The position numbers and the translations under genes were made by a program. Below, in pieces: positions 1-64,000 of a DNA stretch of 64,000 nt. This stretch comes from Gonapodya prolifera JEL478 (lineage: Eukaryota > Monoblepharomycota > Monoblepharidomycetes > Monoblepharidales > Gonapodyaceae), in assembly GCA_001574975.1 (NCBI GenBank), contig KQ965774.1, positions 260,319 through 324,318 on the forward strand, written 5' to 3'. The notes beneath the pieces are model-generated. The model saw only the letters and a list, made by a program, of their open reading frames with translations. It was not told where the DNA came from and ran no database searches. The stretch's first letter is position 1, and each line of letters starts with the position of its first letter.

Positions 1-640
1 ACCACCGGTACTGCCAGCAAAGTGCAGTGTTTTGCTGTGATCAGGAATATTTCCACTCTCCTTCCCTTGCAAAGCTGTTATATTTCAAATCAAAATACTT
101 ATTGTAAAAATAATGGTTTGTCCCCATGAGTGTTGTTTGAGGGCAATATTAACTTGAGACTCAAGAGGAAAATTCTGTCATCAGGCAAGAAAATTCCCCT
201 CAGATCTCTGCCATCACATCCTCATAAATCATGACCTTGCCACACATTCCTTGCTTCATCTACACAAATGTTGAGGACGGCTTGCACTACATCCTCCCAT
301 GAATACTTTCTTGCATACTCTAGCACCCAGGTCAGTGCTCACATTGTGCTTTGTCAAGAAGCATATGGAGAATGTACCCATTCTTGATTTTGGACACCAT
401 CTTGAGGGTAACACAAAACCCTTGGTGTTAAAAATTTGCAGCTCCACATTCAAGCAACGCTCCCATGAGTTCACTATCCCCAGACATTGAAGGACAAATC
501 ATGATCCAGGTGTTTTGGGCATGTATATCCGCTCCTCGTTGAATGAGCAACCTCATAACTCAATATTTCGCCAGGAAAATGCTTCAGACAACGCCACGTT
601 CTTGCACGCTAAAGGTTGTATAGGAAATAAATCAATGGAA
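1..640. other. AT-rich left edge, no gene recognised
   Basis: This stretch is richer in A+T than the genes to its right, holds only short open frames, and shows no recognisable domain or consistent splice chain. Its composition recalls the element-like island at the right end (60.6-64 kb), so it may be the edge of a mobile element, but I found no shared sequence to prove it. Confidence 0.4.
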
Positions 641-829
641 TCTCGGAAATGAGTGCCCAAATCAAAGGTTTTCTGTCAAATAATTCCGCTGATGATGCAA
701 TACCTCGAGAATGTGGCTCCACCAGCTGCCGAAGATTTTGGCCAAAGTACCCACATTTCGTGCTGAGTGCGGAGGAACACACATCACATTGCTTCAACAT
801 CACTTGCTACTTTCCGCACCTTTGTCGCC

Positions 830-1603
830 ATGCAAACTGCAACAACACCCCTCCCATCAGCGCTTCAAACTAAAGGCTCCATCAGCAAGCGAATCATTTC
901 CGACCACAGGGTCATTTTCCATCTCTATGACCGTTACCAGGCTGCCACAGACCCCAACCTCAGGGAGAAGATTGAAAACACAATTATACGTGAAATAGCG
1001 GTCCACTCGGCTGTCGAAGAGGTATGTGCAGTTGAGTGTTCGCAGTGAGCTTGGAGGTAATAATGGTGTCATCCGTGAAGATTGTGGTTTACCCCGTCAT
1101 CGAGAAAAACTTCGAGAACGGCAAAGCGCATGCTGACAAGCTTCGCGCGGAGCATCTTCAGGTCAAGAAGAACCTCCAGAAGTTCGACGCGAAAAGGGAG
1201 CCAACCCTTCTTTCCGAGATCATCGGCGAGCTTCGCGGCCACGTGAACTACGAAGAGCAGCAAGAGATCCCCGAGCTCAAAGCCAAGCTTACCATTGAGG
1301 AGGATCAAAGATTGGCGGCTCAGTGGGACAAGACAAGACTTACTGTCCCCACCCGCCCAGTATGTCGAGTTCAATTTGATTTGCCTTCTCCTTTAACTAA
1401 CTATAACTGTTTGAAGCACCCGTCGGCTCCTGACCAGGGGGGCATAACTGAGGCTACAGGTATGTTTTGTGCATGAAGACAATCTGATTCACATCAAGCG
1501 ACGGTTCTGAATGTACTCTTCGGCAGCCGGCATGCTCGCAAAGCCGCTCGATGCCGTTAAGAATGCAACTAGGGAGTTTGTGGAAGTTGTGAGGGAGGAG
1601 TGA
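830..1603 (+). CDS. Hemerythrin-like (HHE) domain protein
   Basis: Four exons (830-1021, 1081-1359, 1417-1459, 1527-1603) join in phase to give 196 aa. The protein is a hemerythrin-type helical bundle, expected to bind a di-iron centre or oxygen/NO. Candidate metal ligands are the His of the SDHR segment, the HSAVEE segment, two His in HADKLRAEH, and the His/Glu pair in GHVNYEEQQEIPEL. All three introns have gtatgt donors and AG acceptors, and the second contains an actaac branch-like site. The ATG at 830 starts just before the conserved region. An in-frame ATG at 767 would add about 21 residues that could form a mitochondrial leader. Family assignment is from motif pattern; the physiological role is unknown. 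Confidence 0.85.
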
Positions 1604-1821
1604 TGGAATGGTCGCACATAAGACGACAACCTTTTCTTTTGCAATCTTTTCTTTGCTTTCAAGGGGGAAATTCAATACAAAAACTTGTCAATTCACAAAG
1701 CTGCCTCGATAATCCAATAGTTCTATTCTGCAAATGGCACCGGTCAATGAGTGTGGGGGCGGGGGAAAGTGTTTTTGGTAAGATTTCAAACTCGCCGCAA
1801 AAAGTCTTCACACCTGCTCCG

Positions 1822-2838
1822 TCAATCCCTCATCTTTATGCGCTTCCTCGACTCCAAACGATCCCCCCCTTCGACGTCACCTCCCATTTCACCCTCAACG
1901 CTCCTCTTTCTAGAACCGGGAGCGGATATCCTCTCCGCCCCTTCATCAGCAAACTCTGGGACCTTCAAGAACCTGCCCACGGCGTCCGCCCATACCACCG
2001 ACTCGACCTCGACTGCCGACCAGACCTTTGGAGTTCCTCCGAGTCCCTTTTCGCGGGCCTCGGCCGCCTCAGCGTCATTGAGGAGCTTTTGGACTCTCCA
2101 AATTCCACTGAGGTATTCAGAGTATTCCTTATTGGTGTACTTCAAGTCAGTCCTGCCACCGAAGAAAGAAGACGTTGACTGGTCCGAGAAATACGCGAAG
2201 TTGTGTGGAGAGATGGTGGAGAGAATGGCTGCATAGCGCAGAGCGTCAGAGACTTCCCGTTGAAACAGTGTGCAATGTAAGTACAGCACCCACCTGAAGA
2301 AGTCGCCGGTCCTGCAAACTTGATCGCCTGCATGGTCTTTATCGCAGCTTCGGCTGCAAATTTCCTCCCATTCCCGTCGCCCTTCTTGGCCGCTTCTTCG
2401 CATTTCACGACATGCTCTGCTGCAGCTTTTACAGCTCGACCAAACGCCTCTGGCGAGTTCTGCTCATCGAATCGACGCTGATTGGGACGATTCTTGCCGT
2501 GCTATCCCACCCGAAAGGCGATGGAATCAAATCACCATGAATGCGAGATAATTTATCCCAACACCCACAACGTGCTTCCATGAGACGATCTTGGACCCTT
2601 CTGCCTTGGTGACCCACAGCTCCGAAGCGACACCTGTTTGTCTCCTCTCCTTGACCGCTTTGGGTAGCTCCTCGTGGTAAAAATGCTCCAGCTCTGCGCT
2701 CTTTTGTTGTCGTCGACTCTCAGTTTGTGCGTGGGCGCGAAGTGCAACCGGGTGCAGTGCTAGCGCTCTCCTATAAGAGTCTAGACTGATGCTCTTGGTG
2801 AGCCCTGAGACGGCGTCGTCGACAGGGTGGTGGGGCAT
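1822..2838 (-). CDS. HhH-containing conserved protein, tandem copy 1
   Basis: Three exons (2569-2838, 2294-2477, 1822-2228) join in phase to give 286 aa. The N-terminal half carries a helical region with an EELPKAVKERR segment and a KIVSWKHV segment. It is followed by a GPATSSAIL motif that resembles the hairpin of helix-hairpin-helix DNA-binding proteins (KGVGPATAS type), then a FSDQ segment. This order matches a widespread but poorly characterised eukaryotic family; I infer the family from motif order only. The C-terminus is basic and low in complexity (SRKR repeats), possibly a nuclear signal. Intron positions are identical to those of the neighbour at 3531-4324, which supports both models. 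The start is the first ATG before the conserved region. Confidence 0.72.
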
Positions 2839-3341
2839 TGCGGAATGGATAATCTTCGCATTCGGGACCAAAGTGTAGAGGCTCCAGACAAATGAGACAT
2901 GTATTCGATTGAGGATAGTCCCTTTCAAACATGTTGCTCTTCTCTCTTTGCTGCAGCTCCGTGTTGGGCCACTTCATCCCGCCGGGTGCGATATTTCAGC
3001 TTCCTCATCCACTTCCTTTTTCGTGCATACCCGTTAGGAACCACCACCGAAGAGCCCACCCACAACACTTTGTCGAGTTGTAGAGCGCTTGCTCGTGCGG
3101 TATCAGATGGCGCGATGTGTACCTTTACACTGGCCGCGTGAAGGTAAGCGCTGGCGATGTTCTGCTCATTGTACGTTGCATCCCACCCGGATCCATTGTG
3201 CTTTGCTTACTCTCTAAAATTCTTCCTCACAACAGTGCAGTTGAGATGACGTGAAATGTGTGTATCAATTTTATTCAAATCAAAGCAAACGTAACTCATC
3301 CCTCCCTCAACTTTGTAAGATCACGATTTGCAAATGCTGGA

Positions 3342-3530
3342 TCAACCTTTCGTCTTCATCCTCTTCCTTGACTTTGCACCATCTCTCCCTTCGACTTGGT
3401 CTCCAACATCATCCACAACGGCCCTTTTTCTGGAACTCGTGGCCCTCTTTCTGGAACTGACGGAAGACTGCTCCTCCGTGCTTTCATCAGCGAACTCTGG
3501 GACCTTCAAGAACTTGCCCACGGCGTCCGC
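3342..3530 (-). pseudogene. Open tail of HhH copy 2 beyond the TAG
   Basis: Sixty-two sense codons follow the TAG of copy 2 in frame and end in TGA. They align with the C-terminal tail of copy 1, with a shared segment and repeated SRKR blocks. Conservation beyond the stop is the reason for listing it. Confidence 0.6.
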
Positions 3531-4324
3531 CTACATCGCAGACTCCACTTCGACTGCTGACCAGACCTTTGGAGTTCCTCCGAGACCCTTTTCGTCGACC
3601 TCGGCCACTTCAGCGTCGTTGAGGCGCTTTTGGACGTGCCAGATCCCACCGAGTAACTCAAAGTATTCTTTCTTGGAGTAGTTCAAGAATCTAATACCAC
3701 CGAAGAAAGAATAAGTTGACTGGTCCGCGAAATACGCAAAATTGTGGGGAGAGATGGTGGCGAGAATGGCTGCATATTGCAAATAATATAAACAGAAACC
3801 GAGACAGACTGATCACAACAGCTCACCTGACGACGTTGCGGCGCCTGCACCAAATAAATTCTCGTCCACAGCCTCCAATGCTTCATCAGCTGCCACTTTC
3901 CTCGCCTTTTCGTTGCCCTTCTTGGCGGCTTCTTCGCATTTCATAACATGGGCTGCTGCAACCTTCAAAACTTGGCTGAATGCCTCTGGCGAATTCCTCT
4001 TCTCGCAACGACCCTTGTTGGGTCGCGAAAGAATCACGTCACCACGAAGGGGAAACCCACAACGTGCTTCCACGAGACGATCTTGCATCCTTCAGCCTTG
4101 ATGACCCACAGCTCGGGTGCGACGCCGGTTCGTCTCCTCTCCCTGACCATTCTGGGGAGCTCCTCCTGGAAGAAGCGCTCCAGTTCTGTGCTCTTTCGTT
4201 GTCGTCGCTCTGCAGTTCCCGCATGGGCGCGAAGTGCGACTGGGTGCAAAGCGAGGGCTTTCCGAAAGTCATCCAGGCTGCCGTTCTTATGGAGCGTCGT
4301 GATGGCGTAGTCGACAGCTGCCAT
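3531..4324 (-). CDS. HhH-containing conserved protein, tandem copy 2 (truncated by TAG)
   Basis: Head-to-tail paralogue of copy 1, with exons 4061-4324, 3827-4013 and 3531-3769 in the same phases, giving 229 aa. It keeps the EELPRMVRERR, KIVSWKHV and SSAILATISPHNFAYF segments. The frame ends at a TAG where copy 1 has the Trp of VVWADAVG. Beyond the stop the same frame stays open for 62 more codons (to 3342) and still resembles the tail of copy 1, including ADAVGKFLKVPEFADE and SRKR-rich sequence. The stop is therefore a recent nonsense change, a readthrough site or a sequence error. The protein may still fold, since the HhH region lies upstream of the stop. Confidence 0.68.
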
Positions 4325-4399
4325 TGTAAAGTTTCTGATCTTCGCATTTCGGCTCCGCAAGAGTAACACCACGATCCTCGGCCACTCTTCGCCTTCAAA

Positions 4400-4446
4400 C
4401 AAAGGTTACGGAGCTTTCAAGAACTACCCACGGCATTAGTTCATAT
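4400..4446 (-). repeat. Decayed remnant resembling the HhH-gene tail
   Basis: About 40 bases resemble the segment around 3495-3540 of copy 2 and 1955-2000 of copy 1 (shared ctttcaagaact and cccacggc blocks), but with stops. It looks like the eroded 3' end of a third tandem copy upstream of copy 2. Confidence 0.4.
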
Positions 4447-4630
4447 TCGCTTCGCACTCAAGCATTCATTTCAAATCACTGAATAACAAATACATAGCTC
4501 ACATTCAACACCGACAACCGTGATATGTACATACATTTTTTCAAAACATGGCTTTTCAGAGGGGAGCATTTGAGTCTCACACATCCACAGTATTGTACAC
4601 CACACATTGGTATCCACACATCACCTCCCG

Positions 4631-6050
4631 CTAAACCCTCCTGAAAAAGTCAATCCCCGCAATCCCACGAGACCGACTATCGTCCTCTTTCGGTGCCGTC
4701 GGATCCCTCCCCGACAATCCCAACTGATCCATCATCGACAACCTCCTGGGCATGGCAGGAGGCCTGGCAGCCGCTGCCGCAGACGACGACCCTCCATTGC
4801 TAAAACTTCGACTCCGGAAGGACAACGCGGGCCGGCCGACGGAGCCCACGCTGCTCATGGTGTTCGTAGTGTCGTATCGCGCGAGGGGGAGGAATTCGGG
4901 GCTGCCGATGGCTCCTGTGCTCGCGGTGCGACTGCCGACGGAAAAAGCAGGGCTCGTAGGAGGGCTGGAGGGAGGGCTAGTGGGATTGAAGTTCAGGGGA
5001 AGGTGCTTTTTGAGTGCCATAACGGGGAATGTTGCTCGGTCGAAAAGCGCGGCGGGAAGGTCGGGTTGAAGAAGGCTGTTTCGTGGGATATCAGGTGACA
5101 CGATCAAAATTATTCGACGAGCGTATGGTGTGAGTGGTGAAAGCACATATGCCCACCTCCAGAGGCTTCCGCCGATTTGGTGACGGGGGATCATGAACAT
5201 GGATGGTTGCAAGGAGTCACATGCCTTGATGATGGTGAAGACAGGGTCCCGTTCCACCCGAAGAGGTCGCACACTGAAAGCGCACTGGGTGAGGCGTAGA
5301 AAGGGATGCAGAGTGGGACATTGCTGTTGAGGAAAGCGCCGGTATCAAGACCCACCTCCTTTCGGTACCATCGACGAAATTTATCCAGGATTTCTCGTAC
5401 GTAGTTCAGAGATTGTCTGGTAGAGAGCGTTTGGTTCAGGCGGGGTGGTCCGAGCAAATCTCTCTGTGAACTTTCACCTTTCGTCCCTATCCACCCCGCC
5501 CATGGATCCCAAGCTCAACCTCCGACCAGAAGAGCTCTTGGGGGTTCCGCTATCGCTTCCGCCTCCTTTCATTAGTACCAGGACGGTCAGCGTGTCGCCG
5601 TCCTTCGGGAGTCAAAGGAATGGCTTAGAGCTTCGCCTTTACAGATCGCGAAATCCGGATACTCACCTGTACCAGCGTTTCCACAGCGACTGCCAGCGCT
5701 CCATGAACAAACGGGTCCATTTGACCGACCAATGCCGCGACATCTGGCAGGCAAGCGACAACATTGTTCCCATAATTGCTGCTCCCATCTCCCGAGGTTC
5801 CACCCGACATCAACGACACTGATATGGAGTTGTGGCTCGAGTTGACGAGGATAGGTGGAGGGAGTGGAGCCTGGAGGATCGTCGGAGGCTGCTCGGGCAG
5901 ATTGATAGTGGAATCGGACCACCGCGCAGTCGGATCCAACAGCGTGGTATCAGAGGGGGTCCTGAAGCGTACGGCAGGAAGGTTCCCCGCAGCATCGAGT
6001 GGTGGTGGGGTGGCTGAGACGTCCCGCGAAGAGGTGGGGAGTAGTGACAT
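4631..6050 (-). CDS. Ser/Pro-rich protein of unknown function
   Basis: Four coding exons (5667-6050, 5356-5463, 5157-5284, 4631-5075) join in phase to give 354 aa. A probable intron at 6052-6131 lies in the 5' leader: its acceptor is one base before the ATG at 6050 and no ATG exists in the upstream exon. The N-terminal 80 residues are Ser/Pro/Thr-rich. A central helical part (around 105-210) holds an NYVREILDKFRRWYRKE segment and a stretch with HQIGGSLW. The C-terminus is again Ser/Pro/Ala-rich, with SPPSSPPTSP and poly-Ala, and contains many SP/SF sites that look like phosphosites. I recognise no family. Codon use and clean splice phases support a real gene. Confidence 0.62.
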
Positions 6051-6676
6051 GCTGAAAAGGAATGAAAAGCATGTGGTAAAAGGTATGTTGTGGGATGCGG
6101 CGACCAGACCTTTGACGGGGGTACCGCTCACCTTGAACTGCTGAATGCTTCAGCGACCACTCGGAGAAAGAGATATTTAATGGCTTCGCTGAATCGGCCC
6201 GCGAGACCCGGTCTGTTGGAAAAGTCAAAAGAGTCGGCTCGACCGGCCCAAGAATAGAATGGCTGAGTCACTCGAGGAGAACCGTTCGGCCTTGCCTTAT
6301 CAAGGAAGACCAGAAAACTTCACGGGCGGCCTGAAAGTTTTCTCTTTCCGACAATTTGCCCAGGGTTGGTCGACTCAGCGTATTCAGGTTTCACAATGAA
6401 AACGTGTCGCCTCTTTTCTGTGGACGAAGATTCGCCTCATTTTTTAACAAAATGGAGTCTCAAAATCTCATTTGTGTAGTGATTGCTCCGTCATGTTTAC
6501 GGTTTCCAGAGACGAATAACGTGTTAGGACTGCGACCTAATTCAGGAGAGGGCGTGAGGGCGCCCCGACGTTGCATCTGTTGCGGAGCATGTGACGATGA
6601 CACGAAGATACAATTGTACGGTTTAATGTATTCCCAAATGTCAACGATGAATCATTACTCTCCCTGCCTTTTTCAG

Positions 6677-7025
6677 GCTTCGGGTTTGGGAGACATGAGC
6701 TCCCTCCCTTTCCTCTCCAACTCCTCGATGTTGACCAACAACTTTACTTCGACCCGCACAACACCAACTACAGCGCGTCGGTGCAGTCTTTAAATCATTT
6801 TCGTATCTTTGACCTGGTCTCTCAAACCGCTCACCCGCCCATGTACTTCAACTTCCCACGAATGGAATCCGACCCTGCTAGCGCATCGGCGCCTCGTATC
6901 AACCTGGTGAGTCGATCGAGCGGAAGAAAGCCGGGGGTTTCTGAAGTTTTGAAGAAGTTCTTTTTTAACAGATGCACGGATTGGGGCGAGCATTGAACGC
7001 TCTTCCCTTCACTCGCAAGTTTTGA
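6677..7025 (+). CDS. 3' part of an unknown gene
   Basis: Two exons (6677-6906 and 6972-7025) are joined by a gtgagt...aacag intron in phase 0. The first starts after a tttttcag acceptor and reads through LLDVDQQLYFDPHNTNY and AHPPMYFNFPRMESDP; the second ends in TRKF and TGA. The frame is open and looks coding, but I could not find the upstream exons between 6250 and 6676, so start and identity are unknown. The stop lies 3 nt from the end of the receptor remnant on the opposite strand. Confidence 0.4.
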
Positions 7026-7027
7026 GC

Positions 7028-8178
7028 TCACACTTCATTCATTTGTGCGGTACCACCCACTACTTGCACTACGGGCGAGCAACTTTCCGATGTTTCTGGC
7101 TGTGACCCCGCCAATAACCTGAACACAGTGAGAGCCACTCTCGAGGTCCATGGATCCAGCTTCATTTGCTTTGTGGCCAGCTGCTCCGCAAGCTTTTCAG
7201 ACATCGATTTCATAGTTGGGTCAAACCCAAACCATACGAGGGCGTTCATAAGAATCCTGACAATGCACCCCATGCGGATGCTACGTAAAAGATTAGAGGA
7301 CTCCCATCACCAAACTGGGTTAGCGATTATATCGGCGGTGCCGACAAGAAACATTATGAGAGGGTACTAAGGAGAGATGAGGTTTCATAGATAGTTGCCA
7401 AAGAGAAAACAAACCTTCGTATCACGTACTGTTAGAATCCTAGCAGAAATTCGTTCCACCTTGGAGGCTTTGGGCATTTTTCCGCGTCCTCCAAGAGAGG
7501 CCCTTGCTTCTTTTTGCACATTAGTGATGTTTTGGACGATTGCGACTGAGATCACGAACGTTCCCACGAGGAAGCAAATTATTGCCCCGACACAGAGCCA
7601 TGATTGCCACCCGTGGGAATCAATAAACCAGCACTGCTTCCCGTCAGGTGTTGGTCCCATCGAGCCTAGCGTAATGCCACCAAAACCAGAAAGAAAAAGG
7701 GTGGATAGAAGAGGAGCATCGACGTGACCTGCTGGGGAATCACCTCAGGCAAGACAAGGCCATCCAAGAGGAGATTGCATATTGCAGTCGAGGCTCCGAA
7801 ATCTCCCGCGTAGCCCGCGATGACGAGGGACGGTGCGATCTGGCATCCCAGAGAGGTGACGTCAAAGGTAAACCCGGCGTACTGCATTGCGCTACCGCAG
7901 ATGTTGAAGCAGATGAGCATAAAGAAAAGACGGACAGGGAGCGGTCTGAAAAGTGGGGGCATTAAGCTTCTGGTTCAGGCGGACGTCCCGACGCCGACAG
8001 ATTGGTGGAGGGATAAGGATTTGTTACAATCGTTCACAAGTACCACGATCTACTCACCATAATGCGGTGATTAAAAAAATGGCACCATGACCCCTCCGAT
8101 CGTCGAGAGCGCCAAGATCAGAAGCATGGCAAGGAATTTGTTATTTCGGTCACCAAGAAAAGTCGGCACGTCCATCAT
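7028..8178 (-). pseudogene. Seven-transmembrane receptor-like gene, frame broken
   Basis: The segments read in order as a seven-helix receptor. An N-terminal ATG-ATG start at 8178 leads to helix LAMLLILALSTIGGVMVPFF. Later come VRLFFMLICFNICGSAMQYA, a loop with GPTPDGKQCWF, then WLCVGAIICFLVGTFVISVA, a YPLIMFLVGTADIIANP helix, an FGDGSPLIFYVASAWG segment and a cytoplasmic tail. The donor after RILT and the acceptor before YPLIM are normal. However, the frame must shift at least four times: at the T7 run (8073-8079), near 7690, near 7325 and near 7250. No intron model removes these. It is either a decaying receptor gene or a region of poor consensus sequence. The exact receptor class is not determined. 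Confidence 0.55.
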
Positions 8179-8547
8179 AGAGTTGATGTCGTTATGATGA
8201 TGCACTGAGCTTGTGGCTTTAGTGACAGATACGCTAAAATCTCGGTGCGAAGAATGTTCGGGATTTTTAACGAAAGGCTGCGCCTGATCGGATCACAAGG
8301 CAGTGGCGGTTGTCCCGGGTCCCCTTTCTGAATTCACCATAGACAGCATTGGCTATGACGCCACTCGAAACAAAGATAGGAAATGTCGGGGTCGGAAGAG
8401 ACTTTACAGTGGGAATGGCATCACGGTGATGTCGAGCTTGTTAGCAGGGACGGTTACGACTGAAGTACCACCGTCTGCGACATAATCATTTCGCTCTAAT
8501 TCGCAGGAATATACAGAATGATTCTCACCCCCGTAGAAGAGTCCTCG

Positions 8548-9863
8548 CTACCTCAACGCATCAATCATGCCCAACACGCCCGCGTCTTCGAACCCCACGT
8601 CGTCCGTCACCACCACGTCAAACTTATTCGCATATTCGTCTTCCAACTTATCTCGCTGGTGGTTCAGGAAGCCAACGGTCAGACACACGTCGTGCGGTAC
8701 CCCGCTCGACATTTTAAGGTCGCCGAGGGAGTCGCCAAGGAGCAGCACATTGGGTCGGGCGTTCAAGGCCGTGGAGGAGGGTACAGAGAGTTCGGACTAG
8801 GGGAGCGAGCGAGGTTGACCGCAGCAACGCAAAACATATCCAAAGGTTGGGGTGCGCGCCAGTTGAGAGTGTTCCCCGAGCCCATGCTTACCTTCGAGAA
8901 AACATGAACCAGAGGATCCCGGAACGCAACACAGACATCGTTCTCGTTCAACTCCATGTGGTTCGCAACGACGTTCACGTTGGACAGGTAAAGCGAGTTC
9001 TGTCGGAGGATCTCTTCGATGACATCTGGAGCACTCAATGATGTTGAGGCACAAGCGCCGAGTTACCCAGACGCATCAAAGCACGACTCACCCGCCACCC
9101 CTGCCGAGAATACCAGCACCGGCACGCCCTTATCCCTGCAGTCTTCCAATACCTCTCGCGCCCCTTCCCTGAACCTCACAGGCGTCTGCTTGACCATCTC
9201 AACCACGTCCTCCTTCGTGCACTGGAGCTGCACAATGAGCTCGTGTGCTTGGTCCACCACTCGACCATGTGCGGATCTTTGTCTTCGCGGGTCATGGTGT
9301 GAGAGGTCTCGATGGGGTAATAGAGGCGATACAGTGCGTCGGTACGGTCTTTGAACTAGTTCACGGCAGTGGCAATGCGAAAGTGCCGTTTGGGATGGAG
9401 CTCCGGTTGTCAATCGGATGTCTTCACCCACTTCTTTGGGAAACCGCCCTGACCGCATTACCACTCCATGACTCGATACGTTCCGCTCCAATCCATCTCC
9501 TCGAAGGGTGGTCTCGTCCTTCGAGTTGCCAGAGCCAACCGGGACCCAGAACTTGGTAAGGGTCATGTCGAAGTCGGATCTTTGCGGGGAGTTGATTGTC
9601 TCAGCATTCACGACGAATCGGAGAGCCAACTCGTGCACAGAAGCTCACATTACGTGGATTTTGTCCTTCCCATCGTCCACGATCTTCCGGAGCTTAGATT
9701 CCACGGAGGATGGATCACGAATCAGAATGTGAGGTCGCAGCTGTGGATCCTTGGAGCCGTAGAAGAGACGTGAGATCAAAGGAAATGCGGAGACATTCCT
9801 CGTTGTCTGATCGGGACTAGATGGGGTACCGTTTGGAGTGGGGGTGGATGCGATTGAGGACAT
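8548..9863 (-). pseudogene. Pyrimidine 5'-nucleotidase (cN-III/P5N-1, HAD fold) with one frame break
   Basis: Five exons (9649-9863, 9462-9579, 9092-9355, 8892-9025, 8548-8796) follow the cN-III order. The nucleophile motif is DFDMT in exon 2; SSHG and YYPIE/MVEWWTK segments come next; then SAGVA and the C-terminal GDSLGDL HAD motif. The family dephosphorylates UMP/CMP or 7-methyl-GMP in the cytosol. All splice phases agree except inside exon 3, which is 264 nt where 265 is needed. The reading moves frame near 9247, just after WWTK, where one G appears to be missing before the conserved AHEL. A single-base consensus error would restore an intact gene, so the pseudogene label is provisional. 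Confidence 0.75.
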
Positions 9864-10081
9864 TTTGGGCGTGACAGCAGCAACATGACTTGAATAATAC
9901 AATGAGCTCGCTCATGTCTCGGCGCTTTTGCCACTCCCACAAGATCGGAAGTCGGAACAGGGATTGTCTCTCGTTAAACACAGAACTCCCGTTCTGTTGC
10001 AGATGTCCAAGATGATAATAAAACAGTGGAAGAAGAGATTCAATATAAATACGAGGCAAGAAAAACGAAAAAGTGCCATTC

Positions 10082-12399
10082 TCAGTTTTGCTCTACCTGC
10101 GGGAAGCTCACCCCGCGGTACCTCTTTCTAGTCTCTTCACGATTCACGTAGTGCATAATAACACAGATGCCACCCGTCGACAAGATCCAACAGACCGCGC
10201 TATTGCAGAAACCGGTCAGAGCGCTGCTAAAACCGAGGCACGGCAACTTACCATCCGTATCCAGTTATCTCGTAATGGGGTGCAGCGCTATCTGGGAAGA
10301 AAAAAGGTGATATCACCCCCCTTAGAAAGATCCTGCGTGTGAGAATATGAAATGTTCTCAATCAACAAACCACCCACCCAAGGTTGATAAATACGTTGAG
10401 CCAAGCGAGCCCCACAGCATGGGATGTCGCGCCAATCAGTAAACTCTGGCGGAACGCATACCACGGAGGACCTACTGCGATGCCAGAGGCCGCAAGGAAA
10501 GTCACGAAGTATCTAGCAGCGAGCGGCCACGTTTTCTTGCTGGACCATGGAAGCAAAATGTATCCGAGCATGCTGGTCATTCCCGGAATCACAATGTGCC
10601 ACGTCCTCTCTTTTGTCAGATCGCCGTGTACTGCCATGCCGATCTCGAAGATGCCACCCCATACACTGAGAGGATTGACCACAAGTACGTGACCCAAACT
10701 AAGCCCGCACACGCTTACTTTGGCCATGTAGACATGAGGTTAGCCATAGTAGATGTCAAGCCCATGTCTTTGAGTATTGTTGGCTGTGAAATGTCACACA
10801 TGAACATGCAACATAAACGGAGAAAATCATCCACTCTTGTCTCACCAAAACGAAACTGAGACCATACAGTGGTATTGTTCCTATTACCACCGCAACGGGA
10901 AACGCGACGTTTATCGGATCTTTCAAAATTGCCATAAACTCGTCCCGATCGTAAATCTTCATGTCAGCGTTAGGTGCACCAGAGGGAAGTCTAAGCACTG
11001 CGATTTGCTGGTGCAGCAAACATGAGAAGACGCGATTTCACCAGAGCTCTCAGCACATACCATTTCGCGGTGGGAAAGGAAATGGGTTGCGGTTTGAGGG
11101 TAGTCTGGCAGATACAGGAGCACAAATATCGCAAGAATAACCGGGGGAAATGCCTAAAACACGAAGTTGTAATGTGACGAGGTATTACTCTGTTGCAGAG
11201 GCGTAGAAGCCCAACCTCAAGAATGAAAATCCAGCGCCACGTGCTGAATCCTCCCGTTCCATGCAGATTAGCGATCCCAGCTGCTATAGTAGCAGGCCAG
11301 AAGGCTCCTGCAATGGAGAAACTGGAGTGGGCGATACCAACTCTGGTAGCGTACTCGAAGTTGCGATCTATTTGAACGAAGCAGCAACTGAGATTGATCA
11401 CCACGTGAAGACTCATAGACCGAACTCACATCAAAACCCAAGATAGAAAAGTATTCCCCTGCGAAAACAACGAGTTTATGAAACCTTTCGATGAAAATGA
11501 TCCATTACGAAATAACTCACGGCAAGAGCCCAGCTTCTGCCAGACCTATCACAAGGCGACATGTTATCAAACCACCAAAATTTGTGCACGCCGCTTGACA
11601 ACTGGTATGGGAACGGGGAAAACGTGCTGCGTGTCAGTGATAGACCTGCTAAGCCAGTCGCAGTCGATGAGCTCACCCCGACACAATACCCCAAGTGAAC
11701 ATGATCCGTGCCATCCATACTCGAGGTGTGAAGTACATCATTAGCTTTCAACGAAAGTGTCAACCAGAGTGCCACACCCCTCGAGTTTCTGACCCATTGT
11801 ACACGTACCATATTACTGGGCACCTCGAATACCAAGTACGTGACGAAGAAGAGAGAAACCGCATCTTTTACAAAATTGGGTCGGTGACAGGTTTCCACGT
11901 CTGACTCGGAGAAGGTCTCTCACAATTGATATTGCTGCCCGACAACTACAAAAAAGAACCCGCAGCTGTTGCTGATCGTGACGGTGGAAAGAATCCGAAG
12001 CAGCCACTCACGCCGAAGCTCCGCTCCCAGAGTGTACGGTGTTCCTGCCATTGCGACGCGCGCATTTCCGAGATTGACCCGACTAAACAGATGGTACAAC
12101 ATCAGTTGCAGAAGTCCCTAAAGAAGCACAGAGGAGGGTCGACCTTACTCGAGGTATGAAATGAGGTACTCCCGGAAACGATCCCTTGTCAAAATCACGT
12201 ATTTACAGGGGGGATATTCTCATTGCTGTGGCTCTTACCATCGTAGAGCAGAACGGCATCAAGCTGGTGGAAGTTTGAGGGTTGATGGTACGCAATTTGT
12301 TTGGTTAATAAAGTTCCCTTCTGACCTCGCAGCATTGCATCAAGACGCCAAAACACACCGCTTGTCAAGCTTCCATACGAGCCTCTTCTCCTCTGTCAT
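10082..12399 (-). pseudogene. MFS permease, allantoate/nicotinate (ACS) family, damaged
   Basis: The gene starts with an MTEEKRLVWKLDKR leader at 12399 and runs through many short exons with MFS helices. Recognisable pieces are RVNLGNARVA, GQQYQ, FFVTYLVFEVPSNM, CRLVIGLAEAGLLP, AFWPATIAAGIA, WRWIFILE, ILKDMG and a C-terminal exon ending VEQN at 10082. The order matches fungal anion:cation symporters (Dal5/Tna1 type) of the plasma membrane. Two defects remain. A TGA at 11431-11433 sits where family members have the Trp of an xWY motif, and a phase mismatch of one base occurs across the intron near 11865-11925. The remaining introns close in phase, and helices after WRWIFILE are clean. It is probably a recently inactivated transporter. 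Confidence 0.65.
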
Positions 12400-12820
12400 G
12401 GACCGTAGAACCAAGTTAGCACGCTCTGCTCATTGCGCCACATCGCGGTTGCCACTTGCCACAGCAAGCTCTTTGCAGCCCTTTAGCTCACTGACATGCA
12501 CCATCCTGGGACCAGGTAGACGGCTGATGCTTTTCGGTGCCCATCGGACGTGATGCGTCGCGTTTAATGCTGTTGGATGCTCCTGGAACCTGGTGCGGCA
12601 CACCATAACAAAGTTTCTTCTGGCGGTGCCTGAATTGGCCACTGTCCGTAGTTTACCTGTTCCCCAAATGAAATAACATCGGACGGACAGTGTGACGGGA
12701 GAAGACTTGCTAATAGTACAACTAATAGTACAAGCGTTGCTAGAAGAGGGCGCGGTCGACAATGTTTCCCTCATCTTAATAACAGTTTCCCTTACATAAT
12801 AATGAGGTGGCACACAACAA

Positions 12821-14348
12821 TCAAAGGCGACCCGCGATCTTGTCCTCGCTCTCCGTCAGCGCCAAATTATCCCTGAAAAACTTTGTCGCGATGTCGAACG
12901 CCTCGTTGGCGCGTTTGGCTACCACAGGGTTGTCTTCTCAATCGAATCCACAAGATTACGTAAGAGATTTGCAACGCAGTGAATTGTAGAGGTTTTGGAA
13001 CTCACCATAGTTGCCTCGAGCAGTGCACCAGCTTCCGGGAAGAACAGAGTGGACGTCAACCGATTTGTGGTGATCTTTCCAAGATCCGCGTGCTTGGACA
13101 TACCCGTGTCTCACGTCCGTGAAAAGCTTATGTATAAAGTGGGCTTGTCATTCGAAGGCGGTTTTGGGATGTACTTGTTTTTGCGAAGAACTTCGACGAA
13201 CTTGGACTCGAGAAAGATTCGCAAATCATGAGCAACTTCGAGGAAGCATCTCAAACCAGAGGACTCACAAAGTCAGGGTCGTCTATCGAGCTCGGCAGAA
13301 TCGCGATGGGCACACGAATGTTTGCGGCGTCTTTGAGGCCCTTGATAATGCAACATAAGAATCAATCCATCGCCTGCCATGCTTTGCAAGATATGGCTCG
13401 GACCATGAACGCAGGATGGACGCCGCACACAACTGAAATGAAATCTTGAGGGCAACGAAAAGCACAAGTTTATAGGCAAGAACGAACCTTTGAAGGTGTC
13501 TTGGAATTCCTGCGGCTTTGACGATGACGACTGAAAGAGATGATGCGATAGAACCGTAAGGCAAACGTCCCGAACGTTCCAATGTGAGGTGAACGAACCT
13601 CCACCTAGGCGATGACGTAAGCAAAGAGTACTTCGCAAATCAAGTTGTAGAAGCCATAACATAGCAGAACCCAATCATGGTACACCTCTTCACGCCATGC
13701 GCCCTCTTCAACCACCCCAGCACGTCCCCGACATCCTTGCGCACGACCTTGTCCCAGTTCCCACCGCCCTTCATCACCCAGGCTCCAATTTCCTTGTCGA
13801 GCGATCGGACGAGTCGCATGACGTTATGGTCAGGTGCAGCCAGGTGGACTGGGGAGGTGGGGAGAGATGAAGAATGCCGAGGTGGAAGAGAACGCGAGTT
13901 CTTACAAGGGCACTCCACGGAAAAAGTCGGGCATCACGGTGAGCAGGCCCATCTTACCCGCGAGAACGTCTAACGGCCCCCAAAACACGGTCAGCGCACG
14001 TAATCCTCCGCCTGCACGCGCGTCGACGTACCAGCAGCCTGGAAGCTGTTTCGGTGTCCATACCCAACGATATCGTAAATCGCAATCAGGGCTTCATCCG
14101 ACCGCCGCAGCTTCCCGGAGCTTGGTCGCGTGACGTACACGTTTAAGTCTGTGCCGGCAGCTCCGGGCACCACGAATCCCCCTCCCAAGAATCGTCAGTG
14201 TCACTTGGTTCTCTTTCACCCGCTTCGCGCCAGAACGCGGTTTCGGCAGCTCACGTGGTTTGAACTTTGAGGGATCGACGACGGACGTTGGGAGAGTGTC
14301 CGGCCCGCAGCAGGATGATGATGAGACCGTGTAATTGTCCCTTTCCAT
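12821..14348 (-). pseudogene. Dienelactone hydrolase family protein, frame broken
   Basis: The N-terminal exon reads SSSSCCGPDTLPTSVVD, typical of fungal dienelactone hydrolases. It is followed by LNVYVTRPS, AIYDIVGYGH and MPDFFRGVP, then a helix before the nucleophile Cys in CTMIGFCY. Further exons give RVPIAILPSS, FVEVLRKNKYIP, an HGY segment and a C-terminal ANEAFDIATKFF ending in TGA at 12821. The family hydrolyses lactone or ester bonds in the cytosol. The frame shifts at the G-rich run 14178-14186, across the intron near 13850-13915, and near 13130. The region after GFCY (13300-13640) is hard to read. Several independent defects argue for a pseudogene rather than one error. Confidence 0.6.
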
Positions 14349-14524
14349 GTTGGATTGTGAAGGAAAGAGTGTCGGATATTCGGCTTCATGTTTATCCGCG
14401 CAACAAATTTCATCCGATATACTTATTTCAACTCACTAAAATCCACAATAAAGAATAGGTAGAGAATTCATACTGTTACGATATGTCCTACGATGCTCTT
14501 TCCCGAGTCCATGGTAACGCAACG

Positions 14525-15688
14525 TCACTCCAACGTCTCCCTTACAATTTGCGCAACATGACTCACGATCTCATGCGGCTCTCTCCTCTCAACATGAGCC
14601 AGCATCCCACACTTGTCACACGTCGGTCGATCTCGCATGCACAAGCTGCAATGCCGCTCGCCGTACACCCACCACTGCCCCTCGCAGTACACCTCGCTCG
14701 GCGGGAGGTGCATCACGCACAGGACTACCCCACACCCGGCGCAGAGTTTGCCGTCGGGGTTCTCGGAGATCCGGTCCATGCACGTCCGGCAAATAAGCTC
14801 CGTGCACGGCACGTCGCCACACTTCTGCGGTTCAGCCCACACGCAGGAAGGGCAGCTGAATAAGGTTGTCTGGATGCATACGCCGCACTTTGTCCGAACA
14901 AGTCCTCCAGTGTAACTTTCCTTCATGACCTCCTCGAAAAATCCTCCACAGTGCTCGCAGCGCGCCGACTTCAAACAGCACCAACACAGCCTCGTCGCCG
15001 CCTCGTCCACCGTCCTATCACTCGCATCCCACGTGCAATACCTCGGCAACTTCGCATCGGCCGCAACAATGCTTCCCGCGCACGTTGCGCACGTGGGCGG
15101 TTTGATGGACACGATGTTGGGGAACAGGACCTTTGCCGCCTGCCGGAAGTTGTCGTACAGCGAGTGCAGGTCCCACCATTCGATGTTGGAGACGTCCAAG
15201 TACTGGAGGGAGTCGCGCGACGCGAACCGCACGGCGGTGGCGGAGGGGCCCTTGCTGAAGAGGCCCACGTGTGTGAATACGGTGGAGAGCTGGACGAGGT
15301 TGACTGCCGGGCAACGGCGAAAGGAGAGCGAGGTGATGCGTGGAAGTTGCAGAACGCGGAACAGTGTCCGCTCCGTGACTCCCGTCCCTTCGAAATTCAA
15401 TCCCCGGATATTATGAGTCAGGATCGACACACACTCCGCTTGTGAGCACTGCATCGACGGCGCAATCCACCCGGCCACCATCCACAGAAAAAGGTCAAAG
15501 TCGACATCTCTAAATCTCCCTCTCCACTCTCCAGAAAAGTCCATCCTTTCCCAAACCGAAAGAACCGCAACGACACGACGCAGGGAGCGACATGTCCCCG
15601 TCAAGCGCACGATCGAAGTGACGGGGAGCGCGCATGCAATGGTTCTGAGCGTCTCGAGTGGGAGCGATGGAAGATCCACGTGATGCAT
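14525..15688 (-). CDS. F-box-like protein with C-terminal zinc clusters
   Basis: A single open exon encodes 387 aa from the ATG at 15688. Residues 5-45 (LPSLPLETLRTIACALPVTS...) look like an F-box. A middle region has leucine-rich-like pieces (LSFRRCPAVNLVQL, LQYLDVSN). From about residue 190 to the end there are many paired cysteines: CATC, CWCC, CEHC, CGVC, CPSC, CRTC, CAGC, CSLC and CDKC. They are spaced like several zinc ribbons or a RING-like array. F-box proteins act as substrate adaptors of SCF ubiquitin ligases; coupling to a zinc array in one chain suggests ubiquitin-related or protein-binding work, by inference. The frame is uninterrupted, in contrast to the neighbours on its right-hand coordinate side below 14.4 kb. 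Confidence 0.7.
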   Translation of the reverse strand: MHHVDLPSLPLETLRTIACALPVTSIVRLTGTCRSLRRVVAVLSVWERMDFSGEWRGRFRDVDFDLFLWMVAGWIAPSMQCSQAECVSILTHNIRGLNFEGTGVTERTLFRVLQLPRITSLSFRRCPAVNLVQLSTVFTHVGLFSKGPSATAVRFASRDSLQYLDVSNIEWWDLHSLYDNFRQAAKVLFPNIVSIKPPTCATCAGSIVAADAKLPRYCTWDASDRTVDEAATRLCWCCLKSARCEHCGGFFEEVMKESYTGGLVRTKCGVCIQTTLFSCPSCVWAEPQKCGDVPCTELICRTCMDRISENPDGKLCAGCGVVLCVMHLPPSEVYCEGQWWVYGERHCSLCMRDRPTCDKCGMLAHVERREPHEIVSHVAQIVRETLE

Positions 15689-16209
15689 GGTGACCCCGCG
15701 CCGGGGCAACAGTCGGGATGTTTGCCTCCGCGCCGATGCTGCCACAGTTTGTACCGATGAAAGGGATTCATTATGCAGCCTTGGTACATCGGCAAACTTA
15801 CTTTCTACGACTATTTGTTTTGGAAATCAGTGATGATAGTGAATGATGAGGTGCGAGATTGATGCAGAAGGAGCGGACATAACTGTTGGCGAGGTGTGAA
15901 CCGTGACCCCACCTGCGGGCGATCCGCACCGTCATAGGCCGACAAAAATTAGTACCCTCTCTAAAGAAATGAGTGAAATGTAAAATCAATTAAAGTGGTG
16001 TGGATGCGCACGGTGCCGCTCTTCGGTCACTCCCCAGACGAATTTCAACGTAAAACACTTTCCTTTCCTTTCTTGATTTCTCCTCCACCGACCCGCTCCC
16101 CACCGTCACGTCGCCCCACCCCCGCCATCTCGCACGCTCTCCCATCTCCCTTCTCCCTTCTCCCAACCCTCGCTGCTCGTGCTCCTGCTCCCGCCCGGCT
16201 TTACACACA

Positions 16210-17261
16210 ATGGACTCCTACAGCGAATACGACCACGACCAAGAGCACAAAAACAAAATCCTCATGGCGGACGCAGACTCAGGCACGCTCCGCCAAGTCC
16301 TCGCGCGCTCCTTCGCCGAAATCATCGCCCTCCGCGCAATGCTCGTGGAGGAGCAAAGCGCGAGAGAGGAGGCGGAAAGGGGACTGGAGGAGGCGGAGGT
16401 GCTGGCGAACGACCTTAGACGGCGCGTGGAGGGGCTAGAAGAGGCGGTGTGGAAGGCGGGGCTAGGCGTGGGTGGAGGTGGGGGAGTGGGTGAGCAGAGT
16501 GGGAGCTGTGCGATGGACGTGGGTGGGGCGAACGAAGAGCACACGCAGGCGCAGGGGGGAAATGTTCACTTGCCGTCGCCAAAGGAGTCGGAGTCGACGG
16601 GGTTTGGGTTCCATGAGGAGGTGAACTGGGCAGTGAGTGGTTTATGTCGTTATGGAGGTCCAGGATGGGTGTAACGAGAGTCTTGGTCTTTTGTGTATAG
16701 TCCCATCCACACGCTCAACCCCACTTACACCCCCCTCAACCCCATCACCCACACGCTCACCCCACACACGCTCACGCCCCCTCAACCGCGCCCACACCAC
16801 CACCCTCCAACCCCAGCTCTCCCAACCACCCACCCCCTGCACACGCATCCCCACTCCCACCCCCTCCCCCACCTGCCCCCACGTGCCCCAACTGCGCCAT
16901 CTACCGTTCAGCCGTCGACAAGGCCGCCTACAACGACATGTGGCTCCGCACCGCCGTGGGGCACGACCTGTCATACATCCACGACGCGACGAGCAGGACA
17001 GAACGCGCTGCCAAGGAGGCCAGGGAGATTTTGGAGGGTATGGTGGGGAGGTTGGGCGTGTCCGTGTCGTGGCAGCCTGGTGGTGGTGTGCCGCCACAGC
17101 CGTCACCACCCGCACCCGTACCGGCACCCGCACAGGCGATGTACGTCCAGGTGGCAACGGCGCGGGATGTGGGCAGCGATATGTGGGGCGAGGTGTACGG
17201 ACACGTGCGGCAGGAAAACGCGGGTCACGCGGTGGTGGCGGCTATGCCCGTGCAGTATTGA
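16210..17261 (+). CDS. Coiled-coil protein with His/Pro-rich linker, unknown function
   Basis: Two exons (16210-16632, 16701-17261) are joined in phase 0 by a gtgagt...tatag intron, giving 327 aa. Residues about 25-85 are acidic/basic heptads (LARSFAEIIALRAML, EEQSAREEAERGLEEAE) that predict a coiled coil. A glycine-rich piece follows, then a striking linker of alternating His, Pro and Ala. Next comes a CPNC motif before a short helical domain (YRSAVDKAAYNDMWLR), and a Pro/Ala tail. I recognise no family. The continuous frame through a low-complexity, C-rich exon supports coding, although strong composition bias keeps several frames open there. Confidence 0.55.
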
Positions 17262-18120
17262 CCGGATATCTGAGTGCCGTGCGCCGGTGCCCCGGTGGGG
17301 TGCCAGAAGGCCCGACTTTTACATTCGTCGGGGTACTTATGCCTCGATACACGCTCCGCTCCGAGTAATGCAAAATTCGCCTCTGTCACACGCACTCGGT
17401 CAGCGGCCCAGCACGTCGCTTATGCCTCGACTCTCGCTGCGCTCATGGCATATGTACTGTACATATCTCGCATGTATTCGATTTCAACGTCTATGATGAA
17501 TTTGTTTACTTTTGAGAACCTTACGCGTCTGGTCAACGAACACTCTTTGTCAAAAGTCCGCAGACGAACGCCCGTGCGACGATTATCACAGCGCCTAGCC
17601 CAGCGTCAAAGGATAGCCTCCGATCGTACTTCGATCCTCCGGTGCGCGGGCCGAATGATGAGGAGTTTCCGCGGAGGGTGCTGCGGATCTCAGAACATGA
17701 AGTCCCCACACTGTAACATGTTATGCTTCACCGACATGGGCGGTTTCTAGTTTTTCAGCAGCTTGGTTCAGTGCATACAATATCGTACTCGCATTAAATG
17801 TCTCGATGGTCCAAGATCTGGACTCAAACTCCCAGGTTTGTCTCACGTTCCGTTGTCTTCGGGCAACCAAGGCCTGCCCGGACTGTAACAAGCGCCTACA
17901 CATCCCATCGATTCTAAAAACTATTGCCCCAGCGTTATTTAATTCTGTACATGTCCGATCCATACGTGCCAGGATCCTCACCCGATCCCCCACAAATGAC
18001 GAGAAGCTCGGAGGAACGCTGTGGCCACGATCGCCGGCTTTTGAAGATACCGAAACAAATAGCGAACGCGTTAAATCTCCAAGATATTCACACTCTTTGC
18101 TACGGAACGAGACATTAGCA
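17262..18120. other. Intergenic, no gene seen
   Basis: Only short or antisense frames occur here. The right part should hold the promoter of the NCS1 permease gene; I see no clear TATA or other site. Confidence 0.4.
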
Positions 18121-20774
18121 ATGTCAGACGAGGAAAAGCAGACCGTGCTCTCAGACAGCCTGGACGTGGATCTCGAAGCCAAGGTGGGTGGCCGATCCGA
18201 ATTAGTCGCGTCTCGCGGTTCTGAAATGCCGATCGTTACATGTCTCGTGTGTCGCAGCTCGACAAGGAAGAAACGTACGTGTGGGAGACGCGCTTCTCCT
18301 CCGGTGCACCCCACAACAAACCAGCCCTGGCCTCGTGACTGACTCCTCGAATCCGTTCTTTTGACTCCACCCTCACACTCCACACGACAGCGCGCTCGGA
18401 ATCGAGATCCGTGGTCTCGAGAGAGTGCTACCCGAAGACAGGAAGCACACGACCATGCTCGATAATCTGACAATGTGGTTGAGTGCCGATTTCTCGATCG
18501 CGCCTCTTGCCAATGGAGCGTGAGTAGCACCGGCTTTACCCGAAATGCTTCCGAGGGCAGTCGGCAGTACTGGTGCTGATTGATCTGTCATTATACAGTA
18601 TTGGACTCACCGTGTTCGGCCTGTCGCTGACCGAGGCCATCACCGTTGTCGTCATCACCAACTTTGTTGTTCTCAGTGTCGTTTGTGAGTGAAATGTCTC
18701 GTTGACCGTGAATCCCGTTGCCCCATGCACCTCACACACACCCTTTTCCTCTCCAGCGTATTTCGCCACCTTCGGCCCTCGCCTCGGGCTCCGGCAATTC
18801 GTAGTCAGCCGGTTTTCGTTCGGATGGTACCCCAACAAAGTCATGGGCATTCTCAGCAGCATCACCTCCCTCGGGTGGTCTTGCGTCAACGTTATCAGCG
18901 CGGGACTGCTCCTCACGTCGGCGTCGAATGACAAGTTGCCCGCGTGGGCGAGTATTCTCATCTTGGCGGTGCTTACGTCGGTGATCGGGTGAGTTACTGT
19001 GTGTGGGGGGGGGGGGGGGGGGGCTGTTGGGGCGATACGAACGAACGATGCGAAGCCGAGTGAAGTGGAGTGGCCCGAAGCCTAAGCACTACTAGGCGCT
19101 GACCGAGTCTGTCCGCCGGAGGCGAATGATCTGTGGAGCCAAATATTCTATGTGTTGACGCCCAACCTTTGTCACAGAATCTTTGGCTACAAATGGGTGC
19201 ACCGCTACCAACGCTTCGCCTGGTTCCCGCTCCTGATCTCATTTTGCATCCTACTCGGCCTCGCCGCGCCCGATATCACAAACGTTCCCGACAAGAACCC
19301 CGACTACCCTTCCAGAGTTGGTACTCCGCCCATGCTTGCTTCTTGTATTTATGTCAACCCCAACCCCAACCCCCGACCTCGAAACCTTCACAGATTGGAA
19401 ACATCCTCTCATACACTGCAACCGTCATCTCCATGGTCGGATGGTGCACCGCAGCGTGCGACTTCAACGTCAACATGGTAAGGACCTTTTCCCCCGTTTG
19501 CCCTTCCCGCTACCCCCTTCCCCTGTTCCCTTTCCCCTACTCACCACTCCTCCCTCCTCCCCCTTCCAGCCAGAAAACAGCAACATGTTCCTCGTATACA
19601 TCTACACCCTCATCGGCACCTTTGTCCCGACCGTCTTCCTCATGATCACGGGCCTTCTCGTCGTCACCACGGCGCAAGCCAGCGACGCGTATGCCGCGGC
19701 GTTGGGCGTTGGGGGGAACACGCCGGCGCTGATGCAGACGATTTACACGACGAAGCTTGGTAAGTAGCAAGGTGTCAGACGTCAGACGGAGAACATGACT
19801 CCATGCCGTGTATGTGCGGTCTGACCCTTTTTTTTCTTGGTACATCGTTATTCCTCAGGTGGATTCGGTACCTTCCTCACGATCATCGTCGCACTCAGTG
19901 TCGTCCAGGTCAACATCGCCAACGACTACAGGTACGAACTTTTGCCCTGACAATCAACATTCCACCGGGCAGCTCCATTTACGCACTCAAACTTTGCCTC
20001 AGTCTCGGACTTTCCCTCCAAGTCGGCGGACCCGCCTTCTTCCAACGCATCCCCCGGTGGATGTGGACTTTGCTTGGCTCTGCAGCGTGTAAGTTATGAC
20101 TTTTGAGACAGCCGGCAATTTTTTTTTAAGATCCAATTCATGCGACATGCTTTGCTCCTTTGTCGATTCCAGATATTCTCGTCGCCTGCTTTGGTGCAAA
20201 CTCTTACGTGTCAACCCTCTCCAACTTCCTCCCACTCGTTGGATACTGGGTCCTCATCGTACGTAGCCTTATTACTGTTACTCCACATCAGTCATATTAA
20301 GCTTGCCATCTTCTCTCGTGACTCTAGTACGTAACCATTGTGTTCTTGGAGGACGTTGTCGTAAGTCCCACGCTGCTGCACCCACATCCACCGCCGCGTT
20401 TATCTCATCGCCCCGCTGACTTCCCACACCACAGTTCCGGAAAGGAAAGTACGACGCCACAGCATGGAACAAGCCATCACAGCTCCCGCACGGGTACGCC
20501 GCGGGGGCAGCGTTCTGCCTCGGTATGGTCGCGGCTGGTTTGGGCATGAACCAAGCTTGGGCGCAGGGCCCGCTCTCAAAGGCGGTGAGTGTCGCTCTTA
20601 CTCTCTTGTTGAATCGGGCTCAGTGCTCATGCTCACGGTGGATTGGATCAAACTTCAAAGGTTGGTCCTTACGGCGCCGACATCGGCACCGAGCTCGGCG
20701 CGGGAGTTGCCGGGATCGTATACGTGATTCTTCGCCCGCTGGAAGCCAAGTATACTGGTCGGTTCCAGCACTAG
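18121..20774 (+). CDS. NCS1-family permease (purine/cytosine/allantoin type)
   Basis: Fourteen exons join without a phase conflict to give 493 aa: 18121-18183, 18258-18274, 18391-18519, 18599-18684, 18757-18988, 19178-19316, 19394-19477, 19570-19759, 19859-19931, 20003-20088, 20173-20258, 20328-20360, 20435-20584, 20661-20774. Family hallmarks are ALGIEIRGLERV, LTMWLSADFSIAPLANG, ATFGPRLGLRQFVVSRFSFG and SLGLSLQVGGPAF, with a dozen hydrophobic helices. It should be a plasma-membrane symporter for nucleobases or related compounds. The 17-nt second exon and the gttggt donor after exon 6 are unusual. The intron at 18989-19177 contains a run of 19 G. The gene is intact and convergent with the aminotransferase. 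Confidence 0.88.
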
Positions 20775-21053
20775 ATATGGGTTGAATATGTCTCGGTTAG
20801 AAACCGCTCTTTTTGAATTTTGTTTATTTGCTATTTGTGTGAAATACTTGATCACTACACTAAGTTCTTTAAACGTGGTTTACTTGGAGCGATGCAGATG
20901 CTAGTAAGTGAAGAAATCGCACAGGCAATCCGTTTACAATTGATGGTGGTAGGAAGAGGGCAACTGCGTTGACACAAGACATCGATTTCCAATCCAACAG
21001 TAACTAGCATAAAATATTCAAGGAAAAATAGGGATCCCATCCCGAACATTAAG
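20775..21053. other. Convergent 3' region between permease and aminotransferase
   Basis: The stretch separates two stop codons on opposite strands. It is AT-rich and presumably holds both 3' ends; no gene is seen. Confidence 0.5.
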
Positions 21054-22800
21054 CTACAGTTTCGCGGCCCGTGTCAACTCAACCTTGAACAACTCCAACA
21101 CATCTCTTCTCCTCACAACCCACTCCTCAACTGCTTCCACAACCCTCCGCGCGTCGCTGTCTCCATGATCAAGGAACGGGAGGGACAGATTCATAGTGCC
21201 ACCCCGCGAAGACCAAATACCGACGGCGTTGAGGTCGAAGAAGAGCAGCTCGCGAAGTGCGAGAGAGGATGTCTTCAAGTCTGGCGGCGCGGAGGTTGAG
21301 CACGTGCCAATGGTAAGCGCCAAAGAGTAACAAAGTCAACGTACCCGCCAATGTGCGAACATCCTTCTTATCCGTGAAGTGCGTCCCAATCATACTCCCC
21401 ATCCCCGTAAACACCACCGGCGCTTCATGCTTCCTCGCAACCTCATTCAACGCCTCTCTCAACCGATCCCCAAACTCATTCAACCGCGCGCAGTTCTCCT
21501 TCGTGTACGCCCCGGCCTCCGTCAACGCAGCTTGGCCCACAGTCATGAGCAGCGTGTTGTTGTTGTAAGTGCCGGCGTGCGGGATCGCGGTCGGGTTGCG
21601 CGTGTCGTAGATGGACATGAACCGGCGGGAACCGCCCCACGAGCCGAATGACGTGCCGCCTCCGACGGATTTGCCCAGGGTCTTGAGGTCGGGTACGACG
21701 CCGTAGAGGGGGGCGATGCCTCCAGGTGAGAGGCGGTTGGTCTTGAGAGGAGGGGAACGATTGAGAAGCAGTTGGTCACGGACGGACACAAGCATGGCTT
21801 GGCGGGCTGGCTCGCTCACCATGACTTCATCAAAAATAAGACACACTCCCAGCTTCCTCGTCTCCTCACGCAGCATATGAATGAACTCCCTCGTTGCCGG
21901 GATGCATCCGCTGCCACCGAGCATGACCTCGAGAATGACGCAGGCCGTGTCGGTACCGTGCTGCTGGAGAAGTTTGCGTGTCGAGTCGACGTCGTTGAAT
22001 GTGCCGACAATGTAGTCGAAGGGGGCGCAGATGGGCGTGGGACCGCCTCGAAAGACAAACACGGCGCCGTGGTAGCAGCCTGTGAGTCGGTGAAGGGGGG
22101 GTTAGAGGTTGTGGACTTTGGTTGGGGTGAAGTGGCAAGTTGAGCATACGAACCGGCAAGGACGAAAACCTTTTTCCGCCCAGTAACGATCCGTGCCGTT
22201 TGGATCGCCATCAGGTTCGCTTCTGTGCCGGAATTGCAGAATCTGACCATGTCGAACCCGAATCGGTCGCACACCGTTTCGGCGAACAGTGCTTCTGAGA
22301 CAAGATGCGCGCCCAAGTTGAGTCCGGTCTCGAGTGAGCGCTTGACTGCGCTTTGGATGACGGGGTGAGAATGCCCATAGACTTGGAAAGAAAAGTAATG
22401 TTGATTGTTACGTGCAATTCGATGATTGACGACACGACGGTCGACACAAAGACTTACTGCCTGCAGTGGCGTCCCCAAACACGTCCAGATACTCATGACC
22501 GTCGATGTCCAGCAGCCGGTTCTCCCATCCGCGCTGAATGAATATGGGGAACGGCTGATTGCTCGCCGACGATGCCGAAATGGAGCGATCAGGGAAAACG
22601 ATTCGGTCCGATTAACGATTATGGAGGACAGAGACGAAGACTCGACTTACGGGATTGGCGAGCGAGTTTCGTGTCGATCCACCGGGCATCTTCTGCGTGG
22701 CATCGGATGCGAAATGCGCCTGCGAGCGCGGGTTGCGCTTCGTGTACTGGGACTTGGCTTCTGCGAGCGCTGCGTCGAGTTTTTGTGAGAAGACGGACAT
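21054..22800 (-). CDS. Class III PLP aminotransferase, glutamate-1-semialdehyde aminomutase-like
   Basis: Six exons (22651-22800, 22458-22554, 22154-22381, 21820-22079, 21345-21741, 21054-21280) join in phase to give 452 aa. Class III features are [23 protein letters not shown], a GCYHG segment, LIFDEVM (PLP-ring Asp) and [15 protein letters not shown], whose GK lysine should bind PLP. The GTYNNN segment and the PEAxG-like pattern fit glutamate-1-semialdehyde 2,1-aminomutase relatives. Fungi make ALA by ALA synthase, so the substrate is probably another amino acid or amine; this is inference. Length and motif order are normal and no defect is visible. Confidence 0.85.
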
Positions 22801-23856
22801 GGAGGTTACGGCAGAGTTGAGCTGAGCTCAGAGAAGAGTGCGGTGCGCGATCATTTGAAGTAAACATAAGGCTGTGAGGGACCAGTCAAGGGACCAAGGG
22901 CGGATGGCGCGACCTGACGGCACGGCTGTAAGCACACCAGTGGGCGAGAGTGGGCGAGAGAAGAGTGGGAGACAGTGGGCATCATCAATTGCATCGTCTT
23001 GTGTTGGAAGATGGCCACGACTTTAGACGTCCCGTTCCCATAAACACGATCACTTGCATGACACACTCAGAGGCCCGTTCAAGCGCTGGACTACGTCGTG
23101 CCTCCCATACTCTGAACCTTGGACGCGCGAGTGTCTGAAATGAAGGGCGATGAAATGAAATGAATGACCAATTCAAGCTGGGATACCAGAAACCAATCGG
23201 CAATCTGCAGAGTGGAAATCATGAAAAATTCAAAAAGTAGCCGACAGTTCCCTAATCCCCAAGCAGCGTTCTTTCGCCGTGGGCGGTCAACTTTTGGATT
23301 CAAGGCACAGTGTTGAAAAGCGTTCTTTTTTCTGCAGTTTAAAGTTGACGGCGGAGTTGACGGCGGAGGGTCTCCTGGATCTGTCAAGTCAACTACTCGA
23401 GAACACAACGCACCGCGACTGTCTGCAACATTTGATTGGGTTTTCCAAGTCGTGCGATGTGTCCTTGTCTGATGCATTCTTCTCAATGGGCTCAACCGAC
23501 TAGACGCCAGGCACCCTACTTACTCTCACTCACTTGACTTGCGCCTGTTTCCGCGAGGAACTGAAGCACTCAGATACCTTCACTGCTTGACGTTCTCACC
23601 AATGTTTTCCATTAGTCTGACATCGTCAACAATTTATTTTTCTCCCCAAAATCGTCATTAAATTTCACAGTTTCTTTGCCATTTGGCGGGAACGTTTTGA
23701 ATAGGACCCCGCACAGAAGCAGCCCCATCCGCAATATATTCGCAATATACAGCGCGTATATTCTGTCAAACGATCACGCGGGGGAACTTTGCTTCTCCTA
23801 GGCACTCGCCGTCTCCCAGCGCAAGACAGAAGAGAGTTCCACCGGTCGCATCAGCG
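22801..23856. other. Intergenic, divergent promoters
   Basis: About 1 kb separates the aminotransferase (leftward) and thioesterase (rightward). I see no convincing exon chain. A short direct repeat (gtgggcgaga) occurs near 22940-22960. Confidence 0.4.
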
Positions 23857-25520
23857 ATGGCAACGTCAGCCCTGACCCCCGACCTTCTCCAGGGAAGCTT
23901 TGGTGAGCGCGATCTGTTTGGTGGCAGAACTCCTTTTCCTGCTCACATATGTATATGGGACTCCATCGTGCAGCACGCGCGGTTTCGTTCGAGTTCTGCC
24001 ACACCGATGACGTTTCAAACACGGCAGTGTACAAGGGCACGTACGATCAACTATGGCTAAAGTGGGTAATTCGAACGTGCATCCTCGAAAATTTTCGCTG
24101 ACTTGCTCATCGATGTTGGCCTCTCAAGTTGGAAAGGATCTGCATTTGGCGGAGTTCTGCTCGCGATTGGTGTTTCTGTCGCGCAAGAGGAAGTCAAAAG
24201 ACTGGGCATGTCTCAAAAATATCCTGGTGAGCACAGCCCTTCGAACTTAACTTTGCACCGGCCCAAGTCTCAACACCCGCCATGTATCGCCAGACCCCAT
24301 TTCATTCACGACCAACTTCATCTCCTCCCCCTCCGGAACCTTCCCCTACCTCGCGCACATCCAACCCCTCCGGCTGGGCTCTCGCACCGCAATATTCACA
24401 ATCCGCCTCTACCAGGCGCAGGACGCAACTGTCCCACCACCGCACGCCACCCTCTTCCTCTGCACCCAGATCATCCTCTCCTGCACATTCCGCGACGCTG
24501 GTCCCACAATGCACCTCTCTACCGATGGATCCCGCCTCCTCCTCGCATCCCCATTCGCACCCTCCCCCAACGGCGTATCGTCGCGGTTCCTCGGCCAAGT
24601 ACCTGACCCTGACCCGGCGCGACAGGGATTGGGGTTCCCGAGACCGCACGAGTGCGAGGCTGTCAATGTCGGGAAGGCGAGTCTGAATAAGAGTAGGGGG
24701 TACGATTGGGGCGAGTTCTTTGAGACGCGACAGCCGAGAGTGACGATGCCGCCAGAGGAGGTTCTGTGGTGGGGAGAGTGGACCTTTTGGGCAAAGGTAT
24801 GTCTTCGTCTGCAGTGCCGAATTGCCTCTGGACTCAACGTCACGGCTCGGTCCTCACACGTACCTGCGCACCGCACGCAGATGCTCGGCAAGAACACAGT
24901 TGGCCCCGCCTACTTCGCCTTCCTTGCCGACATTTCTGCGGGTCCCATTGACTACATCCAGCATCTCGGTGGAGCATGGCTCGTGAGTGTTTCGTCCCCT
25001 CCCGTACCCCCAGATGTGTTCCGGTTGCTGTTCTTCTTCTTGTTCCAAACCACCGACCCTTAACGATACCTTGACCTTACCCCTCCTCTCCCCCTCCACT
25101 CAGACTCTCGACTTCCACATCCACTTCCACGCCCCCACCGCCTCCCTAACGCGAGACGGCTCCGGATGGGTCCTCCTTGTCGCCCGAACCCCGCACATAA
25201 CCAACGGCCGTATGATAAGGGACACCGAGGTGTGGAGCGAGGAGGGCGAGCTGCTTTTGATGGGCAGGTGGGTTCGGGGCGGGATCGTTGAGGAGGGGTG
25301 CGAAACTCCGCCGAGACGAGACGAGGGTGTAACCTCTTCCTTTGCGTCGAACGTCGACAGACAGACTGCGAATTTCCACCCACTCTCGCCCCCCGTGGCA
25401 GTGGCGGCGGAGGGCGGACCCGGAACCGCGAAGGACAAGGCAGTGGGAGTGGAAGCGGGACAAAAGCCTGAGGTCCACGTAGACGTTTGTACTTCGCCCG
25501 CTCGAAGCACGCATCTCTGA
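23857..25520 (+). CDS. Acyl-CoA thioesterase-like double hot-dog protein
   Basis: Six exons (23857-23902, 23974-24061, 24129-24226, 24294-24796, 24881-24982, 25104-25520) join in phase to give 417 aa. The first hot-dog part includes FEFCHTDDVSNTAVY and WKGSAFGGVLLAIG. The second includes AYFAFLADISAG, LDFHIHFHAPT and WVLLVARTPHITNGR, a pattern of fungal acyl-CoA thioesterase-like proteins. They hydrolyse acyl-CoA, often in mitochondria or peroxisomes; no targeting signal is clear. The end is uncertain. After GELLLMGR the frame stays open to TGA at 25520, but a donor at 25268 or a gtttgt donor near 25486 spliced to about 25558 would give another tail. Confidence 0.75.
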
Positions 25521-25680
25521 CGCACGCTGATGTGTGTTTTGTGCGCTCTTCTTATAGAGGGATCCTCTGACGGCGGCCGCGTCGAGTGCTGGTGTGCACG
25601 AGACCACGACCACGACCACACGTGATCCTGATCGGGGAGATGGGAGTTCGTGAGTTGAGACGGGTGCAAACGTAGAGTAT

Positions 25681-26050
25681 ATGGGAGATTTAACGATGAT
25701 CGATGACAGGCTTTTGAAGCGGGTTTTGTCGGTCTTTCCATCCATTCGGGTCGGTTTCGGTGGTCGGCGTGGGTCGTGGGAAGGGACAAGTTCGGACGGA
25801 CCCAGCCCAACGAACTATCCAGTCATAACGTAAACAGGCCGTAAAACACCTGAAGTTGTAAATAACACTCTATCGGACTGCGCGAATGCCAACAGGAGAC
25901 GTAAAAAGTCGATGGGAGATTCAAGGATGCCCGACTACAAGCTTATGAAACGTTTATTGTCGGTCTTTCCCACCATTCGGATCGGTGGTCGACGTCGTAG
26001 CAGTTATGATGGACCCATGAACCCACCAAACTACCAATCATGACGTAACC
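25681..26050. repeat. Diverged tandem duplication (two units, about 150 bp each)
   Basis: Unit 1 (about 25676-25833) and unit 2 (about 25914-26049) share the order gggagatt, cgatg/gcccgac, gcttntgaa, tgtcggtctttcc, ccattcgg, gacccannccaac and atgacgtaac-like blocks at roughly 70% by eye. They lie just beyond the thioesterase stop. No coding sense is visible in either unit. Confidence 0.6.
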
Positions 26051-27091
26051 AAGTAGAGACCCCCAAAGTCGTACACACCACCAAACCGGACGGACTCGAC
26101 AACAAGCGGACAAAAAAAAAGAGGTTGTGCGGGTGTGTTGTATTTCCGTCGCACAGCGCGTCGTGCTGTCCCTGTCGACCGGGGAAGTCCTCTCTTCAGG
26201 TGGTGTTGCTGCCCGCACAACCTCCCCCGGATGACGCGCTGGGACACAATAAAGGTCTAAAGAGTTACCAATTCAACGCTGGCGAGTCTAGAGTTGTGCG
26301 TGTGGGTGAGGATGAGTGAAGGGCGAGCCTAGAAAGAGAAGTGTGGGAGTGGAAGTATTATGGGAAGAAGGGGTAGGACAATGAGCGTCACGTCAGCACA
26401 TAAACATGACCTGAAGGGAGAGGGTGGCAACGTACCTTTGACCTCCCGGTGAACCGCGCTCACACATCCATGTGCCACCGCCTACTTGCACTCCCATAAC
26501 GTACTCAAGGGCCACTTCCCCGCAAGGCAAAGGGCGACTTCCAAATCATCCACCTCCGGAGCTTGACTGTATTACGTGGCCCTCCCTTCGGGATGCGAAC
26601 TGCACGCGCCCGCTTTGAACCCAGAGGCTTCGGAAATGGTGGCATTCAAAGACGGAATGTCAGAAAGGGCGATCTCTCAATTTGGCACGAGTGGTTTAGC
26701 GCTGGGAAAGGGGGAAGGACGGCGCGTTCAGCTTGGGCGTTCGATGTTTGTGATACCGAAAGGTTCGGTTGAACCCACCTGGCGACAAACAGTGCACATG
26801 AGTGTCCAGAGCTCCAGTACATGAGTCGATGCGTTGATGGTAGAGCTGTGCCAACGAAGCGGAAGGTGACTGGTCAGTTTCAAGAGAGACGCCAGGGACG
26901 GGAGTGCAACAAGAAGTCGGGACACGGGGAGCGCAGGTTCAAACCGATTCGGGAGACTGGAGCTGGAGATAAAAGAGAAGCCGGGACGAAGGAAGAAAGA
27001 GCGCGAAGGCGGGAATGAAGATTTTTAAAAAGGTGCGCACTCAGCAACTGTGGTTGTGTGGTCCGGGTGAAGAAGGTCACCAAGTTTTTCA
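26051..27091. other. Intergenic, no gene seen
   Basis: Only short unsupported frames are found. The right end must contain the promoter of the J-protein gene. Confidence 0.4.
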
Positions 27092-28871
27092 ATGACATCG
27101 GACGGCCCATCGACGGGATCGCGACCATCGGGCTACGTCCACGATACCCATCCTCCGAAACGTTTCGTCACGTCGACATGCTCTTCCTGCAAGACCCAGT
27201 TTCAGTTTGAAGTTGACTCGTCGGCTTGGGACTCGTATCTTCTCGCGAAATGCTTCAAATGTGGCACGGTGAACGAAGTGGGAAGAGACGGGAAGAGGAG
27301 GGAGGAGAAGAAAACGGCAGTGGCCCGGAGTAAGCAGGGGACAGGTGGGTTTGATCATATCACATGTGACGGTTTGGCATCGTCCACAACTGTCATCATC
27401 CGCTGTTTTTTCTTGCAGATGAGAATCCTCTCGAACAAGAACTCTATGATACCCTCGGTGTGACACCCACGGCCACCGCTGCCGAGATAAAGAAGGGCTA
27501 CTACGTCTTGGGTGAGCACTCGGAATGGCATCTCTGTTGGAAAGCACTATATGTACAAAAGTCTCGAAAATTCAGCGATGCGGTTTCATCCCGACAAAAA
27601 CCCCGACGATGCCGAGGCAGCGGAGAAGTTTAAGAAGATTTCGGAAGCCTACAGGAGTAAGTTACACACCATCTAAACCTTAATCACTCTAACACTCTCT
27701 CGCAGTCCTATCCGACGACAACCTCCGCTCCGCCTACAACCGCTACGGCTCCGCCGCCTTCACACCCGGCGCTGCCAACGCGAGCCCCGAGGCCGCAGCT
27801 GCTGCCGCGTTCGGGGACCCGTCCGAGTTCTTCCGGAGTCAGTTCGGGGGAGACGCGTTCCGGGACATCATTGGCGACATTGCGATGGCCAAGGACTTTG
27901 GAGACGCCATGAAGATGTCGTCTGCGAATGGGGGCCCGCCAGGGGAGGTAGCTGGTGGGACCACATCTGCGAAACCGGAGGACGATCCGGAGAAAATCGC
28001 GCGGGAGGAAAAGGAACGACAAGTCGCGCACGAGGAGCGAGTACGGCGCCTTACCGACAAGCTCGCCACAAAGGTCGCCCCCTACGTGGACAGGCTCGCT
28101 GCCATTGGAGCGCCTGACGAAGTCGCTGGCACCAGCGCATGGCTCTCAACCTCCACCTCCTCATCCGCCCTCGCCGCCGACGTTGCCTCCACCGCCACCG
28201 AGTACCGCGCTCGAATCCAGCAGGAAGCCAACCTGCTCAAACACGAGAACTTTGGCGTGGAACTCCTGCACGCTGTCGGTTACGTGTACCGGTCGCGAGC
28301 CACACAGCACAGTGCCCGCCTCGACGCCGAGAGCAAAGACGTCCTGCGGAAAGTCAGCGGGTTTTTTTCCGGGTGGAGCGGCAGCGTGCGAGAGAAGGGG
28401 TACATCTTTTCAGAGACCGTCGGCACGCTGAGGACGGCATGGGAGCTGCAGAAGACGTTTGCTGAGTTGCAGGCGATTGAGGAGTTGAAGAAGGCCAAGG
28501 AGACCGGGGAGGGCGGCGGGGCGGATGGTGAAGCGGCGGTGGCACCGGCGTCGGCGCAGGCCAAGAGTGGTGGGAGCAAGAAACCACCCCCGACCATCCC
28601 TGACGAAGAAACCCAAAAAAAACTCGAGTTCAACGCCGCCAGCAAGGGCATGGAAGCCCTGTGGCGCGGGTCGAAAATGGAGGTCCAGTCTGTCGTCCGC
28701 GAGGTGTGCGACCAGCTCCTCACAGACGCAACCGTCTCGCCCGTCGTGCTGCGCAGACGGTGCGAGGCGCTGAGAATAGTCGGGGAGGTGTATGAGGTGA
28801 CGGACTTGACACCCGAGGAGAGGAGGGAGAGGGAGGCTGCGGGGAATCCGTTTATGGGTCCGCGACCGTGA
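27092..28871 (+). CDS. J-domain co-chaperone with N-terminal zinc ribbon and DnaJ-X region
   Basis: Four exons (27092-27344, 27419-27511, 27576-27656, 27706-28871) join in phase to give 530 aa. Residues about 30-60 hold CSSCKTQF and CFKCG, a four-cysteine zinc ribbon. The J domain follows ([20 protein letters not shown], then FHPDKNPDD with the HPD tripeptide, and [19 protein letters not shown]). The remainder resembles the DnaJ-X region of Caj1/Djp1-type proteins ([31 protein letters not shown]), with a Gly/Ala-rich insert near residue 400. The expected role is stimulating an Hsp70 ATPase, perhaps in peroxisomal or mitochondrial protein import. A zinc ribbon in front of the J domain is not the usual Caj1 layout. 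Confidence 0.85.
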
Positions 28872-30180
28872 ATGGGAGGTGTGGAGGGTCGTGGTATAGC
28901 ATTTTGGGGGCACAAGGACTGCTAGTACTGTTTGTATATGTTTGAATTTGCAAGGTATTATGTCATGCCACGATGTTTGTCGTCTACGTGCGTTGAGGAT
29001 CGCAAAGCCAATGGTGTGGAGGTTAGAACTGCACTTGGAGCTGCGGATGACGGTGAGACCTGGACGCCTTTCAATTCGCTAAATGACCTACACGTCTGTA
29101 ACTGAGTCTCAGGTGGGTCAGGCAGGAAGGTCATCCAGATCGGGACGACGATGATGAGGCGCAATTTGGCCAGCACTGAAAGATTTAAATACATTTTTCG
29201 TTAGAGATTGCAGAGCTTTCCCAAGTGGTACCTGTTCACCCAACCATGCCGCAGGTTTTGTTTTGACTGGGGAGAGGTAGGCGATGTTCGAAGGCCTTTG
29301 TGAATTCTGAATAATTACATGAATGTTGCGACACGCTTGATTTCAACACATACATCTTTGAAAAGCCCCACGCTGTGGTGTCGCAAGTCTGTCTTCCAAC
29401 CAGTCGCTCGTACAATCCATTCACCATGAGCAACATCTGGCAATAATTCGCCAATTACCGCAGCTCCAGTCCCCATTACTGAATCCCAATGTCGCTCCAA
29501 GACAAGTTTCCTTCTCACTGATCCATGCTAGCACTAATGTGATCGCAGGGACGGCAGGGACGGCAGGGACGGGACGGAGACGGCAGGGGGGCAGGGCGGC
29601 AGAGTGAACGGGGGTCCCGCTGAGCTGCGCTTTTGGAGAAGAGACTTATTTTCTATCAGTCAAAACCAAGGGTATAAGCAAATGACTTTGTTGCCGAGTT
29701 CGTTAAAAACCTAAACTTGATTGCGTTTGCAAAGACTTTCAACATCTCAACAAAGTGAACCTGAGTGCGATTGATCTCGTTCACAATGGAACGACCGATA
29801 AGAGTGTCTGTTCGAGTGTCAGAGAAATCAAACTTTGTGGCCCTTTTCATAGCTGCTAGGATCCTGGTGGAAAATTTCCGTTGTGATTATTCATCTAGAG
29901 AAAATCATTACGTCATCCGATGTGGATCACTCAAATGTACCGTTGGAGGGGCGATGTGACAAAGAACCACGTGAAGAGAAGAGATCCAATGCTCATTATT
30001 ATCACGATGGCAATAGCTTTTATGAAGATGATAAATATTTTTCAATACGCATCGCCCCTTCCGTCTGTCCAAAACCGGGGACACTCACCTGTGAAGATCA
30101 CTATCAAGGCAGACCTCTGCCCATCTTGCTGGAGACGTTGAGTCAAATAGATTGTGTCGCCCAGGTAATCAGAGATGCGC
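28872..30180. other. Intergenic, no gene resolved
   Basis: Several short frames exist on both strands, none with a recognisable domain. A short leftward frame at 29656-29830 could be an exon, but it connects to nothing. Confidence 0.35.
29545..29602. repeat. Short tandem repeat, unit near gcagggacg
   Basis: Four to five imperfect copies of a 9-10 nt unit (gcagggacg) run head to tail, ending in a G-rich tract. Confidence 0.75.
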
Positions 30181-31446
30181 CTAATTGGTTGGCGACAATT
30201 GAGATTTGAGAATGACAGCAAATTGGCAAGACATATTGATCATGTCCATCTCGTCAAAAATGCCCTGGTGCCCTTTGTCAACAATCCTCTGGTGAATGTC
30301 ATTGTTTGGCTCCCTTTTTGCGGTGGCCTCGTTCCGTTTACTCTGTTTACTTATGTTGCCTCTGATAAAGTCCATCTGGTATTGCAGGGTCTTGGCACCA
30401 AAAGCTTGATGGAACTGATTTGGCCAAACGATAGCACAATCCGAATGGTTGAGAGTTTGATAACTTTCCAGACCGAGTTCGGGTATGGATGTTTGCCATT
30501 TTCCACCAGGTGGAAGTTCTCCCCAAAGGCCTTGATGCAAGGAAATCAAATCTAGCTTTGTCATTATTGAGAGAGCGGAGGTTTCCCGTACTCACAGTAG
30601 CGTTGATGACGTCCATAGCAATAAACTTATGGTTCACATAAAACCGAGTAACAAGTGGATGAATGAAATTTGCGCACAGTTCTGAGTAAATGAAGACTCA
30701 CGTGCATTTGTTGAAACATTCATTGTGACATAACCGGCCATGTCTTTTGGTGCGCAAAGATTTTGTGTGCTCGAATGTGTTGTACACTTCAATAAGATAC
30801 GGTTCAAGATTCATGAGGTACTTGACGGAGAACGTGGGCAAAATAACTCGCCGCTGACGTTTGTGGTCGCCCGGCCTAGAGTTTGGACGATTCCTGGGCG
30901 ACTCTGAGTGACAGCGTTACGTGATGAGTACAAAACTTCCATTTTGGTTTGCAATCACCACTCACCCCCTGGGAAAAGCCCTCATAAGTGGCCCTGTGCT
31001 TCGGCAAGTCAGTAACCTTTAGAAGCTGCAGTGCAACAGATGGCGGTATCAGTGTTGACTCCGACATCAATTGATGCCTCATTGCGAAGTCTTGTCCACT
31101 TACATCTTGCAGGTGTCGGGATCTGCGATATTGATGCGGTCTGGTGCGATTGTGCGAGGAGGAGTGCCTCACGTTTGGTATAGAGCAAGTGAGAGAAAGG
31201 GTTCTTACCTGGAGACGTACCTCACTATGGAGCCCTTTTGTCGTGCGCCGTCGATATTCTATCCTTCAATGTACCAGTTACTTGTCTGAAGGCGGAGTAG
31301 TAGGGGATAGCAAGCTCCCATGACGTTGCAGGTATTTGCTTAAGGTTCGATCCCACAAACGCGTCGAACAGATAAACAATGTATCGTGTTGCCAAGATCA
31401 CGAGGATTACGGTTGATATTGATGCTGGTAAGAGCAGTTTGGCCAT
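30181..31446 (-). pseudogene. Cytochrome P450 remnant lacking the heme-binding half
   Basis: An ATG at 31446 begins a membrane anchor (LLLPASISTVILVILATRYI). Later pieces follow the P450 order: PDRINIADPDTCK, then GPLMRAFPRG, GDHKRQRRVILPTFSVKYL (helix C region), DVINATAFGENF and NGKHPYPN, then a segment with NNDIHQRIVDKGHQG. Most middle introns close in phase. The frame breaks near 30400, and the first exon has a break near a run of A and G at about 31240. No I-helix oxygen motif, ExxR or FxxGxxxCxG heme motif is found downstream to 28.9 kb, so the enzyme would be inactive. It is a truncated, decaying monooxygenase gene. Confidence 0.65.
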
Positions 31447-32089
31447 TTACGGGGACTGCAGTTGCAAGCGAACACTTTCAATAATTTTGTTCATTCTTTT
31501 GGTGGGGTGGTGGTAGAAAAGAGCAGCGGCGAAGTGGACTGAAAGATCACAGCGGATGAACGAAGAAACACGTTTTCCCATTTAGCATTTCTGTATTTTG
31601 CGGGGTACATGTTCTCGCGTTGAAGGGGAGGGTTCAAACCCCACCGTCCCCCAGAAATACGGTCAGTTCATAGCCAGAAGAGTTGAAAGAGGCAGGATGC
31701 TGTTAGACGCTGCAGAGTAGCAAAACCCGAAGGCGTGATGCCAGCTGGATCAGTAAGCAATGCCGAATGCGCGTCGCCTTGAATTACGCAGAATTGTGAT
31801 CGCGGATGCGAACCACCCGGTCGCGTGAAAAGGGTTCGGCATGCCTAAACCTAGTCGGATCTGGGGAAAACGGTTGTGACATGAAGCCGTTGGTAACACT
31901 TCGGAGCTCAGCGACGATCCTGGATGTGAAACGACGACTTTGTATTACAGCTGCTGTCGTTATTCGATTCTAGAGTCATTCATTATGTCATAATGTCCTT
32001 CGGTGATGCAATGTGGTGCCAAGCGAAATGCGGTTGGGTTTCGCTCAGTTCGTAATGTCACATGAACATTTTAAAACTTGCCACGTACG
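31447..32089. other. Intergenic, no gene seen
   Basis: No consistent exon chain was found. A GTTCAAACCCC box near 31630 recalls a tRNA T-arm, but no tRNA can be built around it. Confidence 0.4.
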
Positions 32090-32402
32090 AAAACGAACCG
32101 ATAGCCGTCAATCGCAGCATCAAAGGTGCCAGGTGCTCCGGTATCCCCTTCCAAGACTTCGAGTCTCCCTGGCTCCCGGAATCCAGCACGAACCTGCACC
32201 TTTCCTAGCTTGTGAGATTTCGCACCGATGTTCGGACACGATAGCCGCGCTCTAACAACAGTTTAACCAAGCGAGACCCGACGAAGCTGGTTGTTTCAAA
32301 CGTCGGAGAAGGCACTTGTTGGGTGAATGAAAAATGCCCATCGTCCCTGACGTACCCGTTTCCACCAGTGACGAAGACGACGGGAGACTCCTGGGCCAAC
32401 AT
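32090..32402 (-). pseudogene. NAD-dependent epimerase/SDR N-terminal fragment
   Basis: From the ATG at 32402 the frame gives VVFVTGGNG, then, after a gtacgt...accag intron, FVGSRLVKLLLERGYRVRTSVR. This is the Rossmann start of dihydroflavonol-reductase-like SDRs. A second piece, GRLEVLEGDTGAPGTFDAAI, is in the expected place but separated by about 32 nt that contain a stop and are flanked by gt and cag. After that the homology ends, so only the first quarter of the enzyme remains. The 32-nt insert would be an unusually short intron; otherwise the fragment is frame-disrupted. Confidence 0.6.
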
Positions 32403-32655
32403 TCACGGGGTTTTCGTCAAGTTGATAGTTGAAAGGGTCGATTTATGATACTTTCCCGGCCGCAATACTTCGAGATATAGTACTACCCTCAATTATTCGC
32501 TTTTGCTCTTGCTGCAAAAAGTTCATAAATAACATTGTTGGCACGCAAAGATACATTGTTATTAGACAATAGTCACGGTAAATAGTGTGTCGCATGTTTA
32601 TGCATAAGAAGTCAATACGACAGGACTGAAGGACGGTGATAGTCCAAGTGCTCCA

Positions 32656-35192
32656 TCATTCCTCGCCCTCGGTATTCTGTTCAATATCCCCCTGATCCTC
32701 TTTTTCCCCCTCACTTTGCCCTTCCCCCTCCGCCTCCATTTCTCGCAAGCCTTCCCTCCCTGCCTCCTCCCACCACTCCTTGAGTCTGTCGAACACTTTC
32801 ATCTCCCGAGGACTAAGTCGGTGTGGAACGCTGCCACCAACACCACCTTCATCCTTGCTCTTGAATGACTTGTCCTCCTTCCCATCTTCCTCTTTCGATG
32901 GCTTGTCTACAACAGTTCCATCGTCTCTAACCTCGATTGCGGCATCTTCACGAAGATAAAGGCACGCAATGTTGTCCCCGTACAAGTCCCATTTCGAACC
33001 TCGTTCTACAGCCCAGTGAGTCGGTCGCGTGACAGGTGAAGTTTGCCCCAGGAACTTGTCCCGAAGGGGGCCACCGTTGAACCACAGGGGCTTTGTTCCC
33101 GACGCATCAAGGTGCGCAAGTTGAAGAGAGCAAATTCTGGTATCGGAGCGGCGATCGGCGTTCTTTTCCTCGACAGCAAAGTTGTTGCTGGAGCAATAAT
33201 GTCAATTCTATGAAACTGAAGGAGATCATCACTGCACTCACTGTCGTACAACCTCCTCTGCATTCTGGTCTCCTCTGACCACGTATCCAATTTGCGCCGC
33301 TGAGTGGGGCGACCACCCGTACAAGCCCGTCTGTCCTGCCATCTCCCAGCCCTGTGAGGCGAAACATTCTTGAGCACAGGCAAACGGCACTGGAACAGAA
33401 GCAATTTACAACCCACCATCCAAAACGTTTCTTTGTCCCCGTACACTCGCTTATACACAACTTTGTCTCTCTCCTCCTCACAATTCATTTTACAAGTTGT
33501 GAGCAGGCCATAGAAATTGTGGGCTCTCGTTTTATCCACCGCGACGACACCGGACTCCTGTTGATGGGCTGACTTGCGACCCAAGAAAGCGTTCTGCGCA
33601 GTAAGGTAAGAAGGAACTGGATCCCGGAGGTGCGCCTGGAGAAGGGAGAGGGAAAATTGGAAAGTTTCTTCCCCAATGCCGAATAGCGTGCGCTGTGAGG
33701 ATACGTTAGCCTGTGAGACCAGCAAGCAGAGATCAAATCCGCGACCTACCCTATCAAAGTAAAATAGAGTCCCCGTCTTCTTATATACCGGATCCTCGAA
33801 AACCTCCTCCGGACTTCCAAACCACACCACATCGGAGTCCTGAAACACCACCTCTGCAAAGCTTGCAAACATGATGGCGAATGGCTTGATAGCCCACCCG
33901 CGCACTTTCGCGATCTCATCGTCGAACAGTTGCTTCGCATCCCTGACAGTCACGCTGTACCCATCGCCCATGCTCTGGAATCTTGCACGGCTTTCGGGCT
34001 TTAGATCGTCATCTCCCGCGTACAGAACTTCAATGGGGAGCTGACACCCTGCTGCACGAATCGACATAATACCCACCAAGGCCATACGGACCTGACCGTT
34101 GCCCGCTGTCATGACGATGCCGCGGGAACGCGGAGCCCGGGCGAAGGAGGAGTAGAGATTAGAGGCAGACGGGAAAGCGGGGCGGACGAAGGGAAATAGA
34201 GAGTTCTCGAGCTCGTGGACGAAGCGTCGGAAGCGATCAAGGGTGGTCAAAGTGGGGGTGGAAGGGTGGTTGTACGTTTGGGGAGATTCCTGGAGGAAAG
34301 AAGAGACTGCTTTAGTCCAGTTTCCAGAACAGAACCAGTCCGAGTGCCAAGTCAAGATGCGGGGCGATGTTGTGCGGAAATGTCCAAAATGACAGGAGTC
34401 TCGCCATCACAACACACACCGCATATCCAGTGGAGCACCTCAACTCACGGGAGACTCAGCAGCGTCATCCCACAGACTTCTTTCCAAGGCTTTCTCGGCA
34501 GTAAACCGATCATACCGCCACTCGTCCAGAGCTCTCAACCTCGTGTCCAGCTGGACCCACGTTCGAATACGCTCACCCAAAGTCGTAAAGTCCTCTATAG
34601 GAATTTTCGAGAGGAGCGCCTCCTGGTCACCAGACGAGAGGTAGAAGTCGGCCAGTGTCAGGCCAGGTGGAAGAACATCAGGATCGGGGGGTCGAACGGG
34701 ACGACGGCGTCGTCCTGATCCTTCACTGGTAGCTTGCGAGGCATTCAGAGTGGGAGATGGGGCAGCATTGACTTTTGGCACGCTGTCGCCGTCAGTTCGT
34801 TCGCCCGAGCTTGATCGCCGGACGCCATCGACAACGAGATGTACCCCGTCCACCCCTTCAGTGCCCTTCTTTTTCACTACTTGAATATTGAGTAGTGTTT
34901 CATCCCTCGTTGAGTCGTTCGGCGAGCCAGACCCAATTGAAATCGTCCGGACAAATCCCCCACTCTGACCCGCCAACGATCCCGGATCCCTTCCTCCCAA
35001 TCTCGCATACAACATCCATGCCACCAAGTTGGCGATTACGAGGAGTGAGACGACTGTCCGGTTCGCCATTGACACGCGAAAGGGTGCCCGCACGGAGGTG
35101 GTGTTCCCAAAGAGCCCACCACCGTTCACGTAGCCGAAGCGATGTTGCCGCCGTTCTTTTGAATAGTCGTCGTCAGGGTCCGGAAGCGACAT
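32656..35192 (-). CDS. Alpha-1,3-mannosyltransferase, Mnn1/GT71 family
   Basis: Five exons (34449-35192, 33750-34289, 33417-33692, 33242-33351, 32656-33136) join in phase to give 716 aa. It is a type II Golgi membrane protein: a short cytosolic tail, then the anchor VVSLLVIANLVAWMLYARL near residue 50, then a Ser/Gly-rich stem. The catalytic domain has RGIVMTAGNGQVRMALVGI, a DSDVVW metal-binding DxD, HQQESGVVAVDKTR, YGDKETFW and a C-terminal KPLWFNGGPL. This is the GT71 pattern of enzymes adding terminal mannose to N- or O-glycans. The last 100 residues are Glu/Lys/Asp-rich and not part of the domain. The gene is intact. Confidence 0.88.
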
Positions 35193-35506
35193 ATACGTCG
35201 CCGGCGATTGCGGGATTGGCAGGCAGTGGGTGAATTCCCCAAATGCTTGCCTTCGGTCACCGTCAAACTGGCAAAGGTTGAATCAATGAAATTTTATTCA
35301 GCACATGGAGCACCATGGCATTAAGTAAAGTGATACTAAATTCGGGTTCGGGATCTCTCTGAGTCACACCGCTAGCTACCAAAAAATAATAAAAGCACCA
35401 GCTTTACCTACGCGTTCTGTTACTGGCTCGGAAAAGAATACCTTCAGCCTGGGGTTTTGGTTGTCGGGTTTACCGCTTGGGGGAGCTCCTTACTACATAT
35501 TTGATC
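35193..35506. promoter_or_regulatory. Divergent intergenic region (GT71 gene / OMA1-like remnant)
   Basis: The two starts face away from each other over about 314 nt, so a shared promoter is likely. I see no specific site. Confidence 0.3.
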
Positions 35507-36936
35507 ATGGCTATGATTCGCCCGCGCTGCGTCCAAGGGGCACTGTTTTCCGTTCCGAAGCCACTAGCTCAGGCGTCACGTGGTGCCGCTGCTCTCCCGA
35601 TCCTCCGATTTGGGTCACAACCAGTTCATTTCCCAAACTCGATCACAATACGCGGGCGAGAACTAGTCAGTGGATTGCTACAACAATGGCAGAGCGCCTA
35701 CTTAATGCGAGCCGTTTTCGACTCAATCCGGCTCCTTTCGAGGTCCATTACTACAGAATTACAGGAAGACGAATAGACGGCCGAAGAGTGAGTTGAGCCG
35801 AAGCTCCCCCGAACCACGAGAGTAACCACGCGTGATTTTGGTGCTTTCCACAAGATGCATGCCTTATCTCTTGCCGAGACAGCGCTCTTCCTTTCCATTT
35901 TAGTCGTCATCACCGCTCGCGTTGAAATGTCACCATTCACGGGGCGCATCAGATTCGCGGAAACAAGTCGCAAGGAAGAATAAAAGGCAGCTGGGCAGGG
36001 ATAAAGGTATGTTGAATTCAATTTCATATCAAAGTCCAAATTACGTAATCGGATTGTTTCGTCCAGGAATCACAGCGCTTTTTCACCTTTCTCCCGGCGG
36101 ACGACACCCGTGCCGAACTCGTCTCTGGTGTAGCAGAACGCCTTTTGAAAGGTGAGGCGTCTATGAGATTCAATCAAATGACCCAGCTCTCACACCGTTA
36201 TGTCCCTCGAAGTTGTGAAATCCACACGGGGAGCGGTCCCGTGGAACTGGCATATTTCTATTGTGGACGATGACTCAACTCAGTCGATTGTTCATTTGGG
36301 TGGAGGGAAGATTCTGGTCTTCACCGGAATTCTGGAGTGGGTCCAGCACGACGAGGTTATTACGCTTTTCCTCCTCTGGCATCGATGTCAGCTCATTATC
36401 CTCTGCTCGTTTAGAACCACCTCGCTGCTCTGCTTGCCCATGAAATCGCCCACGCTAGTGCCAGACATTTCGCAAGTAGGTCTACTGGGCAGAAGACTTC
36501 GACGTTGACCGTTGCATCACTCATACCCCTTTACAACAGAGGCCAAATGGCGACGACACACATTTTCATCAACCCCGCGCTATTGTTTTTACCTCAGCCC
36601 TCGTGAATCCCAGACCGACATGATTGACGAAGGTACTACCGATTTCGGGTTCGAACTTCCGTATTGGAAAGAGCAGGAAGAAGAAGTTGACGTGAGTGAT
36701 CCATAGCGGTGTTGTGTGTTGCTTTTTTCAACGCCTCCCGCGCCAGCTCATTTCTCTTCGAATACTTCGTCTCGCTGGATACGAGACGGACACTTACTGC
36801 GCCGTTTTGGAGAGGTTTTTGGAAGAGAAGTCGCGGATCAGATATTCCCAGGACGACTTCGCTGACCGGTTACTTGGCCCAACATCCCGTCGACGAGAGA
36901 AGAGTTGCAAACCTTAAGTTATGGGTGAAGGAATGA
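35507..36936 (+). pseudogene. OMA1-like mitochondrial M48 metallopeptidase, decayed
   Basis: An Arg/Ala-rich leader (MAMIRPRCVQGALFSVPKP) fits mitochondrial targeting. A later exon at 35904 gives VEMSPFTGRIRF, then LPADDTRAELV, WNWHISIVDD, LGGGKILVFTGIL and LAALLAHEIAHASARH with the HExxH zinc site near 36440. EEEVDLISLRILRLAGYETD and YLAQHPVDERR complete the OMA1 order. OMA1 is a stress-activated inner-membrane protease that cleaves OPA1/Mgm1-like substrates. Two in-frame TAA codons (35981-35983 and 36002-36004) interrupt the segment between TGRIRF and the next exon, and the frame changes near 36810 unless a 37-nt intron is accepted. The catalytic site itself is intact. Confidence 0.65.
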
Positions 36937-37147
36937 GTGCTCTTTATGCACCAGGCGATCAACCGCATACGTGGATAGGTCACTTCGTGTTTGTGCGATC
37001 TCAACTGAGGGTTTCCGGTTTCTACACCTCATGTCTTATCTGAACTTCTGATTGCAGTTCCAAACTGTGGCAGTGCAAGGAAAGAATGTAGATATTCTCG
37101 CTGTTGTATGCCCGGCGAATACATATTTTGTACGAAAATACTAAATC

Positions 37148-37315
37148 AATGTCAGACTTCAGTGTGTGAAAGTCATTCAGTGGGGCAGGGCAGACTTCGG
37201 TGTGCAGAGGTCAGACTGATTTCATGGTACTGGGTCAGACTTCAATGTACGTAGGTCAGTCTTCAATACAAGGGTGAGAGTACAGTACAATAAGGTCAAC
37301 TTCAGTATCTTTCTT
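37148..37315. repeat. Degenerate tandem repeat of gtcagacttcagtgt type
   Basis: Five to six imperfect copies of a unit around aggtcagacttcantgta, spaced irregularly at about 25-40 nt, occur in this stretch. No coding sense is visible. Copies differ by single substitutions and small indels. Confidence 0.6.
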
Positions 37316-37378
37316 TATCTTGCTTTCTTCTCAAAACTTTAAATTTAGGCACTTGCGTAAGGCTCCACGTTACATAAA

Positions 37379-39216
37379 TTAGAAAAGTCTATTTTGATTT
37401 TTGCTTTGCGAAATTATTCCAGTGAATTCTGTCAGGAACTTGGCTACCGGGTGCGATACCTCCAAGACGACGTTCCGTGAAGAACCGCCATTACGGTCAA
37501 CAGAAGGTAGCGTCCTTGGACTCCAAAATGCAGTGATTTTGAGATGCGTTTTAACGTAGATACTGGCATAAGCTGGATGCGAGTTTTTTTTGGCAAATAC
37601 TGTGATGAAGTTGGGCATCGAATAATTTCGGACCACCACAGGAACTGAACATCTGTACTCACGTCGCAACCTCTTGACCTGTTGCAAAATCGTATATCTC
37701 CCAGTCGCTGAGAGCTTTTGAGCAGCTAGATGACAGTGTACACCACATTCGGACAGTTTGAACAGGACCAGAAGTATTGAAACCTCACCATCGTCCCAAA
37801 GCCTTCACTGATACCAAGAAGCGCCTATAACTTTTATCGTCGCGCTCGAACCCTTGTGGGAGTTTAGTCGTCATGATGCTCGCTCCAGTTCGTCGCGAAA
37901 CCTCAAAATCGAAGCCAAGTAGAGAAGGGAAGTATCCGACAGCGTTCAGGAAACCCGCAAGGTTGTACGCTGCTGGGGTGAGACTTTCTGCTTCCTTTTG
38001 AAGTAGAACATCGTGATCTGAGTGAGCTCCACTTGAGATGTTTGAATAAAAGGACTTCCTTTGTCGAAATGTTTGCGGGAGAGTGCTCGACCTTCGGTCG
38101 GGTGCTGGCGGTGGCAAAATAATGTCCACTCTTTCGTGGACAATTACACGAGAGAGACTCAAATGAGGAGATGCAACAAAGTCCAGATCTGAAAATCAAG
38201 TGGAAGTGGAAGCTATCCCAGCTCTGTACGCAAACATGCACTACAAATATGTTCCAACATGCACTTGAATACGTACTGAGAACTTCTTTATCATTATTCA
38301 CAGTACTTTTAAGTTCTTCAACTTGTTAAACGACTGGTGAATGGGGGATGAAGAGATTCTTCAGATGGGTCAAGGCATTGATCAAACATTCGCTTGAAAG
38401 TACTCACACTGTCGCCAAAGTACGTAACCTTATACAACATCTGATGAAGCAAACAAAGTAAAAGAAATGCACACGAGCTCTTTGATTGCGTCTTCATAGG
38501 ACATTCACGTATTGTAATAGATGCTTCGACGCCAGTCCCATCGCGTTCGGCAACGTAAGTTGGGTTGTCAATCCAGGAATACACGACGTCAGGTGTAGAT
38601 AAGCGTGAGTCACTCAAAGCAATTGCCATGAAATCAATCCCCTTGACCTTCGTGAGAGTCTCCCCTGCGCCAGGACTCCCAATTGGAGCTTCCGAGACAT
38701 CTTTCGTCGCTGGTGCTGGAAGTGACCTCGGAGGCTCTGGCTGAATAAATTCCTTTGGTTGAATCACAGTCATCTTCGTGATCTGTTCTGATGATTCTTC
38801 TTTTGCTTGCTCGCTCTGTACTGTAGGCTGCACCGAGGGAGATAGATGTTCATTCGTCTCTCGCTCCGCTCCACTATTCCTGGAGGGGCTGTCCGGCTTA
38901 GGTGGCTTGGGTGTGATGGTGGGAACTCCGAAGATCCAGTGAAGGAAGAATGCATAGTCCCATCGCGGAGAGTTTGACCTAGAGATGTGGGTCGTTTCAG
39001 AGCCATATCTCCTGAGTCGGCTTGTCTCCGTTTCGATTTGCGATGCCGATTCTTATTAGTACGTTCATGGTGCTTCTTGAAACTCCGTTGTCTGCTTTTG
39101 GAATGAAGTGCGGGAGAGCTCTGGGAAGACTTGATACTGTTGTCTGATTCACCGGAGAGGCAGTCGTTCCAGTTATAACACTTGTTGTTAGAAGCCAAGC
39201 GTCCTTGTCGCCCCAT
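37379..39216 (-). CDS. Multi-exon gene of unknown function, partly resolved
   Basis: Coding-like segments on the minus strand follow each other. One reads FAFFLHW-type hydrophobic sequence (RWDYAFFLHWIFGVPTITP) leading into a Pro/Ser/Glu-rich stretch and VKGIDFMAIALSDSR. Another (about 38180-37790) reads LDFVASPHLSLSRVIVHERV and AGFLNAVGYFPSLLGFDFE. A short exon gives DWEIYDFATGQEVA, and the last reads PVAKFLTEFTGII to a stop at 37379. Splice signals exist between the last three, but the final exon needs a one-base shift at a run of eight T (37584-37591). The 5' end is not settled. I recognise no family, and some joins may be wrong. Confidence 0.35.
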
Positions 39217-41085
39217 TCAGACCGATCCTCAACACTTTGCAATGTCACTGTAAATGAAATGGGAGGTGAGCATAAAGTATAAACTCTGAACACGGAGCGA
39301 TGATGAAATCCCAAACACGGGATTTCAACACTGCCCTGTCCCAAATGCTCCAACCATGGAACACCGACAGAACAGTGCACCCCACACGCTCGAATTACGA
39401 CACTGGACCACGCTTCTCACTATGCAATATGAATTTTGCACAGATCGATACGATTCACGTCCGCAGTCCACGCGTTACAATGTGAATGCACAGGGCTCCA
39501 TAATCGAGAGATGAGACATTCACACCGTCACAACGATTTACGACCCCGTTCAACGTCACGTGCTGAATGTCACCACTGCACTGATGACAAGCGACATGCG
39601 CCCATAGATATCTCCATGCAAAGTCACGCACGCGCACATCCGCCAGGTCACCGTGCTGGTAAGTCCAAATGCTGGACTCCATTCTCCACCTTCCTTGCTC
39701 ACCTTTATGGGCCTCCTTGGAAGATGCATGAAGCCCACATTCACGTTTACGTTGGATTCGAGAGAATCCTTGTTGTTGTTCATCCTTCTGATGCTCGTTC
39801 TTCCCCTTTTTCACAAAAAATGCATGAGAAAGATTAGTAGATGGTAATGAAATGAACTGATACGATGGTCGCTCACCTATTTTTGTGATTCTTGGAACTT
39901 CCGCTTCACTCTTGGATGGTGAACCAGAGCCAGAATGTATGCCTCGCTTCTTTGATTGTTTCTACAAAGCAAGATACGACATAAAAACAACCAAAGAAGC
40001 AAGAAAAAGTTGACTCGAGGTATGAAGACATCACATTGCGTTGATGTCCTGGACCTCTCTTCAGGGAGACAACATACATTCCGATCCGCCATATCTTGGG
40101 TCGTGAACAGTAGCAGAGGGGGTTCAGATCCCGGAGGAGTGGGGACTGTTTGGCAGGTGAACGCGCCAAGTCAGCAGAGCAAACTGCCCAAACTGTTAAG
40201 TAAGTCCAGAGAAGAGCGTTCCGGAACGATTCCGTCAAGGTCTGGGATGGATGCCGAGATGTTCGATTCAGCCGAGCGAGTGCGGCGCGTGACCACCGAC
40301 ACGCAAACTACCCCTCCTTCAAGAGACTGCGGGCAGAGGACTTGGTCTTAAGAGCGTGACTACTTGACTGCTTGTGGCTGTGTCAAACTTTACACCACAC
40401 ATTTGTGAAGTGGGTTCAATAAGACGTGCAGATGTTTTTTTATGGTTCAGTGAATAGCACTAAACTATGTCAGTGGATACTCGATGGATTCGTGGATATG
40501 TCGGGGCAGGCATCGTAACCAACCCCAGCTAGTCGAACGAACGAAACATCGAATGAATCTGGACAGCATGAGGGTGGAAACCAATCTGTTTCTGGACAAG
40601 ATACCTACGCTGTCTATCTCCCTCTGGATCCACCTGATTCCCTGGAAACACTTCTCGGAAGACAGTACATCCCAATCAACCCAACGGTCTAACTTCATCA
40701 GTCACAAGCTGGAGATAATGATTTGGCCTAACATCGACTGCATTATATTTCTCGCGTTTTCGCAGAACCATTGTCAAACGAGTCCTAGGTATGGTTGAAA
40801 CAGCTTTTACGGTTTTTTAGAGTTCGCTCTCCTCGGAGAAATTTCACTTCTTCCGACCACAGGTTTGCTGCGACCACTTTCCAAAAATAAAAGCGACCTA
40901 CTCTGGATTCGGAACATCACTAAACTACTCTAAGTATCGCATTCGACTCTTTCTGGAACGGGAGTCTTGAAAGTCCCTTTCATCCACAACACCGTGGATG
41001 ATGGGATTACGTCACACTCTTTTCCCATCCTCCCCGCCCAAGTAAAGCCCCTCCGTTCCACGCATTGTCATTCCAAACGATCGCA
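39217..41085. other. Region without a resolved gene
   Basis: Frames of 60-130 codons occur on both strands (for example 39956-40351 on the plus strand) but show no domain, biased composition or consistent splice chain. I cannot support a gene. Confidence 0.3.
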
Positions 41086-42075
41086 TCATCACTTCCCAAA
41101 ACCATCCATGTCGTCCACCAACCCGACATCAACTCCAACAACCTGGTCCTCGAATCTGGCCCACTCCCAACACCCTAATGCCCATCCGACCATCTCGTCA
41201 AAGTCCACGCCACCGTGCCCTGTCTTGGTGAACTCTCGTGGGCCAAAAATTTCCCCTCCATGTTCTCAGACCCCACGCGAACCCGTTCTCTGCTCCGACC
41301 TCGCCGGAACGGTTGTGTTGGCCCCGCACGACAGCCCGTTCAAAGCCGGCGACGAGGTGTTTGCGCGAATGGCACCCACGAGGGCGGGGACAGCGCGGGA
41401 CTACACGATCGCGAGTATGAGCGAGTTGGCATTGAAGTCGAGGCGGTTCGACTGGATCTAGACGGCTGCGACGCCATTGAGCGCGCTTACGGCGTGACAG
41501 GCACTATTTCTACATGGAGGGTTGGACAGCGCGGCGTTATGGAGACAGAGCGGCCATGGAACTGAACGCTCAGAAGCGGGTCTTGGTGACTGCCGTGGGC
41601 GGGAGTGTGGGCAGTTGAGCGGTCCAGTTTGCGGCTGCAAGTGGGCGTAGAGACTGTCGTCGCTGTGTGCTCCTGAGTAAAGTCTGCCGTCGTCAAGTCT
41701 TTGGGAGCCACCGACGTCATCGACTACACCAAGCAGTCCATTTCCACCTGGGTGAAGCAGGACCCCGCACAGCGTGAAGTAGACCTCATTCTAGACTACA
41801 TCGGCGGCGACACCCTCGTGTCGGCGTGGGTCGCTATCAAAAACGGGGGTACATTTCTGGGCATCGTGGCCGATCCAACGTCAGTGAAGCCCCGCGAGTG
41901 CATTAAGTTCCCGGCGGTGCCGAAGTGGTTTCTCATAAAGCCGCTTGGGAGCAACCTGAAGGAGATCGCGGAGCTCATCGATAAGGTACTCCAGTTGGAG
42001 GATATTTCCAAGGCGTTTGAGATTGTGGAGGGCAGGCATGCGAAGGGGAAAGTTGTCATCACGGTTTCGGTGTGA
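41086..42075 (+). pseudogene. Medium-chain alcohol dehydrogenase / quinone oxidoreductase remnant
   Basis: The order is that of zinc-independent MDR oxidoreductases: HLVKVHATVPCLGELSWAKN, LCSDLAGTVV, FKAGDEVFARM, a QKRVLVTAVGGSVGS nucleotide-binding loop, KSLGATDVIDYT and a C-terminal KAFEIVEGRHAKGKVVITV ending at 42075. Clear defects are TAA at 41176, TAG at 41459, TGA at 41495 and TGA at 41616, with frame changes near 41275 and between 41500 and 41600. Only the last third (from about 41700) is fully open. The gene has no visible introns, unlike its neighbours. It is a dead copy of a reductase. Confidence 0.75.
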
Positions 42076-42689
42076 TTGGTATTTTGGGCGTCAGTCGAGC
42101 TGTGGATTTGGTTGAAGGGATGGTTGGGACAAGCGGTGTGGAGAATAGTGGAGACCACCGAGCTGATTCATCATTGGTTCACTGCGAACTGGAACCTCCG
42201 CCATGTGGTCCACGGGAGCGCAGAAATATCAATTTGGTCAAAAAAAGGGGGACTAGTCGAGTTGGAATTAATTGTATCGCATAATTGGTGAGCGCAGACG
42301 ATCGTTGAAACCAAGTCACCCATTTCCAATCTTTCCATGAAGATGCTGGTGCGCAAGCTGACCTCACGCAAAAGAATGCTCTCCCTGAATCATCGCTGAT
42401 CCCCTCTCTTCCCTCGGAAAACGCCTGCATGGAATGAACACGAACCACCATCGACGACTTGGAATCTTCCCCACACCAGACCCGCCAGCTCACCTCCGCC
42501 ACGAAAAACTCACGCACTGCTTTTACGGCAGGACAATTCGTGTCTCGACGCGGCCTGGCTATCGCACGAGCGTCTTCTGGGACACCACGCACGTCCATCG
42601 CAAATCACCTCACCTCCTCCCCTCTTGGGCCGTCCCGCGCCCCATCAGCCTTCTCTGCGCCGTCGATACTTGCACCGCAGCGACGATGG

Positions 42690-43487
42690 ATGTCAGACGA
42701 AATCAAAAAATGGCTCGACGATGTGAGTTTCGACCTTGCTTTCATTCTTCTCCCCTTTCATGCCGTCTAACCACACCAACAGGAAACAAAATCCACCCCG
42801 CTTCTTCTGTTTATGAAGGGCACCCCACAACGACCCCAATGCGGCTTCTCTCGCGCCGTTGTGCAGGTCCTGCAGGCCGAGAACGTCAGGTCGGACAGAG
42901 TTCGCGCGTACAATGTGCTCGAGGACCAGGAATTGAGGGAGGCGGTTAAAGAATACAGGTGGGTACACTTGGTGGGAGCACGCGCTGGGTGACAGGTCGA
43001 TATGACATAGGCCAATGGTGGAGGGACTTCACTCCGTGGAAACGATCCCACGGGATCGAGCGGTAGAGCCTGGACGAGCGAGCGGTCCGGATTTATTTCC
43101 AATAAGAAAACCGGCTGGACGAATTCATGCTATTTTCTTGAGGCGTCTCGTCTCAAAGAGTATTCCATTCAGGTAGAAGTCTACGGAGCCCGAGGAAGAG
43201 CTCTGACAAAGCTTCGACGTGGAAATGGTTGAGCTCAAGCGATTGTAGCGTTGCTTTGTAGCCAGCCCAAGTTGAACCCCCGGAAGCGCGTGTCCACTTC
43301 CTACTCTGCTAACCCGTCCCAAACCTTCCACAGCAACTGGCCCACCATCCCCCAACTATACCTCCAGGGTGAGTTTGTAGGTGGTGCCGACATTGTCGTG
43401 AACATGCACAAAAGTGGGGAGTTGGCCGAGATGCTCAGGAGCGCGGAGTTGGTTGAGGCGGAGGCGAAAGAAGAGGGAAAGGAGTAG
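42690..43487 (+). CDS. GRX5: Monothiol glutaredoxin, Grx5 type
   Basis: Three exons (from ATG 42690 to 42722, 42783-42958, 43334-43487) join in phase to give 120 aa. The domain has [10 protein letters not shown], the CGFS active site, [33 protein letters not shown] and an acidic tail. Grx5 carries Fe-S clusters in the mitochondrial matrix. Upstream of ATG 42690 the same frame is open from about 42438 and encodes an Arg/Ser/Ala-rich mitochondrial leader ending QRRWMSDEI. It has no in-frame ATG, so the true start needs either an upstream exon or a frame repair. An ATG at 42434 is one base out of frame. The 375-nt second intron is long for this window. Confidence 0.78.
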
Positions 43488-43984
43488 CTGTTGGTCTTAG
43501 TGAGAAGGCACACATAATGTAAATGAACGGTTAGTAATGGAATGCGTCGCAGGTCATTTCGAAAATATGTGCGAGATCTTCGAACATTAGGCTTATAATT
43601 CCTTGCTCAAGAGCTTCTGCAGGTGAGATTGCGATTGGAGTGTAGCATAACTTACGAATCAAAGCGATTTCGTGAAACTTCTCATTGCAACGTTGGCTTC
43701 GTAGCCATTCGACTTTATTGAACCCTTGAGCTCCTTTGGTCGATCGATGAGCTTGTACACGACTTCAAGATGCATCGCGATTGAGGACTGTAGGTGGCAT
43801 CGTCATCAAAGAAGCCTTGACGGAAGTTTGAGAGACTCCTTTGTGCTGTCATGATTCGGTAGCAGCCGCTTCTTGGAAACTTTACTTGACTCCAGCATCA
43901 AATGCTTCACTTCGGAGATAGCACTACGTACTGATTGCAAAGTCAGACGACAAAGTCCCCGGTTAAGCCTAGACGTCTTTGTGA
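43488..43984. other. Intergenic, partial repeat remnant
   Basis: No gene is seen. A gtagcagccgcttcttgga block near 43860 resembles the start of the dispersed family copy at 43985. Confidence 0.35.
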
Positions 43985-44480
43985 GCTGCTATCGTTGAAG
44001 GCCGCTTCTTGGACATTTATACTGGTCAACGACGACCGACGTTAGCGGACCTGTTTGGCAACCCTCGCCGGAGGCTCCGAGATAGTGACAATGGGTGAGT
44101 AGAATCGAGTTGATCCACCCCTTCGCGTTTAGCAGTTCTGTAAAATACCGGCGCGATGAGAGATGAAGTCGACGTGGCCTCCTTCCCCCATCCTCGCCCA
44201 CAGAATAAATACCTAGGAGAAGTTTGTGATATTGATCCAGCAGAGACAAATGAAGCTCGTTAAGACCCATGCATGGGAGACCAAGAAAGGTTCGTGCTTC
44301 AAATCTCGAGCAAACACCGGATTGCTTCACACTAAAATTTACTTACGCTTTATCTTCTATCGGCAGGTGGACGGTCTCCTCGTGGCGTCTTCTGGGCAAC
44401 GCCTCGACGGGAGGACAAGGGTTGCTGGGTCGGACGGCAAACGGTCCACCGTTACATGTACTGGGTTATTGTGTAATGGG
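43985..44480 (+). repeat. Dispersed spliced repeat family, copy A
   Basis: The unit contains four ordered blocks shared with 44868-45215 and 55108-55465: a gcggacctg...ggctccgagat block before a gtgagt donor, a tgggagaccaagaaag block before a gttcgt donor, a cag acceptor followed by gtggacggtctcctcgtgg, and a tcttctgggcaacg...acggcaaacggtc block. The spacing suggests exon-intron-exon-intron-exon. The last block reads VDGLLVASSGQ in one frame. Most changes against copy B in that block are synonymous in that frame. No known domain is seen. Confidence 0.6.
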
Positions 44481-44867
44481 ACGGTGTCTGTACAAGTTAA
44501 CTGTTTTGACTGATGTGGCAGGAAGTGAAAGAACATCGTTCTTGATACCGAAAAAAGTAACGGAGGTTATAGTCTCAGCGGTAAGACACGAGTGACACAC
44601 TAACCCCTTGAGTTGTGTCTTAGAAAGCACTCTTCTTTCAATCTGCCAGAGACCGTTCTGTTCAAAGGGTTTGGAAGAAGAAAGGTGCCCAAGGTCTAAC
44701 CCTGCCTCGGTCAGATCGATGAACCCCGACTTTTCCACGCGCTCTCCATGAAATCGCGTTGATTGGCCGTAAGTGTCTCAGCAAGCACTGTAGCATTGAG
44801 ACAGTATGGGGTTCTAATGCAATGTTTGGTGGCAGCCTCACTGGTCAAGGCTAGTCATCAGTTCCAG

Positions 44868-45215
44868 CTGCTATCGTAAAAGCCTGTACTTGGACACATT
44901 TATTACGACAATGGTTCGACGGACCCGATGGCTCCGAGACGTCACGGGTTGAGTAGAAACGCATTAATGGACTCTTCGTGCATAGTCATTCATTCAGAAC
45001 GATGTTGCTGCTGACTGAGATGGTTGGAGCTGGCTTCAGTCCGCGTATGGAAGACCAAGAAAGGTGAGTTGCTCGAAGCTCGCGATTTGGAGAACGGAAC
45101 CCGACAAGCGCTCTCATCGCCAGGTGGACGGCCTCCTCGTCGCGTCTTCTGGGCAACGTCCTGACTCGCCAAAAGCGCAGTCAGACGACAAACGGTCCAC
45201 CGTTGATCACTCGTG
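44868..45215 (+). repeat. Dispersed spliced repeat family, copy B
   Basis: It shares the block order of copy A: agctgctatcgt, ttggacacatttat, ggctccgagac, atggaagaccaagaaag before a gtgagt donor, then a ccag acceptor, gtggacggcctcctcgtcg and aaacggtccaccgtt. Its internal spacers are shorter than in copy A and differ in sequence, as expected for introns. Confidence 0.6.
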
Positions 45216-47448
45216 ATTAGGACGAAGCACGACGAACCTCTTCTGTAATCACAACTCTTGATACCATTTGATTAAATCTAATGAGACTCTGTCAAATACA
45301 TTCCTTTAGTAACAATAGTAGTTTCCAACCGCCCTATCACACGGTTTCGTAGCTCCGCATTCGACAAGTCCATGAAACTTCGATCGGGTTCGTCTTCCAG
45401 ACTAACATCTTCGTCCACAAAGTCGTCTCCTCAATCGCATAATTCTGAGCGACGTAGTTGAGTTGCAGTGGATACACATGTCAAGCAAAGAACGGCAGAG
45501 AAGAGTGTCGACCTGCAAGCGTCAAGCAAACCAACAATGAGGTGAGGGATAGAACGCGCAAGCTGGGTATCCTCTGTTGGCGGAATTTTCGAGACAGAAG
45601 AAAATGATATTCCGTTCGGAGTTTATCACGTTGCAAAGCCGTATGACGACAGAAGTAGTCGGTGACCAATGAAGAAGCTCTCCATGTCCCTGGGGAGCGG
45701 GTCAAAGTACGTTCAAACCCACATCAAATTTATAAAGAGAAATGTGCTACACCCACCTGAGACTTTGAGCACACTTGAAAATAATAATACCAAAGGCTTC
45801 GACTGACGTCACCCAATATCTCGACACTCCCAACCACTGCAGTTCATATCACAAGATACATCGTTCTGAAGCGTATCCAATATCGCTTAAGCATTTTGCA
45901 AGTTGCCACTCGGCGAGCTCATCATTTTACATTCAACACGCTAGAGCGCCAGTCAGGAAACAGGTTCGGCAATCTGCGATGTCGACCTTGAAAGCTCCAC
46001 TTGCCGCCAGCAGGCATCTCTGACCTGCAAGTACCAACAAAGCTCGGGTTCCAAGTCAGTACCATTCCAATCATATGTCAAGAGAGACTTCGGTGCACAA
46101 AGCGCACAGTTACTTCCCATCACCACATACTGCCACAGAAGCTTTGGCAAGCAAGGTGTCCACCTCAGCCTTCATCGTCCCCGCCACATAGTCGCCGATG
46201 TGCGTGCATACTGTCTTCCAAAAAACTGTCTGGCGGAAGGCACAACTTGGGTAAGCTGGCAAAGGCGGTCGGCGATGGTGGAGAAAAACGTCGCTGACGA
46301 AGGAAAGCATGCAAGCACCACAATAAGTCAACCACGACCCAGGATCGTGGAAGTCTGTGGGGTGGCGGGGAAGATCGAAACGGGGAAGGGTAAAAATGGG
46401 TCAGTACACAATCAAAGCACTCACCAGGTTGTTCTCGCACGTTGCGGGATTGGCGCAAGAAAGCGTTACAGGGGGGGAAGACTTTATTATGCTGCAAGAA
46501 CAAGAGAATCGCTCCTCCGCATTTGTGCTCACCTCCTGACATATTTGAAAGTAAGCTGAACCGGGCGTGATCAAACTTTGTGAGCGGCATGCATGTTCTT
46601 GAGGGATTGGTGTTGCTGCTGGGAATGAAGCTGAAGCTGAAGCTGGAGCTGCAGGCGAATGCTGGGGTGCCGATGTGCTGACGGACTCGATGAGGATGTG
46701 CCTTTTGTCGTGTAAATAATTCGGTTATTCTGCGATGTCGTATTGTGAACGGTTAAAGGAACTCACCCACAGCCAGACCCACGCAGATGTTGAAGACGTT
46801 ACGAGCACTTTCACAACAGTGACCAGCTTTGGAAATGACTTGCGCTGCAGTGGGGCCTGTCACCTCCGCTCCTGCTTAAGATAGTGAACGGTCAGTTTCA
46901 CTGCTTCGCACTTTGCTTCCCACAGAACAGACTCGACTTCTGAAAGGTTTGGCCACCAACCCTTTCCCCTCACCTGCCGTACTTACACCCTCAAACATGC
47001 AACTATCTCAGATCGCCACGTCAAAGAATATTGGTTTCGCTGGCCTGACTCAAAGAAGCAGTAGATCATCTGCAAAAAATCAAATATGCAACAATGTTGG
47101 GTATGCTTACCTCCATTCAACTTCACCATTTTAATCCTCGGACATGGCAAGATTAAACGATTCTCGCCTCGGAACGTCCTCGATCGGCATTTCAGAGATG
47201 ATAGCCGCCAAAGACGACGTGGCGGCGTCCGCTTCGGCTTGTGCTCTGTCTTTGTGGCCGCTCAAGCAGCAGCAGCAGCTGCGGTGTGCTTTAGATTATG
47301 ATGTGTGAGTGTTCAACTGCCAGCTAATAGTCATAGGAATCCACCCACCTTACTCATCGCTACCGTCTCTGCTCTTCAACCCTACCCTTCTTGTCCTCCC
47401 GTCGGCGTTCCCTCTCCCTCTTCCTCGCTAGTTCACGCTCACGGTCAT
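45216..47448. other. Region without a resolved gene
   Basis: Open frames reach about 140 codons on the minus strand near 46165-46590, but neighbouring frames are equally plausible and no domain or full splice chain can be given. Poly-CAG (gcagcagcagcagctgcgg) occurs near 47268-47285. Confidence 0.3.
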
Positions 47449-48091
47449 TCAGTGTGTGAGGAAACCGAGGACCGGCTCAAGCGGTTGTCGCCGTATGTCA
47501 GAAGAATCCATCAAAGACGGGCGAGTAGACGGGCGGGCGCGTTTAGTAGGTCGAAAGGAAAGAACAGTTTCCTCGGGGACAGAATTGTCCGTTGAGGAGT
47601 CGTCAAGGTTTTCCAGGTCAACAGGGAGATCCTTGAGAATAGGGAAGAAAGATCTCCGGCCCTTTCCTCCAACTTGAGCAGCCCAAGTACTCGCAAATCT
47701 CGTCCATTCGTACACAGTCGGCTCGGCAAGATCACTTGATATGTTGGATCCATCTGCACCAAAAACTCCCAACGACCGATGTCGCCATGCATACCAAGCC
47801 TCCCACGAGAGTAGACGCCGAAAGACCAGCTGCTGTGACCACCGCGGCGCCGATAGCTTCTATGGAAGCCGAGGAGGGTATCGCAGTTTCAAAAGATGCG
47901 TTTGCTGCCCCGTTCGCTGCGATAAATGCTGCGTTCTGGGAGGCAAGAATGCTGACAAAGGCAACCGCAAGCGCTGCGAGACGGCGGGCGTGGGGTCGAG
48001 GGTCGGCAGAAGCGGAGGGGGTCGGGTGGTGGTGTCGGGAAAGTGGGAAGAGTAAGAGTAGAGATGAAGTGGGTGGGGAGGTTGGTTGCAC
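47449..48091 (-). CDS. Possible Ala-rich membrane protein, frame broken at a T5 run
   Basis: Two minus-strand open segments adjoin. The first is hydrophobic and alanine-rich (LAALAVAFVSILASQNAAF; VVTAAGLSASTLVGGLV). The second is polar (EPTVYEWTRFASTWAAQVGG; then a basic TKRARPSTRPS) and ends at 47449. They would join in one frame if one base of the run of five (47761-47765, A on the plus strand) were absent. No ATG was found for the first segment. No family is recognised, and several frames are open here because of composition, so support is weak. Confidence 0.3.
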
Positions 48092-48602
48092 GAGGGGAAG
48101 GTTGTGTGAGGTTGGCAGTTGTGATACTTTCGATCAGTGTGATTGAGCGGATGGATTCCGGAGTCCCTAGTCCAGAACACAGAACTGGGTCCGATTTGAG
48201 CATAGGAAATAGCTGTCGAATGGGTGTGTAAACAGCCCTGCGGATAAGGACGAGACTGATTTGGGGAGAGGGAAAATCAGCATGTCGAGTGGTTCGGTGG
48301 CCGGAAGTGGAGAAGCACCTCCCGGGAAAAAGTCGAGCGGGGAGATTAAACCAGGTTCAACTTTGACAGCCACATCGTTCGAGGGAACACGTTTCGGAGT
48401 TGTCATCAGCATGGGGCAGAAGGACACGTCTGCTTAGTCCACCGTATCGAGTCGGCAGGCACCGTGATCGAGGGAATCGGAAAGCCGAAGAGTAACGTTG
48501 CGACTTTATCCTCTTGCTCCTCTGGGGATGCACCTCCGTGGACCTCCTCGCATTTTACACAAGATCATGTAGGGGCACCAGACTCGTCCGGCTCGGAGAA
48601 AG

Positions 48603-49330
48603 TCAAATCTGTAATGACAATGACCAATGAATCACTTTAGACAAAAAGCTAGGAGACACTCTACACACCATATTCCTCTCGATGAGCATTCCCTTCCGTG
48701 ATCGTGCCACCGAACCCAGAGAGGGGCTTTTCATGGTGAATTTCAATGTCAACCCCGTCATTTGTGAGCTATCTTCCCATTGCAAAGGTGGTGTAAGGAA
48801 CGCAACGTTTTCCGGTTTTGCAACTTTGAGCTTGAGTACGTCAGCTTCACTGTCGCTGTCTTGTGAGATAAGCCCACGGCGATTGTTTCTCTTGAGAAAA
48901 TTGCCTATGGATGTGTGAACAGCTGATGTCGTCCTATGAAGCACGACGAGATACGACTTGGACAGTAAGCGTCGATTTAGGTGGATTGTGGTCAATTTCT
49001 GGGATCAGATCAACCATGGGCTCCCCAGGGAGCGGACCTTCTTCACATTCTGCGTCCGAATCTAAAAGGTCCGAAAGTTTGAGTGGCGGTGGGTTGAGCC
49101 TCTTACGCCTTTGCTCAAGCTCCATAGTTCTCCATGTCAGAAAAGTGGTTGACAGTTGGTCGTCTTCTACGCGCGGGTCACGTGCCACGTGTCCAAAATC
49201 GAACTCGCTTTCCAAAGATCCTAGCAGAGACAAAGACGAGCTGAATGTGAACTTGTCTGGCCAACAAATACTGCGGTATAAAGTTCTTTGCCAAATGCCG
49301 ATAAAATAGGCAACTTGCGAAGAGGGAGTG
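48603..49330 (-). CDS. Possible small acidic protein, unresolved exons
   Basis: Two minus-strand segments look coding: one with KLSDLLDSDAECEEGPLPGE, the other with RRGLISQDSDSEADVLKLK and LQWEDSSQMTGLTLKF. A catag acceptor near 48920 could start the second, but the phase of the join and the start codon are not settled. No known domain is present. Confidence 0.3.
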
Positions 49331-49598
49331 ATGGGTTCGACTGGAGTATAGGCAATCAAAAGGGATAATGCTGGGGGATTTTCGACTAGGGAATATAAAA
49401 TGGGGGGATAATGCGTCCGGAGAAATGTGATCCGGGCAAGGTCTAAGGGGAAATCAAACGGGGGAAGGACGAGGAAGCGGGAAAGGGTATGTAGTGCTCG
49501 AGATTCCAGACAGGTTGGGGGACTTCAGGAGTGACGAATGAGGCATCGTAGTAATAGGGAAGAAGGCGAGAGAAGCACACCTGATGCCCACGGGGGGT

Positions 49599-52214
49599 TT
49601 AAATGTAGATGAATTCGTCCGGGTCGTTGGCGTAATCCCGGGTCTCTTCATCAATTGATGCGAACCATTGGTCGAAAGCGTCAAGTTGGCCAGTTGCTGC
49701 GACGAGGGGTAGGTTGTACGCCTGCGACTGGCGGAACATAGAAGAGGTGTATGTCAGCAACTTCGGTATTTGCAAAGTGAATTGGTACCTGAAACTTACC
49801 TCATCCACGTCACCAATTTGGCCAAATAAGCCATAGATGTGGTCCAGGACAGGACTGGGAACCTCGTTGACGACGAAGTTGCTGATTTTGGTGGCCATCC
49901 TTGTCCTCCTGACCATGTCGTCAGGAGGCGGGGCTGGAAGGTGTACACTCGTGCCTGCGTCTCTGGAAGAAACGGATACCTGGAGTGGACCGTGGGCTGG
50001 TCCTCTTGAAGGGCCTGCGCTGGCAGGAGGCGACAGACCAATACCACTCGAGGACGATGACGCAATGGCGCCCGAGGAAGAAGAGGCGACTGCACAGGAA
50101 ACGGCAACCGTACGCGAGGTAGATGCGGCACCAGCCTGTAACGTGGACGAGCCCATGTGTCCCGACGAGGAGGAACCAATTGCACCGGAGGAGTGCGAGG
50201 AGCCGACGGCACCAGAAGAGGAGACAGCGGAGGGTCCTCCCAATGGACGGGGGAGGGCACTCGTGGATGCCGGACCGGCTCTCTGGTTTGCCATCTGCTT
50301 GGCCCTTGCTCGTCGGTTCCGCGGCACTGACGAGGTGGGCGCAGCTGCCGAAGTCATTCGGGGTGCGGCTGGTTGGTGAACGACCGCGGGTACTAATGGA
50401 GCGGGGAGAGGCGGGAGAACCGACGCATCCATCGATATGGTCATGGGAAGCGGCAAGGATGAGGCCGATGCCAGAATCTCGGGAACAGCAGGAGCAGAAA
50501 AAACTGCTGAGAAGGTCTGATGTGGTGGAACGACCGGCACCGGAGGTTGTTGGGGGGCTGCTCCACCGAGTCCAGCTTCGCCATCGAGTTGGTTGGCTGC
50601 AACGACTCCCACGACCTCGGCGTCAACCATTTCGCAATCGTCGGGTGTGCTTGCAACGACGGGAGCCTCCAATGGAACAAGAACAGGAGTCGACGTCGCC
50701 GCGGGTGCGCACTGCGCGGAAGTGCTAATGGACGAGGCAGCCGCCAGCTGGATTGTTGAAAGTCGTGAGATAGTTGCGACAGAAAAATCCAGATGTCTGA
50801 AACTTACGACTGCCAACTGATTCTCAAACCAGTACGCCCTCCCCCGCCAATATGTGACCTGGTCCTGCGTCGCCGATAGGGACTTTTCTTTGCTCTGCAG
50901 ACCATCTTCGAGGCCGCCGCACCGGCGCTCAAGAGCACCCATACCCTTGACAAGTTTGTTGTACTCGTCGCACTTGCTGTGGAACAAGATTTTGAAGTGG
51001 TCGGCTTTTCCTTTAAGCTCCCAAGTTGTCTGTTCGGCAGCGGCCATGTCCTAAAGCGTCATACGTGAGCTCAAATCTCAGTCAAATATTGGCAGCCATA
51101 GCAAACTTACAGCTCGGAGCTTGTTCTCCAAGGATGCCTCCCGATTCGCGGACTCGCGCAAGGCATCGGAGAGAGACTTCTTGAGACCTTTGAGCTCCCT
51201 GAGCTCTTCCTCTCGGCGCTCAACCACAGGATCAAGGGCCACGATGATTGCGTGCTTTCCTCCACGAGCCTGATATGCATCAACGACCGTTCGGAGAGAA
51301 AATGGCGTCGCATAGTAGACATGCGTCCGGAGTGATTTGACAGTCGGTGCGACACAGTTCCGAAGGCGACCATACGTAAGCATGCTAAGTGCGACTGAAA
51401 GAAGAGGAAACCTAAGTTCGTCAATTACTTCGGTGTTGATCACGAGATGTACTCACCAATCGTATGATAGACGATCACCAAAACTGGTAGCACATAGTCC
51501 CAGAATACGTGCGAGGTGACCCGTCCGCTTCTCTCTGCAACCATGGCAATGACCGGACCGAGGGCAATGAGCTGAGACTGTGTCCAGCCTGCCGCGACTA
51601 CCACATCTTGTTGGCGAATTTGTATGGGAAGCACCGAAAACGAAGTAAGAACGACTCCTACGCCGCGGAATGATGTTCAACTTGATGTATCAGTAACCTT
51701 GAGAAAAGATGAACTCACCGAACTTCGCAGCGCGTTCCACGGAGAACAAACCCGGTACAGCACCGTCGGTTCCCTCGCGGGTCCCTTCGAGCCGACCGTC
51801 CAAGTTACCATAAGCGAATTCCGCCGCAGTGTCACCATTCCAAGGTGCTTCGCAGCACCAAGGGCCTTGGGTTCCACTGACGGGGTTGGATAGGAGACCG
51901 ATAAATGGGTAACCGACCTGCTCACCAACGTCCTGAGGAACGCTGGATTCGCAAGCCGGGTCAAAAACCAGAGGAAGGCAGTCCATTGCTTCGCCGAAGC
52001 CACAGGGGCAGTCAGACCCGCGAATGAGACCGTGACCAATATCCGCCGCAGCACCAGTGCTGAACGCAAAGGAGCCGCGAGCGGTGGTACCAAGAGGAGA
52101 GTTTCCTACAGCCTCGCCGACGCCACGAGAATCATGAACGTCGGCTCCACTGATAGGGCCGGTAAATAAGCCAGTGATGCAGGCCAAACCAAGAGTTCGC
52201 TTTAAAAGTGGCAT
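49599..52214 (-). CDS. Signal-peptide, membrane and coiled-coil protein with Ser/Ala-rich tail
   Basis: Six exons (51719-52214, 51457-51657, 51111-51394, 50808-51050, 49800-50747, 49599-49727) join in phase to give 766 aa. An in-frame ATG at 52253 would add 13 residues. Residues 1-24 form a signal peptide (KRTLGLACITGLFTGPISG). A Gly/Ser-rich luminal region follows with CPCGFGEAMDC and GPWCCEAPW. Then come three hydrophobic stretches (VVLTSFSVLPIQ; LIALGPVIAMVA; VFWDYVLPVLVIVYHTIVAL), a coiled coil (VERREEELRELKGLKKSL...ENKLRA) continuing through TTWELKGKADHF, and about 300 residues of Pro, Ala and Ser low complexity. A short folded end (ISNFVVNEVPSPVLDHIYGL) closes it. No family is recognised. 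The clean phases over five introns make it a real gene. Confidence 0.7.
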
Positions 52215-52253
52215 GAAGATCCTTTCGAACGTGCAATAAAGAGCGAAAAGCAT

Positions 52254-55107
52254 GTAGAGGGAGGCAAGAGTTCAAAGGAGAGAGGAGAGAGGTCAGAACG
52301 GGGCGATGGCAAGTGTCTTGTGGACTTCCACCACGAAAGACACCCTGTCCGGTTAAAACAGAGTTCCACGCAACGATTCTGATACACTTTTGATGTTTCC
52401 GACCATTCGTAGGCCGAAAATCCGCTTCGCTGCCGACGAATCCTCGCTGGCGTCATCGCATCCCAAGCAACGGCGTTTCTTCCCGTTGCGAAGCTCTCAC
52501 GCAGCAGCGGAGTAATCCTGAGTCAAATACATTCCCGCGCAGCTGGAGATGGCCTCGCGCGGCCCTGGACTCCTCTGGCGACAGAGACTCACCGCATTGT
52601 GTAATTGTAGAGACTGTGGTCAGGTCTAACCTTATGTTCCAATCGCTTCAATTATGTCATAATGGCTTCATTTTCCAGCTTCTCTTTTGAAATCCACAGC
52701 TGGTTTTCAATTTCTGGTTTACACATTGGAGCTTCATCATTTTATACTTTCTTGACTCCTTGTCTCTGTTTGTGACAAGATCATTCCACCCTGGACGTTA
52801 TCTCACACTGTTCCAAGCAACCGAGTTCATTCCTGATTGAACTTCCAGGGATACACGCTGTAGTAAGGCGGACGATAGGAACTGAAAAAGGTAACGGGAA
52901 CTGGATTGCGTCGTATGTAAGCAAGTAGCGGATCAAAAGAATCTCGTGGTATGGCATGACGTGACAATGACGTGAATACGTACGCTCTATCTAAGCCCCT
53001 CCTCTGCCAGTCGTCCGCATCCAGGTCCGTCGCCATCTGTCTCACGGCACTTTCGGAGAGTAGGAGAGTAGCTCTGCTTCCTTTGAGTGTTGGTCGCTTT
53101 GGATGGCAGAGGCTTCAACATGAAAGCAGTGGAAGAAGAGGACTGGGTCCGCAGTAGCTTTCGCGAACAAGGAGTGGCGATTTGACCAAGTGAAGACAAT
53201 AAGAAGGTGGGCATACGGCCGCCGAACTAAACATGAACAGGTTGGGAATGAGGATTCATGTTTTGGACGCTTGTACACGAAGCACAAGGCGACCAATCAT
53301 TTCTCCACCGCGGAGGTAAGGCTGAAGCGACTCACTCTCGCGTGATCCTTCCTGCCGTGTCCATGTCTGCGTTCGCTTTTCCGCTTTGTCTCCTTTTTAC
53401 GTAATTGAATTCTGCCGCCATCCTATTCTTGACAATTTCCCGGCTTGGGGTCCCCCAAAGAATCCTCCCTGGCACATCATCTCATTACGATGAGAACACG
53501 CACCCTTCACGTGCCGATCCCTAGCACCTTGCCGAACGCAGCAAGAACAAGACTGTCACGGTCCTCGCACTCGACATGCACAACCTTACGGACGCCATCC
53601 AGGCCACTGGCGTGGAGGGCGTCGATAAGGCTGTCCAAGATAGTAGTCCTAGTGGTCCTTGGACCGACCCGGCAGCCATGGTTGTTCCAACTCCAGGTAA
53701 AACGAGTTTGCCAAGCGACGAACGCAAAATCGTCCCTAGCGGCTTCATGCCCTGATCGGATGTTCAAACTGACCATGAGTCAGTTTCCATATGGTGAACG
53801 CTTCTTTGCACACCGACTCACCGGTGCATGGCATTACGCTGACCACACACGTGTACGCTGGATCTCTCCCGACATTTTAGTAAAGCAGTGTTTCACCATT
53901 GCGCTCAGCTTCACCGGTGGAGACCGCGGTGTGGAAACGTTCGGGATGAGTTCGGAGTTCGAATGCCAAGAAGAAGGGAACACCTTGGTGTAGGAGTGAG
54001 GATATACATGCATGCACACGTAGCACAGATTTGTCTGTCAGTCAAGACTTGCGGTGTGAGTGGCCTTGCCTACGACCGCACCACAGACTGGACCACCGCC
54101 GCACAAAAACAAGAAGTGAAAGTGTGAAGGTGTCCAAGTGCGCCCGACTCCACACGCAGATCAACATTCTCTCTGAGAAAATAAAGAATGTCGAGGCCAC
54201 GTCTGTACGAACGCCGTCCAAATCGTAGGTACGACCGCCGAACAAAAATTGGAGGAGGAATGGCAAGAGATGCGTGCGCAAGGCGGTGGTCAAGCAGTAG
54301 GCCCCATTAAATAAGAAAGATCTTGTGGCGCCACTGTGGGCACATGACTGCTTTCCCCGGGTGCATCCAGACCACCTCCGATCAAATTCACTAGTTTGAA
54401 TATATCCACGGGGATCATGTGCTCGGAGGTAAGCAGAGATTTCGGCGCGAGAGACCTTCACACCGGAGATGTGACTCGTGCACCGAACAAAGCGAGTATT
54501 CCGGGTGGCCAAATCCACTGTTCGATTGACACAGTGCTATCATATGACCGCTTGTCGCTTCTGGTACCGTGACCACGGTTGATCCTTCCACCAAGTTGTT
54601 GGCGATGGAGTCCATGACACCATGTGGCACGTTCATCTGCAAATGACGCGAGAAATAAATGGTCTTGCAAAGGGTTACACAACATTCCTCCGCCGCCAAC
54701 GGCAGCCGAACCAACAACTCACCCTCACGCGATCCTTCCTCCGTTGTCCTTTTCTGCGTTTTCGCTCTTCCTCTTCCGTTCATTCTTCCTCGCATTCTTC
54801 GGTAATCGAATTTTGGGTGAGGGTTGTGGTCGCGACTTCACCATGAGGCCGTTGCAGGGGCAACTCCACTCTCCGTCAACAACTCCGCAACGTCGTCCCT
54901 TAAAACGGCCCGTGAGTCACTTAAACTTCGCCCCCATCCTCGATGGATGTCTAAAGCCTTCTTTAGCCGTTGCCAGAACTCGGTAGCAGCTGTGAAATGC
55001 CCTGTCAGTCGAAAGTCCGGCAGCACCGGATTGGTGTGCTCCTCCGTCCCGTGGAGGCAGTGCTAAGGCCTGGTATAACCGGCAGGGTACCAATACAGTC
55101 ATAAAGA
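52254..55107. other. Region without a resolved gene; short duplicated block
   Basis: No domain is found. A block of about 70 nt is present twice: near 53325-53400 and near 54705-54785 (shared actca, ctc/cgc, gcgngatccttcct, gtcc, tctgcgtt, cgcttt). A minus-strand segment near 53507-53776 and another near 54458-54685 look partly coding but cannot be joined. Confidence 0.35.
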
Positions 55108-55465
55108 ACGTTGATACGGTCCGCTATTATCGAGGAGGCTCCTATCTGGAGATTTTGTGATTCGACGTTCAGCAGCGGACCTGCGTGTTAGCAGGCTCCG
55201 AGACTCATTAGGTGAGTGAAAACTGTTTCAACCGCGGTAGCCGTGTGCTACTCGTCCGGACGGGGGATGCCAGTTCATTTTACAGGAAGCTCATGGAAGA
55301 CCAGCTAAGGTGAGCACTTTTACATCCATAACACGTCGTTCGTGGCAGCTCTTCTGATGCCCATGTGCGGTTATTTCAGGTGGGCGGCCTCCGCGTGGCG
55401 TCTTCCGGGCAACATCTCGACTGCAGGGACGGCGAACGGTCTACCTTTACTTCAGTTGTTGGGGA
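55108..55465 (+). repeat. Dispersed spliced repeat family, copy C
   Basis: This third copy lies about 10 kb from A and B and has the same block order: agcggacctgcgtgttagcaggctccgagac before a gtgagt donor, catggaagaccagctaag before a gtgagc donor, a tttcag acceptor, gtgggcggcctccgcgtgg, then ttccgggcaac and acggcgaacggtc. The splice-like borders are conserved while the spacers are not. Confidence 0.58.
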
Positions 55466-55875
55466 TGGAGGATTACCGCTGCGTGGAATACTATTCGACT
55501 CTCATTGTTTTTAAATGGAAGAATTAGAAATTGTTGTTCGAACACATGTCCTTTTTTACTGTGAACGTTGCGTGACAAGGTCTTTCATACTCTTTCTTGC
55601 ACGTCACTCCCTTTACGCTTCATGTGGCAAGCATCAGAGCCGCGGCAATCATTTGCGACTTTGTGGTTGAGCTCTGATGCTGTTGCGTAGGCGTGCAGTG
55701 CCACTACTCAATTGACTATCACACTCTTTAAGTACATCTGTTTCACAGGCGTCTGCTTCAATTTGATAGAAAAGTGCAAATTTATTTTTCGCAAGATTTT
55801 CCGAAAGTCTCAGTAAAATGGGTTCCAATTTCATCATCATAAAAGTCATTCCTTCTTTTTTGGAAGATGCACGTC

Positions 55876-57372
55876 TCACTCTTCAACCTCAAACACCACC
55901 TTCCTACCCTCGAAATCCTCCTCAGAGGCATCGCCGACCAGCTCTGGATCCACCAAGTCCCGCACTTCTATCGGCACCATAAGTCTGACACGGCACCCGC
56001 GATACCCCGCTGGGGAAGACCCACTTCCAGGCGCCGGCAGCTCGCTGAGGTTTCGAAAACCTTTGAAGAAATCGGTCCACCATTGCTTATCTCTCGGTAC
56101 CACATCGCCTTCATCGTTCAACTCTTCCTCCTCTTCGAGTTGGATGGCGACTTTGAGGCATGCAATCGAAGGCATTGCCGACTCGACGTGAGAAAGGAAT
56201 CAGCAAATGCAGAGCGTTGCGCAACGTAGACTGGTGAGGGGATTGGCAGCGGCGTCCTCCCATTCAGACAAAGAAGAGGCCATGATTCCCATTCCCATGA
56301 TGATTGCGAGGTTGGGGAGACGACCGACGAGGTCACCCAGTGCGACAAAGTTGTTGCGGTGGAGACGCTCTATTGTCGAGGGAAACAGAGACATGTCCTC
56401 GATAGCGCAATCCCCGACCTGGTGGCCGTGGATGTCTTTGAGGTGTGCGAGCTCGGGCAAAATGGGAAACCCAGTGACAGCAAAACTATGGTTGTTTAAT
56501 TCGAATTCCACGTTGTCGATCACGTCTGAGTCCTCGCTCATTTCGCCATCATCGATGGTATCGAATTTTACCACTCCCACAATAGTGAGGGTTTGGAGTG
56601 AGGAGAGATTCGTTAACACTGAGGAGTCTTCAAATAACTTTCGCATGTTAGATCGATCCGTGAGGACAAGATTGAGGTGCTCAACATATGGGAATGTGTG
56701 AGGTCCCGCAATGGTGAGTTTTCTTGGGCAGTTTCCGTAGATGTCTATGCTGGAAGGTCCAAGCGCTCGAACCATTTCCCAAACTTGATTTCAAAGCGTT
56801 TGTCCATATTCCGTCCCCTCAATTCGTCACAGAAAGCCGTTATGTTCTTTCTCCCACTCATGTGTTGCAAAAACCTCGTCAGTTCTTCGCACCATATTCC
56901 ACTATTGTTCATCATTTTGAGCCACGAAATCGACGCAGCAAGAGCGTCTGTGGTTACAAGGACGGTCGGAGTCAGATGAATCCATTGCCCAGAGGATGTT
57001 GAACAGACGTTGGTCAGTTGGACGAGGGGACGGCAGTGGCACAACGGAGAGTCCTTCATGCTGCGGCGAATAATTTCTACAGTTCCCTTGGTGGTCACAG
57101 ATCGATGAAGTCCCTTGGTCGGGGAATAACTCCAACCGCAGCGTGAAATCAACGGGAATGTTTCGGTGCAAGCTCGCGACCAGACGATACATTGTGCGAC
57201 AGGTCAGCGGTAATTTCAAATAGAATGTCTTGCTGTCAATCATGCCGAAAATGATCCTCCATAGCTCTGCTGGTAACTTGGAGATAAGCCATGTACATAC
57301 AAAATTGGGAGGGCACGAAGCAGAAATGAGGAAGCGAAGCAAAGGAAACGCTGCGGGTAGTAGATCTCCCAT
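55876..57372 (-). pseudogene. F-box / leucine-rich-like gene, frame not continuous
   Basis: An ATG at 57372 leads through MGDLLPAAFPLLRFLI into ISKLPAELWRIIFGMI and LPLTCRTMYRL, a typical F-box. Later minus-strand pieces look like the C-terminal body of such proteins: LTNVCSTSSGQWIHLTPTVL, FLQHMSGRKNITAFCDEL, IDIYGNCPRKLTIAG, YVEHLNLVLTDRSNM, LSSLQTLTIVG, and an acidic end (LEEEEELNDEGD) stopping at 55876. The pieces are in three frames, with shifts near 57090, 56765 and 56200. I found no good introns for the first two. It is probably a decayed member of the large fungal F-box families, or it carries consensus errors. Confidence 0.5.
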
Positions 57373-57501
57373 CAAGCCCAGCTTTCGATTTTCGGGTGGG
57401 TTCTGCGTGATGTTGTGGCGGGATGATCGTTGCCTCGTGACGTGTCCGCAGGGATTTTGTACGTGGAGCACTTCTTCTTTCCTTCCACATCTCTTGACCC
57501 A
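57373..57501. promoter_or_regulatory. Short divergent promoter region (F-box gene / TIM44)
   Basis: Only 129 nt separate the two start codons, which point away from each other, so both promoters must lie here or within the 5' parts of the genes. No specific site is recognised. Confidence 0.4.
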
Positions 57502-59382
57502 ATGGCTTCATTACAATTTCGACACCTGCCACTTGCGCCTCTCATACAGACTTTTGTTGCGGCTTCCTCATCGCACTTAGCGGCATCGTCTGTGGCTGCT
57601 GCCAGCGTATCTTTGGTGTCACGGGGAACTTCAGTTCGGAAGTTCCGGGGAACACCGCGGCCGCAAACGGCATCGGGCACCAGGAACCTATCAAATGGAA
57701 CGCGCAGGAACAACGGGGCGCTGGGACAAGACCGGGACTCGTCTCGATGGGCAGTGAACGAAGAGGAGGGAAGCACTTTCCGGACAACCCACTTACGTCT
57801 CCCGAGTGAGACGGGAAGAATATTATTGGGCAAAAGCCCTCTGCTGGGAGCAGGACCGGTTGTTTCTAGCGGGGTAATGCGATGGAACTCCACACTGAGT
57901 GGTGCCTACCTTTTCACAGTTGGATCTTCTGGAATCCACACATTAGTGCGCTCGCCAGCATCACAGTATCTCCTTTCAAAGTCTCTTTCCACCACCCCGT
58001 TCACTCCTTCCTCTCTCGCGACTCCTGTTGTTGCCCTCCCTACTTCCCTCGGGTCATCCCCTGTCGGTAGCGTCCGACACCAATCCCAAGTGTCTTTCGT
58101 TCAGAAATTCAGAGAATCGATCAGTCGACAAGTTCAGGAGAACAAAGAGTTTCAGGAAGGAGTGAAGCAGCTCAACGAGGGCACAAATCAACTGGCGGAG
58201 TCCGATGCTTTTCAACGCGCGAAACAGGCTGCGCAGGTGACGGGCCAGGCCGCCGGGAAGGTCGTAGAAGCCGTTGAAAAGGTGCTGGAAAGCGACGCAG
58301 CGAAGAAGGCGGCTGAAGTCACAGGCAAGGCGGCTGAAGTCGTCATAAAGGTGAGCGATAAGAATCAGTCGTGACTTCAACCTGCCGACTTCACCTTGCC
58401 TCACACACGCAGGTCGCGGAGCCCATTGTCGACAACCCCGCCACCCGCGCGGCCGCCTCGGCAGCTCAAGCGATCCACCAATCCGTCCAAGACCCTAACT
58501 CCACCTCCACCCTTCGCTACACCGAGCTCAAATCCGCCCAAGAGCGCGAAAGCGACTTCCTTGCGGGTCGAGTCGTACCCCTCGAGCAAATGCGACCCGC
58601 CGTGAAACCCAACGAAGAGGCCACGGGTGTCGTTGTGGACCAGAAGAGCCGGGCGCAACAGCAGTGGGAAGAGTGGAAGGAGTCCAACCCGTTGGCGAAG
58701 GCGTGGCTCGGTGTTACGCGTTCAGTGGAGGAGAGTGACCATCCGCTAGTCGAGAGGCTGAGGGACTTTGCCGGGTCGGTGGGACGTGTGTTTGGGGAGA
58801 GCGAGACCGCCCGGGTTGTCAAGAGGTTCAGACAGGTGGACCCAAACTTCCGCACAGATCGATGGCTCGTTCAAGCGCAGAAATGGATCATTCCGGAGAT
58901 CATGGAGGCGTATTTGAAGGGTAACGATGCCAAGCTGAAGGAGTGGTGCGGCGAAGTGGTGAGCTGAAGCATCTACGATTACCCCAATTCGATCTCTGAA
59001 CTCTCTTCGCCGATCTCTTTAGACATACAACGTTCTGACCGCCGGCCTGAAAGCGCAACGGGAACAAGGTCTCGTCTCCGACTGCCGCCTGCTCGACCTT
59101 CGCAACGTGGACCTCCTCTCTGCCAAACTCATCGACTCCACGGCAGCTTCGGCCGGGGAGCTCCCTGTTCTCGTCGTGTCGTTCCAAACTCAGGAGGTGC
59201 TTGTGTTCAGGAACCGGAAGGGCGAAATCAAGGTTGGAAGAGAGGACCACATCGAACATTGCATGTACGCGGCCGTGTTCACCAAGGATCAGGCGATTGA
59301 TCCCATGACACCGCTGAATGACCGGACTCTGGGTTGGAGGATGATTGACCTTGCGAAGCACTCGGCGCGGGCGGGAGTTTGA
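57502..59382 (+). CDS. TIM44: TIM44, mitochondrial import motor anchor
   Basis: Three exons (57502-58350, 58413-58958, 59023-59382) join in phase to give 584 aa. A long Arg/Ser/Ala-rich leader precedes FVQKFRESISRQVQENKEFQEGVKQ, typical of the Tim44 N-terminal domain. An Ala/Lys-rich helix with VTGQAAGKVVEAVEKV follows. The C-terminal Tim44/NTF2-like domain has NPLAKAW, VKRFRQVDPNF, WIIPEIMEAYLKGND, LKEWCGE, YNVLTA, LLDLRNVDLLSAK and LVVSFQTQEV. TIM44 docks mtHsp70 at the TIM23 channel in the matrix. The leader is longer than usual and a second in-frame ATG at 57882 could be used. The gene is intact. Confidence 0.88.
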
Positions 59383-59390
59383 AGTGGTGA

Positions 59391-59556
59391 CTGGACTGTG
59401 TCTGGAGGTAGAAAAAGGATTCATTGTAACGTATATTCCGCATTGTATAGAAGCGCAAGATTTCATATAATTGGCAACGTCAAGTGAGACTGACTCAACC
59501 GAGAGCATCATATTATTGACGACGTGAAGCTCGTGAATCTTGCTATCAAGGTTTTC
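59391..59556. repeat. Duplicated 3'-flank, unit 1
   Basis: Directly after the TIM44 stop lies a block (tggac, gtctcnaggt, gattcattgtaa, gcattgtatagaagcg, aatggcaac, gtgaatcttgc, atcaagg) that reappears at 60345-60575 with about 75-80% identity by eye. Confidence 0.65.
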
Positions 59557-59694
59557 TTTTACTAAAGTCACCAAACGATCGGTGAACGCTCTGTTTTGCC
59601 GAAACAAGGTGCAACCGTGTATAGCGAATTCGGTGATGTCCTTCGCTTCCCTGATCTTATAGTCAATTTCATTTTTCAAAACTTCCCCACATCA

Positions 59695-60204
59695 ATGAGT
59701 TCCTCCACCTTAGCGTCTGTTAGCACTTTTACCCTAACTACCGCTCCCAGCATGAGATCGCAGGTCCTTTTCTCCACAAATGTAAGCCGTCTGAACAAGT
59801 GGTTGAATCATCTTTACATCATCTCTCCCAAGGCTGCCCAAGTTCGTCTCTTTGCTTTGCCGGCCTCTCAGTCGAGTGGTTCTTCTTGGAGCTCGGGGAG
59901 CTCGGGGAGCTCGGGCCACAGTAGTATTTCCAAACATCTCGCTCTCCTAAAGATGCTCAGCGAGACCAGCACCGACTCCAGCTCCAGCGATTTTAGCACC
60001 ACTGACTCGGAGAAGAGTGGAACTAGTGTTTTAATGGGTTCGTGCAATTGTTTTTGGATTGTCGCACCATATCGAACATATAGCAAAGGGCGAGTGATTG
60101 AACAAGAAGTCCCCGCAGATGCCGAGCTTGAGGCAATGCGACGCGAATTGGATGTGCTCTGTATGCTCGCGCGTGAGGCGATCTTGTTGTTCAGATCAGG
60201 TTGA
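59695..60204 (+). CDS. Small Ser-rich protein of unknown function
   Basis: The ATG at 59695 opens a frame of 169 codons. Residues 1-60 are Ser/Thr-rich with a basic SRLNKWLNHLYIISPKAAQVR segment. A repeat of SSGSS units follows, then LLKMLSETSTDSSSSDFS and a helical end (ELEAMRRELDVLCMLAREAILL). A possible splice near 60190-60200 could extend it. The opposite strand is also open here. Its 3' flank is a duplicate of the flank after TIM44, which suggests the segment moved or copied together. No family is recognised. Confidence 0.4.
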   Translation: MSSSTLASVSTFTLTTAPSMRSQVLFSTNVSRLNKWLNHLYIISPKAAQVRLFALPASQSSGSSWSSGSSGSSGHSSISKHLALLKMLSETSTDSSSSDFSTTDSEKSGTSVLMGSCNCFWIVAPYRTYSKGRVIEQEVPADAELEAMRRELDVLCMLAREAILLFRSG

Positions 60205-60344
60205 TCGCTCTTGCCAAAAAGCCAAAAAGGTTTTGAATTTTCCAGGGAGTTTAAGGAAAAATGGTCGCAGAGTCGAAGATAGACTGAAGCGCTTGGGTGG
60301 CATGGAGGGCTTGGTAGGGACAGATCTACAAGAGTCGGTGTGAA

Positions 60345-60575
60345 GTGAGGATTGGACAATGTCTCCAGGTGGAAAATGGATTCATTGTAATGCACATTCT
60401 GCATTGTATAGAAGCGCTAATTTACACATAAATGGCAACATCATCTGAGACTGAACTTGTAATCTGAAAATTGTGAAGCAGTGGTGACATGTTACGCCAA
60501 ATTGCAGCAATTGGTGACGCAACGGATTCATTCAGCAACGTGGAGCTTGTGAATCTTGCCATCAAGGCTTGGTCA
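60345..60575. repeat. Duplicated 3'-flank, unit 2
   Basis: Second copy of the 59391-59556 block, with an extra internal segment before the gtgaatcttgccatcaagg end. Confidence 0.65.
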
Positions 60576-60754
60576 CAAGTTTCACATACCCCCAGCCAGG
60601 GGAGTACCCCCACCTCTTAATCTTCTACTTTTGAATAACAGGTTTGATACTTTAAATATTTTTGTATGGATTTTGGTGATTGAATTTTTAAATACCCTAC
60701 TTATATTTGTTAAACCAGTAACAAGCCCAACATGTTTTCATATTTCAGATTGGT

Positions 60755-61000
60755 CCGAACTTGCATCAGGAGAGAGGGTTGCATTTGGCACAAGTTCAGT
60801 CCAAACTTGTGTCAAATGAGTGGTTCTAAAAGGTGCTCATCTGACACAAGTTTGGACCAAACTTGGTCCAAACTTGTGTCAAGGTGACAATGCACTCCTG
60901 TAGGAAGTTTGGTCTGAACTTCCTACAGGAGTCCATGGTTGTTCCGGCACAAGTTTGGTCCAAGTGCCAAATGCAATCCTCTCTCCTGATACAAGTTCAG
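60755..61000. repeat. Foldback element with 35-bp arms and internal palindromes
   Basis: The outer arms are 60755-60789 and 60966-61000, reverse complements at about 33 of 35 positions. Inside are a perfect 18-bp-arm palindrome (60843-60880, 2-nt spacer) and a perfect 16-bp-arm hairpin (60894-60909 with 60917-60932, 7-nt spacer). Variants of the words caagtttggtcc and cttcctacaggagt recur in both orientations to 61025. This is typical of foldback or MITE-like DNA. Confidence 0.8.
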
Positions 61001-61150
61001 ACCAAACTTCCTACAGGAGTGCATGGTTGTATTGGCAAAAATTTGGTTGGAAATGAGCACCTATTGCACCATGATACCCACACAAGTTCACATTGATATT
61101 GCTGTGATGTTTAAAGTTTCACAAGTGCATTTTAATGGAACTGGTTTTAC

Positions 61151-62560
61151 ATGCAGATACAGCTTGGGGTGGTCAAAGTCTCTACCAAGGCAAAGGAACT
61201 GGAGAATTTTGCCAGAGGTGCAACTATTTTGAAGACTGGGGATGTGATTCAGTTCCTTGTTGCTGTGAAAGGTAACCAACCAGGGCAGTTCTCTTGGCCA
61301 AGTGCCCACTATTGGAGGGTTCTTTTGGCTTCCAGTATGTTTGGACCTTCAAAATTGCACAAGTCAGAACATCTGGCAAGTCCTGCTTATGACTTAATGT
61401 GGAATCCTATTAACTTATTATCTTCTAGAAAATCCAACCCCAGGGTGAAAAGGGGCCCTCCATGTACTTCACTACTCAGATTTCAATTGCTGTGTGGACT
61501 GAAATCCTCCTTCTCTGTACCAACACTGGTGACTCTGTTTTGGCACCAACCGCAGGGAGTAGATCCCTTGCAATTGCTTCTGCTTCTCTTGGGCATCAAT
61601 TCTATGGCATGTCTTTAAGTGATGATTTACATAGTAGAGTTGACAGTCTTATTGCAAAGCAAAAGGATGCCTTTTCAAAGAATGCTGCATTGGCATTCTC
61701 CCAGTTTGTATCTTTGGTTTTGGTTGATGTGGGCTCAGACTAAATGTCTTGAATCTTACAGGTTGTATTGGAGCAACTGGAAGTTGTACCAATATGTTGC
61801 TCATAAATTCTGTTCCTTTGTGCCAGAAAAGTTCCCTTCAGAGAGGAGAGGAGGTGAAGGTGACCAAGAAAAGGAGGAGGAAGATGACCAACAGGATCTC
61901 TTCAAGCTGCCACAGGTTCCTAAAGATGGTATGTGCCCTGTGATTCCCTTTAAGGTTTTCATGTTCTGATTTGACATGTAGTGAAACAATTTATATTTGA
62001 TGAGGCACTGGAGGTTGGTGGAGATGATGGAGGGGAGGAGGAGGACACCAGCAATGCAAGTGATGATGAACATGAAGGTGAAGAGGTTTGTCACACTGCC
62101 ATCCACTAATGTGGAATATATAGAGTAGTATGAGTGTTGGGTATTAGCTGCTGTGCCACTACTGTAGCCGCGGTTTCAGATGTGCACACCTGCAGGATGT
62201 GCCCTAAGTTTGGCATCACGTTCCTGCCAGTGAGTTCCATGCACATTATGACTTGCTATGTATATTTGATCACACATACATGTTCCTGGAGATTACAGGC
62301 TCGTGCAGCTCACCTAGGTTGTGTAGCAAGGTTGTTGGTAAGTCTAATTGATATTTCCTGGATGTTTACAATCAACTGAACTTTGTTCTCATTTAAGTGG
62401 CAACCCCCCAAGGCCCAAGGCCAAGGGACACAGTATTGCTGTCACAGGCAGTACTTCAGGTGTAATNACACGTTCTGGTGCTGGAGGAGGTACTGTCACT
62501 GGACAGAAGAGAACAGATGATGAGGGAGCAGGATTAAGACCTTGTTGCTCTAGAAAGTAG
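61151..62560 (+). pseudogene. DNA methyltransferase-like gene in an AT-rich element, damaged SAM motif
   Basis: Coding segments in an AT-rich codon style run in order. They include KVSTKAKELENFARGATIL, then GPSMYFTTQISIAVWTEILL, then CTNTGDSVLAPTAGSRS and LAIASASLGHQFYGMSLSD. This last part matches the X-I-II region of N6-adenine/N4-cytosine DNA methyltransferases (VLDPxxGSGS...ALxLGRxFxGxE), but the SAM loop has Ala for Asp and Arg for Gly. Exons with Glu/Asp-rich sequence follow (PSERRGGEGDQEKEEEDD; VGGDDGGEEEDTSNASDDE), and the last ends at 62560. The first joins do not all close in phase, and an ambiguous base lies at 62467. No DPPY-type catalytic motif was found. It looks like a dying element gene. 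Confidence 0.45.
62112..62329 (+). repeat. Inverted duplication, left arm
   Basis: This block is the reverse complement of 62849-63060 at about 85-90% by eye. It contains a CxxC-bearing frame (DVHTCRMCPKFGITF) in the plus direction. Confidence 0.75.
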
Positions 62561-62848
62561 ACTAGTAAGACTGTAAAACTCAATGAAGAAACCCAAGCCT
62601 TGTGTAATTTTTCTGCAAGTACAAGTTAATAATTTGAGTTCTTGGAAGTGGGGGTACCTCCCCATATGGTGAGGCTATCTCTCTGGGGTGGGGGTATGTT
62701 AGCCGTGGAACAGCAAAAACTCCAGCATGGTGAAGTTTGGCCAGTACATGCGCCATCTTGTCAGATTGTACCAGACAGTGGACAGGACACCTTTAGCAGA
62801 GTTTGAGTCCAAGCTTCCATCCAAGTGGACTTTGTCATTAGAGGCATT

Positions 62849-63060
62849 TTGCTACACAACCTAGGTGAGCTGCACGAGCCTGTAAACTGCAGGAATGTGT
62901 ATATATGATCAGATGTACATAGCAAGACATAATGTGCACAGAACTCACGGAATGTGATGCCAAACTTAGGGCACGTCCTGCAGGTGTGCACATCTAAACC
63001 CGCGGCCACAGTAGTGGCACAGCAGCTAATACACAACACTCATACTACACTATATACTCC
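62849..63060 (-). repeat. Inverted duplication, right arm
   Basis: Reverse complement of 62112-62329; the same frame reads DVHTCRTCPKFGITF on the minus strand. About 520 nt separate the arms. Confidence 0.75.
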
Positions 63061-63846
63061 ATGTTAGTGGATGTCAGTGTGACACATTTGATCTGTACTT
63101 GCAGTCTCTTGGACGCATCTTTGTGGAGCTCCTTGGATTCTACGACCAACCCTATTTCCATACTCTCAAATTGCAGTCATATGGCAGTGTGCAGTGGGGA
63201 CAAATGGGAATTATTTGAAAAATGTTTGCGCAATCTATTGTTGCTGATGCCATGAAGATTAGACCTTGATTCCAGGGCATTATTGTCCATTTTAAAACGC
63301 AATGTTCTGTGTGTCAACACTTGGTCATGGTGCGAGTGCCCAAATATTTTTTGGGACCTTATGTTGGACATGACAACGATAAACATGGACCTCCCTTTGG
63401 GCGATCAGGTTGATGAACGGTCAAAGCAGCAGCAGAAGAAAGGTCACTTCTCCTGACAAATTCCCTTCAAGTGTGATTTGGTGACGAGCACCACTCCTCT
63501 GCACTGTGTTCGTCTTGTCACAGGTATTTGCAGCCAAAATTTGTGACCAACTATGTGCGCCGCAACACCGCAAAGCGGCGAACCTGATCTTGGGCGTTAA
63601 AGTGGTGCGCATTCAAGCAAATCACTTGGAATTGCAACACCAATGCGATTCAAAATATCCTGTACATTTACGCTCACACAGTTGTCACAGGAAATCGCCC
63701 CCCCTGGTTACCACCCTCCACCAAAAGGTCTCAGGTCGTGGTAATGACTGTCAGATTTTTTTTTCCCACCCCAGTTATATCTCCCCCCCCCACAAATAAG
63801 AATTCTTGGAGGAATGTTAAAGTGAACAGAAATATTGTATTCGAAA
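63061..63846. other. Element-like remnant region
   Basis: A plus-strand segment at about 63108-63225 reads LGRIFVELLGFYDQPYFHT before a stop and looks like a broken exon. Nothing else is recognised. Composition matches the island to the left. Confidence 0.35.
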
Positions 63847-64000
63847 TCATTGTTGGGCCTTCATGCGACAGAAAGCATAGAGCTCTTCTCGGTATCTACG
63901 AACATCCACCTGAGTCATTTGCGGGAGTGCAACATGCTCACCATTTGCTATCCGATCAAAATGTCCACCGTCCATGTGATTCTTACACACAAAAGATGCA
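63847..64000 (-). CDS. C-terminal end of an unidentified gene, cut by the window edge
   Basis: Reading leftward from the window end, 51 codons are open to a TGA at 63847-63849. The sequence includes CKNHMDGGHFDRIANGEH and VDVRRYREELYAFC, so it may hold a Cys/His metal site. The start lies outside the window, so identity is unknown. It may belong to the element-like island. Confidence 0.45.
   Translation of the reverse strand, partial: ASFVCKNHMDGGHFDRIANGEHVALPQMTQVDVRRYREELYAFCRMKAQQ

Follow-up and report, generated by a model that had tools for sequence, protein, structure and literature searches.

Ginger1 elements encode a transposase with a Ulp1 or OTU domain, have terminal inverted repeats of 40–270 bp and are flanked by 4-bp CCGG/CCGT target duplications, and 5-bp target duplications are described for TDD-4/5 (PMC2836005). 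The words 'methyl' and 'chromodomain' have zero occurrences in that paper on Ginger (PMC2836005). A different transposon, Sola1-1_Ec32 of Ectocarpus, carries an accessory gene for a ParB-like and N4/N6 methyltransferase protein on the strand opposite to the transposase (PMC12477816). According to the account in PMC12477816, which cites Iyer 2011 and Petroll 2025, similar proteins come from transposons of green and red algae; the cited work on red algae describes giant EnSpm elements that bear accessory genes.

Here we analysed the right end of contig C44 (260319–324318) of Gonapodya prolifera JEL478, a stretch of 64,000 bp referred to as the window, and searched the assembly of 47.6 Mb in 207 contigs. 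The Zn2Cys6 cluster family has 63 matches in this assembly, which suggests a fungal genome. The last part of the window holds a genuine mobile element: its kind is known, its combination new. The segment 60571–62712 is, with a probability of about 0.85 by our estimate, a non-autonomous DNA transposon with an internal deletion, of the cut-and-paste kind that uses a Gypsy-type integrase (Ginger-like).

Results

The AT-rich end of the window is a mosaic of repeats

The initial annotation, made from the letters of the window, treated 60600–64000 as one AT-rich island and probable mobile element that begins with a composition shift at about 60.6 kb. The shift is evident, since GC falls from 0.51–0.58 to 0.42–0.46 from about 60 kb onward, and homology sets the exact left edge of the AT-rich element at 60571. 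The DNA search of the genome showed that 60600–64000 is a mosaic of dispersed repeats and that three different repeats, rather than one element, make it up (Table 1). Scanning the window for Rfam families and tRNAs returned no match. Upstream, 59377–59554 and 60338–60570 form an imperfect duplication of host sequence (80–88%) that ends at the start of the transposon copy, and a 75% match of the second duplicate (60338–60570) on C32 stops at the same edge.

Table 1. Features at the right end of the window (positions in the window).
Feature	Position	Strand	Remarks
Internally deleted Ginger-like copy	60571..62712	+	2,142 bp long, 240 bp of them inserted
5' terminal inverted repeat, GGTCACAAGTTTCACATACCCCC...	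60571..60615	+	family pattern and inner inverted repeats
Central fold-back with seven AGTTYGGWCCRAACT palindromes	60747..61046	.	at 60747, 60793, 60849, 60860, 60906, 60952, 60994
Internal deletion junction	61180..61184	.	segment to 61181 = C44 element 1408–1627; next from C44 element 3987
Methyltransferase-like exon E2	61184..61369	+	open frame, 60/62 residues identical to C44 copy
Methyltransferase-like exon E3, SAM-binding motif I region LAPTAGSRSLAIASASLGHQFYG	61438..61698	+	PF01555 E=9.5e-5
Methyltransferase-gene exon E4	61766..61846	+	alignment with relatives
Dispersed 240-bp repeat, TGTCACACTGCC...GTGTAGCA	62089..62328	+	flanked by AGGTT duplication; site empty in C44 copy
3' terminal inverted repeat, reading inward TGTTCCACGGCTAACATACCCCCACC...	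62668..62712	-	family pattern
Different repeat	62713..63748	.	77–89% to C153, C43, C68; adjoins transposon exactly at 62712/62713
240-bp repeat, second copy	62850..63084	-	target duplication CATTT; empty-site sequence in C68
Start of second Ginger-like element, terminus TGTCAGATTT...	63749..64000	-	96–100% to C150, C78, C110

Compared with the longer copy C44:206897–212177, the window copy is 95% identical in its 5' part and 92–96% in its 3' part, and each of its termini has one mismatch to the family end pattern. About 2.36 kb of the longer copy, comprising the ParB-fold exons and the start of the methyltransferase part, are absent at about 61181, and the Ulp1 part is also missing; the window copy itself contains no transposase gene. 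Most likely, the window copy lost its transposase and ParB exons, retained its ends and palindromes and acquired the 240-bp insertion later.

The 0.2-kb inverted duplication of the initial annotation is indeed an inverted pair, 89% alike, formed by the two 240-bp repeats at 62089–62328 and 62850–63084. A single duplication event is rejected in favour of two independent insertions, which are flanked by separate 5-bp target duplications. Exact 5-bp duplications flank 16 of the 24 readable copies of this repeat (TGTCACACTG...GTGTAGCA). It occupies about 40 or more loci, has TG...CA ends and may be either a MITE or a solo LTR; it starts with TGTCACA, matching the start of the Ginger-like termini. 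The reading frame in 62713–63748 has no Pfam match. On its minus strand, the last segment, 63749–64000, carries the C-terminal end of a Ulp1-type protease, whose stop lies at 63847, and the segment belongs to an element that exceeds the contig end; its match on C110 extends into the final part of a Ulp1-like ORF, with Peptidase_C48 at E=0.025, below the cut-off.

Copies of the family share sharp ends

The family ends are sharp inverted repeats, TGTCNCA...ACATACCCCCA, in which the 5' ends are TGTCA and the 3' ends read TGTCC, with a length of 64 bp in C173 and about 45 bp in C44. The terminal pattern TGTCNCANNNNNNACATACCCCCA is present at 46 termini in the genome, against 0 for the reversed control pattern. 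Moreover, 60572–60750 was found again at about 20 places, with a mostly identical left edge, and the same 3' end (62712) stands beside unrelated flanks on C44, C49, C73, C150, C158 and C174. The genome search thus yielded many copies with sharp common ends, in line with the proposal that the sequence is a decayed mobile element of a family that bears a methyltransferase; the alternative of a domesticated locus is unsupported, because the sequence is multi-copy and internally deleted. As for target-site duplications, the outcome is divided among the six bounded copies: the 704-bp copy on C56 has a clean 5-bp duplication (AGAAC/AGAAC), and matching flanks are absent for the other five (window, C44, C80, C146 and C173), the window copy adjoining another repeat on its 3' side. 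The 4-bp CCGG/CCGT duplication of Ginger1 was not found in the flanks of these six copies. Many copies of the element 5' end are located close to the ends of contigs and face outward (C102, C155, C142, C129, C91, C29, C159, C70, C90, C132, C43 and C38), which may reflect breaks of the assembly within repeats or else a preference for subtelomeres.

A complete copy, C173:25424–33183, is 7,760 bp long with a near-perfect 64-bp terminal inverted repeat, and is laid out as two divergent genes with a palindrome array between them. Seven of the 16 methyltransferase stretches lie about 6 kb or less from a transposase match (C68, C109, C110, C126, C143, C173 and C174), and in five of these (C68, C109, C110, C126 and C173) the pair is divergent. 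Very probably, the full element measures about 7.8 kb and consists of terminal inverted repeats of about 64 bp, a transposase gene and a divergent accessory gene, in the Ginger-like class.

A palindrome array lies between the divergent genes

The fold-back noticed in the initial annotation consists of an array in which a 15-bp palindrome, AGTTYGGWCCRAACT, recurs, and the perfect palindromes and arms reported there were recovered (a perfect 2x19-nt palindrome at 60842–60881; arms of 37–64 nt). In the window the palindromes are mostly 42–56 bp apart, most commonly 46 bp, and positions 1–60000 contain no match to the core form with up to 2 mismatches. Exact sites occur genome-wide only on C30, C44, C80, C143 and C187 (control, 0), all of which bear element termini or transposase matches. 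Taking the window, C44, C30, C56, C80 and C146 together, the commonest spacing is 46 bp and the others range from 11 to 129 bp. Between the divergent genes of C173 there is a different palindrome, GCTACCGAWTCGGTAGC, mostly at 82–85 bp (controls, 0), of which decayed versions are found on C109. The two subfamilies therefore have unrelated palindrome sequences in a common layout: odd length, a central W, regular spacing and a position between divergent genes. The palindromes at C173:29310–29911 have a GAWTC centre, which falls within GANTC, possibly by chance; GANTC is the known site of CcrM, whose structure is the nearest solved one for the methyltransferase domain.

Palindromes are prone to slippage expansion, and the array might be a structural by-product only, that is, fold-back arms or a hotspot of replication or recombination with no protein partner. 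We consider this rather unlikely: two subfamilies with unrelated sequences keep the same layout, and the palindromes are retained even in the short copies on C56 (704 bp) and C80 (834 bp). That the palindromes are regularly spaced, lie at this position and persist in such tiny copies makes them a candidate binding site, and we infer that the ParB-fold protein encoded by the accessory gene is the obvious candidate partner.

The accessory gene encodes a ParB-methyltransferase fusion

In the protein encoded by the leftward gene of C173, a ParB/Srx-fold domain at the N-terminus is followed by a beta-class amino-methyltransferase-like domain at the C-terminus. The ParB fold was matched by profile to SerK (0.0029), SbnI (0.02) and Noc (0.14), in a range to 0.19, with a DGxHR motif in common; the single-sequence match is weak (PF02195, E=0.12). 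The spliced structure first proposed for the gene in the window agrees with its relatives, with which the exons align in frame. For its methyltransferase domain, PF01555 matches window positions 61447–61623 with E=9.5e-5 and 22.9 bits, under the curated cut-off of 26.7, and copies elsewhere in the genome pass this cut-off (33.2 bits; 6.6e-8 on C146). With the family profile, the closest solved structures are CcrM (E=1.8e-5) and a cytosine-N4 methyltransferase (5.3e-5). The dN/dS between subfamilies is 0.14–0.31, where dS approaches or has reached saturation in most pairs, and is 0.20 for the closer pair C149–C68; the accessory protein is therefore under constraint.

The catalytic motif IV, (D/N/S)PP(Y/F/W), is conserved at the expected place in none of 13 copies. 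Its position is occupied by LIVLHVHA, LIVFHIHP, LIVLQTNS, LIVLDFPS or VIINFPS, and the sole SPPF (C173/C109) is in an earlier exon and is unconserved. The loss of motif IV rests on alignment rather than on structure, because exon joining was manual and the stretch around motif IV was drawn from separate exons. In motif I, G-x-G-S is kept across subfamilies, the acidic residue is replaced by A, I or L, and the window copy has a G to R change. Judged from these sequences, the methyltransferase domain appears catalytically degenerate. If the accessory protein were instead active as an N4-cytosine or N6-adenine methyltransferase, it could mark the DNA of its own element, for example at the palindromes, and thereby control silencing. 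This would be consistent with the conserved G-x-G-S, the purifying selection, the amino-methyltransferases as closest solved structures and the palindrome centres GAWTC and GGWCC, which resemble methyltransferase sites; the state of motif IV and of the acidic residue in motif I argues against such an enzyme, and we regard it as improbable. With motif IV lost, binding of DNA or SAM would be a likelier role for the methyltransferase-like part than methylation, and binding rather than methylation may be the function under purifying selection.

The transposase gene indicates the class of the element

With its exons joined, the rightward gene of C173 matches Integrase_H2C2 (1e-6), rve (3.5e-12) and Chromo (5e-10), followed by a Ulp1-type protease. 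The rve and Integrase_H2C2 matches are both over the Pfam cut-off, and that of Peptidase_C48 (0.0018) is below it; further transposase matches gave Chromo at 4.4e-9 and Peptidase_C48 at 3.7e-4, the latter on C30 and just over the cut-off. Integrase and protease apparently form one gene. After the integrase core of C173, a possible GPTW segment may correspond to the GPY/F motif, a Ginger1 trait. The integrase would cut and insert the element, as the ends and the domains suggest. The class, which the initial annotation had left open, is largely answered by these longer relatives as Gypsy-integrase-type and Ginger-like.

Polintons, too, have an rve integrase with a chromodomain and a Ulp1-type cysteine protease, and the same proteins here would fit a shrunken Polinton/Maverick-like self-synthesising transposon. 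We rejected this very unlikely origin, since the integrase has an H2C2 zinc finger, a domain absent from the integrases of Polintons (PMC2836005), integrase and protease are apparently one gene, and the complete 7.8-kb copy on C173 has two genes and no polymerase-sized reading frame. A remnant of an LTR retrotransposon or of a DIRS-type element with a methyltransferase, the latter being the link first suggested, shares the TG...CA ends and the Gypsy-type integrase with chromodomain and is scarcely credible, as the terminal repeats are inverted and not direct, the transposase is an rve integrase, and none of the 50 RVT_1 matches in the genome lies within the related elements, the nearest (C126:52515–52994) being about 2.3 kb past the transposase exons of C126 and probably outside that element.

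Discussion

Like Ginger1 and Ginger2/TDD, the Ginger-like element of G. prolifera has a Gypsy-type integrase, an H2C2 zinc finger and a C-terminal Ulp1 protease and is without a reverse transcriptase; its terminal inverted repeats are within 40–270 bp, it has a TGTNR-like end (here TGTCA) and it is of a similar size class. Differences from Ginger are a chromodomain between integrase and protease, and the divergent ParB-methyltransferase gene with the palindrome array. In addition, CCGG/CCGT, typical of Ginger1, is absent here, and the one duplication is of 5 bp, as in TDD-4/5, Ginger2 duplications having 4 bp. The element, which works like Ginger and was set against it by published descriptions, is filed as Ginger-like and not as Ginger1.

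A ParB-methyltransferase cargo is already known from algal Sola1 and EnSpm transposons, among them Ectocarpus Sola1-1_Ec32. As in Sola1-1_Ec32, a single protein, encoded on the strand opposite to the transposase, joins a ParB-like domain with an N4/N6 methyltransferase-type domain; the ParB-like domain comes first, as is characteristic of such accessory proteins of transposons. The carrier in Ectocarpus is a 21.5-kb Sola1, whereas here it is a 7.8-kb Gypsy-integrase element in Gonapodya prolifera. The N4CMT of bdelloid rotifers (PMC8885841) is likewise a eukaryotic beta-class amino-methyltransferase linked to transposons and chromodomains. However, N4CMT is an active, chromodomain-fused host gene (PMC8885841), while the G. 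prolifera element has its chromodomain within the transposase and a methyltransferase part without motif IV. In the literature searched, with the algal counterparts known by description, what appears to be new is the Ginger-like carrier, the host group, the absence of motif IV from a protein under purifying selection, and W-centred palindromes that are specific to each subfamily and spaced at 46 or 84 bp.

The pairing of a ParB-like protein with palindromes inside the element is offered as a testable proposal and not as a result. The ParB-fold protein, which is under purifying selection, would bind the array of 15–17-bp W-centred palindromes as a dimer and act as an element-encoded regulator or anti-silencing factor, with the methyltransferase part binding rather than methylating; taken jointly, these points form a tentative reading. 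Bacterial ParB-parS systems also place a gene for a ParB/Srx-fold protein beside regularly spaced 15–17-bp palindromes. The resemblance goes no further, as no ParA partner was seen here and a partition function is not expected. A ParB-parS-like module in a eukaryotic DNA transposon, in which the fusion of ParB/Srx and degenerate methyltransferase recognises the W-centred palindromes, its specificity co-evolves between subfamilies, and it keeps the element unsilenced or clusters its copies, is a more speculative and rather doubtful extension.

In the literature searched, ParB-methyltransferase cargo of transposons is reported only in algae, on carriers of other classes. The same cargo in a different transposase class and a non-algal host suggests recurrent recruitment of the module. 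Furthermore, the subfamily-specific palindrome arrays provide a candidate binding site, which makes the proposed function of 'bind your own transposon' directly testable.
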